Positions 1 through 42,894 of a DNA stretch of 42,894 bases are shown here, one piece after another. A program made the translations under genes and the position numbers. The stretch is taken from positions 1 through 42,894 of the IMG/VR virus record IMGVR_UViG_3300009285_000022, one strand, 5' to 3'. The notes below the pieces were generated by a model. It searched no databases. It saw only the letters and a program-made list of their open reading frames with translations, and had not been told where the DNA came from. Each line of letters opens with the position of its first letter. Positions within the stretch are counted from its first letter, which is position 1. Source of the stretch: a virus.

Positions 1-77
1 ATTACAAATTTCTTTGACTATATTGCAGTGGGGACTGGCACTGGGGCGGCAGCAGCCACAGATACGGCGCTTGGAAC
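1..77. repeat. Terminal direct repeat, copy 1
   Basis: Bases 1-77 are identical to 42818-42894. The repeat lies inside one open reading frame that continues in phase across it, so this is the overlap of a circular assembly rather than a regulatory repeat. The 77-base length equals a commonly used assembler k-mer, which favours an assembly overlap over biological terminal repeats. Confidence 0.97.
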
Positions 78-321
78 TGAAACTGCGGCATCTGGACTCT
101 CGCGCGCACTTGCCACTCTTTCTCGCGTCACGACAGATGTAACCGATGACACTGCTCAATTTCTTAAATCTTTTTCCGTGACAGGTTCTGTGGCCGTGAC
201 GGAATCAGGAGTATTTGACGCGGCTGCGGCGGGCAATATGCTTTGTCGCCAGGTATTTTCGGCGGTGAATGTGGTGAATGGTGATACCTTGCAGGTGACT
301 TGGAAGATTGACGTTGATTAA
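1..321 (+). CDS. Phage structural protein, C-terminal part (gene spans the circle join)
   Basis: This frame is open from base 1 and is the continuation of the gene starting at 42578. Joined through the 77-base overlap the product is 186 aa. The part here has a small-residue motif (AVGTGTGAAAATDTALGTE) followed by a beta-rich C-terminus ending LQVTWKIDVD. That motif recurs in small phage virion proteins, but I cannot give it an exact role. It lies between the beta-helix/HNH group and the fibre-like gene at 330, so a minor virion protein (decoration, fibre or tail component) is likely. An internal ATG at 28 is not needed once the genome is closed. Confidence 0.85.
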   Translation: MTNFFDYIAVGTGTGAAAATDTALGTETAASGLSRALATLSRVTTDVTDDTAQFLKSFSVTGSVAVTESGVFDAAAAGNMLCRQVFSAVNVVNGDTLQVTWKIDVD

Positions 322-329
322 ACAATAAA

Positions 330-2024
330 ATGATTGCAGATTTACTGGTAGGTAAAACTGCTCGTGAAAAAGCTAACCTCAAAGGCCAGGAAATTGCCAA
401 GTTATTTAAAGTTCCTAAAACTCAAGTCGGAGACTATTGGATAGAGATTACGGAATTAAAAGCCATTGAAAATGGGGTGGAACTTTACGCCCGCGCCTGG
501 GACGCGAACGGCCAGATAGGATTCGGCAAAGACGGCTCGGTGGATTTGGAGAGATTTGTTTTTATCAATCCTCCTATTTTGGTAAACGACCCCAATGGCT
601 CAATTATACGGGAATCTTTGGACGATAACGGCAAAGTAAGACAGCGAAAATTAAGGGAAGACCCAAAGCAAGCATTGTTAGAAAGTTTGGCTCATACCAT
701 CAGTGTTAAAACTCAAAAGTTTAACGGGACAAATATAATTCCAGGCAAAATAGGGAATACCACTACGACTGTTTATCCCGATGCTGGAATCGGAGGAACG
801 ACAGTAGATGGATATGTGGCCAGAGATGTAGTGACCGATGCTTCTTTTGCGATATTGAGAGCGGGTGCGGGAACCTCAGCAGATAAGACTTCAGGACAAA
901 CACGGCCGTGGCTAGTAGAGAGAGATGCTTCGGGAAATTGGATGAACCTGTATCGCTCCATTCATACGTTCGACACTTCCTCCATTCCTGATACCGATAC
1001 CATCAACTCTGCCACATTTTCTATTTCCTCATATGCCGATAATGTAGACCCTGCTAATGTAGACCCTGACTGCAATGTGTATGGTTCTACTCCCGCCGCA
1101 AACAATGATTTGGCCGCCGCCGATTATGCTCAAACGGGAAGCATTGCTTACTCTGATTCCCCAATTCTGATTGATGATTGGGTCACTTCGGGAGCGTATA
1201 ACAACTTCGCTTTTAACGCTACGGGGAAAGCTGCCATAGTCAAAACTGGGATTACGGCTTTGTCGTGGAAAAACGCCAATTATGACAATGCCAATGTCGC
1301 TCCTGCACTTGGTAATGGTCAGAGATTTACAATAGGAGCATATTTTGCAGACTTTGCGGGAACTGCCAATGACCCCAAGCTGGTGGTGGAGCATACGGCG
1401 GCACCAATAGAAAAAATATTGACTGAAGTTTTAACTTTGACAGACACCATTTTAAAATCAACAACCCGCACCCTTTCCGAAGTTCTGACTTTAACTGACA
1501 CCATCATTCGCTCCATCACCAAAACCCTCTCTGAAGTTTTGACTCTCATTGATACGGTTTTGGTAGAGCGTATTGTTAATCTAGTTTTAACTGAGACATT
1601 GGTTTTGACGGATTCTTTAGTGCGTTTAATTGAGAGAACGCTAACCGAAGTTGTGACGCTCACAGATACTATTGCCAAAGAGATTCAGCGCCTTTTTTCG
1701 GAAACCCTAACGCTTACAGATACGATTCTTCGCTCTATCACCAAAGTTTTGACCGAAACTATCACTATTACGGATACAATTAGTCGCTCCATTCAGCGTC
1801 TTTTAAGCGAAACCATAACATTGGTCGATACATTGGTCAAATCCATCACTAAAGTTTTGAGTGAGGTGATTACCCTGACTGATAAATTATTTGCCAAATT
1901 TCCTGGCCTCGGCCACATTCTAGGTCGCAACACCGATACCAGCATCAATGTTGGCACACGCGCCAAAGCGGAAGAAGGTCTTAATAAAGAGACGGGGATA
2001 AACACAGGCGAGGCTTTAAAATAA
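330..2024 (+). CDS. Fibre-like virion protein with DNRLRE-like domain and 18-residue repeats
   Basis: 564 aa. Residues about 150-355 have the pattern of a DNRLRE-type beta-sandwich (HTFDTSSIPDTDTINSATFS, later WVTSGAYNNFAFNATGKA), a module seen in secreted and surface-binding proteins. Residues about 360-525 are nine near-identical units of about 18 residues following the pattern LTEvLTLTDTIlrSITk (one unit is 20 residues). They probably form a beta or triple-stranded stalk. A short basic tail follows. The gene starts nine bases after the preceding gene. The role is inferred as receptor-binding or fibre protein. No chaperone or catalytic motif is visible. Confidence 0.75.
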   Translation: MIADLLVGKTAREKANLKGQEIAKLFKVPKTQVGDYWIEITELKAIENGVELYARAWDANGQIGFGKDGSVDLERFVFINPPILVNDPNGSIIRESLDDNGKVRQRKLREDPKQALLESLAHTISVKTQKFNGTNIIPGKIGNTTTTVYPDAGIGGTTVDGYVARDVVTDASFAILRAGAGTSADKTSGQTRPWLVERDASGNWMNLYRSIHTFDTSSIPDTDTINSATFSISSYADNVDPANVDPDCNVYGSTPAANNDLAAADYAQTGSIAYSDSPILIDDWVTSGAYNNFAFNATGKAAIVKTGITALSWKNANYDNANVAPALGNGQRFTIGAYFADFAGTANDPKLVVEHTAAPIEKILTEVLTLTDTILKSTTRTLSEVLTLTDTIIRSITKTLSEVLTLIDTVLVERIVNLVLTETLVLTDSLVRLIERTLTEVVTLTDTIAKEIQRLFSETLTLTDTILRSITKVLTETITITDTISRSIQRLLSETITLVDTLVKSITKVLSEVITLTDKLFAKFPGLGHILGRNTDTSINVGTRAKAEEGLNKETGINTGEALK

Positions 2025-2040
2025 GAGCTATAATGAGTTT

Positions 2041-2916
2041 ATGATTTATCAGACATTCATAACCCAATTAAGACGACAGGCAGGCGATATGCGTCGCAGG
2101 ATTCACATTGATTGGACTGGGAACGGCTCTGATACGATTTTTCAAATCCCCGCCGATAACTACCCTGTTTTAGACCAAAGCGCCACCTATTCGGTGAAAA
2201 AAGCCACAGTAGAGCAGACTGAAACCACTGACTACACTTTAGATAAAGAGACTGGAACTTTGGTGATGACCACCGCACCGACCAATGGGCAAGCTCTTAC
2301 GCTTGATGCCAGCGCGGTTTATTTGACTGATGCTTCGTGGCTTCAAATAATCAATGATGTAATCCGTTCTTTGGGTGACGATTTTTTCAAAGAGTTTGTA
2401 GATGAAACTCTCACCACTACGGCTAATATGCTGAGCTTGTCTTTGGTTTCGGCACAAGTAAATTGTATTTCCGTGATTGATTTTCTTCACCGCATCAATA
2501 CTTCTGAGAATTGGCAACCAGTGGAGGAGTTTACGAATTGGAGATATAGTCGAGATGCCAATATAATTTATTTGGGTGACAGGGAAGCATTTACCGTTGC
2601 TGGACGATTGTTCCGCGTTAAAGGGTTGAAAACTTATACTATCGGGACTGCGATAGGAGATACCATAGATGTGCAGGATAAGTTTATGACTATTGTTGAA
2701 TACGGTTGCCTCGCTCGCGGTTGGCGCTACCGATACAAAAATGTCGTGGAGCTTATTTCTAAAATGAGCCAAGAGCCTTCGCGCACTCCGCTTCAAGAAT
2801 TGATTATGCTCTCTGACCGATTTGACCGACTTTACGAGGCGGAGAAACTAAAATTGAAACCCGCTAAACCCGCCCGTCTTATACCTGTTTATAAAGAAGG
2901 TGGAGGGCGACCATAA
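2041..2916 (+). CDS. Putative head-tail (tail adaptor) protein
   Basis: 291 aa. It has no recognisable catalytic motif. A central beta-rich segment (IFQIPADNYPVLDQSATYSV, later DYTLDKETGTLVMTTAPTNG) is followed by a helical half with a charged C-terminus (RFDRLYEAEKLKLKP). Its stop codon overlaps the start of the 687-residue gene at 2916. The pair of a roughly 200-300 residue protein followed by a roughly 700-residue beta-rich protein resembles the adaptor and nozzle of short-tailed phages (T7 gp11/gp12 arrangement). The assignment rests on order and size, not on a motif. Confidence 0.55.
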   Translation: MIYQTFITQLRRQAGDMRRRIHIDWTGNGSDTIFQIPADNYPVLDQSATYSVKKATVEQTETTDYTLDKETGTLVMTTAPTNGQALTLDASAVYLTDASWLQIINDVIRSLGDDFFKEFVDETLTTTANMLSLSLVSAQVNCISVIDFLHRINTSENWQPVEEFTNWRYSRDANIIYLGDREAFTVAGRLFRVKGLKTYTIGTAIGDTIDVQDKFMTIVEYGCLARGWRYRYKNVVELISKMSQEPSRTPLQELIMLSDRFDRLYEAEKLKLKPAKPARLIPVYKEGGGRP

Positions 2917-4979
2917 TGGCTTACGTTGCCACCAAATCAAAATTCCACGTTGCTCTGGATGGCCAGGGGTTAATTTTGCAAGGTGCTCCCGATAGACCTG
3001 GCTATGTTCAAGACCAAGCGCCTCTTTACGGCAACCGATTCGCGTCTGGAGACCGCGATATTGACGACCTGACTTTCTGGTGGTATTGGTCGCAAACGGA
3101 TTGGTCTGGCGGCATTAAAGAGGAAGGTGATTGGGCGGATGATGCCAAGTTTGCCACCAGTAAAAATATTGACGCATTTTCAACCGTTGGCAAAATTTCT
3201 ATTTTGGTTAAGCCAACAGTCCAAACAACTTCTCTTACAAATACCAATAGAGTCAATGTTGGAGTTTTTGGAAATGTTGGAAATGCCGCAGCACAGGCAG
3301 CTAGGTTTTATATTGCTACCCGCGCTACAACTGTTGATGGCTCAAATGGAGCTAAGGTTTGGCACTCCACAGATGGAGATTCCTGGACTCAGTTAATGCA
3401 CTTTGTCAATGTGGATACTTGTCGCGACCTTTTTTTCGGCCAAGATGGAAGCAACAATCGTTATCTGTTTGCGGTGTTTAATAAAGGAACACAAAAATAT
3501 GATGGCAGCACTGTAACGGATATATCCGCCAATGCTGGCTCTAACTTTTTTGGTTGCGGGGTAAGCCACGCTGGTGCGGCTTTTATCGTGAGCGGGATTC
3601 TATCAAGTTTTCCGACAATGAAAAAAAGCACGGATGCTTTTGCGACTGCTGGCAGTAGCTTTTTGACTTTTCAATACGGCGAGAACGTTAGAAATATGGC
3701 TTCTTTTAACGGCAATATTTATTATTTATTGGAGCGTGGCGGCGGCATTACGGAGTTAAGAAAGGTGGACGGCGCGACGGCTTCTACTGACACTTTAGTG
3801 CTTACATTTGTTGGTTTAACTCCTTCTGTGGACACTGATAGACTCAATACTGCTTTAAGAGTAGTGGGCAATCAGCTTTTGATATTTTTTGATGATGGGA
3901 GTGTGTGGTCTGTTACTACTTCAGATATAGTTACCAGAATCTATAAAGATTTGAATGATTATTTCGCGTTCTACAACACCACAGTAAAATCCAACAGAGC
4001 ATTGGCTGGCAATATTGTTGTGGAAAATAATAGCGGGGCTTTCAGCATTTTTAATGACCGCAGAAATGCTGACGATGCTGGGCAGTTTTTGCCAATCGCT
4101 ACCAATGGCACAACTACTCTTTACATCAGTTCTTCAGGCAATCTCGACAAAGTTTATCGTGACGCGGCTGGAACATATTATACCAGTGGAACTTTGAACA
4201 CCAATGAATTTGCAAATATCTCTGGCATTGATAAATTATTCAATGCCATAACTTTGGTTTTTAAAGCGTTGGCAAGCGGGCAATCTATCAAAGTTGAATA
4301 TTCCACTGACGGTGGGACAACTTTTACAGAAGTCGGCGGCACTGGCAACGGCACGGCTTCTTTTACGGATGACGGCGCTATCACTTCCAAAGTTTTCAAA
4401 TTTGGTTCTAATGTGGTGTCCAAAAAAATACTGCTCCGCTTTACTCTAGCTGGAGGTGGCACTAATACACCCGAACTTCACGATTTCTCGCTTCAATACG
4501 TTCCAATACCTATTTATTCAAAACAATGGCGCTTGAGTGTTAATTGCGCCGATGAGGTCAAGCGGCTAGATGGTAGATTGGTGGAGACTACCGCCCGCGA
4601 ATTGAAAGCGCGCTTAGAAGTGGCTTGGGCTACCAAAGCGCTTTTAGACTTTCAGGATTTGGATTATGCGACCACTTTATTGAATGGCGCTTTAACCAGT
4701 TCTGCGACGACCATCACCGTTGACAGCACGGTAGATTTTCCTGAACAGGGAAGGTTAAAAATAGGTGATGAGGAAGTATTTTATACTGGTAAAACTCCCA
4801 CTACTTTTACGGGTGTGACCCGCGCAGTTCGGGGGACAATGGCGGCTGCTCATTTGAATAATGCTGTTGTAAACAATGCCTATAAAGTTTTGGTCACCGA
4901 TTTGTCGGTTCGCGCCCCCATTTTGCTGGAGGATAAAAACCTTGAATATACTGTGGGTTTGGTTTTAAGGGAAGCGTGA
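2916..4979 (+). CDS. Putative tail nozzle/propeller-like virion protein
   Basis: 687 aa. The N-terminus includes the block NRFASGDRDIDDLTFWWYW. Residues about 100-500 are repetitive beta-strand segments with Thr/Gly/Asp turns, which fits a beta-propeller. Residues about 575-660 form a separate beta module (TTITVDSTVDFPEQGRLKIG ... FTGVTRAVRGTMAAAH) of the type found repeatedly in phage structural proteins. The start ATG shares one base with the preceding TAA and is preceded by a GGTGGAGGG ribosome-binding site. Position and size suggest the tail nozzle of a podovirus. Family membership is inferred. Confidence 0.6.
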   Translation: MAYVATKSKFHVALDGQGLILQGAPDRPGYVQDQAPLYGNRFASGDRDIDDLTFWWYWSQTDWSGGIKEEGDWADDAKFATSKNIDAFSTVGKISILVKPTVQTTSLTNTNRVNVGVFGNVGNAAAQAARFYIATRATTVDGSNGAKVWHSTDGDSWTQLMHFVNVDTCRDLFFGQDGSNNRYLFAVFNKGTQKYDGSTVTDISANAGSNFFGCGVSHAGAAFIVSGILSSFPTMKKSTDAFATAGSSFLTFQYGENVRNMASFNGNIYYLLERGGGITELRKVDGATASTDTLVLTFVGLTPSVDTDRLNTALRVVGNQLLIFFDDGSVWSVTTSDIVTRIYKDLNDYFAFYNTTVKSNRALAGNIVVENNSGAFSIFNDRRNADDAGQFLPIATNGTTTLYISSSGNLDKVYRDAAGTYYTSGTLNTNEFANISGIDKLFNAITLVFKALASGQSIKVEYSTDGGTTFTEVGGTGNGTASFTDDGAITSKVFKFGSNVVSKKILLRFTLAGGGTNTPELHDFSLQYVPIPIYSKQWRLSVNCADEVKRLDGRLVETTARELKARLEVAWATKALLDFQDLDYATTLLNGALTSSATTITVDSTVDFPEQGRLKIGDEEVFYTGKTPTTFTGVTRAVRGTMAAAHLNNAVVNNAYKVLVTDLSVRAPILLEDKNLEYTVGLVLREA

Positions 4980-4990
4980 TATAATAAAGT

Positions 4991-5287
4991 ATGCCAATTA
5001 CTTCAAAAATTGAACTCCCAGAACGCCCTATTCTACCTTCCGAGAAATGGTCAACCCGCAGTCTTTTATCACTTATTCACAGAGTAGGCATACCTAGTTT
5101 TCTTAAATCTTTCAATCCCTTTGAGTTAATGCTCTTTATGATGATTGTGATTACTGGCTATGGCATTATTTTTGAGAAACCAATGTCGTGGCTATGGTAT
5201 GTGGCGATAATGTTCGTAGGTTTAGTGGGGCTTGCTTTGCGCAACAAGGTCGAATTACCAGCTAAAAAACTCCCAGAGCCAAAATAG
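4991..5287 (+). CDS. Small two-helix membrane protein, holin-like
   Basis: 98 aa with two hydrophobic segments, about residues 44-61 (FELMLFMMIVITGYGII) and 66-83 (MSWLWYVAIMFVGLVGLAL), separated by a short charged turn. A soluble N-terminal arm of about 40 residues and a Lys/Pro-rich tail flank them. It lies in the lysis block, a few genes upstream of the endolysin at 5756. Holin, antiholin or a tail-associated membrane protein are all possible. Confidence 0.55.
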   Translation: MPITSKIELPERPILPSEKWSTRSLLSLIHRVGIPSFLKSFNPFELMLFMMIVITGYGIIFEKPMSWLWYVAIMFVGLVGLALRNKVELPAKKLPEPK

Positions 5288-5288
5288 T

Positions 5289-5564
5289 ATGCCGCAGAAT
5301 TTGTATGAACTTGGCGCAATAGCTTTTGTTTTCATTCTTGCCATCAGGGAATTTTTCTCATATTTAAAATCCCGCAAAAGCAACGGCAACAATGTTTTAA
5401 GCCAAGCAATTTTGACTGAGCTTCAATCAATGAACACCAATCATCTTCACGAGCTTAAAGGCGCTTTAGAACAAGGTAATGAGCGTCTTGTTGACACTAT
5501 TCATAATGGCAATACCAAAATGATTGAACTGCTTGGGGAGATTAAAGGAATTTTGAGCAAATAA
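5289..5564 (+). CDS. Small membrane protein with coiled-coil tail
   Basis: 91 aa, using the ATG at 5289, one base after the preceding stop. One transmembrane segment at residues about 7-23 (ELGAIAFVFILAIREFF) is followed by a basic patch and a long amphipathic helical tail rich in Gln/Asn/Glu/Leu (LTELQSMNTNHLHELKGALE). A single N-terminal anchor plus a helical tail, two genes before the endolysin, suggests a lysis accessory such as a spanin-like or holin-regulating protein. This is inferred from topology only. Confidence 0.55.
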   Translation: MPQNLYELGAIAFVFILAIREFFSYLKSRKSNGNNVLSQAILTELQSMNTNHLHELKGALEQGNERLVDTIHNGNTKMIELLGEIKGILSK

Positions 5565-5567
5565 TTT

Positions 5568-5753
5568 ATGCCAGGTTACAAATGTAAATTCATTATCAGA
5601 AAGCCCGAAGAAGATTTGCTCGACTTTGAGAAGCGTATCAATGCGATTATGGAGACCATAGGAAACGGCAATCAGAATATGGAGATGAAAGTTGTCTGGA
5701 TAGAAGAAATCAAAGTTATGGTCGCAGTTGTTACTTATACAACTAATCCTTAA
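5568..5753 (+). CDS. Hypothetical small protein
   Basis: 61 aa, soluble, alternating beta and helix (MPGYKCKFIIRKPEEDLLDF at the start, VVWIEEIKVMVAVVTYTTNP at the end). It sits three bases after the previous gene and two before the endolysin, so it is co-transcribed with the lysis genes. I do not recognise a family. Confidence 0.6.
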   Translation: MPGYKCKFIIRKPEEDLLDFEKRINAIMETIGNGNQNMEMKVVWIEEIKVMVAVVTYTTNP

Positions 5754-5755
5754 AT

Positions 5756-6244
5756 ATGTTTGAAAGCTTATTCAGAGCATTATTCAAAGAACATAGAAAC
5801 AGCGCCGAGGCGTGGCAACTATCTTTTCACTTGGCTAAAATGCTGCTTAATGAAAAAAGCGGCATAGATATTTTGTATCCAGATGTGAAAGAAAAAGCCG
5901 AGAAATTGCGTGAACTTATGTCAAAGAAAGGAAAACCGATTTATGTTTCCTCCACTTTCCGTAGCGTAAAAATGCAAAATGTTTTCTATGATAAGGGTCG
6001 GAAAAGCCCAGGTAGCACAATTACCAATGCTAAAGGGTTAGAGAGTTATCATAACTATGGATTGGCTTTTGATGTAGCTTTCATAAGTCATAATTGGTCT
6101 CCTCCTGCGGGTTGGTGGGAAGAATTGGGCGCAGAAGGCAAAAAACTGGGGCTGATTTGGGGTGGAGACTTCGATGATGTGCCTCACTTTGAGTGGCATC
6201 CTGGATTCACTTGGGAAAAGTTGTTGCCATATTTTGTGTTATAA
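5756..6244 (+). CDS. Endolysin, peptidase M15 (D-Ala/L-Ala-D-Glu peptidase type)
   Basis: 162 aa. The zinc-binding pattern of M15 peptidases is present: SYHNYGLAFDV at residues 97-107 (His99 and Asp106 as ligands) and PHFEWH at 143-148 (His144). An upstream STFRS (66-70) matches the conserved arginine motif. Members cut peptide bonds in peptidoglycan stems. There is no signal peptide, so export would rely on a holin. The protein is about the usual length for a single-domain phage M15 enzyme, with a roughly 55-residue helical N-terminal extension. It is flanked by small membrane-protein genes, consistent with a lysis cassette. Confidence 0.88.
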   Translation: MFESLFRALFKEHRNSAEAWQLSFHLAKMLLNEKSGIDILYPDVKEKAEKLRELMSKKGKPIYVSSTFRSVKMQNVFYDKGRKSPGSTITNAKGLESYHNYGLAFDVAFISHNWSPPAGWWEELGAEGKKLGLIWGGDFDDVPHFEWHPGFTWEKLLPYFVL

Positions 6245-6296
6245 TAAGATAAAGTTGAAAGGTCGAAGGGTAAGTAATAAAATTATTCAAAATTTG

Positions 6297-6500
6297 ATGA
6301 AATTTATGGCTAATTTAAGTTTTATTTACAGCACCCGCTTCATAAAAATTGTTTTAATTGGGGTGATTGAAGGACTGTTGGCAGTAAATGTTATTGAGGC
6401 CGATACTTCGGTTGCTTTGGTTAGAATTTTAGAAGCGATACTTGGTGCTTCAGTAGTAGTCAGAACGATAGATAGATTCTCTGAAAAGATAGGAGCGTAG
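6297..6500 (+). CDS. Small hydrophobic protein, holin-like, overlapping tRNA-Trp
   Basis: 67 aa from the ATG at 6297; an ATG at 6309 is a possible alternative. There are two hydrophobic stretches, about residues 16-33 (IKIVLIGVIEGLLAVNVI) and 36-55, and a charged C-terminus. It follows the endolysin directly. The last ten bases, including the TAG stop at 6498-6500, are also the first ten bases of the tRNA gene, so processing of the tRNA 5' end would remove the stop from the message. Confidence 0.55.
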   Translation: MKFMANLSFIYSTRFIKIVLIGVIEGLLAVNVIEADTSVALVRILEAILGASVVVRTIDRFSEKIGA

Positions 6501-6564
6501 CTCAATTTGGTAGAGCGCCCGCCTCCAAAACGGGATGTTAAAGGTTCAAATCCTTTCGCTCCTG
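6491..6564 (+). tRNA. tRNA-Trp (anticodon CCA)
   Basis: A 74-base cloverleaf fits well. The acceptor stem pairs AGGAGCG with CGCTCCT (7 bp), the D stem pairs GCTC with GAGC, and the anticodon stem pairs CCCG with CGGG plus one C-A mismatch next to the loop. The seven-base loop CTCCAAA places CCA at 6525-6527. The T arm pairs AAAGG with CCTTT around TTCAAAT. The discriminator base is G and no CCA end is encoded. The anticodon reads UGG, so this is ordinary tRNA-Trp and not a UGA suppressor. Confidence 0.93.
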
Positions 6565-6593
6565 CTGAATGTTCTTTAATAAGGGAGGTGAAT

Positions 6594-6749
6594 ATGTTTG
6601 AAGAACTTATTGTCGTTCTGCAAAAGAACGCGGATACTTTGGCTTTATTATTGGTTGAGACCGAGGGCAGATACCCAAGCCAGCAAATCCGTCTGGAAAA
6701 TATTATCAAGAAACTCCAAGCGGATAAAGAAGGAGGGACTTTGAAATGA
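6594..6749 (+). CDS. Hypothetical small helical protein
   Basis: 51 aa from the ATG at 6594, chosen because AAGGGAGGTG lies just upstream; the frame could extend back into the tRNA but that is implausible. It is helical and charged (MFEELIVVLQKNADTLALLL, then ENIIKKLQADKEGGTLK). Its stop overlaps the next start. It is the first of three genes here with near-perfect Shine-Dalgarno sites, unlike most late genes. Function unknown. Confidence 0.65.
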   Translation: MFEELIVVLQKNADTLALLLVETEGRYPSQQIRLENIIKKLQADKEGGTLK

Positions 6750-6934
6750 GCATTTACGAAAATGCCGTGTATCTCTGCTCTCATTGCGGAAAAACTTTCG
6801 CTGACATCGCAAAAAAGCGGGAACATCCGTGTTCCAGAAAGGAGGTGAAAAATGCTGGCAATCGCTCTCACTATCGCGGCTCTTACCGCAGGCGACTACA
6901 ACGGAGTTCCAACGGTAATTCTGGAACGCCTTAA
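6746..6934 (+). CDS. Small zinc-finger-like protein
   Basis: 62 aa, start preceded by AAGGAGGGACTTTGAA. The N-terminal half has a C2HC-like pattern, YLCSHCGKTFADIAKKREHP followed by C, so zinc binding is likely. The last roughly 28 residues (Arg/Ser-rich) are encoded in the stretch that also encodes the start of the gene at 6852. That tail may be a by-product of an overlap rather than a selected sequence. Confidence 0.55.
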   Translation: MSIYENAVYLCSHCGKTFADIAKKREHPCSRKEVKNAGNRSHYRGSYRRRLQRSSNGNSGTP

Positions 6935-7166
6935 AACCCAGCCCGCCTACATAGTTTCCACGCTGGAAATTCAGGAGAACGGGAATGTCCGCAGATTCGC
7001 AACCGTCTATCTTAAACCCTACTATCTCTTAGTGGAGTTCAGGATGGACAAAGGCAGGCCGTATTTCTTGAATAGCGACATCTACGAGGTGTTTCTCCTC
7101 CGAGGTGAAGAGATAATTACGATTTGGAATCGCTCGCCTCCTGTCGCTCCGCAACCTGCGGAGTAA
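6852..7166 (+). CDS. Hypothetical protein with hydrophobic N-terminus
   Basis: 104 aa. AGGAGGTGAAAA lies directly upstream of the ATG, an almost perfect ribosome-binding site. The first 12 residues are hydrophobic (MLAIALTIAALTAGD) and could be a short signal peptide. The rest is beta-rich (YLKPYYLLVEFRMDKGRPYF), ending in a Pro-rich tail. It is the last plus-strand gene before the terminator at 7215. Its family is not recognised. Confidence 0.65.
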   Translation: MLAIALTIAALTAGDYNGVPTVILERLKTQPAYIVSTLEIQENGNVRRFATVYLKPYYLLVEFRMDKGRPYFLNSDIYEVFLLRGEEIITIWNRSPPVAPQPAE

Positions 7167-7169
7167 AAA

Positions 7170-7209
7170 GAGAGCGCAGGAGATTTTTTGGGAATCACAC
7201 CGCGCTCTC
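7170..7209. terminator. Hairpin with T tract in the loop
   Basis: GAGAGCGC at 7170-7177 pairs perfectly with GCGCTCTC at 7202-7209. The intervening 24 bases contain TTTTTT. It lies just after the plus-strand stop codon and may assist the stronger hairpin at 7215. Confidence 0.45.
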
Positions 7210-7214
7210 ACCAA

Positions 7215-7246
7215 TTAAAATAGCCCTCGTGAGAAGGCTATTTTAA
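7215..7246. terminator. Bidirectional intrinsic terminator between convergent genes
   Basis: TTAAAATAGCC (7215-7225) pairs perfectly with GGCTATTTTAA (7236-7246) around a ten-base loop. The stem base is A/T-rich on both sides, so a U-rich tail is available in either direction. It separates the plus-strand gene ending at 7166 from the minus-strand gene ending at 7261. Confidence 0.8.
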
Positions 7247-7260
7247 ATTTCCAAGAGGGA

Positions 7261-7563
7261 CTAGGCTGCGCTCTCAGGGACGAGTTCCAGTTTTCCTTCT
7301 CCCACGAGAATGGAAGCAGTTTCCTCGTCCAATTCCACTTCACTGTCAACTGCTTTCACTTCTCCCCCAATTTCAGTTTCTACCAAAACTTTGTATTTAG
7401 CCATTTTTTTTGAAGGTGTCTGACTGTTAATTTCTTCGACCTTTTCTAATTGTCCCGCGCCAACGAGAGGAGCGGCAATGTTTTCTTCCGTTTCCACCTC
7501 GTCGCCGTATTTGTAAATTTGTTTTAGGAAATTGATTCTTTGGAGAACTTTATATTTGGCCAT
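7261..7563 (-). CDS. Small protein made of two tandem copies of one domain
   Basis: 100 aa. Residues 1-46 and 54-100 are two copies of the same unit: MAKYKVL, then a beta-rich stretch (YKYGDEVETEE / VKAVDSEVELDEE), then LVGAGQLEKVEE / LVGEGKLELVPE. The second copy keeps its own methionine. Single-copy versions of this kind of small beta domain occur in many phages. The linker SQTPSKK joins the units. It is the last gene of the leftward cluster, upstream of the terminator. Function unknown. Confidence 0.7.
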   Translation of the reverse strand: MAKYKVLQRINFLKQIYKYGDEVETEENIAAPLVGAGQLEKVEEINSQTPSKKMAKYKVLVETEIGGEVKAVDSEVELDEETASILVGEGKLELVPESAA

Positions 7564-7571
7564 ACTTTATT

Positions 7572-8147
7572 CTACTTGTTTTTAAAACCATATTCAACCT
7601 TTTTAGGCGGTTCATATTTTCGACCTTTGGCTACGCAGAGCAAGCCATTTAAATGGTCAAGCTCGTGCTGGAAAATTATGGCTTCCAATCCTTTAAACTT
7701 TTCCTCACGCCACTTGCCTTCTGAATCCTGCCAGCGCGCCCATCCATAAGGAGCGCGAGGGACAATATAAATATCTTTGCCTAAAGAATAGCATCCTTCC
7801 ATCATATCTTCTGGCGGGGCTTTGGTAGTGCGAAACTCTGGATTTATAAAGACTCGGTTGAAGGCTAAGAATACTCTTTTATTGACCCCAATCTGCGGAG
7901 CGGCTATTCCCAATCTTCCACCCCAACGTTGATTATAAAGTGTAGCTCCCAACTGGCGAATAAGGTTTTGGGTTTCTTTGTCAAATTTTGTGATAGGTTC
8001 TGATGGTTTTAAGAGGCGCGGGTCGGGATATTTTAGAATTTTTTTTGGTCTATTGCGCCAGCGCAGCAGTTTGATGGCTAAGCGCCCTTTTAAATAAGCA
8101 GAGACTAAAATTATCCTATTGTTCCACTTCTTTAAGAACGTCGTCAA
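7572..8147 (-). CDS. def: Peptide deformylase
   Basis: Removes the formyl group from the N-terminal methionine of new proteins. All three family motifs are present: GIAAPQIG (residues 80-87 from the TTG at 8147), EGCYSL (117-122, metal ligand Cys119) and HELDH (161-165, two His ligands and the catalytic Glu). ILKYPDPRLL near the N-terminus is typical. There is no ATG upstream of the core within reach. TTG at 8147 is the best available start; CTG codons around 8065 are alternatives. The 3' end of the VRR-NUC gene overlaps this start region, so translation may be coupled. The Tyr in motif 2 (usually Leu) is a minor variation. Confidence 0.88.
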   Translation of the reverse strand: MTTFLKKWNNRIILVSAYLKGRLAIKLLRWRNRPKKILKYPDPRLLKPSEPITKFDKETQNLIRQLGATLYNQRWGGRLGIAAPQIGVNKRVFLAFNRVFINPEFRTTKAPPEDMMEGCYSLGKDIYIVPRAPYGWARWQDSEGKWREEKFKGLEAIIFQHELDHLNGLLCVAKGRKYEPPKKVEYGFKNK

Positions 8148-8439
8148 TGGAGTAGGCGAGGATGGCGATACCGCCTGCGGCTCTAATTTTGTTGAGGAAA
8201 TATTCTTGGTCTGGGGAAAGATGTATTCCTTTCCTTTTGACTTCAACGGCGACGAATCTTCCTTCTGGGGAACATCCAATGATGTCTGAGATTCCTTTCT
8301 CTCCGAGAGCGAGGGGGATATATTTTCCCGTAGCTTGTTTGAAAATTCCGACATTGCGGTGTTTAAAGACAATAAACTTTTTAAGTTTGAGATAATCAAG
8401 AATTGCTTTTTGGATTTCTTGCTCTGTCGAGTTTCTCAT
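8116..8439 (-). CDS. VRR-NUC domain nuclease
   Basis: 107 aa from the ATG at 8439; a TTG at 8496 would add 19 residues. The PD-(D/E)XK signature of the VRR-NUC family is visible: STEQEIQ near the N-terminus, KGISDIIG (Asp52), FVAVEVKRK (Glu66 and Lys68) and PDQEYFLNKIRAAGG. Stand-alone phage VRR-NUC proteins are predicted structure-selective nucleases, often near recombination genes. Catalytic residues are intact. The start overlaps the end of the gene at 8396 and the end overlaps the deformylase start. Confidence 0.88.
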   Translation of the reverse strand: MRNSTEQEIQKAILDYLKLKKFIVFKHRNVGIFKQATGKYIPLALGEKGISDIIGCSPEGRFVAVEVKRKGIHLSPDQEYFLNKIRAAGGIAILAYSIDDVLKEVEQ

Positions 8440-8647
8440 AAATTGATTTGATACAATTTCGGAGTTCCGCAATAAGCTGATAACGCCTTTCTTCAAACTC
8501 GCGTTGGGAATTGGCGATAGCTTGCGGGTCTTCTAAAGATGCTCTCGCCTCGATTAGCCAAACCAAATCAGCCAGCCGAAGTTTTATAATCTCATCAATT
8601 CTCCAAAGCTCTGTTTCTATCTGTTGTATTTTGGTTTGTTCATCCAT
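8396..8647 (-). CDS. Hypothetical coiled-coil protein
   Basis: 83 aa, strongly helical and charged (MDEQTKIQQIETELWRIDEI ... FEERRYQLIAELRNCIKSIY), likely a two-helix coiled coil. It overlaps the nuclease gene downstream by 44 bases and starts one base after the gene at 8649, so it is in the same polycistronic message. No family recognised. Confidence 0.65.
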   Translation of the reverse strand: MDEQTKIQQIETELWRIDEIIKLRLADLVWLIEARASLEDPQAIANSQREFEERRYQLIAELRNCIKSIYEKLDRARNPKSNS

Positions 8648-8648
8648 A

Positions 8649-9083
8649 TCAGTTTTTGAACTTCTTTATTAAGTTCTCTAATTCGCGCGCCAAACTCTCT
8701 TTATCTCGCTTGCGGGCATCCTCAAGCATATTTGCAATTTCGTTAGCTACTGTTCGGTGCGGATTAAATATAAAGTTGTCATCTCTAGGTAAATTAGCTT
8801 GAAGTAGTTTAGTGATATTTTCCACCAAATCTTGAGGCGCTTCTAGTTTTACTGGGATACGAACTGGAGGTTTTAAGAAAGATAAAATACTTGGAGATAA
8901 AATGGCGGGGTTTTTAGTCAGCGCGAAAACCGCACCATTGACATCAATCTCGAAAACTTCAAGATTGTAGTTTTTCAGACCTTGAAGAATTTGCTGTAAG
9001 ATAGGAGTTAGCTGGGGTATGAGCGCCATTATTTCTGGGGGTGGTTGGTTGTTGGGCGGGTTGAAAGGAGAAGGAATCATCAT
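8649..9083 (-). CDS. Hypothetical protein with Pro-rich N-terminus
   Basis: 144 aa from the ATG at 9083 (a second ATG follows at once), chosen because it lies just after the stop of the previous gene; the frame extends further upstream but overlaps that gene. A Pro/Asn/Gln-rich start (MMIPSPFNPPNNQPPPE) leads into a hydrophobic helix, a beta-rich middle (EVFEIDVNGAVFALT) and a charged helical C-terminus (NMLEDARKRDKESLARELEN). Not recognised. Confidence 0.6.
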   Translation of the reverse strand: MMIPSPFNPPNNQPPPEIMALIPQLTPILQQILQGLKNYNLEVFEIDVNGAVFALTKNPAILSPSILSFLKPPVRIPVKLEAPQDLVENITKLLQANLPRDDNFIFNPHRTVANEIANMLEDARKRDKESLARELENLIKKFKN

Positions 9084-9087
9084 AGAA

Positions 9088-9300
9088 TTATTTTTTGTTA
9101 AACTGTCCTTTTTGGAGCTTTTCTTTAATGGAATCGGCAACTTCGGCAACGACTGGCCTTTGCCCAGCCTTGATGTCGGTTTCCTGTTGCGTTCTCGCTT
9201 TTTGGAGGGTTTCTCGTGATTCACGCTCATTATCTTTGGCTAAAGCTGCTTTTTCGCCTGGAGTTAATTGTTTTCCTGGCTCAAGGTTTAAAGTGTTCAT
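9088..9300 (-). CDS. Hypothetical small charged protein
   Basis: 70 aa from the ATG at 9300. Highly polar and helical (EKAALAKDNERESRETLQKA), with no Cys or membrane segment. The upstream gene ends at 9281, giving a 20-base overlap, and the downstream gene starts four bases after this one ends. Unknown function. Confidence 0.6.
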   Translation of the reverse strand: MNTLNLEPGKQLTPGEKAALAKDNERESRETLQKARTQQETDIKAGQRPVVAEVADSIKEKLQKGQFNKK

Positions 9301-9568
9301 CGAATTTGTCCTTAATTTCTTTAATAGTAATGCGCGGGAAAACATAATCGTTGCGGTTATTGAATTTATTTACGACCTCATTCCAGTCCCGCCACGACAT
9401 ATTTTCTTCTATCAAAATATCTTCAATTTTCTGCGTCACCCTGATTATTTTCTCTTGGTGGGCTTTCACCATTTCAATAGCATCTTTCTTGGCTTTATCG
9501 GCAAGTGCCGCGCTTAACTCCAATTTTCTTGGGTCAGTTCCTAGTGGAATAATAGGTTTACCGTTCAT
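9281..9568 (-). CDS. Hypothetical helical protein
   Basis: 95 aa, ATG start. Helical and charged throughout (ALADKAKKDAIEMVKAHQEK, later MSWRDWNEVVNKFN). It overlaps both neighbours by 11-20 bases. Small helical proteins of this kind in an early phage operon are often host-interaction factors, but nothing specific can be read from it. Confidence 0.62.
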   Translation of the reverse strand: MNGKPIIPLGTDPRKLELSAALADKAKKDAIEMVKAHQEKIIRVTQKIEDILIEENMSWRDWNEVVNKFNNRNDYVFPRITIKEIKDKFDEHFKP

Positions 9569-9773
9569 AGATAGATTTTCTTATGTTGTCAACAGCCTGA
9601 ATCTGTTTATCGGTAATTGAATTATTTTCAATAATGTGGTCGTAAATTCCAACCAGAGTTTCCTCGGCAAAGTCGTATCGGTTTTGGTAATCATTCATCA
9701 TATCTTCAATCACTTCGAGATAACGCTCGGCGCGCTTTTCGTTCTTTTGAATAAACTGGTTAAGAACGTCCAT
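9558..9773 (-). CDS. Hypothetical small helical protein
   Basis: 71 aa, ATG start. Two or three amphipathic helices (MDVLNQFIQKNEKRAERYLE ... DHIIENNSITDKQIQAVDNI). It overlaps the next gene by 11 bases and lies three bases after the gene at 9777. Not recognised. Confidence 0.6.
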   Translation of the reverse strand: MDVLNQFIQKNEKRAERYLEVIEDMMNDYQNRYDFAEETLVGIYDHIIENNSITDKQIQAVDNIRKSIYER

Positions 9774-9776
9774 AGG

Positions 9777-10157
9777 TCAGAAAGGAATTTCCTCCAACCG
9801 CTTACAGGAACAGTCACAGGAGAAGGTCGGGTCACCACAGGTGTCACAGACATCGATTTTCGTTTGGTCTGGAGTTTCATTTTGTAGAGGTTGAACAGTC
9901 GGCGCTTTCTCTTTAGCCGTTTCAACCCCAATTTTTTGCCAGCCCTCAATCGCTTTAATTGAGTTTTCTTTCGGATTCTGATTTTGTGATTTTGGGGTAA
10001 CATTTGGACATTCTTTTATAGCTTGATGGCGAAGCTCGGATGCTTCCTGAAAACGTAGCCCGCACGTCCTCATAAGCCAGCCGCTTATTTCCCAGTTAGA
10101 AATTTTCAAACGGGTCATCTCAAGGAGTTTCTGGTATTGTTGTGGCGATAGCGGCAT
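9777..10157 (-). CDS. Hypothetical protein with C-terminal Cys cluster
   Basis: 126 aa. The N-terminal half is helical (SPQQYQKLLEMTRLKISNWE). The C-terminus holds a compact cluster CDTCGDPTFSCDCSCKRLEE, which could bind zinc. The middle is polar and probably disordered. The ATG shares its first base with the stop codon of the HNH gene upstream. Confidence 0.65.
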   Translation of the reverse strand: MPLSPQQYQKLLEMTRLKISNWEISGWLMRTCGLRFQEASELRHQAIKECPNVTPKSQNQNPKENSIKAIEGWQKIGVETAKEKAPTVQPLQNETPDQTKIDVCDTCGDPTFSCDCSCKRLEEIPF

Positions 10158-10519
10158 TAAGCTCGATTCAGGCTACGGATTCTACTATTTCCTTTAGCAA
10201 CTGTGTGAGGTCTTTTGTAAGATGCTCGATGACATTTTACGCAAACTCTTTTCCAATCAGAACGAAGACGTAAGTATTTTCCACTCTTGTTAGCCCAATG
10301 AATCTTTCTACCTTTAAGATTCTTTGTGCCACATTTTTCGCAAATAGTGGGGCTTCCGAAATGTTTGCGTATCCACTGATGGAGAGCTTGGTATTCAACC
10401 TTGTCACCTTTCCACTGGGAATTATTAGAGTTGGATGCCATATTACTCATTTTCTTCTTCGTGGAAGCAGAATGTTTATGTCCGAACATCGGGTTATTCT
10501 GTCCTCGATTGTAACTCAT
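10157..10519 (-). CDS. HNH homing endonuclease with NUMOD3-like motif
   Basis: 120 aa. The N-terminus carries a NUMOD3-type DNA-binding repeat (NNPMFGHKHSASTKKKMS). The rest is a divergent HNH core with two zinc CxxC pairs: CEKCGTKNLKGRKIHWANKS and WKRVCVKCH. Such proteins nick or cut DNA and spread themselves between phage genomes. The gene overlaps both neighbours, so it appears as a free-standing insertion within the operon and not inside an intron. Confidence 0.85.
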   Translation of the reverse strand: MSYNRGQNNPMFGHKHSASTKKKMSNMASNSNNSQWKGDKVEYQALHQWIRKHFGSPTICEKCGTKNLKGRKIHWANKSGKYLRLRSDWKRVCVKCHRASYKRPHTVAKGNSRIRSLNRA

Positions 10520-10973
10520 TTAATTCTCCCATAACTTTATTTACAACTCTAACCCAAGTTGAATTTACTGGCACTACATAACTTCCATTCATAGATTCAA
10601 CTGTCAGCCACTTTCCTTTGGATTGCCAATACTCAATCAAATCATTTGCATCTTGAGCGGAGGCGCGGAATGAACTGTAAGAGCGATAATTTCTATCGCC
10701 GCCTATGCCCCAGCAATTATACCCGCGCTGTTGAGTGCAAAATTGAGACTCAATGGCGGATATGGCAATGAGCAGTTTCCAATGTTTCAGATTTAACAGG
10801 AACTCGGTGTCGGAGGCCAGAGGGGAATCTTTGCTTTCAAGATAGTTTCTGATTTGACTATTTAATTGTGAATGTTGCGATTGGGTTTGGCTGACACTTA
10901 CTGGCGCTATAAATAACCAGAGGAGAAAAATAACGGCAATAATGACTATCGCAACACCCAAAGGGTGATTCAC
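10494..10973 (-). CDS. Membrane-anchored glucosaminidase/lysozyme-like protein
   Basis: 159 aa from a GTG start. A transmembrane anchor spans residues about 7-24 (VAIVIIAVIFLLWLFIAP). The outer domain has the pattern of beta-N-acetylglucosaminidase or lytic transglycosylase folds: LLIAISAIESQFCTQQ with the likely catalytic Glu, then NCWGIGG, then SFRASAQDANDLIEYW. It probably acts on peptidoglycan outside the membrane. Its place in the early operon, far from the lysis genes, is unusual and could point to cell-envelope remodelling during infection or superinfection exclusion. Confidence 0.72.
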   Translation of the reverse strand: MNHPLGVAIVIIAVIFLLWLFIAPVSVSQTQSQHSQLNSQIRNYLESKDSPLASDTEFLLNLKHWKLLIAISAIESQFCTQQRGYNCWGIGGDRNYRSYSSFRASAQDANDLIEYWQSKGKWLTVESMNGSYVVPVNSTWVRVVNKVMGELNELQSRTE

Positions 10974-10984
10974 AAATAGTTAAG

Positions 10985-11320
10985 TTAGCCATTCACTACG
11001 CTGGAGATTTCGTAACGAGTTTTTGTTTGAAGTCCGTGACGGGTAATTGTAAAACCGCTTTCAAGTTTTACATCTTTATCCCTCAACTCGGTGGCAAATC
11101 TCTGCGTGCCGTTGTCAAAGTTCTTCGTTCTCACACCTTGAGTGGTCTCTACGTCAACGACAAGACGCAAGACCTCCTTTTCTTCGCCGCCAAATCCAGC
11201 CTTCGTGACGGTTTTAATTTCGCGCAGCTTGAGGATTTTGATTGACTCGCCATCCTCAAGGCTCACGAAATTGGATTCCGCTTTCTTTTTACTGATAAAT
11301 GAATCAAGAATGTCTGTCAT
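10985..11320 (-). CDS. Putative OB-fold, ssDNA-binding-like protein
   Basis: 111 aa, beta-rich. The stretch DGESIKILKLREIKTVTKAG, VLRLVVDVETTQGVRT and a C-terminal TRYEISSVVNG would fit a five-stranded barrel. Proteins of this size and pattern in phages are often single-stranded DNA-binding or single-strand annealing accessory proteins. No acidic tail typical of SSB is present, so the role is a guess. It starts just after the excisionase-like gene. Confidence 0.45.
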   Translation of the reverse strand: MTDILDSFISKKKAESNFVSLEDGESIKILKLREIKTVTKAGFGGEEKEVLRLVVDVETTQGVRTKNFDNGTQRFATELRDKDVKLESGFTITRHGLQTKTRYEISSVVNG

Positions 11321-11322
11321 AT

Positions 11323-11550
11323 TTATTTTTCTAATCTTCCTCTAGTAATGCCCGCTATTCTTTGCACTTCACTTCGGGGAATCCGAACACGATGGCTAAA
11401 CCTGACCAACCTTTTATGGTCAAACACCCGCTTTTTGCTTATCCAATGATAAATAGTCACGGGGCTGACCGACAGGTATTTGGCGGTTTGTTGAACAGTC
11501 CAGAGCGGTTCTAAATCGCGCTGTTCTTGGATTATAGGTTCTTTGCTCAT
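11323..11550 (-). CDS. Excisionase/MerR-like helix-turn-helix DNA-binding protein
   Basis: 75 aa. LWTVQQTAKYLSVSPVTIYH is the classic winged-helix start of the HTH_17/excisionase family, followed by the wing (KKRVFDHKRLVRFSHRVRIP) and a recognition tail. The promoter at 11600-11629 lies directly upstream. With no integrase in the genome, a transcription regulator of the phage is more likely than an excision factor. It is a candidate to bind the TGTCAA/TTGACA sites described elsewhere, but nothing links them directly. Confidence 0.8.
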   Translation of the reverse strand: MSKEPIIQEQRDLEPLWTVQQTAKYLSVSPVTIYHWISKKRVFDHKRLVRFSHRVRIPRSEVQRIAGITRGRLEK

Positions 11551-11599
11551 TCTAACATTTAGAGGAAAGTATTGGTAATGACGACCTTTACTATAACTT

Positions 11600-11629
11600 A
11601 TAATAATCTAACTATCCATTGGTTGTCAA
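11600..11629 (-). promoter_or_regulatory. Sigma-70-like promoter
   Basis: On the minus strand TTGACA (11624-11629) and TATTAT (11600-11605) are separated by 18 bases. It sits in the gap between the genes at 11647 and 11550 and would drive the HTH gene and those beyond it. Confidence 0.65.
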
Positions 11630-11646
11630 TAGTTGTATGTTAATAA

Positions 11647-12105
11647 CTATCCTTCACTCGGCATTACGGTTATGACTTCTTTGTAGTCGGGATAGGCATA
11701 GTTCAGCCCAAATACCCACTTTTGCCCTTCAAATTCTTTCACAATTCCATCTTCTTGATGTCGGTGCTTGCTTATGTCAACTCCGCGCTCCCAAGCGTTT
11801 TTAGCGCATTGTGTGATGAAAGTGCCTAGTCCCAGAGGGGATTCACCTTCAGCTTGCCTTACCTCATTAAACTTAACCCATTTATCAAGAAACCTAAGAG
11901 AGAAAGTGTCAATGGCGTGGCGCGAGACATTAAGATATTCGTCGTTCCAGTGGGATTGCTTTAATTTTCTGTCGGCAATATCCAGCCATTCTTTCGGAAA
12001 ATCCTGGGTCATCATCCAGCGCAAATAAGAATTGGGAAGTTGGTCAATCGGAGTGCCAGCATAGCGCCCGACAGTTATTTTTGGGATTGATTTATGGAAG
12101 CTCAT
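11647..12105 (-). CDS. DUF3820-like protein
   Basis: 152 aa. The N-terminal part ITVGRYAGTPIDQLPNSYLR, followed by WMM and KEWLDIADRKL, matches the short DUF3820-type module found alone or attached to exonucleases. The remaining roughly 90 residues (HAIDTFSLRFLDKWVKFNEV onward) are helical and unrecognised. Its ATG overlaps the stop of the small gene upstream. The biochemical role of the module is unknown. Confidence 0.65.
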   Translation of the reverse strand: MSFHKSIPKITVGRYAGTPIDQLPNSYLRWMMTQDFPKEWLDIADRKLKQSHWNDEYLNVSRHAIDTFSLRFLDKWVKFNEVRQAEGESPLGLGTFITQCAKNAWERGVDISKHRHQEDGIVKEFEGQKWVFGLNYAYPDYKEVITVMPSEG

Positions 12106-12239
12106 TTTCTTTTAGACGGGGCTACATTGTTCTTCTCCCAATTTCTTTGAGCTTCGGGGCTTCTGGGAGGCCAGGGTAATTTGCTTGGAGTATTGTCATA
12201 ACCCGTAACCTTATGAGATTTTTTGCCGTGCTTACTCAT
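12102..12239 (-). CDS. Small basic protein
   Basis: 45 aa: MSKHGKKSHKVTGYDNTPSK, then LPWPPRSPEAQRNWEKNN and a basic end. It is joined at both ends by ATGA overlaps (start in the stop of the gene at 12236, stop in the start of the gene at 12105), which supports expression despite its size. The Pro/Arg/Lys composition suggests a disordered or nucleic-acid-contacting protein. Confidence 0.6.
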   Translation of the reverse strand: MSKHGKKSHKVTGYDNTPSKLPWPPRSPEAQRNWEKNNVAPSKRK

Positions 12240-12450
12240 ATATTTTTTTTATAAGTTCCTTCTACTAGCCAGCTTGCCATCAAAAAGGCGTTGTCTTCGG
12301 GTTTGGAATTAACATCCCAAAAGAAGTCATCGCGGCTGTGCGAGAACTTATAGTCTTCTGGTGTTTCAAATAACCGCGTTCATAAATAGTTCCAACTTTC
12401 CCGTTGCCGTATGCCTCAAGTATTTTAATTTTTTCTTTTTCCATACTCAT
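12236..12450 (-). pseudogene. Small gene broken by a -1 frameshift
   Basis: From the ATG at 12450 the frame reads MSMEKEKIKILEAYGNGKVG TIYER and then runs into out-of-frame sequence, stopping at 12280. Re-reading one base near 12373-12379 restores a sensible protein, RLFETPEDYKFSHSRDDFFW and onward to WLVEGTYKKNI, stopping at 12236, for a total of 71 aa. Both ends are ATGA overlaps with neighbours, which is what an intact gene here would show. There is no slippery heptamer at the junction, so a mutation or a sequencing/assembly deletion is more likely than programmed shifting. Function unknown. Confidence 0.7.
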
Positions 12451-12827
12451 TTATTCTTTGTTAATTCTCGGCGGAAGTCGGAGAGGGCTTTTCTGACAGG
12501 ATGCGGTTCTCTCTCATTATTACTATGGTAAAACCATTCGGGGTATTCTTGAATTTTTTTCTCAATTGCCTTCTCCACTTTTTCGCGACTGATGAAATCC
12601 TGACGAATGAAATCCCGAATTTTCTGGAAACAGACTATATAGCCTCCAGTCCCCAATTCTTCCACTATCTCCCAAAAATCTTTCTCCCAGTTTTCTTTAT
12701 TTGTGGGGGTCATATTATCAAACTCCTTCTCCTGGTTTTCCTTAACCGGAATCTCAAATTGAGAGCAGATAAGGGCGTGGCCTTTTTCAAATTGGCATTC
12801 GGAGCAGTTTTGTTTTGTGGGGGTCAT
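12447..12827 (-). CDS. Hypothetical protein with duplicated start segment
   Basis: 126 aa. An N-terminal zinc-like Cys segment (NCSECQFEKGHALICSQF) is followed by a second methionine starting MTPTNKENWEKDFWEIVEEL, which repeats the MTPT start. At the DNA level a 16-base segment covering the start codon (12700-12715 and 12814-12829) is duplicated. The gene may be an in-frame fusion of a small Cys-rich gene to a 88-residue gene, or translate from both starts (12827 and 12713). The C-terminal half is helical and charged. Family not recognised. Confidence 0.6.
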   Translation of the reverse strand: MTPTKQNCSECQFEKGHALICSQFEIPVKENQEKEFDNMTPTNKENWEKDFWEIVEELGTGGYIVCFQKIRDFIRQDFISREKVEKAIEKKIQEYPEWFYHSNNEREPHPVRKALSDFRRELTKNK

Positions 12828-12828
12828 A

Positions 12829-13119
12829 TCAAGGTTTCCAATTTACTATTAAATCAGGCGGAAATTCGCGATATGCCCATTGGTCATCTATTTTTTTAAT
12901 GCACTTAATTGTTATTATTCCACCAGATTTAAGCCCAAAATCAGAATAAGTGTCAAAGCCAGCGCCCTTGCAAAAGGCAAGTTTTATTTGGTCTCTTTTT
13001 TGCATTTCTTTAACTTTCAGCGAAGCTTCCAATTTGCCGATAAATATACCAGCAATCAACCCGCCAATCATTAGAAAAAACGCCACTATCGTCATTATAA
13101 GTTTTTGGAAGAAGGTCAT
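12829..13119 (-). CDS. Small single-pass membrane protein
   Basis: 96 aa. A transmembrane segment at residues about 6-28 (LIMTIVAFFLMIGGLIAGIF) is followed by a basic helix and a small soluble domain with two Cys. It lies directly upstream of the 12447 gene and after another one-pass membrane protein. Function unknown. Confidence 0.6.
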   Translation of the reverse strand: MTFFQKLIMTIVAFFLMIGGLIAGIFIGKLEASLKVKEMQKRDQIKLAFCKGAGFDTYSDFGLKSGGIITIKCIKKIDDQWAYREFPPDLIVNWKP

Positions 13120-13123
13120 ATTT

Positions 13124-13324
13124 TTATTGGAGGTTAAAACTGATAAAACTTTTGGTTGAAGAAAAAATAGGAAGGTTTAACCGAACTTTTATTAAATCAA
13201 AAATAATACCAATGCTGTAAAGAAGAATAACAGCAATTATTAATACACCGAGAAATATTCCTATTGCCCCGATTAACTTTAAAAAATAAAAGTGCTTGAC
13301 CCTGAATTGTTTTTCTTCTTTCAT
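13124..13324 (-). CDS. Small single-pass membrane protein
   Basis: 66 aa with a strong hydrophobic segment at residues about 16-41 (LIGAIGIFLGVLIIAVILLY) and a basic N-terminus. Its start codon and leader are part of the 28-base direct repeat flanking the methyltransferase gene. Unknown function. Confidence 0.6.
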   Translation of the reverse strand: MKEEKQFRVKHFYFLKLIGAIGIFLGVLIIAVILLYSIGIIFDLIKVRLNLPIFSSTKSFISFNLQ

Positions 13325-13346
13325 CTTTGTTTATTTAGGGGGGTTA
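13319..13346. repeat. 28-base direct repeat, copy 1 (right edge of the methyltransferase gene)
   Basis: Identical to 14391-14418. On the minus strand the unit starts with TAACCCCCCTAAATAAACA and ends with the ATGAAA of the next gene. In this copy the first TAA is the stop codon of the methyltransferase and the ATG is the start of the gene at 13324. Confidence 0.9.
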
Positions 13347-14396
13347 AAAATTCCTCTCACCTTTTATCGCCTCAATTATTTTAATGGCGACTTGGGGAAC
13401 TATCGCATTCCCGCACGACTTCAACCTTTCTTTTCTATGCCTTGCTCCGCTAATGGCAACTCCGTCCATTTGTCGGGGAAGCCCATCATCCACTCCGTCA
13501 TAGCAGGTTGCAAACGCAACTTCTTGCCAGCTTCTTTCCCAGCTCTCGCTATTTGGTCTCTGGTCTTGAACTTCGGGGCTTTGGCGTTCCAATACTTGTC
13601 GTCCGTTTTTGCTCCGCCTTCCGCTTCGCTTGCCGATGGGGTTTTGAGCATTTGTATCTCCTCCGCCAGTATCTTCCCGCCCTTCCTGTTTGGTCTGCTC
13701 CCAGGATTGCCCGCCCGTGGTGTTGGAAGCATTGCTATCTCCGTTTCCAATCTTCGTTTCGGATTGCCCTGCTCCACTTCCTTTCGACTGCTTGCTCCGT
13801 TCCCCCCTCCTCTGGCTGTGGGCAACAATCCAGACCCTATCCCTCCTGTGCGGCGCGCCGACGGCGCAAGCTGGAATAATAAACGCTTGGACTTCGTAAT
13901 CTTGGCTTTCCAAATCGGTGCACACCTGTTCAAACACCAATCCGTTTTGAATAGTAAGAAGTCCGACAACATTTTCAGCGATGACCCACTTTGGTCTTGC
14001 TTCGGAAATAACTCTAAACATCTCTGGCCAGAGGTATCTATCGTCTGCGGTGCCTTTCCGAACTCCAGCTTGTGAGAATGGCTGGCAGGGGAAGCCACCC
14101 GTGAGGATAGTATTTCTGGATTGCTCAATACGAAGTTTGTCGCCCCTTTTGCTTTCCAGCTTTTGCTTGTTTTTCTCTGAATGTGGTCGCTGGCGTTCGG
14201 TGTCGGCAACAAACCCTCGTATGTCCCCGTGGATTTCGGAGTCTGACCAATGCTTCCGCAAGACCGCTTGACAAAAGGGGTCGTTTTCAACGAAAATGTG
14301 TTTTGTGTTTTCTTTGCCATATACTTGGTCTATTGCGTAAGCGAATCCCCCAATGCCTGAAAATAAATCATAGTGAATCATATTTTCTTTTTTCAT
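13344..14396 (-). CDS. dcm: DNA cytosine-5 methyltransferase
   Basis: 350 aa. Methylates cytosine C5 in a specific DNA site, probably protecting phage DNA from restriction. Conserved motifs are in order: DLFSGIGGF (residues 10-18, SAM binding), GGFPCQPFSQAG (100-111, catalytic Cys104), ENVVGL (141-146), RRDRVWIVAH (184-193) and GNAIVPQVA (329-337). The target-recognition region (about 194-300) and an insert at about 64-95 are unusually polar (Gln/Arg/Ser/Gly). These are exactly the parts where a second reading frame is open (13421-14320). The gene is bracketed by 28-base direct repeats, which suggests it arrived as a module. All catalytic residues look intact. Confidence 0.93.
   Translation of the reverse strand: MKKENMIHYDLFSGIGGFAYAIDQVYGKENTKHIFVENDPFCQAVLRKHWSDSEIHGDIRGFVADTERQRPHSEKNKQKLESKRGDKLRIEQSRNTILTGGFPCQPFSQAGVRKGTADDRYLWPEMFRVISEARPKWVIAENVVGLLTIQNGLVFEQVCTDLESQDYEVQAFIIPACAVGAPHRRDRVWIVAHSQRRGERSKQSKGSGAGQSETKIGNGDSNASNTTGGQSWEQTKQEGREDTGGGDTNAQNPIGKRSGRRSKNGRQVLERQSPEVQDQRPNSESWERSWQEVAFATCYDGVDDGLPRQMDGVAISGARHRKERLKSCGNAIVPQVAIKIIEAIKGERNF
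13421..14320 (-). CDS. Overprinted open frame inside the methyltransferase gene
   Basis: 299 aa from an ATG at 14320, same strand, shifted by one base relative to the methyltransferase. It is not an ordinary shadow. It repeats LLPTP-type elements (LLPTPNASD, LLPTARGGG, MLPTPRAGN, MLKTPSASE), contains RLLFQLAPSARRTGGIGSGL, and ends with MTEWMMGFPDKWTEL. From memory, proteins with this order of elements (repeated LPTPxA, APxxRT, then W-MGFP-WT) are common in phages and occur beside or within cytosine methyltransferase genes. I infer that it is either a real dual-coded product or a recurrent constraint of the gene family. No known domain function. No strong ribosome-binding site is visible. Confidence 0.45.
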   Translation of the reverse strand: MAKKTQNTFSLKTTPFVKRSCGSIGQTPKSTGTYEGLLPTPNASDHIQRKTSKSWKAKGATNFVLSNPEILSSRVASPASHSHKLEFGKAPQTIDTSGQRCLELFPKQDQSGSSLKMLSDFLLFKTDWCLNRCAPIWKAKITKSKRLLFQLAPSARRTGGIGSGLLPTARGGGNGASSRKEVEQGNPKRRLETEIAMLPTPRAGNPGSRPNRKGGKILAEEIQMLKTPSASEAEGGAKTDDKYWNAKAPKFKTRDQIARAGKEAGKKLRLQPAMTEWMMGFPDKWTELPLAEQGIEKKG

Positions 14397-14418
14397 CTTT
14401 GTTTATTTAGGGGGGTTA
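14391..14418. repeat. 28-base direct repeat, copy 2 (left edge of the methyltransferase gene)
   Basis: Identical to 13319-13346. In this copy the ATG is the start codon of the methyltransferase (14396), and the repeat begins two bases after the stop of the HerA-like gene. Confidence 0.9.
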
Positions 14419-14420
14419 TT

Positions 14421-15746
14421 TTATCCAACATAAATTAAATCGTTTCCTTCTTTTTTAATAAGATTGAGCTTTAAAAGGGTGCGGACGGCACGCGGAAACA
14501 TTGAACTGCGAGAACCCTTGCCAGCTTTGACGGCCAACTGTGCGGGAGAAAAAGGAATGTTGGGATGTTTTTTAATGGCGTTCATAATGTCTTTTTCGTA
14601 TTTGGGTAAGTCTTCAATCAACAAATCGTTTTTACCGAAACTCAACATAGGCGCTGAAGAACCAGAAGATGAGCCTACAATTTTTCTGACATTCTCAATA
14701 ACTGCCTCGCGACTTCTGATTTCATTGTCTTTCTGAATAAGTTTTGATTCATATTCGTTGCGAAGATTTATAACATCTTGGGAAGTCGGCGCTAAAACAG
14801 GAGTGATAATTTCAGGTCGAGTATCCTCTTTTGCTGTTTTTTTCTTGCCTTTTTCTGGTTTGAGCGAAGCCATCGAAGCGGTAAATTTGGCAATGAAAGT
14901 TTGAACGTCAATCTGGCTCAATTCTGGCATCTCAAATTTACTGCCGATTTTTTCTCTATCTGGGTGAAAAGTCTCGCGTTTGCGAATTTCAATACGCTCA
15001 AATTTTCCGAGAAACTCTGGAGACCAAATCCATCCCTTACCAGTCTTTAATTCAGGCAAAGATTTGAGGAATTTTTCAAAATCTCCAGTTGCCCCGAAAT
15101 GCTCTACCCAAACTTTGAAGGCTTGTCTGTCAGGCGCTCCGATAGTGCGCATAGCAATTAAAGTGTCTAATTGCGTCAGCACATCCTTATTGATGGTAGC
15201 GGCGCGTTGGTTAAGCATTGTGACTCCGATGCCACGATTTCTGCCCATTACTACAAGATTAGACACCGCGTTGAAAGTCTTGCCAAGCCCACCGAATACT
15301 CTTTGTGGAACATACTCGTGAGCTTCTTCTATGAAAACGTGGATTGGAGTTTTTACAACCCTTAATAGTTCTTCTGAAAATTCAGAAATGAGCCAGCGCT
15401 CTGCTGTCTTCCCGCCAGGAATACCGAAAGTAGAAATTACGCACGAGATATTTTCCCGCACCACTGCCCGTGCGATTTCTCTGCCCATATCCCGATTAAG
15501 TGGGATGTCAGCGTGTTCAGCGCCAAACACTACAATCGGCAAACCCTTATCCTTTCCATTGGCAGATAACCGAAGTCCCCACCAAACATCAATGGGGTCA
15601 AAAACCACAAAGGGAATGTTGGCTTTGTAAAATTCCTCCGCCATTATTGCACCAGTATAGGTTTTACCAGCCCCGCGCTTGGCAAGAATGGCGAAAGCTC
15701 TAGTCGCCGCATTGATTGGGATTTGGATTGAACCAAGATTAAGCAT
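14421..15746 (-). CDS. HerA/FtsK-like P-loop ATPase
   Basis: 441 aa from the ATG at 15746. Walker A is AKRGAGKTY (residues 22-30), Walker B is IHVFIEEAHE (about 135-143), and MLNQR (177-181) fits the downstream sensor position. The order and the GRNRGIGV segment match the HerA/DUF87 group of hexameric DNA translocases. Residues about 325-385 form a Ser/charged linker and coiled coil, and the last 55 residues look like a winged helix (SPAQLAVKAGKGSRSSMFPR). HerA enzymes work with nucleases in end resection, and this gene is in an operon with an SbcC-like ATPase and a Cas4-like nuclease. A packaging role is unlikely because a terminase is present. Confidence 0.8.
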   Translation of the reverse strand: MLNLGSIQIPINAATRAFAILAKRGAGKTYTGAIMAEEFYKANIPFVVFDPIDVWWGLRLSANGKDKGLPIVVFGAEHADIPLNRDMGREIARAVVRENISCVISTFGIPGGKTAERWLISEFSEELLRVVKTPIHVFIEEAHEYVPQRVFGGLGKTFNAVSNLVVMGRNRGIGVTMLNQRAATINKDVLTQLDTLIAMRTIGAPDRQAFKVWVEHFGATGDFEKFLKSLPELKTGKGWIWSPEFLGKFERIEIRKRETFHPDREKIGSKFEMPELSQIDVQTFIAKFTASMASLKPEKGKKKTAKEDTRPEIITPVLAPTSQDVINLRNEYESKLIQKDNEIRSREAVIENVRKIVGSSSGSSAPMLSFGKNDLLIEDLPKYEKDIMNAIKKHPNIPFSPAQLAVKAGKGSRSSMFPRAVRTLLKLNLIKKEGNDLIYVG

Positions 15747-15747
15747 T

Positions 15748-15945
15748 TTAATTTGTTTTTTTAATCTTAATAAGAGTGAACTCCATATTTTCAATACGAA
15801 GTATTTTAGTCTGCGCTTTCCGAAGTAAAAATCCTAAATCATTTTCTTCAATTAAAATCTCCATAGCACGAAGCTCCAAGTCTGTTTCGTCTTTGTAATC
15901 AATTCGATTTTCGATAGCTAGTTTTACTGCTTTATAAGTTTTCAT
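15748..15945 (-). CDS. Hypothetical small helical protein
   Basis: 65 aa from the ATG at 15945, which overlaps the stop of the zinc-ribbon gene upstream (ATGA). Helical and charged (MKTYKAVKLAIENRIDYKDE, LRAMEILIEENDLGFLLRKA). It ends one base before the HerA-like ATG. Not recognised. Confidence 0.6.
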   Translation of the reverse strand: MKTYKAVKLAIENRIDYKDETDLELRAMEILIEENDLGFLLRKAQTKILRIENMEFTLIKIKKTN

Positions 15946-16202
15946 TGTGGCCTTACACAATGGTCATCCACTAATCTTTTATGTTCACCGCACTTGGGGC
16001 ATTTCTGAAAACTCCCTATCTTACCGCCTATCCACCCGCATTTTCCGCATTTCTGAACATAAGCTCCCCCGCCTTTATGAACCCAACCAAAATTAGTTGG
16101 ACTTAAAACTACAACCTGATGGCAAACTCGGCAGATGGTTTCAGGCACTTTATTTTCTAATTTCACCGTTCTCAATAATAATGCCATTTTTAATTTCTCC
16201 AT
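15942..16202 (-). CDS. Zinc-ribbon protein
   Basis: 86 aa. Three Cys pairs form at least one zinc ribbon: CRVCH (24-28), CGKCGW (53-58) and CPKCGEH (68-74). The ATG at 16202 overlaps the end of the SbcC-like gene by 53 bases; ATG at 16187 is an alternative. It may be a DNA- or RNA-binding accessory of the recombination operon. No precise family. Confidence 0.65.
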   Translation of the reverse strand: MEKLKMALLLRTVKLENKVPETICRVCHQVVVLSPTNFGWVHKGGGAYVQKCGKCGWIGGKIGSFQKCPKCGEHKRLVDDHCVRPQ

Positions 16203-17427
16203 TTACGCGCGTAACGAAATACTGGTAAGAATCATTCTCAATTTCTTTAAGGAACACCTCGAAAGAATCTTTATCAAGCGTCTCAATGCCATCAATGCAA
16301 ATAATTTTGAAGTTCTCATTGAGCTTGCGCACAATATCAAGGGCGAATTTAAGCTGTTCGGAAGCAGAGAGATTGTCGAGGGAAACGCCGTTGACCTGAA
16401 CATCATCGCCAACAATCACCAAACCTTCGACGGGGAGCTTGGCTTTCATAATCAGTTCCTGCGGGATTTCTTTGGTAAGGCGATTCACAACAACATCAAG
16501 TTTATCAGCTTCTTTTACCGCCACACCAAGCTCGAAACGAAGCTCCTCAACGCGCTTGGCGGTAAAAACTAATTCGCGCTGGGACTCCAATCTTTCAATT
16601 TCCGCCTGCACCGCTTTGGGGTTTGGAAGAAGCTCTTTGGTGAGTTTTTCTTTTCGCTTGCGCACTGCAAGCAATCCGTATTCAGCTTCCTTAATTTTCT
16701 TTTGATATTCTTCTATTGAGGCGAGTAAGCGAGCTTCACTTTTAGTGTCAGCATCAAGTTGTTGTTGGTTGAGAGCTTCAACTACGAGAGAATCACGAAG
16801 TTCAAGGATATGTTTTTCGTTAACCTCGGCGGGGTTAAACCCTTCGGGAATTTTTGCCGACAATTCTTCAAGCGTTTTCCGCTTCTTGGAAACTTCGGAG
16901 TTCGCTGCTGTGCGCTTATCATAATAATACTTGCGAGCATCTTCTACGACTTCAAGCGCGTGCTTTCCATAATCAATCCCAGCCAATTTCTCGCCAGTAT
17001 ATTGAGCCAGTTCGTCTTGGCTGATGGTGAGCTTGATGGCGTTTAACAGATACTTTTTTCTTTCAAGAAGTTTCAACTCAAAAAACTGGACAGGGTTAAA
17101 AGAGAACACCCCCAAAAGATTATTGAGAAACTTTTGAGGCGACGGCACTTTGTAGCCCTCTTTGTTTGCGACATCCAAATACGTTCCTTTCTCGGTGATG
17201 GTGCGCTTAACATCAAACTCGTCAAGCTCCAAAAGAATCTCCGCCTTATTCTCGCCAATGCGAATCATCTTTTCATCAACTCCGCCATCAAAAGCGGCTT
17301 TAATGGCTTTGAGAATGGAGGTTTTGCCTTGCTTGTTTTTCCCCACAATGATATTAGTCTTGGAGGGATTCATCTCAATGTCTTTGAGCTTGAGGAAATT
17401 ATGAATTGTAAGTTTTACGATTTTCAT
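16150..17427 (-). CDS. SbcC/Rad50-like ATPase
   Basis: 425 aa. Walker A is GKNKQGKTS (residues 29-37), the ABC signature is LSASEQLKFAL (353-363) and Walker B is KIICIDGIE (374-382), after a coiled-coil middle (about 140-330). The length is half that of bacterial SbcC and there is no CxxC zinc hook, as in other compact phage Rad50-like proteins. Family members pair with an Mre11/SbcD nuclease. None is recognised here, so the Cas4-like nuclease or VRR-NUC protein may take that part. It begins two bases after the secreted-protein gene ends. Confidence 0.85.
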   Translation of the reverse strand: MKIVKLTIHNFLKLKDIEMNPSKTNIIVGKNKQGKTSILKAIKAAFDGGVDEKMIRIGENKAEILLELDEFDVKRTITEKGTYLDVANKEGYKVPSPQKFLNNLLGVFSFNPVQFFELKLLERKKYLLNAIKLTISQDELAQYTGEKLAGIDYGKHALEVVEDARKYYYDKRTAANSEVSKKRKTLEELSAKIPEGFNPAEVNEKHILELRDSLVVEALNQQQLDADTKSEARLLASIEEYQKKIKEAEYGLLAVRKRKEKLTKELLPNPKAVQAEIERLESQRELVFTAKRVEELRFELGVAVKEADKLDVVVNRLTKEIPQELIMKAKLPVEGLVIVGDDVQVNGVSLDNLSASEQLKFALDIVRKLNENFKIICIDGIETLDKDSFEVFLKEIENDSYQYFVTRVNGEIKNGIIIENGEIRK

Positions 17428-17429
17428 TT

Positions 17430-18191
17430 TTATTGGACGATTATTTTAATAAATTTTCTTGTGCCAACTCCTGAACTCATACCAACGCAATTCACGGCGT
17501 ATTCAAACTCACCCACTTCTGAAAAAGTCAGAACTTCAGAATTGCTATTTTTTATTTCGCCGTTGCATTGGAAACTTTCCTGAATACTTTGCGCTTTTAT
17601 TTCAACAGACCATTCAAATGCTATAACTTCACCGATACTGATTACAATAATTTCAGTTGAAGTCCCATTCGCATTGAGCGTAAGAATAGGCGTAAAATCC
17701 TGCTCAACATAAAGTAATTGTCTGTCGGACGGAGGAGTGGATGTGGGTGCGGAAGTCGGCAAAGATAAAACTTCTGAAGAAGTTGTGGCGATAGGTTCTG
17801 GCGCGACAGGGACTTCTACATAAACTGGCGTGGGAACATAAATAATTTGTGGGAGAGATTGGGTTGGGGTTGAGGTAGCTTGCACCAGTGGCGTTGAAGA
17901 AGATTCCACCGAGCTAGTATTTTCTTGAGTGGTTATTGTTGATTCTTGCAGAGTGGTGGTAGTTTCGGGAGTATTTGTCGCCGAGAGATTCTGGTATTGT
18001 TGAGTCTCTAACTCGGCCACTCGCTGTTGGAGAACAAAAACTTGTTGGGTAAGAGAAACTATCCAGCTTATTGCTACTTGAAAAAAATCAGCATACAGCT
18101 TTTGAAAATCAGCGAAGGAAAAGGCGCGAGCTTGAGGTGCGCTCAATCCTAACAAGGCAACAACCAATAACATCATTACAAGTTTTTTCAT
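17430..18191 (-). CDS. Secreted protein with coiled coil, Ser/Thr/Pro linker and Ig-like C-terminus
   Basis: 253 aa. A clear signal peptide (MKKLVMMLLVVALLGLSAPQ, likely cleaved after ARA near residue 23) leads to a coiled coil at about 38-66 (VFVLQQRVAELETQQYQNLS). A long Thr/Ser/Pro linker (about 70-165) and a beta-rich C-terminal domain with two Cys (NGEIKNSNSEVLTFSEVGEF, VNCVGMSSG) follow. It would act outside the cell membrane. Thr/Ser/Pro linkers of this kind are frequent in secreted proteins of Patescibacteria. Placed between DNA-processing genes it is out of context; superinfection exclusion or host-surface modification are possible. Family unknown. Confidence 0.72.
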   Translation of the reverse strand: MKKLVMMLLVVALLGLSAPQARAFSFADFQKLYADFFQVAISWIVSLTQQVFVLQQRVAELETQQYQNLSATNTPETTTTLQESTITTQENTSSVESSSTPLVQATSTPTQSLPQIIYVPTPVYVEVPVAPEPIATTSSEVLSLPTSAPTSTPPSDRQLLYVEQDFTPILTLNANGTSTEIIVISIGEVIAFEWSVEIKAQSIQESFQCNGEIKNSNSEVLTFSEVGEFEYAVNCVGMSSGVGTRKFIKIIVQ

Positions 18192-18194
18192 AAA

Positions 18195-18419
18195 TTATTT
18201 ATTATGAATCACTTTTTTACTAACTATTATACGGCGATGGACAAAGACAATATTACCTTTCACAATTTTTTTCACTTCCGATTCAGAAGCAAGCAAAAGA
18301 CCTTCAAGACGAATATCAGTCTTGGAGTTCTCGCCTATCGCCATCTTGAGCCGCCAACCAGCTTTAGTTTCGGTTGCAACCCAGCACCACTTAACTTTTT
18401 TGAGATTTATTTTGGACAT
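18195..18419 (-). CDS. Hypothetical small protein
   Basis: 74 aa, basic, alternating strands (KVKWCWVATETKAGWRLKMA, KIVKGNIVFVHRRIIVSKKV). It overlaps the small basic gene at 18391 by 29 bases and ends four bases before the secreted-protein gene starts. Not recognised. Confidence 0.58.
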   Translation of the reverse strand: MSKINLKKVKWCWVATETKAGWRLKMAIGENSKTDIRLEGLLLASESEVKKIVKGNIVFVHRRIIVSKKVIHNK

Positions 18420-18489
18420 TTTTTTGTTTTCTCCGTTGCTCTTTAACTGCCCGACGATGCAGTTTTTTGAGCTTTTTACGCTGACTCAT
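18391..18489 (-). CDS. Very small Lys/Arg-rich protein
   Basis: 32 aa (MSQRKKLKKLHRRAVKEQRR, then KQKNVQNKSQKS). Its ATG overlaps the stop of the GroES-like gene (ATGA), the coupling used throughout this operon. About half the residues are basic, so nucleic-acid binding is possible. The short length leaves doubt. Confidence 0.45.
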   Translation of the reverse strand: MSQRKKLKKLHRRAVKEQRRKQKNVQNKSQKS

Positions 18490-18755
18490 ATCTCATCCAC
18501 GACAGCAATAATTGAATCAACATTACCTATTAAAAGTTCTTCATCTCCGACCTTTAACTTTTCAAATCCGAATTGAAACATAACCTTGTCTCCTGCACCC
18601 CAACTTGTTTCAACGTCTTCACCTAGCATAGCTACCTCGCCAAATTTTATCTCATCTAATTTCTCCGCCGAATCAGGCACAACAATTCCAGTCGGGTTTT
18701 TTTTATCCAGCTTTTTTAAAAGCACTTTATTACCTAAAAGTTTATTGATTTTCAT
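18486..18755 (-). CDS. groES: GroES-like co-chaperonin
   Basis: 89 aa. The Cpn10 pattern is clear: LLGNKVLLKKLDKKNPTGIV near the N-terminus, then VVPDSAEKLDEIKFGEVAML, GAGDKVMFQFGFEKLKVGDE and ELLIGNVDSIIAVVDEI at the end. The GIVV tripeptide region (23-26) corresponds to the GroEL-binding mobile loop, which is shorter than in bacteria. Phage GroES-type proteins such as T4 gp31 reshape the host chaperonin for capsid folding. No GroEL is encoded, so the host supplies it. The gene lies in the early operon, joined by ATGA overlaps on both sides. Confidence 0.85.
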   Translation of the reverse strand: MKINKLLGNKVLLKKLDKKNPTGIVVPDSAEKLDEIKFGEVAMLGEDVETSWGAGDKVMFQFGFEKLKVGDEELLIGNVDSIIAVVDEI

Positions 18756-19660
18756 ACTGGATGAATTTCTGATTTAGATTTTTTAGTAATATGCCCAACA
18801 GAATCTTTTAAGCCCTGCTTAATTTCTTTATTTTTACGGGCAACAAGCTCCCCAGCTTCAAGAAGCCACCCCGCGCCAGTGCACTGGTTATGATAATCAC
18901 AATATGTGCAAAGCCAATTCTTTTGATATTGCTCCCTAGATTCAGAATAGATGGCTATTTCGGGAAGGGGAGCAATGTTTGGGTCTTGTTTCTCAAAACC
19001 CTCGTTTATAATATCCAATGCGGGAATAACAATCTCATCAATAACTCTCTGGTTAAATTTTACTGGCGCACTCTCTACCATACAATCATCTTTGGAGATA
19101 TAAGAAAATATACCCTCAACTTTTTCATCAAACAAAACGCGCTCCAACCACATATAGATTTGAAGTTGGATTTGATTATGCCACTGGATAAGAGTGCCTT
19201 CGCGTTGGCGATACCAAAAAGAGTCAGAGTGAACAGATTTATTTTCTCCTATGCGAATAATGCCACCATCATCTATGCGGTAGTCGCTTCGCCCAACGAG
19301 AGTGATATTTTTATACCGAAATTTGTATTCGCGCTGTCGCCCGATAACTCTTTCGCCAAGCGAATCAATAATAAAATCTTCAAAAAGCAAGCCAGCTTTG
19401 AATATCCCAAGTTTGCGCGGCTCTGGCTCTTTATCGGGAGTATGCCTTAAACAGCTATGGATGACCCCGCGTAAGCAGGAGTAAATTTGCGAGGCGTGGA
19501 CAACGCCAATCCGCTTCTGAAAATAATCAGGGTCTTTCTCGTTATTATCTTTGACGAGCTTGGCATTGACCAACTCCGCGATATTAAGTTTAGAGCGCGG
19601 GTCGTGGGTCTCTTTCCAAAAGACCTCATTTATAAATTTTTCAGCTTCTTGGTAAAACAT
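18752..19660 (-). CDS. Cas4/RecB-like PD-(D/E)XK nuclease with Fe-S cysteines
   Basis: 302 aa. Nuclease core: GLLFEDFIIDS (91-100), LVGRSDYRID (121-130, Asp126), IRIGENKS (135-142, Glu139 and Lys141) and QIQLQIYMW (163-171). Cysteines at 62, 251, 254 and 260 (CTYCDYHNQC) match the four-cysteine iron-sulfur arrangement of Cas4 and AddB nucleases. A phage exonuclease for recombination or end processing is the likely role. It is longer than Cas4 itself (about 200 aa). No CRISPR array or other cas gene is present, so no CRISPR role is implied. Confidence 0.85.
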   Translation of the reverse strand: MFYQEAEKFINEVFWKETHDPRSKLNIAELVNAKLVKDNNEKDPDYFQKRIGVVHASQIYSCLRGVIHSCLRHTPDKEPEPRKLGIFKAGLLFEDFIIDSLGERVIGRQREYKFRYKNITLVGRSDYRIDDGGIIRIGENKSVHSDSFWYRQREGTLIQWHNQIQLQIYMWLERVLFDEKVEGIFSYISKDDCMVESAPVKFNQRVIDEIVIPALDIINEGFEKQDPNIAPLPEIAIYSESREQYQKNWLCTYCDYHNQCTGAGWLLEAGELVARKNKEIKQGLKDSVGHITKKSKSEIHPV

Positions 19661-19676
19661 AGGGGATAAATTTTGA

Positions 19677-20021
19677 TTACCGAGTTGGTTTCCTTTTGCG
19701 TCGGCAGTCAGGACAGCGTTTTGGTTCTTTCACTTCTTGGATTTTTCCCTGTGCTTGGAGGTCTGCCATAAAATTCTGTTCGCCTATGCTCCAAACAAAT
19801 TGCTTACCGCACTCCACGCAGATTAACTCTTTATCCATCAATTTGATTACTTTTGGTTTTAATTCTTCTTCGCTTTTTACTTTTGCTCCGCACTCTGCGA
19901 CCTTATGTTCTGGTATCCAGTGCGCGGGAGACAAAATAAGTTTTGGACAGGTTCTTAATTCTTCGGAAGAAACAGAGCGAAAACCTTTTCCATCCTCGTT
20001 AATTTTGAAAGTCATTCCCAT
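19677..20021 (-). CDS. Zinc-ribbon protein (zf-trcl type)
   Basis: 114 aa from the ATG at 20021. The C-terminal half, DKELICVECGKQFVWSIGEQ followed by KRCPDCRRKRK, matches the probable zinc-ribbon family PF13451. The upstream ATG at 20060 lies between the -35 and -10 boxes of the promoter at 20046-20075, so a message from that promoter could not include it. ATG 20021 (or 20015) is therefore preferred. Function of the family is unknown. Confidence 0.75.
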   Translation of the reverse strand: MGMTFKINEDGKGFRSVSSEELRTCPKLILSPAHWIPEHKVAECGAKVKSEEELKPKVIKLMDKELICVECGKQFVWSIGEQNFMADLQAQGKIQEVKEPKRCPDCRRKRKPTR

Positions 20022-20045
20022 CTCAATTTCTTTATGATGTAATTC

Positions 20046-20075
20046 ATTATAATTTCCCATATAGCTAGTTGTCAA
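20046..20075 (-). promoter_or_regulatory. Consensus sigma-70-like promoter
   Basis: TTGACA (20070-20075) and TATAAT (20046-20051) on the minus strand, both perfect, 18 bases apart. It follows the terminator at 20101-20136, so it starts a new transcription unit running from 20021 leftward through the nuclease, GroES, ATPase and methyltransferase genes. Confidence 0.85.
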
Positions 20076-20100
20076 TAGTGGTCTGTGGACAACTTTATTT

Positions 20101-20136
20101 AAGAGAAAACCCGTGAGGCGGACAGAAACTCACGGG
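20101..20136 (-). terminator. Intrinsic terminator
   Basis: CCCGTGAG (20110-20117) pairs perfectly with CTCACGGG (20129-20136). On the minus strand the stem is followed by TTTTCTCTT. It ends the unit containing the genes at 20666 and 20493. Confidence 0.82.
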
Positions 20137-20151
20137 CTTCTCAACACAATT

Positions 20152-20493
20152 CTATTTAGACCTCTGGCCGTATCCGCGCGCTACGTGATAGCGTTTGGTT
20201 TCGTGCCGTTGAATACGGCCTCCAAGCTCTCGGACTTTGGCTCTCCAAACATCATCGTGCCAATGCGTTGGGGTAAGAATATGGGCGTATTCGTGGAACA
20301 TAAGCATTGAGGGCTTGCTGTCAGTCATCCTTAACCTTTTAGGGCTTCGGACGCATATCCAGCCGAAATGAGATTTGTTTGGCTGATTATGGGCGTGTGC
20401 TTTAGCTCGGAAAGAAGAACCAACTCCGCACTCCACACACCCACCGACAAAAACTTTGGCTTGCGGAAATTCTGGAAAATTTACTTCTCCCAT
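20152..20493 (-). CDS. Zinc metallopeptidase (SprT/WLM-like)
   Basis: 113 aa. FHEYAHILTPTHWHDDVWRA contains the HExxH zinc motif (residues 67-71) with a third His candidate at 77 or 79, as in SprT/WSS1-type peptidases. A preceding CVECG and HFGWICV could bind structural zinc. These small enzymes are common in phage early regions; SprT-like proteins cut proteins crosslinked to DNA, but that is family knowledge. Catalytic residues are intact. It overlaps the upstream gene by 13 bases. Confidence 0.82.
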   Translation of the reverse strand: MGEVNFPEFPQAKVFVGGCVECGVGSSFRAKAHAHNQPNKSHFGWICVRSPKRLRMTDSKPSMLMFHEYAHILTPTHWHDDVWRAKVRELGGRIQRHETKRYHVARGYGQRSK

Positions 20494-20666
20494 ATCCCTA
20501 TTGGCTCTTGGTATTGCCTGATAATTCTTATTGCTTGCTCCAAGCCATAAGCTCGGTTGGCATAGGCACGGCGCATACCTTTGGAGTATCGCTTATAATT
20601 GGAACGCTTGCGGAGTTTGTCCGCCAAGAGTTTCAATTCATCTACCGCGTCTAAATATGGATTCAT
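20481..20666 (-). CDS. Hypothetical small basic helical protein
   Basis: 61 aa, helical and Arg/Tyr-rich (LADKLRKRSNYKRYSKGMRR, AYGLEQAIRIIRQYQEP). It is the first gene after the promoter at 20742-20770 and is coupled to the metallopeptidase gene. Not recognised. Confidence 0.6.
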   Translation of the reverse strand: MNPYLDAVDELKLLADKLRKRSNYKRYSKGMRRAYANRAYGLEQAIRIIRQYQEPIGIWEK

Positions 20667-20702
20667 AATTTTTCAAAGTGCTGTCCGCGCCACTTGTTTC
20701 AA

Positions 20703-20735
20703 CCTGTCCGACTTGACAGGCGAACCTAATGGTTC
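20703..20735. promoter_or_regulatory. Two inverted repeats downstream of a promoter
   Basis: CCTGTC (20703-20708) pairs with GACAGG (20715-20720), and GAACC (20722-20726) with GGTTC (20731-20735). Both lie in the leader between the minus-strand promoter at 20742 and the gene at 20666. They could be operator or leader hairpins. Confidence 0.45.
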
Positions 20736-20741
20736 TATTAT

Positions 20742-20770
20742 ATGTTATCATATTAAGAACCTGCTGTCAA
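20742..20770 (-). promoter_or_regulatory. Sigma-70-like promoter
   Basis: TTGACA (20765-20770) and TAACAT (20742-20747) on the minus strand, 17 bases apart, upstream of the gene at 20666. An overlapping candidate on the plus strand has TTGTCA (20774-20779) and TATAAT (20798-20803) with 18 bases between; it would make antisense RNA to the gene at 20846. Confidence 0.65.
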
Positions 20771-20820
20771 GTTTTGTCAATAGAAATCTTGACGTGTTAT
20801 AATAATTCGTGCTTTAATTA

Positions 20821-20837
20821 TTTGACAGCTTGTCAAA
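20821..20837. promoter_or_regulatory. Operator-like palindrome TTTGACA-GCT-TGTCAAA
   Basis: A perfect 7-bp inverted repeat with a 3-base spacer. The same half-site recurs nearby at 20765, 20774 and 20789 and as a palindrome at 26290-26305. It probably binds a dimeric regulator. Confidence 0.5.
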
Positions 20838-20845
20838 GTTGTTTT

Positions 20846-21067
20846 CTATTTATGCTCAAATTTACGTGGGGACAACTTTTTAGAAACCTTGTCAAGTTCT
20901 TGCTTCACGAGCCACCAAAAAAGTTTTTTAGAATTTTTAACTTCGGGCTGTTTAGAGAGCGAAAAAAACTCATAAAGTTTTTGAATCGGCACACGCTTCA
21001 AAATCCCCAAATAAAAACCAAACGACCCTTTTCCTTTGCGTGCCGTTTCATTGAAATGCTGTCGCAT
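20846..21067 (-). CDS. Hypothetical protein
   Basis: 73 aa from the ATG at 21067, a few bases after the stop of the gene at 21072; a GTG at 21103 is an alternative. It is compact and basic with aromatic residues (KGKGSFGFYLGILKRVPIQK, KLFWWLVKQELDKVSKK). It is the last gene of the upper leftward unit. Not recognised. Confidence 0.6.
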   Translation of the reverse strand: MRQHFNETARKGKGSFGFYLGILKRVPIQKLYEFFSLSKQPEVKNSKKLFWWLVKQELDKVSKKLSPRKFEHK

Positions 21068-21071
21068 TTCG

Positions 21072-21494
21072 TCAATCAAATAATGAAGCTGTGAGTGTAT
21101 CACTTAATTCCTTAACCTGCTTTTTAGTTTGTTGAAAGATTTTATCAACTTTGCGCATTTGAAAAGGTAATCCGAAAGCATCAAAAATATCCCAACGCTC
21201 TTTGGCCAAGAAACGCTGGGGCTGGAAATTCGGGAATTTGTGAACCCAACTCTTTTCCCAAAAAACTTCAAAAGGAGTTTCCCAACGCTCATCAGCTTCT
21301 TCTTCCTTAATGACAATTTTCTTACAACCTTTTTCCTTGAGATATTTCACTATCGCCTCGTCAATTCCAAACGCGCCTGCTTTATGAAAATAATGAACCG
21401 AGTATCGGACGTGTTTTAGAAAAGTGCCGTTTGGAAAAAGCTCCCCAACCATCTTCCGCCGATTTTCTTTAACGGACTTAATATAAAATTTCAT
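21072..21494 (-). CDS. Hypothetical protein
   Basis: 140 aa, soluble, mixed alpha/beta. Blocks include MKFYIKSVKENRRKMVGELF, VKYLKEKGCKKIVIKEEEAD and RFLAKERWDIFDAFGLPFQM. A small beta domain followed by helices is likely. No motif identifies it. Confidence 0.65.
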   Translation of the reverse strand: MKFYIKSVKENRRKMVGELFPNGTFLKHVRYSVHYFHKAGAFGIDEAIVKYLKEKGCKKIVIKEEEADERWETPFEVFWEKSWVHKFPNFQPQRFLAKERWDIFDAFGLPFQMRKVDKIFQQTKKQVKELSDTLTASLFD

Positions 21495-21500
21495 TTAATC

Positions 21501-21617
21501 TCAAAATGGATGGCGCAAAAGCCACTGGTAAATCCACCAGACGATAGAACCCCATACCATCAACCAGATAAAAGTGCCGATTGGACTCCAATCATTCGGC
21601 GTTCTTTTCTCCCACAT
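21501..21617 (-). CDS. Trp-rich membrane miniprotein
   Basis: 38 aa, seven of them Trp: MWEKRTPNDWSPIGTFIWLM, then VWGSIVWWIYQWLLRHPF. One hydrophobic segment spans nearly the whole chain. It overlaps the gene at 21592 by 26 bases. It is short, but composition and position in a packed operon support it. Confidence 0.5.
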   Translation of the reverse strand: MWEKRTPNDWSPIGTFIWLMVWGSIVWWIYQWLLRHPF

Positions 21618-21738
21618 TGAATTTAATTTTCCCGTCTTTATCCAATAAATTTTTAGACCTCAAAGCGCGCTCAACTTCTGCTTTGATTTCTTCTTTCGTT
21701 TTGCCTTTAGTTTTTAGAAGGGTCAACAATTTTTTCAT
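21592..21738 (-). CDS. Hypothetical small charged protein
   Basis: 48 aa (MKKLLTLLKTKGKTKEEIKA, EVERALRSKNLLDKDGKIKF). Helical with a basic start. The ATG overlaps the end of the zinc-ribbon gene at 21735, and the stop lies inside the miniprotein gene. Not recognised. Confidence 0.5.
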   Translation of the reverse strand: MKKLLTLLKTKGKTKEEIKAEVERALRSKNLLDKDGKIKFNVGEKNAE

Positions 21739-22025
21739 AAAACATTATTACAATTTGGACAAAATTTGAAGATACTTCCTTTATCGGTGCGCCGACTAAC
21801 AAACATTACGGAAAACTGGCAAGTAGAGCAATATCGTGTAGTTCTGCTGTAATGACGGCGTTTAGATGGCAAAGCGGGCGGTAATTTTTGATGTTTGGGA
21901 GACAAACAGACGGGGCATTTGGGAGCTTCCAAGACATTTCTAGTTCTTCCACACTTGGAACAATTTTTATAATGCGCTGGAAGTTCCATCACTTCTATCA
22001 TACTCTTGTTCTTGAATTTCATCAT
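21735..22025 (-). CDS. Zinc-ribbon protein with four CxxC motifs
   Basis: 96 aa. Cys pairs NCSKCG, CPVC, CSTC and CPNC should form two zinc ribbons, separated by a basic segment (PSKRRHYSRTTRY). GAGGA lies just upstream of the ATG pair at 22025/22022; the start overlaps the end of the gene at 21967. ATG at 21989 would give a minimal version. Likely a nucleic-acid-binding or adaptor protein. Confidence 0.65.
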   Translation of the reverse strand: MMKFKNKSMIEVMELPAHYKNCSKCGRTRNVLEAPKCPVCLSPKHQKLPPALPSKRRHYSRTTRYCSTCQFSVMFVSRRTDKGSIFKFCPNCNNVL

Positions 22026-22146
22026 ATTCCTCTATCGCTTGCCCAATTTCCTCATCTGACAAATCAAAAAATTTCTTACGGGCTTCATTCTCATTTTCAG
22101 CTTCAATATCAACTGCGCCTGAAAACGAAATAATATATTTTTTCAT
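21967..22146 (-). CDS. Hypothetical small acidic protein
   Basis: 59 aa. Starts MKKYIISFSGAVDIEAENEN and continues EARKKFFDLSDEEIGQAIEE. A beta-hairpin plus helix with a very acidic C-terminus, the pattern of many small phage proteins. It ends inside the zinc-ribbon gene. Confidence 0.6.
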   Translation of the reverse strand: MKKYIISFSGAVDIEAENENEARKKFFDLSDEEIGQAIEEYDEIQEQEYDRSDGTSSAL

Positions 22147-22257
22147 TTATTTTTCTTTAACTATTAAAACCACTTTCAAAATCCCCCACCCGACCACAAG
22201 GAGGATAAAAATATCAGATATTAAATTGATGTGGCGCAAGCCAAAATCTAACAACAT
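22147..22257 (-). CDS. Small membrane protein
   Basis: 36 aa from the ATG at 22257: MLLDFGLRHINLISDIFILL, then VVGWGILKVVLIVKEK. One transmembrane segment. The frame is open upstream to 22464, but that stretch is the structured RNA segment and is unlikely to be translated. There is no Shine-Dalgarno site. Confidence 0.45.
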   Translation of the reverse strand: MLLDFGLRHINLISDIFILLVVGWGILKVVLIVKEK

Positions 22258-22262
22258 AAATT

Positions 22263-22745
22263 TAGGAGAAAAAGCGAGGGATGTGTTTGTAGCAGGATTA
22301 ACGGCTTGATTACAATGAAGTGTAATGACCCTCACGCCACCTGCGCAGGAAACTTTAACGGCAACTTCCTCTAATTTGTTGCCACCCTCGCTCGGTCTCT
22401 GTGGTGTCTTCTCGCGGACGGAGACGTTTTCAAAGCGTCCTTGAAAAGCACCCACAGAGAGCAAGAGAGCGCATAGCGATATTTAACCCTAGCTAGGGAT
22501 GGCCGCTTTGCGGTTATAGCCCTTCTTGCCCTCTGTGGAAGCTCTTTTTAAGAGAGCGGATGAGGCAGGTTAGCTAGAAGGTTGCGACCCTTCCCTTGTC
22601 CTTTAATGGCAAGGATTATTCTTTTGCCATCACCTTACCCTTCCCAAGCTAGGCGTTTTGTGGGGGGCGTAATTTCTCCTCTTGCGAGGTTCATCCCCTA
22701 AACTCGGTCTTTCCTTTAATGCCTGACCACTTACGCAACCTAGTT
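22263..22745 (-). ncRNA. Candidate structured RNA, about 480 nt, with U-rich 3' end
   Basis: No gene fits this stretch. On the minus strand, 22524-22538 pairs with 22452-22466 over 15 bp (CCACAGAGGGCAAGA), with one G-U that would be an A-C mismatch on the other strand. Other helices: 22734-22740 with 22580-22586, 22624-22629 with 22607-22612, 22378-22383 with 22360-22365, 22321-22326 with 22309-22314, a palindrome CCCTAGCTAGGG near 22488-22499, and 22385-22392 with 22273-22280. The last is followed by a run of five T, as in a terminator. The class is not recognised; it could also be a very long leader for the next genes. Confidence 0.6.
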
Positions 22746-22779
22746 TTAATTTTTAAGCACCAACGCAAGCCCGCGAGGA

Positions 22780-22956
22780 TTAAATTTCTTCCCCACTTAC
22801 CGCGTCATAAAGTTCTGGCTCTTGGCTATAAACTTCATAAACGCTCCGAGCACATTTCCGACACTTTCCATACCACTCTATCATATCGCTTTCAAAACCA
22901 GTCGGGTTTTTCTTCCAGTCAATATCTTCCTTCGCGCACTCGTGAGTTTTAGTCAT
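22780..22956 (-). CDS. Small zinc-binding-like protein
   Basis: 58 aa. MTKTHECAKEDIDWKKNPTG, then DMIEWYGKCRKCARSVYEVY. Cys/His spacing suggests a single zinc site. The ATG overlaps the stop of the gene at 22953 (ATGA). Not recognised. Confidence 0.6.
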   Translation of the reverse strand: MTKTHECAKEDIDWKKNPTGFESDMIEWYGKCRKCARSVYEVYSQEPELYDAVSGEEI

Positions 22957-23117
22957 TTCTTTATTGCTCCAACTAGCTCCGCTAATTTTTCCTCAACATC
23001 TCGTTCTAATTCCTCTATCAAGATAGACCCATCCACCGCGTCATCAATTTCTCGCAAAGCCAACATAATGACGCTGGACTGATACTTGATGACAGAAAGT
23101 TTGTCGCGTTTTTTCAT
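22953..23117 (-). CDS. Hypothetical small helical protein
   Basis: 54 aa from the ATG at 23117 (MKKRDKLSVIKYQSSVIMLA, then an acidic helix LIEELERDVEEKLAELVGAI). It is coupled by ATGA to the gene at 22956. Not recognised. Confidence 0.58.
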   Translation of the reverse strand: MKKRDKLSVIKYQSSVIMLALREIDDAVDGSILIEELERDVEEKLAELVGAIKK

Positions 23118-23133
23118 TGTTTTGTTTTTCTTT

Positions 23134-23469
23134 TTACAGATTTCTAAAATAATACCCATCCTGCTCGGAGTAGTCCATCATCAACTCGCGCCCCGCCCAT
23201 TCCCAGTCAATACAATAATATGGCCACGCCTGTGATTCTTTGCTGTCCATACTGGTGGTCTGGTCGTGTATTTCCCGCGCAAACTCCTCATTATTTTGAT
23301 ATTTTCCCTGATACGCTTCCTCAAAATCGCTCAAGTCATCATCACCAATACCTAGCTCAATGTAAGCGTCCACCGCGCCCTCATCTGCGCCGTTATCAAT
23401 GAGTTCCTGTCGTGCTTCTTGCGTTTCTTTGCTCAATTTTTCTTTTTCAAGCATCATAGTATTGTCCAT
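23134..23469 (-). CDS. ardA: Antirestriction protein, ArdA-like
   Basis: 111 aa. AVDAYIELGIGDDDLSDFEE, AYQGKYQNNEEFAREI and a C-terminal WPYYCIDWEWAGRELMMDYS with GYYFRNL match the central and C-terminal domains of ArdA. ArdA mimics DNA by its acidic surface and blocks type I restriction enzymes. The N-terminal domain of full-length ArdA (about 165 aa) is missing. The acidic composition is kept. AAGGAG lies right against the first ATG, so the ATG at 23457 may be the real start. Confidence 0.82.
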   Translation of the reverse strand: MDNTMMLEKEKLSKETQEARQELIDNGADEGAVDAYIELGIGDDDLSDFEEAYQGKYQNNEEFAREIHDQTTSMDSKESQAWPYYCIDWEWAGRELMMDYSEQDGYYFRNL

Positions 23470-23749
23470 CTCCTTGAATTAGAAAAGGAAAATTGGCCGA
23501 CTTTGCTCCCAACTTTCGGATGAAGTTCCATACCAATTCGCATTGGTATTCTAGGTTTTGGTATCTTACGCTGGACATAAAACCATAAACCATTGCATTT
23601 GCGCTCTCAACCTCATTGACGTGAAACACACCCTCGCCGTCATAGCGTTTTTCTTCTTTGGTGTGTTTCTTCAAAAGCCCAGCAATGTTTTTAGCTTGCT
23701 CGGCATTTTGACATTCCACCTCAAAATTCGTCTGTGCGTATGTTGCCAT
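23447..23749 (-). CDS. Hypothetical protein upstream of ArdA
   Basis: 100 aa from the ATG at 23749, with GAGGAGA about eight bases upstream. Mixed alpha/beta (NFEVECQNAEQAKNIAGLLK, FHVNEVESANAMVYGFMSSV). It overlaps the ArdA-like gene by 23 bases, so the two are probably translated together. It could be a partner, or replace the missing ArdA N-terminal domain, but nothing proves this. Confidence 0.65.
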   Translation of the reverse strand: MATYAQTNFEVECQNAEQAKNIAGLLKKHTKEEKRYDGEGVFHVNEVESANAMVYGFMSSVRYQNLEYQCELVWNFIRKLGAKSANFPFLIQGDGQYYDA

Positions 23750-23783
23750 AGTTTCTTTTCTCCTCAACCCCGCTTTAGTTAAT

Positions 23784-24040
23784 AAAAAACGCGGGCTTGC
23801 TACGGGATTGCGTTGGTGCTTATTTTATTGCTTCCCGTAAGTCGCCTATCAGCGATGATGTCTTGCGACACTTCCCTTTCAACTACGTGGTCGGCTCACC
23901 CGTCATCACGGCTTACCGCGCTTTATTCCCGCCTGTGCCATTGTCGGGTCTTGGGCGTTTTTCGCCTACTCGTTAAGCTAGATAGGCGACACACGAGAAA
24001 CAATTTTTTTATGACCGCGCCCTGCGCTTGCGAAGGAGAA
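23784..24040 (-). ncRNA. Candidate structured RNA or leader, about 255 nt
   Basis: No gene fits. On the minus strand GTCGCCTATC (23981-23990) pairs perfectly over 10 bp with GATAGGCGAC (23841-23850). Inside are GGCG-AAAAA-CGCC, CCGT-GATG-ACGG and TGTC-GCAA-GACA (23859-23870, a GNRA-type tetraloop). TACGGGA/TCCCGTA (7 bp, 23801-23807 with 23833-23839) precedes CCCGCG and a run of six T at 23784-23789. The helices are mutually compatible. It lies directly before the ribosome-binding site of the gene at 23749, so it is either a terminated RNA or an attenuating leader. Confidence 0.55.
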
Positions 24041-24046
24041 ATTACT

Positions 24047-24328
24047 TTAGGATGTTATATCAATAATGTCTAGGGGATGAAAAGGAATTATTTGGCCAAG
24101 TTTCATTTTCAATGAGAAAGGAACATTGTCTAAAGTTCCCTGCCAAAATTCTCCCTTGTCCCTGTCAATATATTTTACTTTTACCCACATTCTTTCTCCA
24201 TTTTCTCCTCTTATGTCGGTAAAAGCTAATTTGACATCCATTCCGACTTTTACTTTCAAGAGTTCCTTGTAAGAAGGTAGCTCAAAACTTTTCAACAAAG
24301 GCGGTCTGCGGATTTTGAAGTTCATCAT
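24047..24328 (-). CDS. DUF2314-like protein
   Basis: 93 aa. RMWVKVKYIDRDKGEFWQGT followed by LDNVPFSLKMKLGQIIPF is the pattern of DUF2314. The ATG is preceded by AGGAGGAGAAAAATAA, a very strong ribosome-binding site. A structured leader precedes it. The function of DUF2314 is unknown; members occur in bacteria and phages. Confidence 0.72.
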   Translation of the reverse strand: MMNFKIRRPPLLKSFELPSYKELLKVKVGMDVKLAFTDIRGENGERMWVKVKYIDRDKGEFWQGTLDNVPFSLKMKLGQIIPFHPLDIIDITS

Positions 24329-24329
24329 T

Positions 24330-24526
24330 TATTTTTCTCCTCCTGCGCCTTGCGGTTATTTATAATGCTCCGCAAGCGTCAAAGCGCAAGCGTAGAGCGC
24401 GGTCTATATTTTTAACGCCGAGACGCTGACGGGCGAGAGAGTTTTAACCAATAAATTTTTTGGCAAGGTGGGAGAGACTATACATCCAACATTTCGGATG
24501 AAAACTGAAAATTCCTCCTGCGATTT
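24330..24526 (-). promoter_or_regulatory. Structured leader of the DUF2314-like gene
   Basis: About 200 bases with no gene. Minus-strand hairpins: CTTGCGG/CCGCAAG (24349-24355 with 24370-24376) immediately before the ribosome-binding site, CATCC/GGATG, and TGAAAAT/ATTTTCA at 24506-24529, whose loop holds AGGAGGA. The segment 24416-24428 is the inverse of 25067-25079 (13 bases), so the two leaders could pair. Confidence 0.4.
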
Positions 24527-24628
24527 TCAACACCACCCTACCACCCTTGCCTCGTTTTTCTCCACGCTCCCCCGACAACCTTGACACAATACTTTTCTTG
24601 TGGCTTTCCCGATTTTCGCGTCCATCAT
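24527..24628 (-). CDS. Very small CxxC protein
   Basis: 33 aa (MMDAKIGKATRKVLCQGCRG, then SVEKNEARVVGWC). The first ATG overlaps the stop of the gene at 24625. One CxxC plus a terminal Cys. Short and partly within a stem-forming segment, so uncertain. Confidence 0.4.
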   Translation of the reverse strand: MMDAKIGKATRKVLCQGCRGSVEKNEARVVGWC

Positions 24629-25008
24629 TTCAACTCCATCCCAAACTTTTGGCCTTCCTTCTCCAATACGGGGCGGTTAATAATTTTGAAAACCTCAAGG
24701 CACATCTTGGCCATCCCATCCACCCCGCGCCAGTCCCCAGAATAGCCCGCAAGTGTCCTTATCCCAGACGTGATATTTCTAGCGTCTCGGTAGTAGTAAA
24801 AAATAACATCTTTCACCGACACCAAAAGCCAGACCATATCACCCTCGGACAATAAACGCCCGTTGTAGTTCGCCCATCCGCCCGTGCGGATTTTGAGATG
24901 GTTTTTATCAACAATGCGCAGATAAGCGGGAATTTCGCCGTCAAAATAATTCTCAACGGCCTCAAGTTCCTCATCTCCGACTGATACTTTTCTATTTTTT
25001 GTCGCCAT
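24625..25008 (-). CDS. Hypothetical protein
   Basis: 127 aa. The start is preceded by CTGGAGGAGAAAATAGAAACT, almost the same leader as the gene at 23749. Mixed fold (VENYFDGEIPAYLRIVDKNH, DMVWLLVSVKDVIFYYYRDA). No motif recognised. It is one of three early genes with the strongest ribosome-binding sites. Confidence 0.65.
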   Translation of the reverse strand: MATKNRKVSVGDEELEAVENYFDGEIPAYLRIVDKNHLKIRTGGWANYNGRLLSEGDMVWLLVSVKDVIFYYYRDARNITSGIRTLAGYSGDWRGVDGMAKMCLEVFKIINRPVLEKEGQKFGMELK

Positions 25009-25119
25009 AGTTTCTATTTTCTCCTCCAGCGATATTTAGTTATAACTCGCTACGCCAGCGTATCGCCAGCGTCTCGGCGCAATAGTATCCCTAATTTTTG
25101 AAGGCGTAAAGTTTTGTTT
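25009..25119 (-). promoter_or_regulatory. Structured leader
   Basis: Minus-strand repeats ACGCTGGCG-AT-ACGCTGGCG followed by TACGC-TG-GCGTA-type pairing, the palindrome AGTTATAACT, and GCGA/TCGC just before the ribosome-binding site. It holds the 13-base inverse of a segment in the leader at 24416. Confidence 0.4.
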
Positions 25120-25305
25120 TTAATGGGGCAACGGAAGATTATGCGCACGACATTGCGCCCGTTGCCATTCGGGAGAAAACCAAAGAGGAAACTCGCGCGC
25201 CTCGGCTTGCCATTTGATACATTCGGCGCGCTCCTGTCGTTCAAGGCCAATTTTTAGCAGAGAGAAAAAAGAGACAGCCAGAATAAGAGAAAAAACAATT
25301 TTCAT
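25120..25305 (-). CDS. Small protein with N-terminal signal or membrane segment
   Basis: 61 aa. MKIVFSLILAVSFFSLLKIG is a signal peptide or anchor. The rest is polar with two Cys (RAECIKWQAEAREFPLWF). The ATG overlaps the stop of the gene at 25302. Function unknown. Confidence 0.6.
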   Translation of the reverse strand: MKIVFSLILAVSFFSLLKIGLERQERAECIKWQAEAREFPLWFSPEWQRAQCRAHNLPLPH

Positions 25306-25595
25306 TGTTGCGCTCCCAGTCCGTAATACTCAAGCTCTGCGTTCAAGAGTTTTTCAAACTCCGCGCCCGCCAGACGGCTTTTTTTGTCTCCGCCGTCTAT
25401 CCAATTAAGATGCTTTCCCGTTGTGTTGCTCCATTCATTCTCTCTCACCTTCAAACCTTCACGGCCTCGGAAGGCCATAATGGTGGTGTAAGAGAAAAAC
25501 AAAGAGAGACCATTCGGGAAGGACACTTGAAGAGAGTTCAGGCCATAATTGCCCGACTTATACTCTCCATAACTTTCTATTTTTGGTAAGTTCAT
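25302..25595 (-). CDS. Hypothetical protein, first gene of the leftward operon
   Basis: 97 aa. The pattern SLFFSYTTIMAFRGREGLKV followed by NEWSNTTGKHLNWIDGG is one I associate with small phage early proteins of unknown function. It is the first gene after the tandem promoters at 25900-25979, so it should be expressed early. No ribosome-binding site of note. Confidence 0.65.
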   Translation of the reverse strand: MNLPKIESYGEYKSGNYGLNSLQVSFPNGLSLFFSYTTIMAFRGREGLKVRENEWSNTTGKHLNWIDGGDKKSRLAGAEFEKLLNAELEYYGLGAQQ

Positions 25596-25899
25596 ATTGT
25601 TTCGTTATTCGCTACATTTAGAACCTACGCCTCCAAAAATCAGGGATACTATTTTATTTTTTGTCAACGTGCCACGCTTCGCCGTCTCCGTTGCCGTTGT
25701 TCTATTCTCTCCCTCTCCCGCGCACCAGAGAGAGGATGAAAACGGGACGATACCACTTTATAAAATTTGGGAAGGTCGCAATGTTCGCGCGTTCCCGCGC
25801 GCCGTTCTTGCTTATCCTTCTTCTGTCCGGTTCTCTGTCCTTCTCCCCAGTTAGCGGGAGAGAGAGACAACATTTTCAAGCTCTAACTATTCTAACTCC
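25596..25899 (-). other. Long untranslated leader of the leftward operon
   Basis: About 300 bases between the promoters and the first gene. It is GC-rich in the middle, with a GCGCG/CGCGC hairpin near 25785-25800. I see no convincing gene on either strand; open frames here lack coding character and start signals. Confidence 0.5.
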
Positions 25900-25929
25900 A
25901 CTATATCGGATTATGTTTCTTTATGTCAA
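25900..25929 (-). promoter_or_regulatory. Leftward early promoter (proximal)
   Basis: TTGACA (25924-25929) and TATAGT (25900-25905) on the minus strand, 18 bases apart. Confidence 0.75.
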
Positions 25930-25950
25930 GAGTAGTTATCCCCTGCCCGT

Positions 25951-25979
25951 TCTATACATTATTTATGCGCTCTCGTCAA
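25951..25979 (-). promoter_or_regulatory. Leftward early promoter (distal)
   Basis: TTGACG (25974-25979) and TATAGA (25951-25956) on the minus strand, 17 bases apart. With the promoter at 25900 it forms a tandem pair upstream of the whole leftward gene set. Confidence 0.72.
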
Positions 25980-26179
25980 GTTCCACCCCATTCTTGTTAT
26001 ATTCCCGCGCCATTCTTTTCTAAAACCAAATTAGAACACTACAAGACCAGAACCCAACCAAGACATTTCAAGGAGTAAGAGAGACCAAAAGAGACAAGGA
26101 GAGGAGAAGACAAGGAGTAATACACCCCTATTTATCCTATCCTATCTTCTCCACTCCTAGAATTGTTTTAACCAACACC

Positions 26180-26202
26180 AGACCAAGACCAAACCAAGAC
26201 CA
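26180..26202 (+). repeat. 23-base direct repeat, copy 1
   Basis: Identical to 26220-26242, 40 bases away. The core is GACCAAGACC followed by AAACCAAGACC. Spaced repeats in a control region can be iterons. Confidence 0.85.
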
Positions 26203-26219
26203 TTCAAGGACAAGGACAA

Positions 26220-26242
26220 AGACCAAGACCAAACCAAGACCA
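26220..26242 (+). repeat. 23-base direct repeat, copy 2
   Basis: Second copy of the unit at 26180-26202. Confidence 0.85.
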
Positions 26243-26289
26243 AGTTATATTTATTCTAGGAGAGAATAGACCAATGCCAGATAATACTA

Positions 26290-26305
26290 TGTCAAAGACT
26301 TGACA
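26290..26305. promoter_or_regulatory. Operator-like palindrome TGTCAA-AGAC-TTGACA
   Basis: A perfect 6-bp inverted repeat with a four-base spacer. The same half-sites occur in the regulatory gap at 20765-20837, which suggests one regulator for both regions. Confidence 0.5.
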
Positions 26306-26448
26306 AGATAGTCAAGAACAAGGCAAGGAGAGGAGAGAACAGCAGAACACGAAAAACCAGTTTCGGGTAGGGGGAGTTTTCTTTTTGGCTTGGAAAAAGT
26401 TGGGGGGGACACCCCACCCCAATCCACCCCCACTTTTGAAAACCCTTT

Positions 26449-26478
26449 TTTACGGGCGCTCACGGGCGCGATTATAAA
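26449..26478 (+). promoter_or_regulatory. Possible promoter for the structured RNA
   Basis: TTTACG (26449-26454) and TATAAA (26473-26478) on the plus strand with 18 bases between. The -35 box is weak. A start near 26485 would begin the RNA at its first hairpin. Confidence 0.4.
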
Positions 26479-26500
26479 AAAACGAGACCTATTAAGGTCT
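26476..26500 (-). terminator. Intrinsic terminator facing left
   Basis: AGACCT (26485-26490) pairs with AGGTCT (26495-26500). On the minus strand the stem is followed by CG and seven T (26476-26482). It would stop transcripts entering from the right. Confidence 0.6.
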
Positions 26501-27005
26501 GGTCTTACTTATTCAGGTGTTGGTTGTAGATAAGATAATCCCCTCTGTCTTTGTAAGCTAAAGACAGTGGTGAAGCCCTCTGTGGGATTTTCTACTGGGT
26601 CTTAGAGGAGTCTTATTCAGGCAGTTGGGTATCAGTTTAGAGCCGATACAGCCCAGAGTAAGATTGTCTATCCTTACCAATTTTGGAGTGCTTTGCTTTT
26701 TTCCAGAACTGGTGGCGCTCATTCACTAGGTTCGCCATCTTGGATAGTCCCCGCTCGTGAAGGTCGTCCCTTGCGGGACACATTGAGTATTATTTGCCCA
26801 GAGATTGACGGTGAGGTTTACTCGAACCGCGTCTGACCTTTCCACAGGATTGACAGGAACTTTCGTATGTAGTAGGGTGAGTATGAGTCCAAAGTTGTGG
26901 TCAAACTTGCTTTGGACTGCTCTTTCCCAACATTGTGGTCAACTTCTTTTCAAGGGGTTTAATGACCATAACAAAAAGCACGCTCTAAAGCGTGCCTTTT
27001 GTTTT
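26485..27005 (+). ncRNA. Large structured noncoding RNA with intrinsic terminator
   Basis: About 500 bases with no gene and a dense set of mutually compatible helices: 26526-26530/26591-26595, 26537-26542/26584-26589, 26545-26552/26560-26567 (8 bp), 26611-26618/26656-26663, 26626-26633/26645-26655, 26668-26673/26742-26747, 26711-26717/26733-26739, 26760-26765/26835-26840, 26766-26770/26775-26779, 26809-26815/26821-26829, 26887-26894/26910-26917 (8 bp) and 26934-26941/26963-26970. Three of these contain G-U pairs that would be A-C mismatches on the minus strand, so the RNA is plus-sense. It ends in a terminator. It lacks tmRNA, RNase P and 6S hallmarks as far as I can judge. Large phage RNAs such as GOLLD and ROOL are the nearest concept, but I cannot match it to them. 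Confidence 0.72.
26978..27005 (+). terminator. Intrinsic terminator of the structured RNA
   Basis: GCACGCT (26978-26984) pairs with AGCGTGC (26989-26995) around CTAA, followed by CTTTTGTTTT. The mirrored A-run gives a T-rich tail on the minus strand too. Confidence 0.85.
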
Positions 27006-27190
27006 ATCCCCTGTGACAAAATACCCAACATTTCTATTCTCACATTCAAAAACTTGATGGTCAAGTATGAAAGTGGGGATAACTCTGACTCGGCATTTTG
27101 TCATAATTCATCCTACTTTTTTTCTGGCGCGCGCTCAAGCGTTTTTGGGGATAAGTTGTTGATTTCTTTAAAAAAGTTGTAATATAAATT
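27004..27190. other. Possible replication origin: DnaA-box-like sites beside an AT-rich stretch
   Basis: TTATCCCCT at 27004-27012 and TGGGGATAA at 27074-27082 and 27146-27154 (reverse TTATCCCCA) differ by one or two bases from the TTATCCACA DnaA consensus. A further TTATCCCCT is at 25936-25944. The region ends in an AT-rich stretch (27160-27190) before the terminase gene. This could be an origin or a promoter region for late genes. Confidence 0.35.
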
Positions 27191-27910
27191 ATGGCCGAAG
27201 AAACGTCAATAGTTGAGCCGTTGGTTGCGCCGAAAAAGAAACACGGCAATCCCACTTGGTTTCAATACGAGGGGTTCACTGGCCGTTTTCAAAAAATAGA
27301 GGAGTTCAGAGATTTGATTCCGAAGTTTAAGGATTTTTATTACGAGGCGCGGCTCTTAAATCCCAATGCCCCAGGAGGCTCTTTGAAGATAATCAATGAT
27401 TTCAATAAAGTTGTAGCGCCTCTGCGGTTTCATCCTTACCCCGCCCAGTATCGCTGGTGGAGAAAGAAATGGGATGAGGATATTATTCAGCAGCTTGCCA
27501 ATGTTAAAAAAGACGAGCCAGTGGTGAAGGCGATTGCCACCAGGAACGCCGAGGGAGCTATCTTGAGTCCCGACGAGTGGGAGTTGGAGCGTGGGACGAA
27601 GACTTTGGCGGGAGAGTTGGTTAACGACGCGCTGACAATGCTCAAAGCAGACCAGGAGCGCGACTATTTGCAGACGGATGAGAACCTGGTGAAGCGCCGC
27701 AAGTATATTTTGGATGTGATGGCTCACGTTACCCGTTTGACCCAGGGCAAGGAAGCCCTCAAAATCCGCAAGCACGCGGAGGGGCGCGAGACGGCGGGCT
27801 TCTTGTTTGATATTTTGAGGCAGGCGGTGGCGGGCAAGCTCACTCCTGACGAAATGGCTTTATTAAAATCTTCTTTTGCCAACGAAAATGTCCCGACCCC
27901 CGCAAATTGA
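27191..27910 (+). CDS. Putative terminase small subunit
   Basis: 239 aa, helical and charged, no recognised motif (HGNPTWFQYEGFTGRFQKIE, YPAQYRWWRKKWDEDIIQQL, KTLAGELVNDALTMLKADQE). Its place directly before the large terminase, with a 23-base overlap, supports a DNA-recognition role in packaging. It is the first gene of the rightward late cluster. No strong ribosome-binding site precedes the ATG and I could not find a convincing promoter for it. Confidence 0.6.
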   Translation: MAEETSIVEPLVAPKKKHGNPTWFQYEGFTGRFQKIEEFRDLIPKFKDFYYEARLLNPNAPGGSLKIINDFNKVVAPLRFHPYPAQYRWWRKKWDEDIIQQLANVKKDEPVVKAIATRNAEGAILSPDEWELERGTKTLAGELVNDALTMLKADQERDYLQTDENLVKRRKYILDVMAHVTRLTQGKEALKIRKHAEGRETAGFLFDILRQAVAGKLTPDEMALLKSSFANENVPTPAN

Positions 27911-29582
27911 GACAAGTTTGAAGGATTTTTTGGTCTCGACTCTGCCCGCCGAGGCGAAGCGGGCGTTTGTGGAAATGCTGGAGCAGTATCAGCGCGGGCG
28001 CGAGGACATCGTTTATTTTTCCGAGGAGCTTCTGGGCGTTCCCCTAAACGCTTTCCAAAAAAACTTTTTAGCGCACTCCACGACTCCCCGCAATTTATGG
28101 ATGGAGAGATTCGGGACTCTGGTTGAGGACATCGGAGGGATGCTGTTCGGGCGCAACATCGCGCATCCCTCTAATCAGGTCGGCAAGACGGTAATGATTG
28201 CAGTCAAGCATATCTGGATGAACTTTTATAAAATCGGGCTGGACTTGGACGGAGCGCTGATTATGGAGACTCATTACCAAACTCTGAATATTTCTCCCCA
28301 TACCCGCCAGGTGCGCCAATGCTTTCAATACGCGAAGGAGATTTTGGAGGAACGGTTTTTGATTGATGAGGACGGGAAGAAGCGTATCAACAAGCTCGCG
28401 CCGCTTTTGAAAAACTTTATGGTCGGGGAGAACGTGAATCTCGGCGAAATCCGTTTTTCCAACAAAAGCATTTTTTATTCCGTTCCCACTGGCCAAGACC
28501 AGGCGGCTTCTCTCGCAGGCGCGCAGTTCGGCTATATTTCTTACGACGAGTGTGCGCAGAGCCTCCACTTGGAGGCGGAACTCGGCGCAAAGATTCTCTC
28601 CCGTCTTATCAAATACGGGGTCAGTATTGATTTAATTTCAACCCCAGAAGTTGATTCGCCTTCACACCAATATTATCTGCATATTGTGAAGATGGGCGAG
28701 GCTGGCAGGGAAGGTTGGTGGGCTTTGGGCGGGCGGCTCGATGACAATATTTTTATCTCTCAGATTCAGAGGGAGCGGGTTAAGGCGGATTTGTTATCCA
28801 CAGACAAGAAGAAATACAGGCAGGTGGTGTTCGGGGAGTTTATTACGGGAGGCAAACGCTATTTCGAGCCTGCGGAGATAGAAAACCTTTGGAAATTAAA
28901 GGGGAAAGCGCAGTGCCGGCAGGGTGGGAAATATCTTTTGGTTGCAGACTGGGGTATGTCTGATACGGGGGATGAGTCGGTATTTAAAATGTTTGACTAC
29001 TCCGAGTGGATTATGCGTGGTAAGATTCGGATAGCGGCGCACGAGAAGATTCGTGGCGGTTCGCCCCAAATGCAGTTCGCGCTTCTCCGCACTTTGTATG
29101 ATTTATTCACTTGGGGGGACGAGAAAACGGGCGCGCTGACCTTCCCGATTTTCGTGATGGATGCGGGCGCTTTGGGAGGGGTGGTCATTAAAAAACTTCT
29201 ATTCCAGCTTAAACCCAGGGCTTTTGACATCGAGAAGGATGAGGCGCTTTTTATAACCAAGCGGGAAATGTCGGCGGGCAGGGATTATTTCGAGTCCGAG
29301 ATTGACGGCGCGGTTATTGAGAAGAATCCGAATTTCGGGAATATTGAATCCTATTACATTGATGAGTTGGGGGAACAGCTTGGAAACTATCATCTCGATG
29401 ATAAAAAGCTCAAACAGGATTTCGTTATGACTTTCGTGATGGGAATTTCTTACATCTCCAAAAAGATTCCGCGACATTCCGCCAAGCCTGTTTCTTTAAA
29501 CCCGCTTGCGGGATACGAAGCAAGCATCGCGCGGCCAGGCCGTCCGCGCCAGGATTTTTCTCGAAAACAATTATTTAAATAA
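27888..29582 (+). CDS. terL: Terminase large subunit
   Basis: 564 aa from the ATG at 27888. It pumps DNA into the capsid and cuts concatemers. ATPase: adenine motif LNAFQKNFL (53-61), Walker A HPSNQVGKTV (93-102, Lys100), Walker B YISYDE (216-221) and coupling STP (251-253). Nuclease (RNase H fold): LVADWGMSDTGDES (351-364, Asp354), FVMDAG (422-427, Asp425) and an acidic site near LDDKKLKQDF (503-512). All key residues are present. It overlaps the small-subunit gene, and the portal follows 51 bases later. Confidence 0.93.
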   Translation: MSRPPQIETSLKDFLVSTLPAEAKRAFVEMLEQYQRGREDIVYFSEELLGVPLNAFQKNFLAHSTTPRNLWMERFGTLVEDIGGMLFGRNIAHPSNQVGKTVMIAVKHIWMNFYKIGLDLDGALIMETHYQTLNISPHTRQVRQCFQYAKEILEERFLIDEDGKKRINKLAPLLKNFMVGENVNLGEIRFSNKSIFYSVPTGQDQAASLAGAQFGYISYDECAQSLHLEAELGAKILSRLIKYGVSIDLISTPEVDSPSHQYYLHIVKMGEAGREGWWALGGRLDDNIFISQIQRERVKADLLSTDKKKYRQVVFGEFITGGKRYFEPAEIENLWKLKGKAQCRQGGKYLLVADWGMSDTGDESVFKMFDYSEWIMRGKIRIAAHEKIRGGSPQMQFALLRTLYDLFTWGDEKTGALTFPIFVMDAGALGGVVIKKLLFQLKPRAFDIEKDEALFITKREMSAGRDYFESEIDGAVIEKNPNFGNIESYYIDELGEQLGNYHLDDKKLKQDFVMTFVMGISYISKKIPRHSAKPVSLNPLAGYEASIARPGRPRQDFSRKQLFK

Positions 29583-29633
29583 ATGGTCGAAAATATAATA
29601 CTCAAAAACAGTTAATGGAATTTTTACAATGAA

Positions 29634-31400
29634 ATGGGCTTGATAAGTTTTTTCAAAACTCAATTCTCGGCGGATGAAAAAGATGCGCGGCCAAAAGCGC
29701 TGAAAGATGCCATTGTCGCCTTGGAAGCGCAACTTCGTTTGGATTGGACGCGGCGCGTTTATGGTGACGGGGTTTATTCTGGATACAATACTTTAAGAGA
29801 ATTTTACAAAGGCAAGCAGTGGTCGTTCCGCAAGGAAGGTAATGGCACAATGCGAACTTACAACTATTGCTTTACTGTGATTGAGAATATGACGGCGTTT
29901 CTTACCAATGAGCCGCCGCAAATGTCCTGCCCGCCTGTCCGCGTTGATAACCCAGTGGAGCGGGCTTTGGCCGAAGCCAGGTCAAAAATCTTGAATGAAA
30001 TTCACGACGACAATTCTTTGTCTTTGGTGTTTCAGCGCGCCGCGCGCACGGGTTCAATTAACGGCGATGCTTTTATTTTCGGCGCGATTCCGACTTTTAA
30101 AAGCGATGAAGAAGGCAATAGAGTTTTTGACCGCATCCGCTATTGGAGCGTGGAACGGCCAGAGAGCATACGAATAATTTGGAGGGATGAGAATTTCGGA
30201 GAAATTGCGGGTTTTATAAAACATTACCGTATTGAGGTTGAAACCGCGAAGCGGCTTTTTGCCAAAGAGATTAAGGAGAAAGGCTTGCGGGTGGAACAGG
30301 ATTTTGATACTGACCGCACCAATGTTACCGAGCCGACGGAAGTTCCGATGATTACCATAAAAGAATATTGGGATGAGGAAGAATATATTTTGCTTTTCAA
30401 TCAGGACAACAAAATTGTCCACTATATGAAACACGATTGGGGTTTTGTGCCGCTTAATTACATTCCCAACATTCATCTCCCAGGCGAACCAAAAGGCACA
30501 TCTGACATCGAACACGAGCTTGACCCTCAGCAGGAGTATAACGAGCGGGCTTCCGACTTTGCGGATATAATCAAAGAGGTTTCCAGACCTTCTTACTGGG
30601 GTAAAAATATTGATAATTTGACCGAGATTCGGTCTGGGCAAACTGTGATTTATGATGTGGGTGCGGATGGTGAAATTAACGCGATGCCTAAAAGCGGGCA
30701 GACAGTTGCTTTAGAGCAGTATTTGAATGACCGCAAGAATGACATCATTGGGCTTTCTGGTATGAACCAAGTGCTTTACCCTGGCTCTCAAGTTTTGCAG
30801 GCGACGGGACGGGCGCTCTCGGTCATTATGCAGGGAGTGAATAATAAAATTGCATTGAGAAAAGAGTGGTGGATTCAGGCGTTTAAAAATTTGAATAAAT
30901 CCATCTTGTTTTTGACGGAGAAATATGTAACCAACGCAAACTTAATTATTGGTGGAAATTACAAGTCTGACGTTTTTATTTCCTCAGTTTTACTTAGGAG
31001 TGTTTCGGATGAAATAAATAAATTTCAAGCGAAGGTGCAGTCGCTGACTACAACTCAGCATAATGTCGGTGTGCCGAATCCGAGCGAGGAACAGAAATTG
31101 ATGAAAGAGGAATTGCAGGATGAAATTTTGGCGACGGAGATTGCCAAACAGCCTGGACTTCTGCATCAAATTCTTGCCGAGCGCGTTGCCGCTATGAACC
31201 AGGCGACAGGCGGGGCAGTCACGGCGGTAGGGCAGGGAGGTATCAATGGCGCGCCGTCTCCGATTGCTACTGAGTCTGAAAATATCCCAGGAGAGAATCC
31301 CGCGCCAATTCGCGGGGTGGCTTCCCCTGTTTCTCCCGAAGGAGCTATTAGAGGTGCGGCCGCTCGTCGAGGCGCTCCAGCTTTAGCGGCGAAGAAATGA
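29634..31400 (+). CDS. Portal protein
   Basis: 588 aa. Follows the terminase, as portals do. Blocks LREFYKGKQWSFRKEGNGTM, YNYCFTVIENMTAFLTNEPP, RAARTGSINGDAFIFGAIPT and PNIHLPGEPKGTSDIEHELD are typical of the SPP1 gp6-like portal family, with the long helix (NDIIGLSGMNQVLYPGSQVL) near the channel. The C-terminus is Ala/Pro-rich and flexible. It forms the twelve-subunit ring through which DNA enters. The next gene begins one base after the stop. Confidence 0.9.
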   Translation: MGLISFFKTQFSADEKDARPKALKDAIVALEAQLRLDWTRRVYGDGVYSGYNTLREFYKGKQWSFRKEGNGTMRTYNYCFTVIENMTAFLTNEPPQMSCPPVRVDNPVERALAEARSKILNEIHDDNSLSLVFQRAARTGSINGDAFIFGAIPTFKSDEEGNRVFDRIRYWSVERPESIRIIWRDENFGEIAGFIKHYRIEVETAKRLFAKEIKEKGLRVEQDFDTDRTNVTEPTEVPMITIKEYWDEEEYILLFNQDNKIVHYMKHDWGFVPLNYIPNIHLPGEPKGTSDIEHELDPQQEYNERASDFADIIKEVSRPSYWGKNIDNLTEIRSGQTVIYDVGADGEINAMPKSGQTVALEQYLNDRKNDIIGLSGMNQVLYPGSQVLQATGRALSVIMQGVNNKIALRKEWWIQAFKNLNKSILFLTEKYVTNANLIIGGNYKSDVFISSVLLRSVSDEINKFQAKVQSLTTTQHNVGVPNPSEEQKLMKEELQDEILATEIAKQPGLLHQILAERVAAMNQATGGAVTAVGQGGINGAPSPIATESENIPGENPAPIRGVASPVSPEGAIRGAAARRGAPALAAKK

Positions 31401-31401
31401 T

Positions 31402-33054
31402 ATGGCAATCACATTGAAAAAAACTTTGAGCTTTGATGTCAGCGCTTTGGTGACGGCTTCAGTTCAGAATGTAAAAGAAGTTAAGAGAGCGCAGGCGGCA
31501 AAAGTGGAGGCGGATTTTCAACGAGCGATTGCTGGCGGCGAGATGTCCTATGAGGCGCAGCTAAAATTTCGTGAGCAGCAGTTGGCGGATGAAGAAAAAT
31601 CTTCCATTAAAGATGATGATTTAATTTCTTCATTGAAAAAATCTATTGACTCCACTAAAAAGTTGTCGCGTTTTGAGAAAATTCGCACTAAATATAAAAA
31701 CAGTTTGGACGATTATGTGACTGGTCGGGGAAGCATTGATGCCCACATTAAAATTTTGGAGGATACTTTGGCTACCGAGCAGGATGAGGCGATGCGCACT
31801 GAAATCAGAACCTTACTTTCGACTGCCCGCAGCACTAAAACTCAAATTGAAATCAATGCGGTAAAAAATCGCGCGACTCTCGCCACAAAAGATAATTCTA
31901 TTCCCTTGCTTGAGAAAAGCATAGCTGAAGTAAGGGATAAACAGGCGGCGGCAACTTTGGTGGGCAATGAGGATGAAGTGGCGGCGTGGGGAGAAACTTT
32001 GCTTGCTCTCAGGACTTCTAAAACAAAACTTCAGATTGACAATTCGCTGAATGAAATGGTTTTTAAAATCAACCGCTATAATTTAAAATCTTTTGACAAA
32101 CTTGGTTTGCTGGGTGGTGAAGTATCTAAATCCGAGATTGATATGCCGATTATTTATGGCGGGGTGCGTTATGATTCTCAGCGCGCTTTTTGGGAGGATA
32201 AGCGCAACGATTATATTCGCACTTCCTATTTTACTGAATTGGAGCAGGAACTGAATGATGAAACTGCCAAGATAGCTTCCAGTTCTAAATTCGGCCAAGT
32301 GCCGATTGCCAGAATTGAAGCGGTCAATAATTTTTACAATGATTTGAGAGGTCGGCCTGAGTTTACGATTTTTGCGGACACAGTGGAGCAAAAACGGGTG
32401 GCGGCGGTAAATAAAATGGCTACCGATTTGGGAGATTCTATTCAGAGTGAGTTTGCGGCTACAAATGATTTGGCGAAAGCCGAGCGAGCTATTACGGCGA
32501 TTGAAACTAAATTTGGGATTAAACTTTCACGTGAACCTTTCGCAAAAGAGATTGAGGCTAGAAAGACTATTGCGGAAACTGTGATTGAAGAAGCCAAACC
32601 TCCTGTTCCAGTTGCGCCTCCTGCCGCTCCACGTGCGCCCATTGTTCCTGCTCCTATTAAGCCTCCGCCTACCCCCACTCCCGCGCCTGTGCCGACACCG
32701 ACTCCGCCTCCTCCAGTTGCCGAGACTCCGCAGTTTACTCCCACAGGGGGCATTGGTTCTAAATCTCCAGACAATAAATTTGTTTTTACCAAAGAAGGTT
32801 GGAAACCGATAGAAACACCGACTCCGCCCCCAGTCTCATCGGTTGCTCCAGCCGCGCCGCTCACTCCTACCCCTGCCCCGACTGAAAAAAGAGTTATAAT
32901 AGTTCAGTCAGGTGAGACTTTAAACGCCATCGCTCAGCGTGAACTTGGCGATGCTTCCAGGTGGCAGGAACTCGCTACGGAAAGCGGGCAAAAGTTTGAT
33001 GAGGAGACCGCCAAAAAATTACAAATTGGAACTAGGTTAATAATTCCTCAATGA
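31402..33054 (+). CDS. Virion protein with coiled coils and C-terminal LysM domain
   Basis: 550 aa. Residues about 20-400 are helical and coiled (KVEADFQRAIAGGEMSYEAQ, SIDSTKKLSRFEKIRTKYKN). Residues about 405-495 are a Pro-rich linker (PTPAPVPTPTPPPPVAE and similar). Residues about 498-550 are a LysM domain (VIIVQSGETLNAIAQRELGD ... QIGTRLIIPQ), which binds peptidoglycan. Between portal and capsid genes it is probably an internal or ejected protein that contacts the host wall. No enzyme motif is seen. Confidence 0.75.
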   Translation: MAITLKKTLSFDVSALVTASVQNVKEVKRAQAAKVEADFQRAIAGGEMSYEAQLKFREQQLADEEKSSIKDDDLISSLKKSIDSTKKLSRFEKIRTKYKNSLDDYVTGRGSIDAHIKILEDTLATEQDEAMRTEIRTLLSTARSTKTQIEINAVKNRATLATKDNSIPLLEKSIAEVRDKQAAATLVGNEDEVAAWGETLLALRTSKTKLQIDNSLNEMVFKINRYNLKSFDKLGLLGGEVSKSEIDMPIIYGGVRYDSQRAFWEDKRNDYIRTSYFTELEQELNDETAKIASSSKFGQVPIARIEAVNNFYNDLRGRPEFTIFADTVEQKRVAAVNKMATDLGDSIQSEFAATNDLAKAERAITAIETKFGIKLSREPFAKEIEARKTIAETVIEEAKPPVPVAPPAAPRAPIVPAPIKPPPTPTPAPVPTPTPPPPVAETPQFTPTGGIGSKSPDNKFVFTKEGWKPIETPTPPPVSSVAPAAPLTPTPAPTEKRVIIVQSGETLNAIAQRELGDASRWQELATESGQKFDEETAKKLQIGTRLIIPQ

Positions 33055-33055
33055 T

Positions 33056-34519
33056 ATGGCCAAACTCATAGGTTTCAGAAAAACCAAATCGGAGGCGACA
33101 AACATTCTGGATGTAGTCGAGAAGTCTTATTTGAATCGCACACAATACGGCGAGTTTAACACTGTTGAGGAAGTGGATGGCCTTGTAAATGTTTTGAAAG
33201 GATTGCCGCAGACGCTGGATGTTCAAGAACGCATTGCTGGTTTGGAGAATAAAAAACTCCAAATTTCCGCGAAGTTGGGCGACCTTCTTATGGAGAAGGG
33301 AGTTTTTGATACTGATTTGAATGAAGCACTCACCAATGCGACAAAAAATAATTTGTCTAATCCCAAACAGATAATTGGTTCTTACGCTGCGATTTATGGC
33401 GATGCTGCCGAGCGTTATGAAACCGAGGTGTTCAGTAAAATATTTAAGCGCTATGGCACAGCTAACACTATTCCTCAGGAAGTTTTGGATTATCGCAAAC
33501 AATTAAATGATAAAGCCAAACTCTACGGCAGTGTTTTTAATTCTTACAATTTTATTGACCCTGACACCAATGAAATTGGGATGTTGAATCCTGAAGGATT
33601 TGGAATTGTCGTGGACACCAATCCCGCCACTGGCCGTATCAGTCGGATGGAGTTAGTGCCGAGTGGGGAAATTAAAAGAGATGCTTATATGCGCACAGAT
33701 ACCCCACTGCAAATGATTCCTGGCGCGCCTGCTAAAAAGATTCCGACTTGGATTAGAACTTTTGACGGCGGGATGAGTGATTTTGGGAAACCGATTCGGA
33801 GTGCGGTGCTGGGTGAATTTATTTATAGCGGAGTTGATACTGCTGGCAAAAAAGATGATTTGGGAGGCTTGGGGTTAGGCCAACTAAAAATTCAAAAAGA
33901 AGAAGAAGGAATATTGCGTCGTCTTGGCCGAATCCCAGTGCCAAAATGGTTTGGATGGGAGGAGCGTATGTTTGGCCGAGAGCCAGAATTGACTGTGGAT
34001 ACTATGCGCAATGATGGGGTTAATCTCAAAAATTTCCAATTTGACAGCACGGATGTTCCTGATGGCAGTGTTTTACAAATGGGCGGAAGATTATTTTACT
34101 CCACTGACAAAAAAGACGAGGTATTTGAAATCGGCGGGAAAGATAAAAATGAGACTTTGCGCCGCTATTTGCAGTCTGTCGGGAAAGACCCAAATTCGGC
34201 AAATGTGCCTTATTTTGTTGACCGCAATTATTTTGCCGCGCCTGATGGCAGTTCTCGCATTAAAGGCACGATTGATGACAAATTTTTTAATCCTCCTGCT
34301 CCGAGTATCCCTCCAGCGATTGAATCTCCGAGAGCGCCTGTCGAAATTTCTCCAGAACCTGTTGTTGAAGAACCTGCTGGATTTTTTGCTCAACGCACTA
34401 ATCGTCTCAATGTTCCTGAAGAATCGCGCGAAACAATCGGTGGGCTTCCTTCGGCTTCGGATATTGTAGAAAAGGGCAAGTCTTTCTTTAGAAAGTTTGT
34501 TCCTACTCTCCCTCAATAA
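33056..34519 (+). CDS. Putative virion (ejection-type) protein
   Basis: 487 aa, helical N-terminal third (VEEVDGLVNVLKGLPQTLDV), a beta-rich middle (FGIVVDTNPATGRISRMELV, FDGGMSDFGKPIRSAVLGEF), and a Pro-rich C-terminus. It lies between the LysM protein and the very large protein, where short-tailed phages keep internal virion proteins. No family is recognised. Confidence 0.6.
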   Translation: MAKLIGFRKTKSEATNILDVVEKSYLNRTQYGEFNTVEEVDGLVNVLKGLPQTLDVQERIAGLENKKLQISAKLGDLLMEKGVFDTDLNEALTNATKNNLSNPKQIIGSYAAIYGDAAERYETEVFSKIFKRYGTANTIPQEVLDYRKQLNDKAKLYGSVFNSYNFIDPDTNEIGMLNPEGFGIVVDTNPATGRISRMELVPSGEIKRDAYMRTDTPLQMIPGAPAKKIPTWIRTFDGGMSDFGKPIRSAVLGEFIYSGVDTAGKKDDLGGLGLGQLKIQKEEEGILRRLGRIPVPKWFGWEERMFGREPELTVDTMRNDGVNLKNFQFDSTDVPDGSVLQMGGRLFYSTDKKDEVFEIGGKDKNETLRRYLQSVGKDPNSANVPYFVDRNYFAAPDGSSRIKGTIDDKFFNPPAPSIPPAIESPRAPVEISPEPVVEEPAGFFAQRTNRLNVPEESRETIGGLPSASDIVEKGKSFFRKFVPTLPQ

Positions 34520-34520
34520 A

Positions 34521-37500
34521 ATGGCAAATGCAGAACCGATTACAACTGAGACTCCCGTAGAAATTCCAGACCGCCGCAAGGTTTGGAATGATTTGGCTAA
34601 TACCCAAATTCAAAGTCCCGATGATTTATACCAAGCTCGAAAACCTGCTTCCGCGCTGAATTATGATTTTCAGAGAAAACGCGGATTCGTTGAAGGATTT
34701 TTTAAGGGTGTGCCAGAGGAAGAAGGTTACGAATCGACTTTTGGAGAAGCATTTGGGGCGGGGTTGACGGAATTTGCGCGTTCTGGAACAAGGGTGGGAG
34801 TGGAGTTTTTAGACCCAGAGAGAAAAAAGGCGCGCGAGAGCATAGAAAAAGTGCGTCAGTATGACCCAGAGTTTGCGGATTTTATTGAGAAGGGAACTAT
34901 CGGTAAAAGACCTTCTGATGCAAAACTGGCGGTGGAAGGCGCGGCGGCTATTGGCGAAGGTGTTTTAACTTTCCTTCCTTTTTTTAAAGCGGGGCGCGCT
35001 TTGATTGCCGCGAAAGAAGCTGCAACTTTTGCGAAACTCGGTAAAGCTGGAGAGGTTATTCTAAAATCTCCGACTGCGCGTAATTTTGCTACTGGGGGAT
35101 TATACGGGTCAATTTATGGGACTTTGTTTCCACTCCATACTGATGGTGATTTTCAGGAAGCGTTAAAATATGGTGCGATTGGCGGAGTGGTTGGCGCGCC
35201 GCTTATTGGTTTTGGAGGATTGGCGCTTCGCGGGTTGTCTGCGGGTGCTATTAAAACTGGAAGTTTTGTGAAAACGGCTGCGGAATTAGTTTCGGAAAAT
35301 GTGCCTCGTTTTTTAAGACCAAGCAAGGCATTGCCTGAAACTGTTTATAAATATTTGTTCAGCACTGGAAGCACTTTGCAGAAGTATTATGGAGATGTTG
35401 GAGAAAACTTTGTGAAGATGTGGAGGAAGGCTTCGCATTTGTCAACAGTGGATTTGGGTCGTTTGCAATTATCGCTGATTGAAAATGGAATTATAGAAGC
35501 GCCTGACATCGCCAAGCCATTTATTAAAGATATAAAGTATGTTGGAAATGACCGAGAGTTAATGAATTATTACAACCAAGTGTTAAGAGGGCAGAGTGCT
35601 TATGCAGACCCCATAGTGCGGGCTTCTGCTATCGGGGCTGATTCTCGTTTGCGGTATTTAGATACTTTGCGAAAATATTACGGCACGAAATCACAGCAGG
35701 TTGGTATTACGGAAAATCTTTTGGATTTGGATACCTATTTACCGAAACATACTCCTCCAGTTTTGTTTAGTCCAGTGAAGCGCGCCGCTTTGAAACAGGC
35801 CACTACTCAAGCTGAACGGGAATCTATTTATGCCGCCAATGATGAAGTTGTTAAAGATATGGTGGAAAACTCGGTTTTTAATGAGAAGACATTTGGGACT
35901 TTGGAAGAATCGTATAAGGCTTATTACGATTATTCAGATTTTGTTCTTTCGGGTGGCAGAATATTGCCGCAGGATAATACTTTTTTTCAAAAAATGGTGG
36001 CAGATGGTCAGGCCAATACTATTGATGAGGCGGCGGGGAAAATTGTTGCGGATTTGAAGTTTAGAAAGCAAACTTTAACTCCACTTGCCTCGTCGTTGGA
36101 TTTCCAGAGAAAAGTAAATCTTCCCTGGTATGACCCAAATCCCGCCAGAGTTTTACCAGTTTATGCGGTAGATGCTTCTGCGCGTTTAGCGATGGCTCAA
36201 ACTTTTGGAGCGCGAGATGAACTTATTAAAGAGATGATTGGTAAAATTGCTACTGACCCGAAACGAGGAGCAGAGGCGTTAGTGGATGCCAAAGAGTTTG
36301 AACGTTTGATAAGAGTTATAACTGGTCAGATAGAACGTTCTCCAAAATCAGAGCGAGTTTCTCAAATTTTGCGTGCCATTCAAGTTCCAAAACTGTCCTT
36401 CGCTCAGATTCTGAATATTGGGCAGAATATGAACTATCTTTTGGCTACGGATTTTGGGGCAACTGCACACGGTCTCCAAGTTATTTTTCGCGAACAATCA
36501 ATGCGTAAGGCGATTGAATCGGGAGTGTTGTTAAATAACTTTTTACGGGAGATTTTTGAATATTCTGGAGGAGGCACTAAATTTTCCGATGCCATTTTGA
36601 AATATAGCGGATTTACTTGGACGGAAATGTTTAACCGTTCAGTGGGAGCGGTTATTTCTGAGCGCTGGGCTTTGACCAATTTTAAGGGATTTTTGAAACA
36701 AAGGGGTTTCGCAGAGCTTTCTGAGGAAGAACAGAAAGGCATTTTGAAAATGATGTTTGATAAGAAAACATTTGAACATAAGGTTTTGCAAGACGCGATT
36801 GGTGTTCAAAGAGAGAATATTCAGGGATTTCAGAAATTGTTTCCCGATGAGGATTTCAATATTACTGCTGGCAATGTCGGCGCGGCTAAAAAGAAATTGG
36901 ATAAATTGGAATCGGCTATCACGTCAAAAATTGAGAAGTTACAAAAAACCCGCCAACTTTTAGAGAGAGAACTTGTGGCGGAATCCGAACCGCTTACCGA
37001 CCAATATGTAACAGACTTGACCGATGCCATTGGATTTTTGAAAGGCGCTATCAGCGAACAAAGTGTTTCTGAAATCAAACTTCCTGGCGCACTGGAAAAA
37101 GGAACTCAATTTACGGATACAGAAATTCGCACTGCCTTAGATGGTGCGATTCAAATGCGCAGACAAGAGTTAGAGTCTGTTCTCAAACGCCTTGAGGAAA
37201 AATTTATGGAGATTCGGGCATTAGGCACGGCTGCGCGCGACATCCCTCAAGTTAAATTCGTTGACCCCACTAAAGAAAATCTTGGCCAGTATGTTGCTGG
37301 TGTAAATGCTGAGATTCAGGCTGCTGACCGAGCTATTATAGGTTTACAAAACGAGTTGGCGGATAAATCGCGTTTTCTTGAAGGAATTATTGATTCCTAC
37401 CAGATTGCCACAAAGCGTCTGGCTAATGAATTTCCAGAAGGGTTGGCTTATGATAAATTCTTGGAGAAACGCAGAGGAGAATTTAAAATGAAAGATATTT

Positions 37501-38696
37501 CGGCGAAAGCTAAGACTTTGACTGCCAAGAACGGCGGTGTTACAATAAGTTTAAATGGTGATGTTCCTGAAAATGGCTTCGCTTTTGCGCCCAGTAAAAT
37601 TACTGAACGGGTAATAACTCAAGATAGATGGACATTGGAGGATGTTGATAGATTTATGGAGGATAATCTGGATGCTCTAAATACTGACGATGCTTTTTTG
37701 GGTGTTTGGGTTGACGAAGGCAAAGTGTATATGGATGTCTCAGTAGTGGTGGCGGATAAAACTGAGGCTCTTGTCCGAGCTAAAACCGCCGACCAGATTT
37801 CTGTTTTTGATTTAGAAAAGTTTGAAACCCATTTTATAAAAGACAATGAAAAAATTATTAGTGATGCTATCCGCAAAGGGCAAGTCGAAGGAGCAGTTGA
37901 AGGAGGAACTGCGCAACTCCTTGCAGGCGAAAGGGTTGCTCGACCAGGGCGGGAAGTTGAAGCTGGAATCCGTCTCGCCAAAGCCCCCAGCGAAAAAGTA
38001 AAACTTTCTCCCGAAGAAATTGCGCTTCGGGAACTTGAAGTTGATTTGGATGAAGCTAAACTTCGCGGGTTTTTGAGTCCCGATGATTTGGTAACTGCGG
38101 CTCAGGTTTTGGTTGACCGCACTCAATTTTCAGGCCGCGCCATTGACCTTCCATTTCTTGCTTCTTCTCCAATGGGCAAAGTTATTTTCCAGTTTAAAAC
38201 TTTCGCTTATCAGCAAGCGCGTTTTCTTAGTAAAGAAATTAAACGGGATTTGGCGCGTGAGACCCGCAACCTTCCGCGCGCTTTCCGCACACTTTTGATT
38301 CTCAGCACTATCTTCCCGATGACTGGCGAAGTGCTTGGCGATATTCGTTCTTTAATCACTCAGGAGAAACGACCTACGCGACCATTAGACCGTTATATTT
38401 CTGACATATCTAATGCTGGAGCTTATGGTTTGTTGTTTGATTTTTGGAACTCTGCTGAAATCGGCAAGACTGCCGAGTTCTTTGGAGGCGTGACTGTTGG
38501 AGATGCCACTAAGTTTATAGAAGGAGTGATAGTGCGGCTTCCTGGCAATCCCAAAAGTGCTGGAATCAATTTTTCTAAACAGCTTTTGAGACAGACTGGA
38601 GTGGGTAGAATTGGAGTGAATGTGTTATTCCCCTCTAAAAAACAGGGTCAGCCATTCTACCAAGACCTTTTAGACTGGGCTGGAGATGAAGAATAA
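34521..38696 (+). CDS. Very large internal virion/ejection protein
   Basis: 1391 aa from the ATG at 34521. A Gly-rich hydrophobic segment at about 190-245 (ATGGLYGSIYGTLFPLHTDG, ALKYGAIGGVVGAPLIGFGG) could insert in membrane. Coiled coil spans about 780-980. A mixed domain at about 990-1130 and a conserved-looking C-terminal domain from about 1200 (DRTQFSGRAIDLPFLASSPM, GKVIFQFKTFAYQQARFLSK) follow. That C-terminal block is familiar from giant ejection proteins of short-tailed phages. It has no lysozyme or polymerase motif that I can see. It probably forms the DNA-ejection channel. Confidence 0.72.
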   Translation: MANAEPITTETPVEIPDRRKVWNDLANTQIQSPDDLYQARKPASALNYDFQRKRGFVEGFFKGVPEEEGYESTFGEAFGAGLTEFARSGTRVGVEFLDPERKKARESIEKVRQYDPEFADFIEKGTIGKRPSDAKLAVEGAAAIGEGVLTFLPFFKAGRALIAAKEAATFAKLGKAGEVILKSPTARNFATGGLYGSIYGTLFPLHTDGDFQEALKYGAIGGVVGAPLIGFGGLALRGLSAGAIKTGSFVKTAAELVSENVPRFLRPSKALPETVYKYLFSTGSTLQKYYGDVGENFVKMWRKASHLSTVDLGRLQLSLIENGIIEAPDIAKPFIKDIKYVGNDRELMNYYNQVLRGQSAYADPIVRASAIGADSRLRYLDTLRKYYGTKSQQVGITENLLDLDTYLPKHTPPVLFSPVKRAALKQATTQAERESIYAANDEVVKDMVENSVFNEKTFGTLEESYKAYYDYSDFVLSGGRILPQDNTFFQKMVADGQANTIDEAAGKIVADLKFRKQTLTPLASSLDFQRKVNLPWYDPNPARVLPVYAVDASARLAMAQTFGARDELIKEMIGKIATDPKRGAEALVDAKEFERLIRVITGQIERSPKSERVSQILRAIQVPKLSFAQILNIGQNMNYLLATDFGATAHGLQVIFREQSMRKAIESGVLLNNFLREIFEYSGGGTKFSDAILKYSGFTWTEMFNRSVGAVISERWALTNFKGFLKQRGFAELSEEEQKGILKMMFDKKTFEHKVLQDAIGVQRENIQGFQKLFPDEDFNITAGNVGAAKKKLDKLESAITSKIEKLQKTRQLLERELVAESEPLTDQYVTDLTDAIGFLKGAISEQSVSEIKLPGALEKGTQFTDTEIRTALDGAIQMRRQELESVLKRLEEKFMEIRALGTAARDIPQVKFVDPTKENLGQYVAGVNAEIQAADRAIIGLQNELADKSRFLEGIIDSYQIATKRLANEFPEGLAYDKFLEKRRGEFKMKDISAKAKTLTAKNGGVTISLNGDVPENGFAFAPSKITERVITQDRWTLEDVDRFMEDNLDALNTDDAFLGVWVDEGKVYMDVSVVVADKTEALVRAKTADQISVFDLEKFETHFIKDNEKIISDAIRKGQVEGAVEGGTAQLLAGERVARPGREVEAGIRLAKAPSEKVKLSPEEIALRELEVDLDEAKLRGFLSPDDLVTAAQVLVDRTQFSGRAIDLPFLASSPMGKVIFQFKTFAYQQARFLSKEIKRDLARETRNLPRAFRTLLILSTIFPMTGEVLGDIRSLITQEKRPTRPLDRYISDISNAGAYGLLFDFWNSAEIGKTAEFFGGVTVGDATKFIEGVIVRLPGNPKSAGINFSKQLLRQTGVGRIGVNVLFPSKKQGQPFYQDLLDWAGDEE

Positions 38697-38698
38697 GG

Positions 38699-38707
38699 TG
38701 TGGATAA
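38699..38707 (-). promoter_or_regulatory. Perfect DnaA-box sequence
   Basis: TTATCCACA on the minus strand, in the gap before the scaffold-like gene. Another perfect copy is inside the terminase gene at 28794-28802 (plus strand). Two isolated copies may be chance. Confidence 0.35.
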
Positions 38708-38708
38708 C

Positions 38709-38738
38709 TTCTTGCTTTTCTGTGAATGGTGGTATGAT
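38709..38738 (+). promoter_or_regulatory. Possible promoter for scaffold and capsid genes
   Basis: TATGAT (38733-38738) with TTCTTG (38709-38714) 18 bases upstream. The -35 match is weak. The 104-base gap before the capsid genes makes a promoter plausible. Confidence 0.35.
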
Positions 38739-38800
38739 GTAAATAAGCACATTGAAATCTGGTTTAGTCAACCAGAAAATATAAGTCAAATTTTTATGTT

Positions 38801-39472
38801 ATGAGCGATGTAGCCACTCCTGGCGGCACAACTCCTGGCGGAACTCCTCCCGCCACGCCTCCAGCCATCCCTACGCCAACGCCACAAGGTGAAGTCGTCA
38901 CCTTGAAAAAGGAGGAACACGAACAGTTGGTTAAAGATGCTGCAAGAGCATCGTCAGCGCAATCCCGTGCTGACCGTTTAGAGAATCTAGCGAAAAGGCA
39001 CGGGCTTCTCGGCGGCGGTCATTTCAAACCGCAAACGCCCGCTACCCCTCCTTCAAAAGAAGACCAAGAGGCTGCGGCTGCGGAGGAAGACCAGAAAGCC
39101 AAATCGGGTTTAATGGCGCTTGCTATTGACCCAATCTATCGGGAAGTTTTCGACGCTGACCCAACACTCCGAGATTTGATTACCAAGAACCCATTGGCGG
39201 TTCTTCCAATACTCGCGCCAGACGCGCTTGACGCGGATGATGCGGTGGCATTGGTTAAAGAAGCGCTGGCCAAGCGAAAGCCTGCTGCGCCTCCAGCCAC
39301 TCCTCCTACTCCTCCCGCGACTCCGCCCGCGCCCCCAGCAGGCGGTGTGAACCCTCCAGGGAGTGATGTCCCTGATGCGGAACTTGAAGCGGCGAGGAAA
39401 ATTCCCAACACCGAAAATGCGATTGCTGGGATGGTAAAAGTAGGATTGAAAAAATTGGGGATTAAAAAATAG
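38801..39472 (+). CDS. Putative scaffolding protein
   Basis: 223 aa. Pro/Thr-rich ends (TTPGGTPPATPPAIPTPTP; PPATPPT-type repeats) flank a charged helical middle (LKKEEHEQLVKDAARASSAQ, LAIDPIYREVFDADPTLRDL). It ends with a basic tail (MVKVGLKKLGIKK), as scaffolds do. It precedes the major capsid gene, the normal scaffold position. No protease motif. Confidence 0.75.
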   Translation: MSDVATPGGTTPGGTPPATPPAIPTPTPQGEVVTLKKEEHEQLVKDAARASSAQSRADRLENLAKRHGLLGGGHFKPQTPATPPSKEDQEAAAAEEDQKAKSGLMALAIDPIYREVFDADPTLRDLITKNPLAVLPILAPDALDADDAVALVKEALAKRKPAAPPATPPTPPATPPAPPAGGVNPPGSDVPDAELEAARKIPNTENAIAGMVKVGLKKLGIKK

Positions 39473-39507
39473 TTGGTCGCTTATTAGTAAATAGATAGTT
39501 TGTTTTT

Positions 39508-40668
39508 ATGGCGTTAGCTAGTGCTTCAGGTCTTGCTTCCTTTGACCAAAGTGCAGGTGAATTTCTTGATTTGTCCAATGAGCTTGCGGAGATAATCCGT
39601 AGGGATAATACGGCTTTTTTGAGCCGTCTTGGAATCAGTGGACAGGCGACGGAAACGACCCACTCTTGGATGGAGGATGCTCTAAACGCTAACACCGCAA
39701 CTACTCCTGACAGTGCTGCGGGGTTTTTGGATTCGTCCGAAACCTCGCTTGCTGTTACGACTGGACACGGCGTTAGATTCAAAGTCGGCACTCTTTTTAA
39801 AGATGCCGCAACGGGTAAAACCGAAGTGATGCAGGTGACTGCCATCTCTACGGATACCTTGACGATTGTTCGCGGTTATGGTTCTACTTCGGGCGAGACT
39901 CACGGGACTTCTCCTTCAACGGGATTCACGATTTCGATAGTCGCGCACCCCGCGCAGGAATCCCAAGACCCGCCTTCCGATGAATCAAAAGTCCGCACGA
40001 AGGTCTCAAACTTTACCCAGATTTTCCAGTATGGAATCAGTGTTTCCCACACGATGCGGTCTGTTTTACAGGCTGGCGTGGCGGATGAATACACTTTCCA
40101 GGTTGCGCGCAGATTGATGGAAGCAATGCGGGAACTCGATAATTCGCTTATCAACGGCATTAAATCCGCAGATGCAGGTTCGGATGCTTCTTACCGCTCG
40201 ATGGCGGGTTTGATTGAGATGGCATCTCAGTCTGGTGGAAATTCCAGCACAACTTCTGAAGCTCTTACTCTTACAGTAGTGAATGATATGGCGAAAGGCA
40301 TTTGGGATGATGGCGGTTATCCGAACTTCATCTTGGTGGGTGGTAAACAGAAGCGAGCCATTTCAGCTTTTGACCAGTCGGCGCGCCGAAGCGTTTATGA
40401 CGCTACGGTTGCAGGTTATGTGGTGGAAAAAATTATTACCGACCTCGGTTTCGTGCTGGATGTTTTGGTTGACCCCTGGATGCCTGCTGACATTGCGATT
40501 GTCGGGGATTTGAACAAAATTCGGATGATGCCTCTCCAAAATGACGCGATGCGCGCGGAGGACTTGGCAAAAACTGGACGTTCTTGGAAATCTCAGGTGA
40601 CTGGACAATATACGAATGAAGTGAGAAATGGTAAAGAGTCATTTTACCACCACTCGAATCTTACCTAG
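39508..40668 (+). CDS. Major capsid protein (SU10 family, HK97 fold)
   Basis: 386 aa. FLDLSNELAEIIRRDNTAFL, THSWMEDALNA, TKVSNFTQIFQYGISVSHTM, YRSMAGLIEMA, YPNFILVGGKQKRAISAFDQ and GDLNKIRMMPLQNDAMRAED match the SU10-type major head protein (DUF5309 group). A beta module at about 88-145 (FKVGTLFKDAATGKTEVMQV) is inserted after the N-terminal arm. A terminator-like hairpin follows, fitting high expression. It builds the icosahedral shell with the scaffold gene upstream. Confidence 0.9.
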   Translation: MALASASGLASFDQSAGEFLDLSNELAEIIRRDNTAFLSRLGISGQATETTHSWMEDALNANTATTPDSAAGFLDSSETSLAVTTGHGVRFKVGTLFKDAATGKTEVMQVTAISTDTLTIVRGYGSTSGETHGTSPSTGFTISIVAHPAQESQDPPSDESKVRTKVSNFTQIFQYGISVSHTMRSVLQAGVADEYTFQVARRLMEAMRELDNSLINGIKSADAGSDASYRSMAGLIEMASQSGGNSSTTSEALTLTVVNDMAKGIWDDGGYPNFILVGGKQKRAISAFDQSARRSVYDATVAGYVVEKIITDLGFVLDVLVDPWMPADIAIVGDLNKIRMMPLQNDAMRAEDLAKTGRSWKSQVTGQYTNEVRNGKESFYHHSNLT

Positions 40669-40682
40669 TTTGATGTTCTTTT

Positions 40683-40710
40683 GGCGGTTTTCTTTTCAAG
40701 CAAAACCGCC
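40683..40710 (+). terminator. Hairpin after the capsid gene
   Basis: GGCGGTTTT (40683-40691) pairs perfectly with AAAACCGCC (40702-40710). No T run follows, so it may slow transcription or protect the 3' end of the capsid message. A second hairpin TTCCTT/AAGGAA follows at 40715-40731. Confidence 0.6.
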
Positions 40711-40757
40711 TCCATTCCTTAGTCGAAGGAAGGATAAATTGGAAAGACTTTATTGTT

Positions 40758-41717
40758 ATGGCTTTAGCTAGAACACATTTAAAACCACTTGCGGACGGCG
40801 AGAAGATTCATCCTTCCGACATTCTTAACGAAGGATTGACTGGAAATACGTATTACGTCATTCCGACTGCCAACGCGAATTACGCTTTCTTCAAGACGCT
40901 CTACGATATTGTGTATAGTGATGGAAGCAATGCTGTGGCAAATACTATTACGGCTGCACTGTCTCGCTGTGTTTCTGGGCGTAATGACCGCATAGTTTTA
41001 CAACCAGGAGCAACCTACGCCGAAAATGTTACTGTGAGCAAAGATAATGTCTCAATTGTTGGGGCTAACATCTTTGCGAATAGTAAGCGTGCAATCGTGC
41101 AACCTACTTCGGGAATTGCTTTGACGGTAGGTGATTGTCACAGATTTTCGTCAGTGGGAGTTAGATATTCTGGAGTAAGCGGTGTTGGAGTGCGACATTC
41201 GGGAGAAGCGGCATACTTTGAGAACTGTGATTTCACTTCGGACACTTCACACGGTTTTCAATTCTTTTCCTCAACGACCACATCAGATTACACTGGGTCG
41301 GGAACGACTCTGTATCGCTGTCTTTTCCGAGAATGTGGTGCTGCTGGATTACGGCACACAAGTGATGCGGACACTGGGAATCCGAATTACGGGGTTCAGG
41401 CGACCAATGTCAATGTCTGGGAGTGCCAGTTTTACGGCAATACAGGCGATGATATTGATGATGATGCTCAAGCTGGGAATCCTACCTACTTTTACCAGTG
41501 GGATATTTCTGGGAATAAATTTATGACTAGGAATAAGGCTGCTGCTGGTGCAAAGTATCTCGATATGGACGGCGGAGTTTCGCAGGACTGTCTTATCAGT
41601 AACAACTTTTTCGCTTCTGATGAGGCGTTTGATACTGATAACATAGATATTGCGACTGGCGCAGTGTTCGCAGGTAATTACGCAGCATCGGGAATTATTG
41701 ACGGTTCAACGTTCTAA
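40758..41717 (+). CDS. Right-handed beta-helix virion protein
   Basis: 319 aa. Short repeated coils with Asn/Cys/Gly ladders (IVLQPGATYAENVTVSKDNV, GEAAYFENCDFTSDTSHGFQ, NVNVWECQFYGNTGDDIDDD, CLISNNFFASDEAFDTDNID) are characteristic of pectate-lyase-type parallel beta-helices. In phages these form spikes or capsid fibres that may bind or degrade polysaccharide. The N-terminal 40 residues (HLKPLADGEKIHPSDILNEG) probably attach it to the head, since the gene follows the capsid gene. Catalytic residues cannot be assigned. Confidence 0.78.
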   Translation: MALARTHLKPLADGEKIHPSDILNEGLTGNTYYVIPTANANYAFFKTLYDIVYSDGSNAVANTITAALSRCVSGRNDRIVLQPGATYAENVTVSKDNVSIVGANIFANSKRAIVQPTSGIALTVGDCHRFSSVGVRYSGVSGVGVRHSGEAAYFENCDFTSDTSHGFQFFSSTTTSDYTGSGTTLYRCLFRECGAAGLRHTSDADTGNPNYGVQATNVNVWECQFYGNTGDDIDDDAQAGNPTYFYQWDISGNKFMTRNKAAAGAKYLDMDGGVSQDCLISNNFFASDEAFDTDNIDIATGAVFAGNYAASGIIDGSTF

Positions 41718-41734
41718 CTTTGGATTTTTCTCTC

Positions 41735-41764
41735 CTGGCTCTCTTTTGTGAAAAGCAGAGCCAG
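41735..41764 (+). terminator. Long hairpin between virion genes
   Basis: CTGGCTCT-CTTTT (41735-41747) pairs with AAAAG-C-AGAGCCAG (41751-41764) with one unpaired base and a GTG loop. No T run follows. Confidence 0.55.
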
Positions 41765-41796
41765 CCCGAAAGGGATTAACGGAGTAAAATACTTAT

Positions 41797-42069
41797 ATGG
41801 AGCTTATAAGAGTAGCGGCTTCAAACGACGATATAGACCTCAAGCCCTTCACTAAAGTGCTGGGAGCTTTTTTGGTGGCGGGAGTAGATGCAGCGACAGC
41901 AACAATTTTTGATGCAGCCACGCAAGCTGGCACGGATAAATTTACTCTAAAAGCGGCTGCTGCTTCTACCAGTCCTTATTTGTGGTTTGGGACTGGAGTT
42001 CCGTTCAAAACCGCAATCTCAGTCACATTAGCTGGCACTTCACCAGTGCTTTATCTTTTAGTGGACTAA
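41797..42069 (+). CDS. Small virion protein (decoration-like)
   Basis: 90 aa, beta-rich and Ala/Thr-rich (VLGAFLVAGVDAATATIFDA, STSPYLWFGTGVPFKTAISV). GGAG lies upstream of the ATG. Size and place between capsid and fibre genes suggest a head decoration or fibre-base protein. No family recognised. Confidence 0.6.
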   Translation: MELIRVAASNDDIDLKPFTKVLGAFLVAGVDAATATIFDAATQAGTDKFTLKAAAASTSPYLWFGTGVPFKTAISVTLAGTSPVLYLLVD

Positions 42070-42070
42070 A

Positions 42071-42460
42071 ATGCCTCTCCTTACATCGTGGAATAATGCG
42101 GGAATGTCGAAAACTTGCCTTGTTTGTAAAATAAAGTTTTCTGTTTCACCTTCTCGATTTGCTACAAAGAAGTATTGTTCGATGAAATGTTATTCATTTG
42201 CTCAAAGGACAGAAAGTGGTAATATTAGATTAAGCGGATGGTGGAGCAAAATGAGATTGAAAACTTTAATTGTCCAACTATACAGGTGTTCCTTCTGTGG
42301 GTTGAAAGATAAATCTGGAACATCTTTGGAAGTTCATCATATCAATGGAAGGAATGACAGAGAACATTTATCTGTTCTTTGTAAGAATTGTCATCATTGG
42401 CTACACGATATAGTATTTCCTAACTTCGGTCTTAAATTATATGCCACTTCTCAAAGGTAA
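42071..42460 (+). CDS. HNH endonuclease
   Basis: 129 aa. An N-terminal zinc finger (TCLVCKIKFSVSPSRFATKK) and an HNH core with its own zinc pairs: CSFCGLKDKSG, SLEVHHINGRNDREHLSV, then CKNCHHWLHD. A free-standing homing endonuclease between virion genes, one base after the previous stop. Its C-terminal 20 bases overlap the next gene. Its first bases resemble the start of that gene (ATGCCTCTCCTT against ATGCCACTTCTC), which may mark how it inserted. Confidence 0.87.
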   Translation: MPLLTSWNNAGMSKTCLVCKIKFSVSPSRFATKKYCSMKCYSFAQRTESGNIRLSGWWSKMRLKTLIVQLYRCSFCGLKDKSGTSLEVHHINGRNDREHLSVLCKNCHHWLHDIVFPNFGLKLYATSQR

Positions 42461-42575
42461 ATCAAAACAAGTTATTGCTCGAAACATTCGGACGTTGATT
42501 CACGAAGGAAAACCACAGAAACAGGCCGTAGCTATTTCTTTTAGTCAGGCAGGTAAAAGTAAAAAGAAAAAATAA
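42441..42575 (+). CDS. Small basic protein, DUF6496-like
   Basis: 44 aa: MPLLKGKSKQVIARNIRTLI, then HEGKPQKQAVAISFSQAGKS and a run of Lys. The pattern MPLLKGKS-NI-L-HEGxPxKQAVAI-AGKS is that of a small family common in phages and known only as a domain of unknown function. It starts inside the end of the HNH gene and stops two bases before the gene at 42578. Confidence 0.75.
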   Translation: MPLLKGKSKQVIARNIRTLIHEGKPQKQAVAISFSQAGKSKKKK

Positions 42576-42577
42576 CT

Positions 42578-42894
42578 ATGGAAGCGAAAATACATCTCAA
42601 ACAAAACGTCACTTATAAAATCGTCGGGAAAGATGGCAAAGTCAAGCCTATTTTCCAGACTTGGAATTGGGTTTCCAATCTGATTCAAAGCGGCTGGCTT
42701 TCCCCGCTTCACTGGAAAATTCCTTTTCTGTTTGGATACTGGGAGACATCTTTTCAAGTTTCAAATCTTATCACCAATGCAGGCGCGGCGTTGGTAGCTG
42801 GACTTATCAATGGGGTAATTACAAATTTCTTTGACTATATTGCAGTGGGGACTGGCACTGGGGCGGCAGCAGCCACAGATACGGCGCTTGGAAC
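42578..42894 (+). CDS. Phage structural protein, N-terminal part (gene continues at base 1)
   Basis: The first 105 codons of the 186-aa gene that closes the circle (80 before the unique circle ends, continuing in frame at base 1). MEAKIHLKQNVTYKIVGKDG is followed by TWNWVSNLIQSGWLSPLHWK and FLFGYWETSFQVSNLITNAG. Together with 1-321 this is a minor virion protein of unknown role. Confidence 0.85.
   Translation, partial: MEAKIHLKQNVTYKIVGKDGKVKPIFQTWNWVSNLIQSGWLSPLHWKIPFLFGYWETSFQVSNLITNAGAALVAGLINGVITNFFDYIAVGTGTGAAAATDTALG
42818..42894. repeat. Terminal direct repeat, copy 2
   Basis: Identical to bases 1-77; see copy 1. Confidence 0.97.

Follow-up and report, generated by a model that had tools for sequence, protein, structure and literature searches.

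Structured element in the divergent region

A groundwater-type phage was found to carry, between its early genes and those for DNA packaging, what sequence comparison indicates is a conserved folded RNA (or RNA-like) element of about 400-500 nt, non-coding and outside any Rfam family. The element covered positions 26500-26972, in a segment reaching to about 27003, with the plus strand slightly favoured. Its assignment as a large structured RNA element was strongly supported by blastn homology, a four-way alignment, covariation and the lack of a conserved open reading frame.

The window, i.e., the whole stretch of DNA analyzed, was an entire virus record of 42,894 bases. Its two ends (1-77 and 42818-42894) were direct repeats, about 77 nt long, which suggested a complete, circularly assembled genome. 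Gene orientation diverged around 25.6-27.2 kb, and the structured segment lay inside this region, where it had originally been placed, with leftward genes on one side (including those for deformylase, DNA methylase, AAA and HerA-like proteins) and the terminase, portal and head genes, read rightward, on the other. The terminase large subunit (TerL) was encoded at 27876-29582 on the plus strand (phrog_2, E 2e-12), directly preceded by a probable small subunit (27191-27910, plus strand) that overlapped the TerL frame, was without PHROG match and was named from its position only. The phage-borne peptide deformylase was encoded at 7572-8399 (minus strand), and the sole tRNA gene, a tRNA-Trp, was located at 6491-6565, 20 kb from the segment. 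A conserved element just upstream (26365-26424), GGGTAG(T)GGG...GGGGACACCCC... (also given as GGGTAGTGGGT, about 30 nt, GGGGACACCCCAACCTAATTT), was read directly in relatives, at the equivalent place in L002, L010, L012-L015, L017 and others, and could be a candidate cos site, origin element or (phage-specific) promoter.

The plus strand of 26485-27005 folded with a minimum free energy of -178 kcal/mol (z -5.0, 100 dinucleotide shuffles), in line with the original prediction of an unusually structured non-coding segment. The minus strand also folded better than chance (z -3.4), and antisense z scores were as low or lower in many relatives. Without the end hairpins, z for the window segment fell to -2.5, so that the case rests on covariation rather than on folding energy. 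A coding gene was rejected, since the open frames of the window segment, of at most 76 codons, were not conserved among relatives, and matches in translated comparisons were scattered over many frames on both strands. Comparison of relatives thus bore out the claim that no gene fits the segment. The outcomes named beforehand as refuting the prediction did not occur: homologues existed, covariation was present in them, and no conserved gene ran through the segment.

The proposed check against Rfam covariance models gave no family match for the window or for seven relatives; matches to known RNAs were noise only, and nothing above noise was obtained for the element in Rfam 15. The statement that the RNA is not tmRNA, RNase P RNA or 6S RNA agreed with the absence of any Rfam or ARAGORN match. 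A resemblance to a CRISPR repeat (UUUAGAGCU) was discarded by eye, as the likeness covered only 8 nt, formed a loop inside a hairpin and had no anti-repeat. A literature search that covered open-access papers yielded no description of the element.

Homologues and conserved helices

Relatives were gathered through the terminase large subunit (about 20 in IMG/VR), and nearly all of them had a long stretch of non-coding DNA at the corresponding locus. When the segment was compared by blastn with the DNA upstream of the relatives' terminases, L006 matched at 64.5% over 361 nt (E 2e-25) and L007 with an E value of 2e-9. The core (26509-26858) was homologous to L006, L007 and L013, and the alignment of these three with the window spanned 346-420 nt end to end. 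Used as a search pattern, the conserved GAGATTGAY block returned chance matches only, except in L006 and L007, and blastn against 50,697 phage records gave only short chance matches for the window and none for three other members.

As the prediction had anticipated, compensatory changes preserved several helices, namely 26545-26567 (H1), 26629-26656 (H4), 26668-26673 with 26742-26747 (H5), 26676-26712 (H6), 26712-26738 (H7) and 26807-26833 (H9). H1, H5, H6, H7 and H9 were paired in nearly every examined member despite different sequences. Twelve helices had been proposed; several were retained, the set as a whole was not confirmed, and the single-sequence minimum free energy structure mis-paired several of the conserved hairpins.

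H1, a hairpin of 8 bp in the window, recurred with 7-9 bp and a different sequence in L006, L007 and L013, with all 28 inner cells paired, the best possible result among the 24 assignments of four sequences. H5 encloses H6 and H7, and its stems read CTATCC/GGATAG in the window and TGCATC/GATGCA, AATATC/GATATT and CTTACC/GGTAAG in L006, L007 and L013, respectively. H6 consisted of two stacked helices around a single A/C position, and an equivalent hairpin was present at the same place in L013. H9, within the conserved block GAGATTGACNGGNGAG...GTC, appeared as CGGT/ACCG, AGGG/CCCT, GGGG/CCCC and GAGG/CCTC. For helices compared in four sequences, the observed pairing was matched by about 4% of shuffles (1 in 24, the true assignment), the maximum attainable with four sequences. 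Farther right, hairpin H11 (26886-26918; AGTCCAAAG...CTTTGGACT) had equivalents with changed stems in L006 and L007.

H7 represented a second signature, with the loop CTCATTCACTAGGTT in the window and CCCNGGTTCCTATATAA elsewhere. It was recovered from 10 phages, including L005 and L024, from a group with 37-40% terminase identity, and its inner 4 bp, in stems picked by eye, were paired in 40 of 40 cells (shuffle mean 17.7). An automatic stem survey of the aligned relatives, which counts overlapping and alternative stems, yielded 103 compensatory, 19 G-U, 26 A-C and 38 other cells.

Signature hairpin and its distribution

The signature hairpin H4 (26629-26656; GTATC-AGTTTAGAGCC-GATAC-AGCCCAG in the window) was present in at least 12 phages, with the layout (5 bp)-NNUUUAGAGCN-(5 bp)-ARCCCAG and an 11-nt loop containing UUUAGAGC. 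All viral contigs were scanned with a pattern that fixed loop and tail and left the stem free. Each of the nine pattern sites outside long frames (window included) had five of five Watson-Crick stem pairs, while the other ten pattern rows, nearly all within long open frames, had 0-3. Across the twelve members, 60 of 60 stem cells were paired (shuffle mean 36.7), a value reached by none of 20,000 shuffles, and among the ten members of equal loop length the covariation score was 1.08 versus 0.23 when shuffled, with changes on both sides of all five pairs. L002, L021 and L057 were identified by eye and are therefore weaker evidence than the pattern matches. A covariance model of the signature (R1) found a single copy in each of seven of the nine phage records searched, the copy in L025 being weak; a MAFFT alignment of the larger H4-H7 domain misplaced the 3' helix.

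Four of the phages (L028, L032, L059 and L066) were reached through the motif alone. L059 encodes an unrelated terminase (a Terminase_3 enzyme), and the hairpin again lay in a divergent region upstream of it. Elsewhere it was found beside structural genes (L032), between leftward genes (L066) and among early genes (L028). The unrelated terminase and the other neighbourhoods argue that the hairpin belongs to a unit of its own and not to a cis element coupled to the terminase.

Many terminase relatives possessed a structured region and lacked the signature hairpin, which may mean that several RNAs occupy one locus. Covarying stems also occurred in pairs without the hairpin (L008/L017, L010/L015 and L022/L026), as would be expected of either a very plastic RNA or several kinds of RNA at the locus.

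Terminators, promoters and strand

The intrinsic terminator predicted at the right end was found again at 26978-26995, but it proved to be bidirectional (26978-27003, with an A-run on one side and a T-run on the other) and to serve a leftward mini-gene that had been overlooked. This mini-gene (26985-27104, minus strand, 39 codons) has its stop inside the terminator hairpin, and accounts for the minus-strand terminator on the right without any RNA being required. Positional counterparts of 25-71 codons were present in most relatives, very variable in sequence, with most stops in or adjoining the terminator. The right terminator of L012, L015 and L057 was without a good plus-strand T-run. The loop region of the right terminator in the window (26982-26989, GCTCTAAA) was complementary to the signature loop (TTTAGAGC), and that of L006 was not. 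At the left end, a terminator-like hairpin with a leftward-reading T-run (26485-26500, minus strand) had similar counterparts in L007 (1174-1152) and L006 (1187-1170).

A leftward promoter-like site was located at 27209-27181 in the window, and most relatives had such sites 54-118 nt to the left of the terminase operon. In L018, L022, L023 and L024 the terminase operon had separate promoter-like sites directly at its start, and the distant relatives L022 and L023 displayed rightward ones inside the divergent region, at positions -615 and -429 relative to that operon. On the plus strand of the window, no consensus promoter was detected in front of the element.

Plus-strand transcription was mildly preferred. 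G-U pairs had been put forward as an internal test of strandedness in favour of plus, an argument that was not upheld, as G-U and A-C counts, fold scores, terminators and composition conflict: internal G-U pairs outnumbered A-C pairs by only 15 to 10 in the covarying helices (a non-significant difference, with the signature hairpin counted in several species pairs), and the minus strand folded well too. Together with this slight G-U excess, the rightward promoter-like sites of L022 and L023 and the convergent mini-gene on the right pointed to plus. The leftward terminators at the left end of the window, L006 and L007, the main structural argument for leftward transcription, pointed to minus, as did the A-rich minus strand of nearly all members and an A-C excess in isolated single-sequence hairpins (23 versus 11.5 in shuffles), several of them being terminators or stems of low complexity. 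Two adjacent positions at the base of the signature loop disagreed, the first favouring plus (G-U in six) and the second minus (R opposite an invariant C). GNRA loops were discarded as strand evidence (17 on each strand), and structure-conservation indices by strand were uninformative because of misalignment in the automatic alignments.

Nature of the element

With slightly better than even confidence, we regard the element as a stand-alone phage RNA gene, probably trans-acting, of the same kind as GOLLD and ROOL and forming a separate family. The terminator-like hairpins at both ends and the separate promoter-like sites of the terminase operon argue against a leader and, together with the foreign neighbourhoods of the signature hairpin, suggest a separate trans-acting RNA gene. 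Such a gene, neither a protein gene nor a mere leader of the terminase operon, would make a folded RNA of 400-500 nt, read most likely in the late-gene direction and stopped at the shared bidirectional terminator. The RNA would most likely act in trans during infection, alone or protein-bound, with two conserved hairpin loops as putative contact points (UUUAGAGC followed by ANCCCAG, and the GGUUCCUAUAUAA-type loop). More tentatively, it could represent a new class of large phage RNA, common to phages with unrelated terminases, perhaps infecting Patescibacteria, and working as an RNA machine (an RNA-only multimer like ROOL or GOLLD, or a packaging or replication partner). A role in packaging, replication or host takeover is a guess, compatible with the position by the terminase and with DnaA-box-like sites; as an argument, position is weakened by the signature hairpins of L028, L032 and L066.

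A rather unlikely alternative is cis-acting control of replication or packaging, the divergent region being an origin or cos/pac site at which the RNA primes or gates replication like ColE1 RNA II. DnaA-box-like TGTGGATAA sites were nine times denser in control regions (0.52 per kb) than elsewhere (0.057 per kb), which leaves room for an origin-linked role, and in the terminase clade they lay close to the early promoters and immediately ahead of the terminase genes. The conserved GGGGACACCCC element just upstream and a terminase adjoining the element throughout the clade also fit an origin, but the boxes of the window were imperfect only (TGGGGATAA at 27074 and 27146), and the signature hairpin also occurred away from any terminase (L032, L066, L028). 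The minimum of cumulative GC skew in the window, at 26.0 kb, suits an origin and is also expected from gene orientation.

Slightly less probable again is a leader or attenuator, either a minus-strand arrangement of promoter, peptide gene of about 39 codons, terminator and structured RNA controlling the leftward genes, or a plus-strand 5' leader of the terminase operon. The mini-gene stop within a terminator, the leftward promoter-like sites, the leftward terminator at the left end and a weak resemblance to the Thr, Trp, Leu and Phe leaders of Rfam are features of that kind. However, these Rfam scores were far below the gathering scores, no run of a single regulatory codon was seen, and separate leftward promoter-like sites preceded the early genes in many relatives, about 1.0-1.4 kb to the left of the terminase operon; nor is a leader expected in phages with other neighbours. 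A function of the inverted repeats at the DNA level (as binding sites or cruciforms), with covariation reflecting selection on palindromes, is improbable, since stems that drift freely with pairing kept around fixed loops fit folded RNA better than palindromes bound by proteins, and H6 and H7 are nested inside H5, even if G-U and A-C cells were not clearly unequal, as expected if neither strand is RNA.

Relation to known RNAs

Relative to this preferred reading of a stand-alone RNA gene, the nearest kind described in the open-access literature was represented by GOLLD and ROOL (PMC12286853), the comparison that had initially been suggested. Few large structured phage RNAs are known, and these two, the best known, are still without a settled function. 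GOLLD is often found near tRNA genes, unlike the segment, which is not near a tRNA array and is 20 kb from its single tRNA-Trp. GOLLD is a large ornate RNA of phages and prophages, of unknown function, with conserved and less conserved parts (PMC12286853). The element shares this partition, but at about 500 nt it is shorter than many GOLLD RNAs (more than 800). With the GOLLD model of Rfam, nothing in the window reached the gathering score, and no match appeared to E=5 in 26300-27200 or to E=1 in seven relatives.

ROOL assembles into an RNA-only cage. It is also a large phage RNA, of 659 nt for env-120 (PMC12286853), similar in length and likewise with no known protein partner, but it occupies another genomic location. 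No match to the ROOL model was obtained in the window, in 26300-27200 or in seven relatives.

The phi29 pRNA is a phage RNA that binds the packaging motor and is required for packaging. The element shares with it a phage origin and a possible link to packaging, but here the terminase large subunit is ordinary, and the element is much larger and occurs at sites remote from terminase genes as well; no Rfam match to phi29-type pRNA appeared in the window or in 26300-27200. ColE1 RNA II, a structured RNA of about 550 nt at an origin, is a replication pre-primer, similar in size and in its candidate origin setting, but no sequence match is known and the signature hairpin is found in other gene settings too.

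Possible host

Among 362-380 genomes from the candidate host phylum (the phylum of G001), none yielded a convincing copy of the element, so it appears to belong to phages. Two weak matches in 362 genomes were rejected, one within a gene and the other between tRNA genes and without the invariant loop. A terminase relative with 65% identity came from a metagenome bin named Candidatus Levyibacteriota, on a contig of 4 kb; as binning of phage contigs is unreliable, a Patescibacteria host is a hint only. Phage RNA biology is little known in this possible host group. The short recognisable signature, defined clade position and members in unrelated phages allow the element to be mined and tested.

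Comparison of L082 (10218-12353) with L028 (1-420) indicated that the end of the contig seems to duplicate its start, with 127 identical bases, followed by an IS1595-type transposase adjoining the RNA element.
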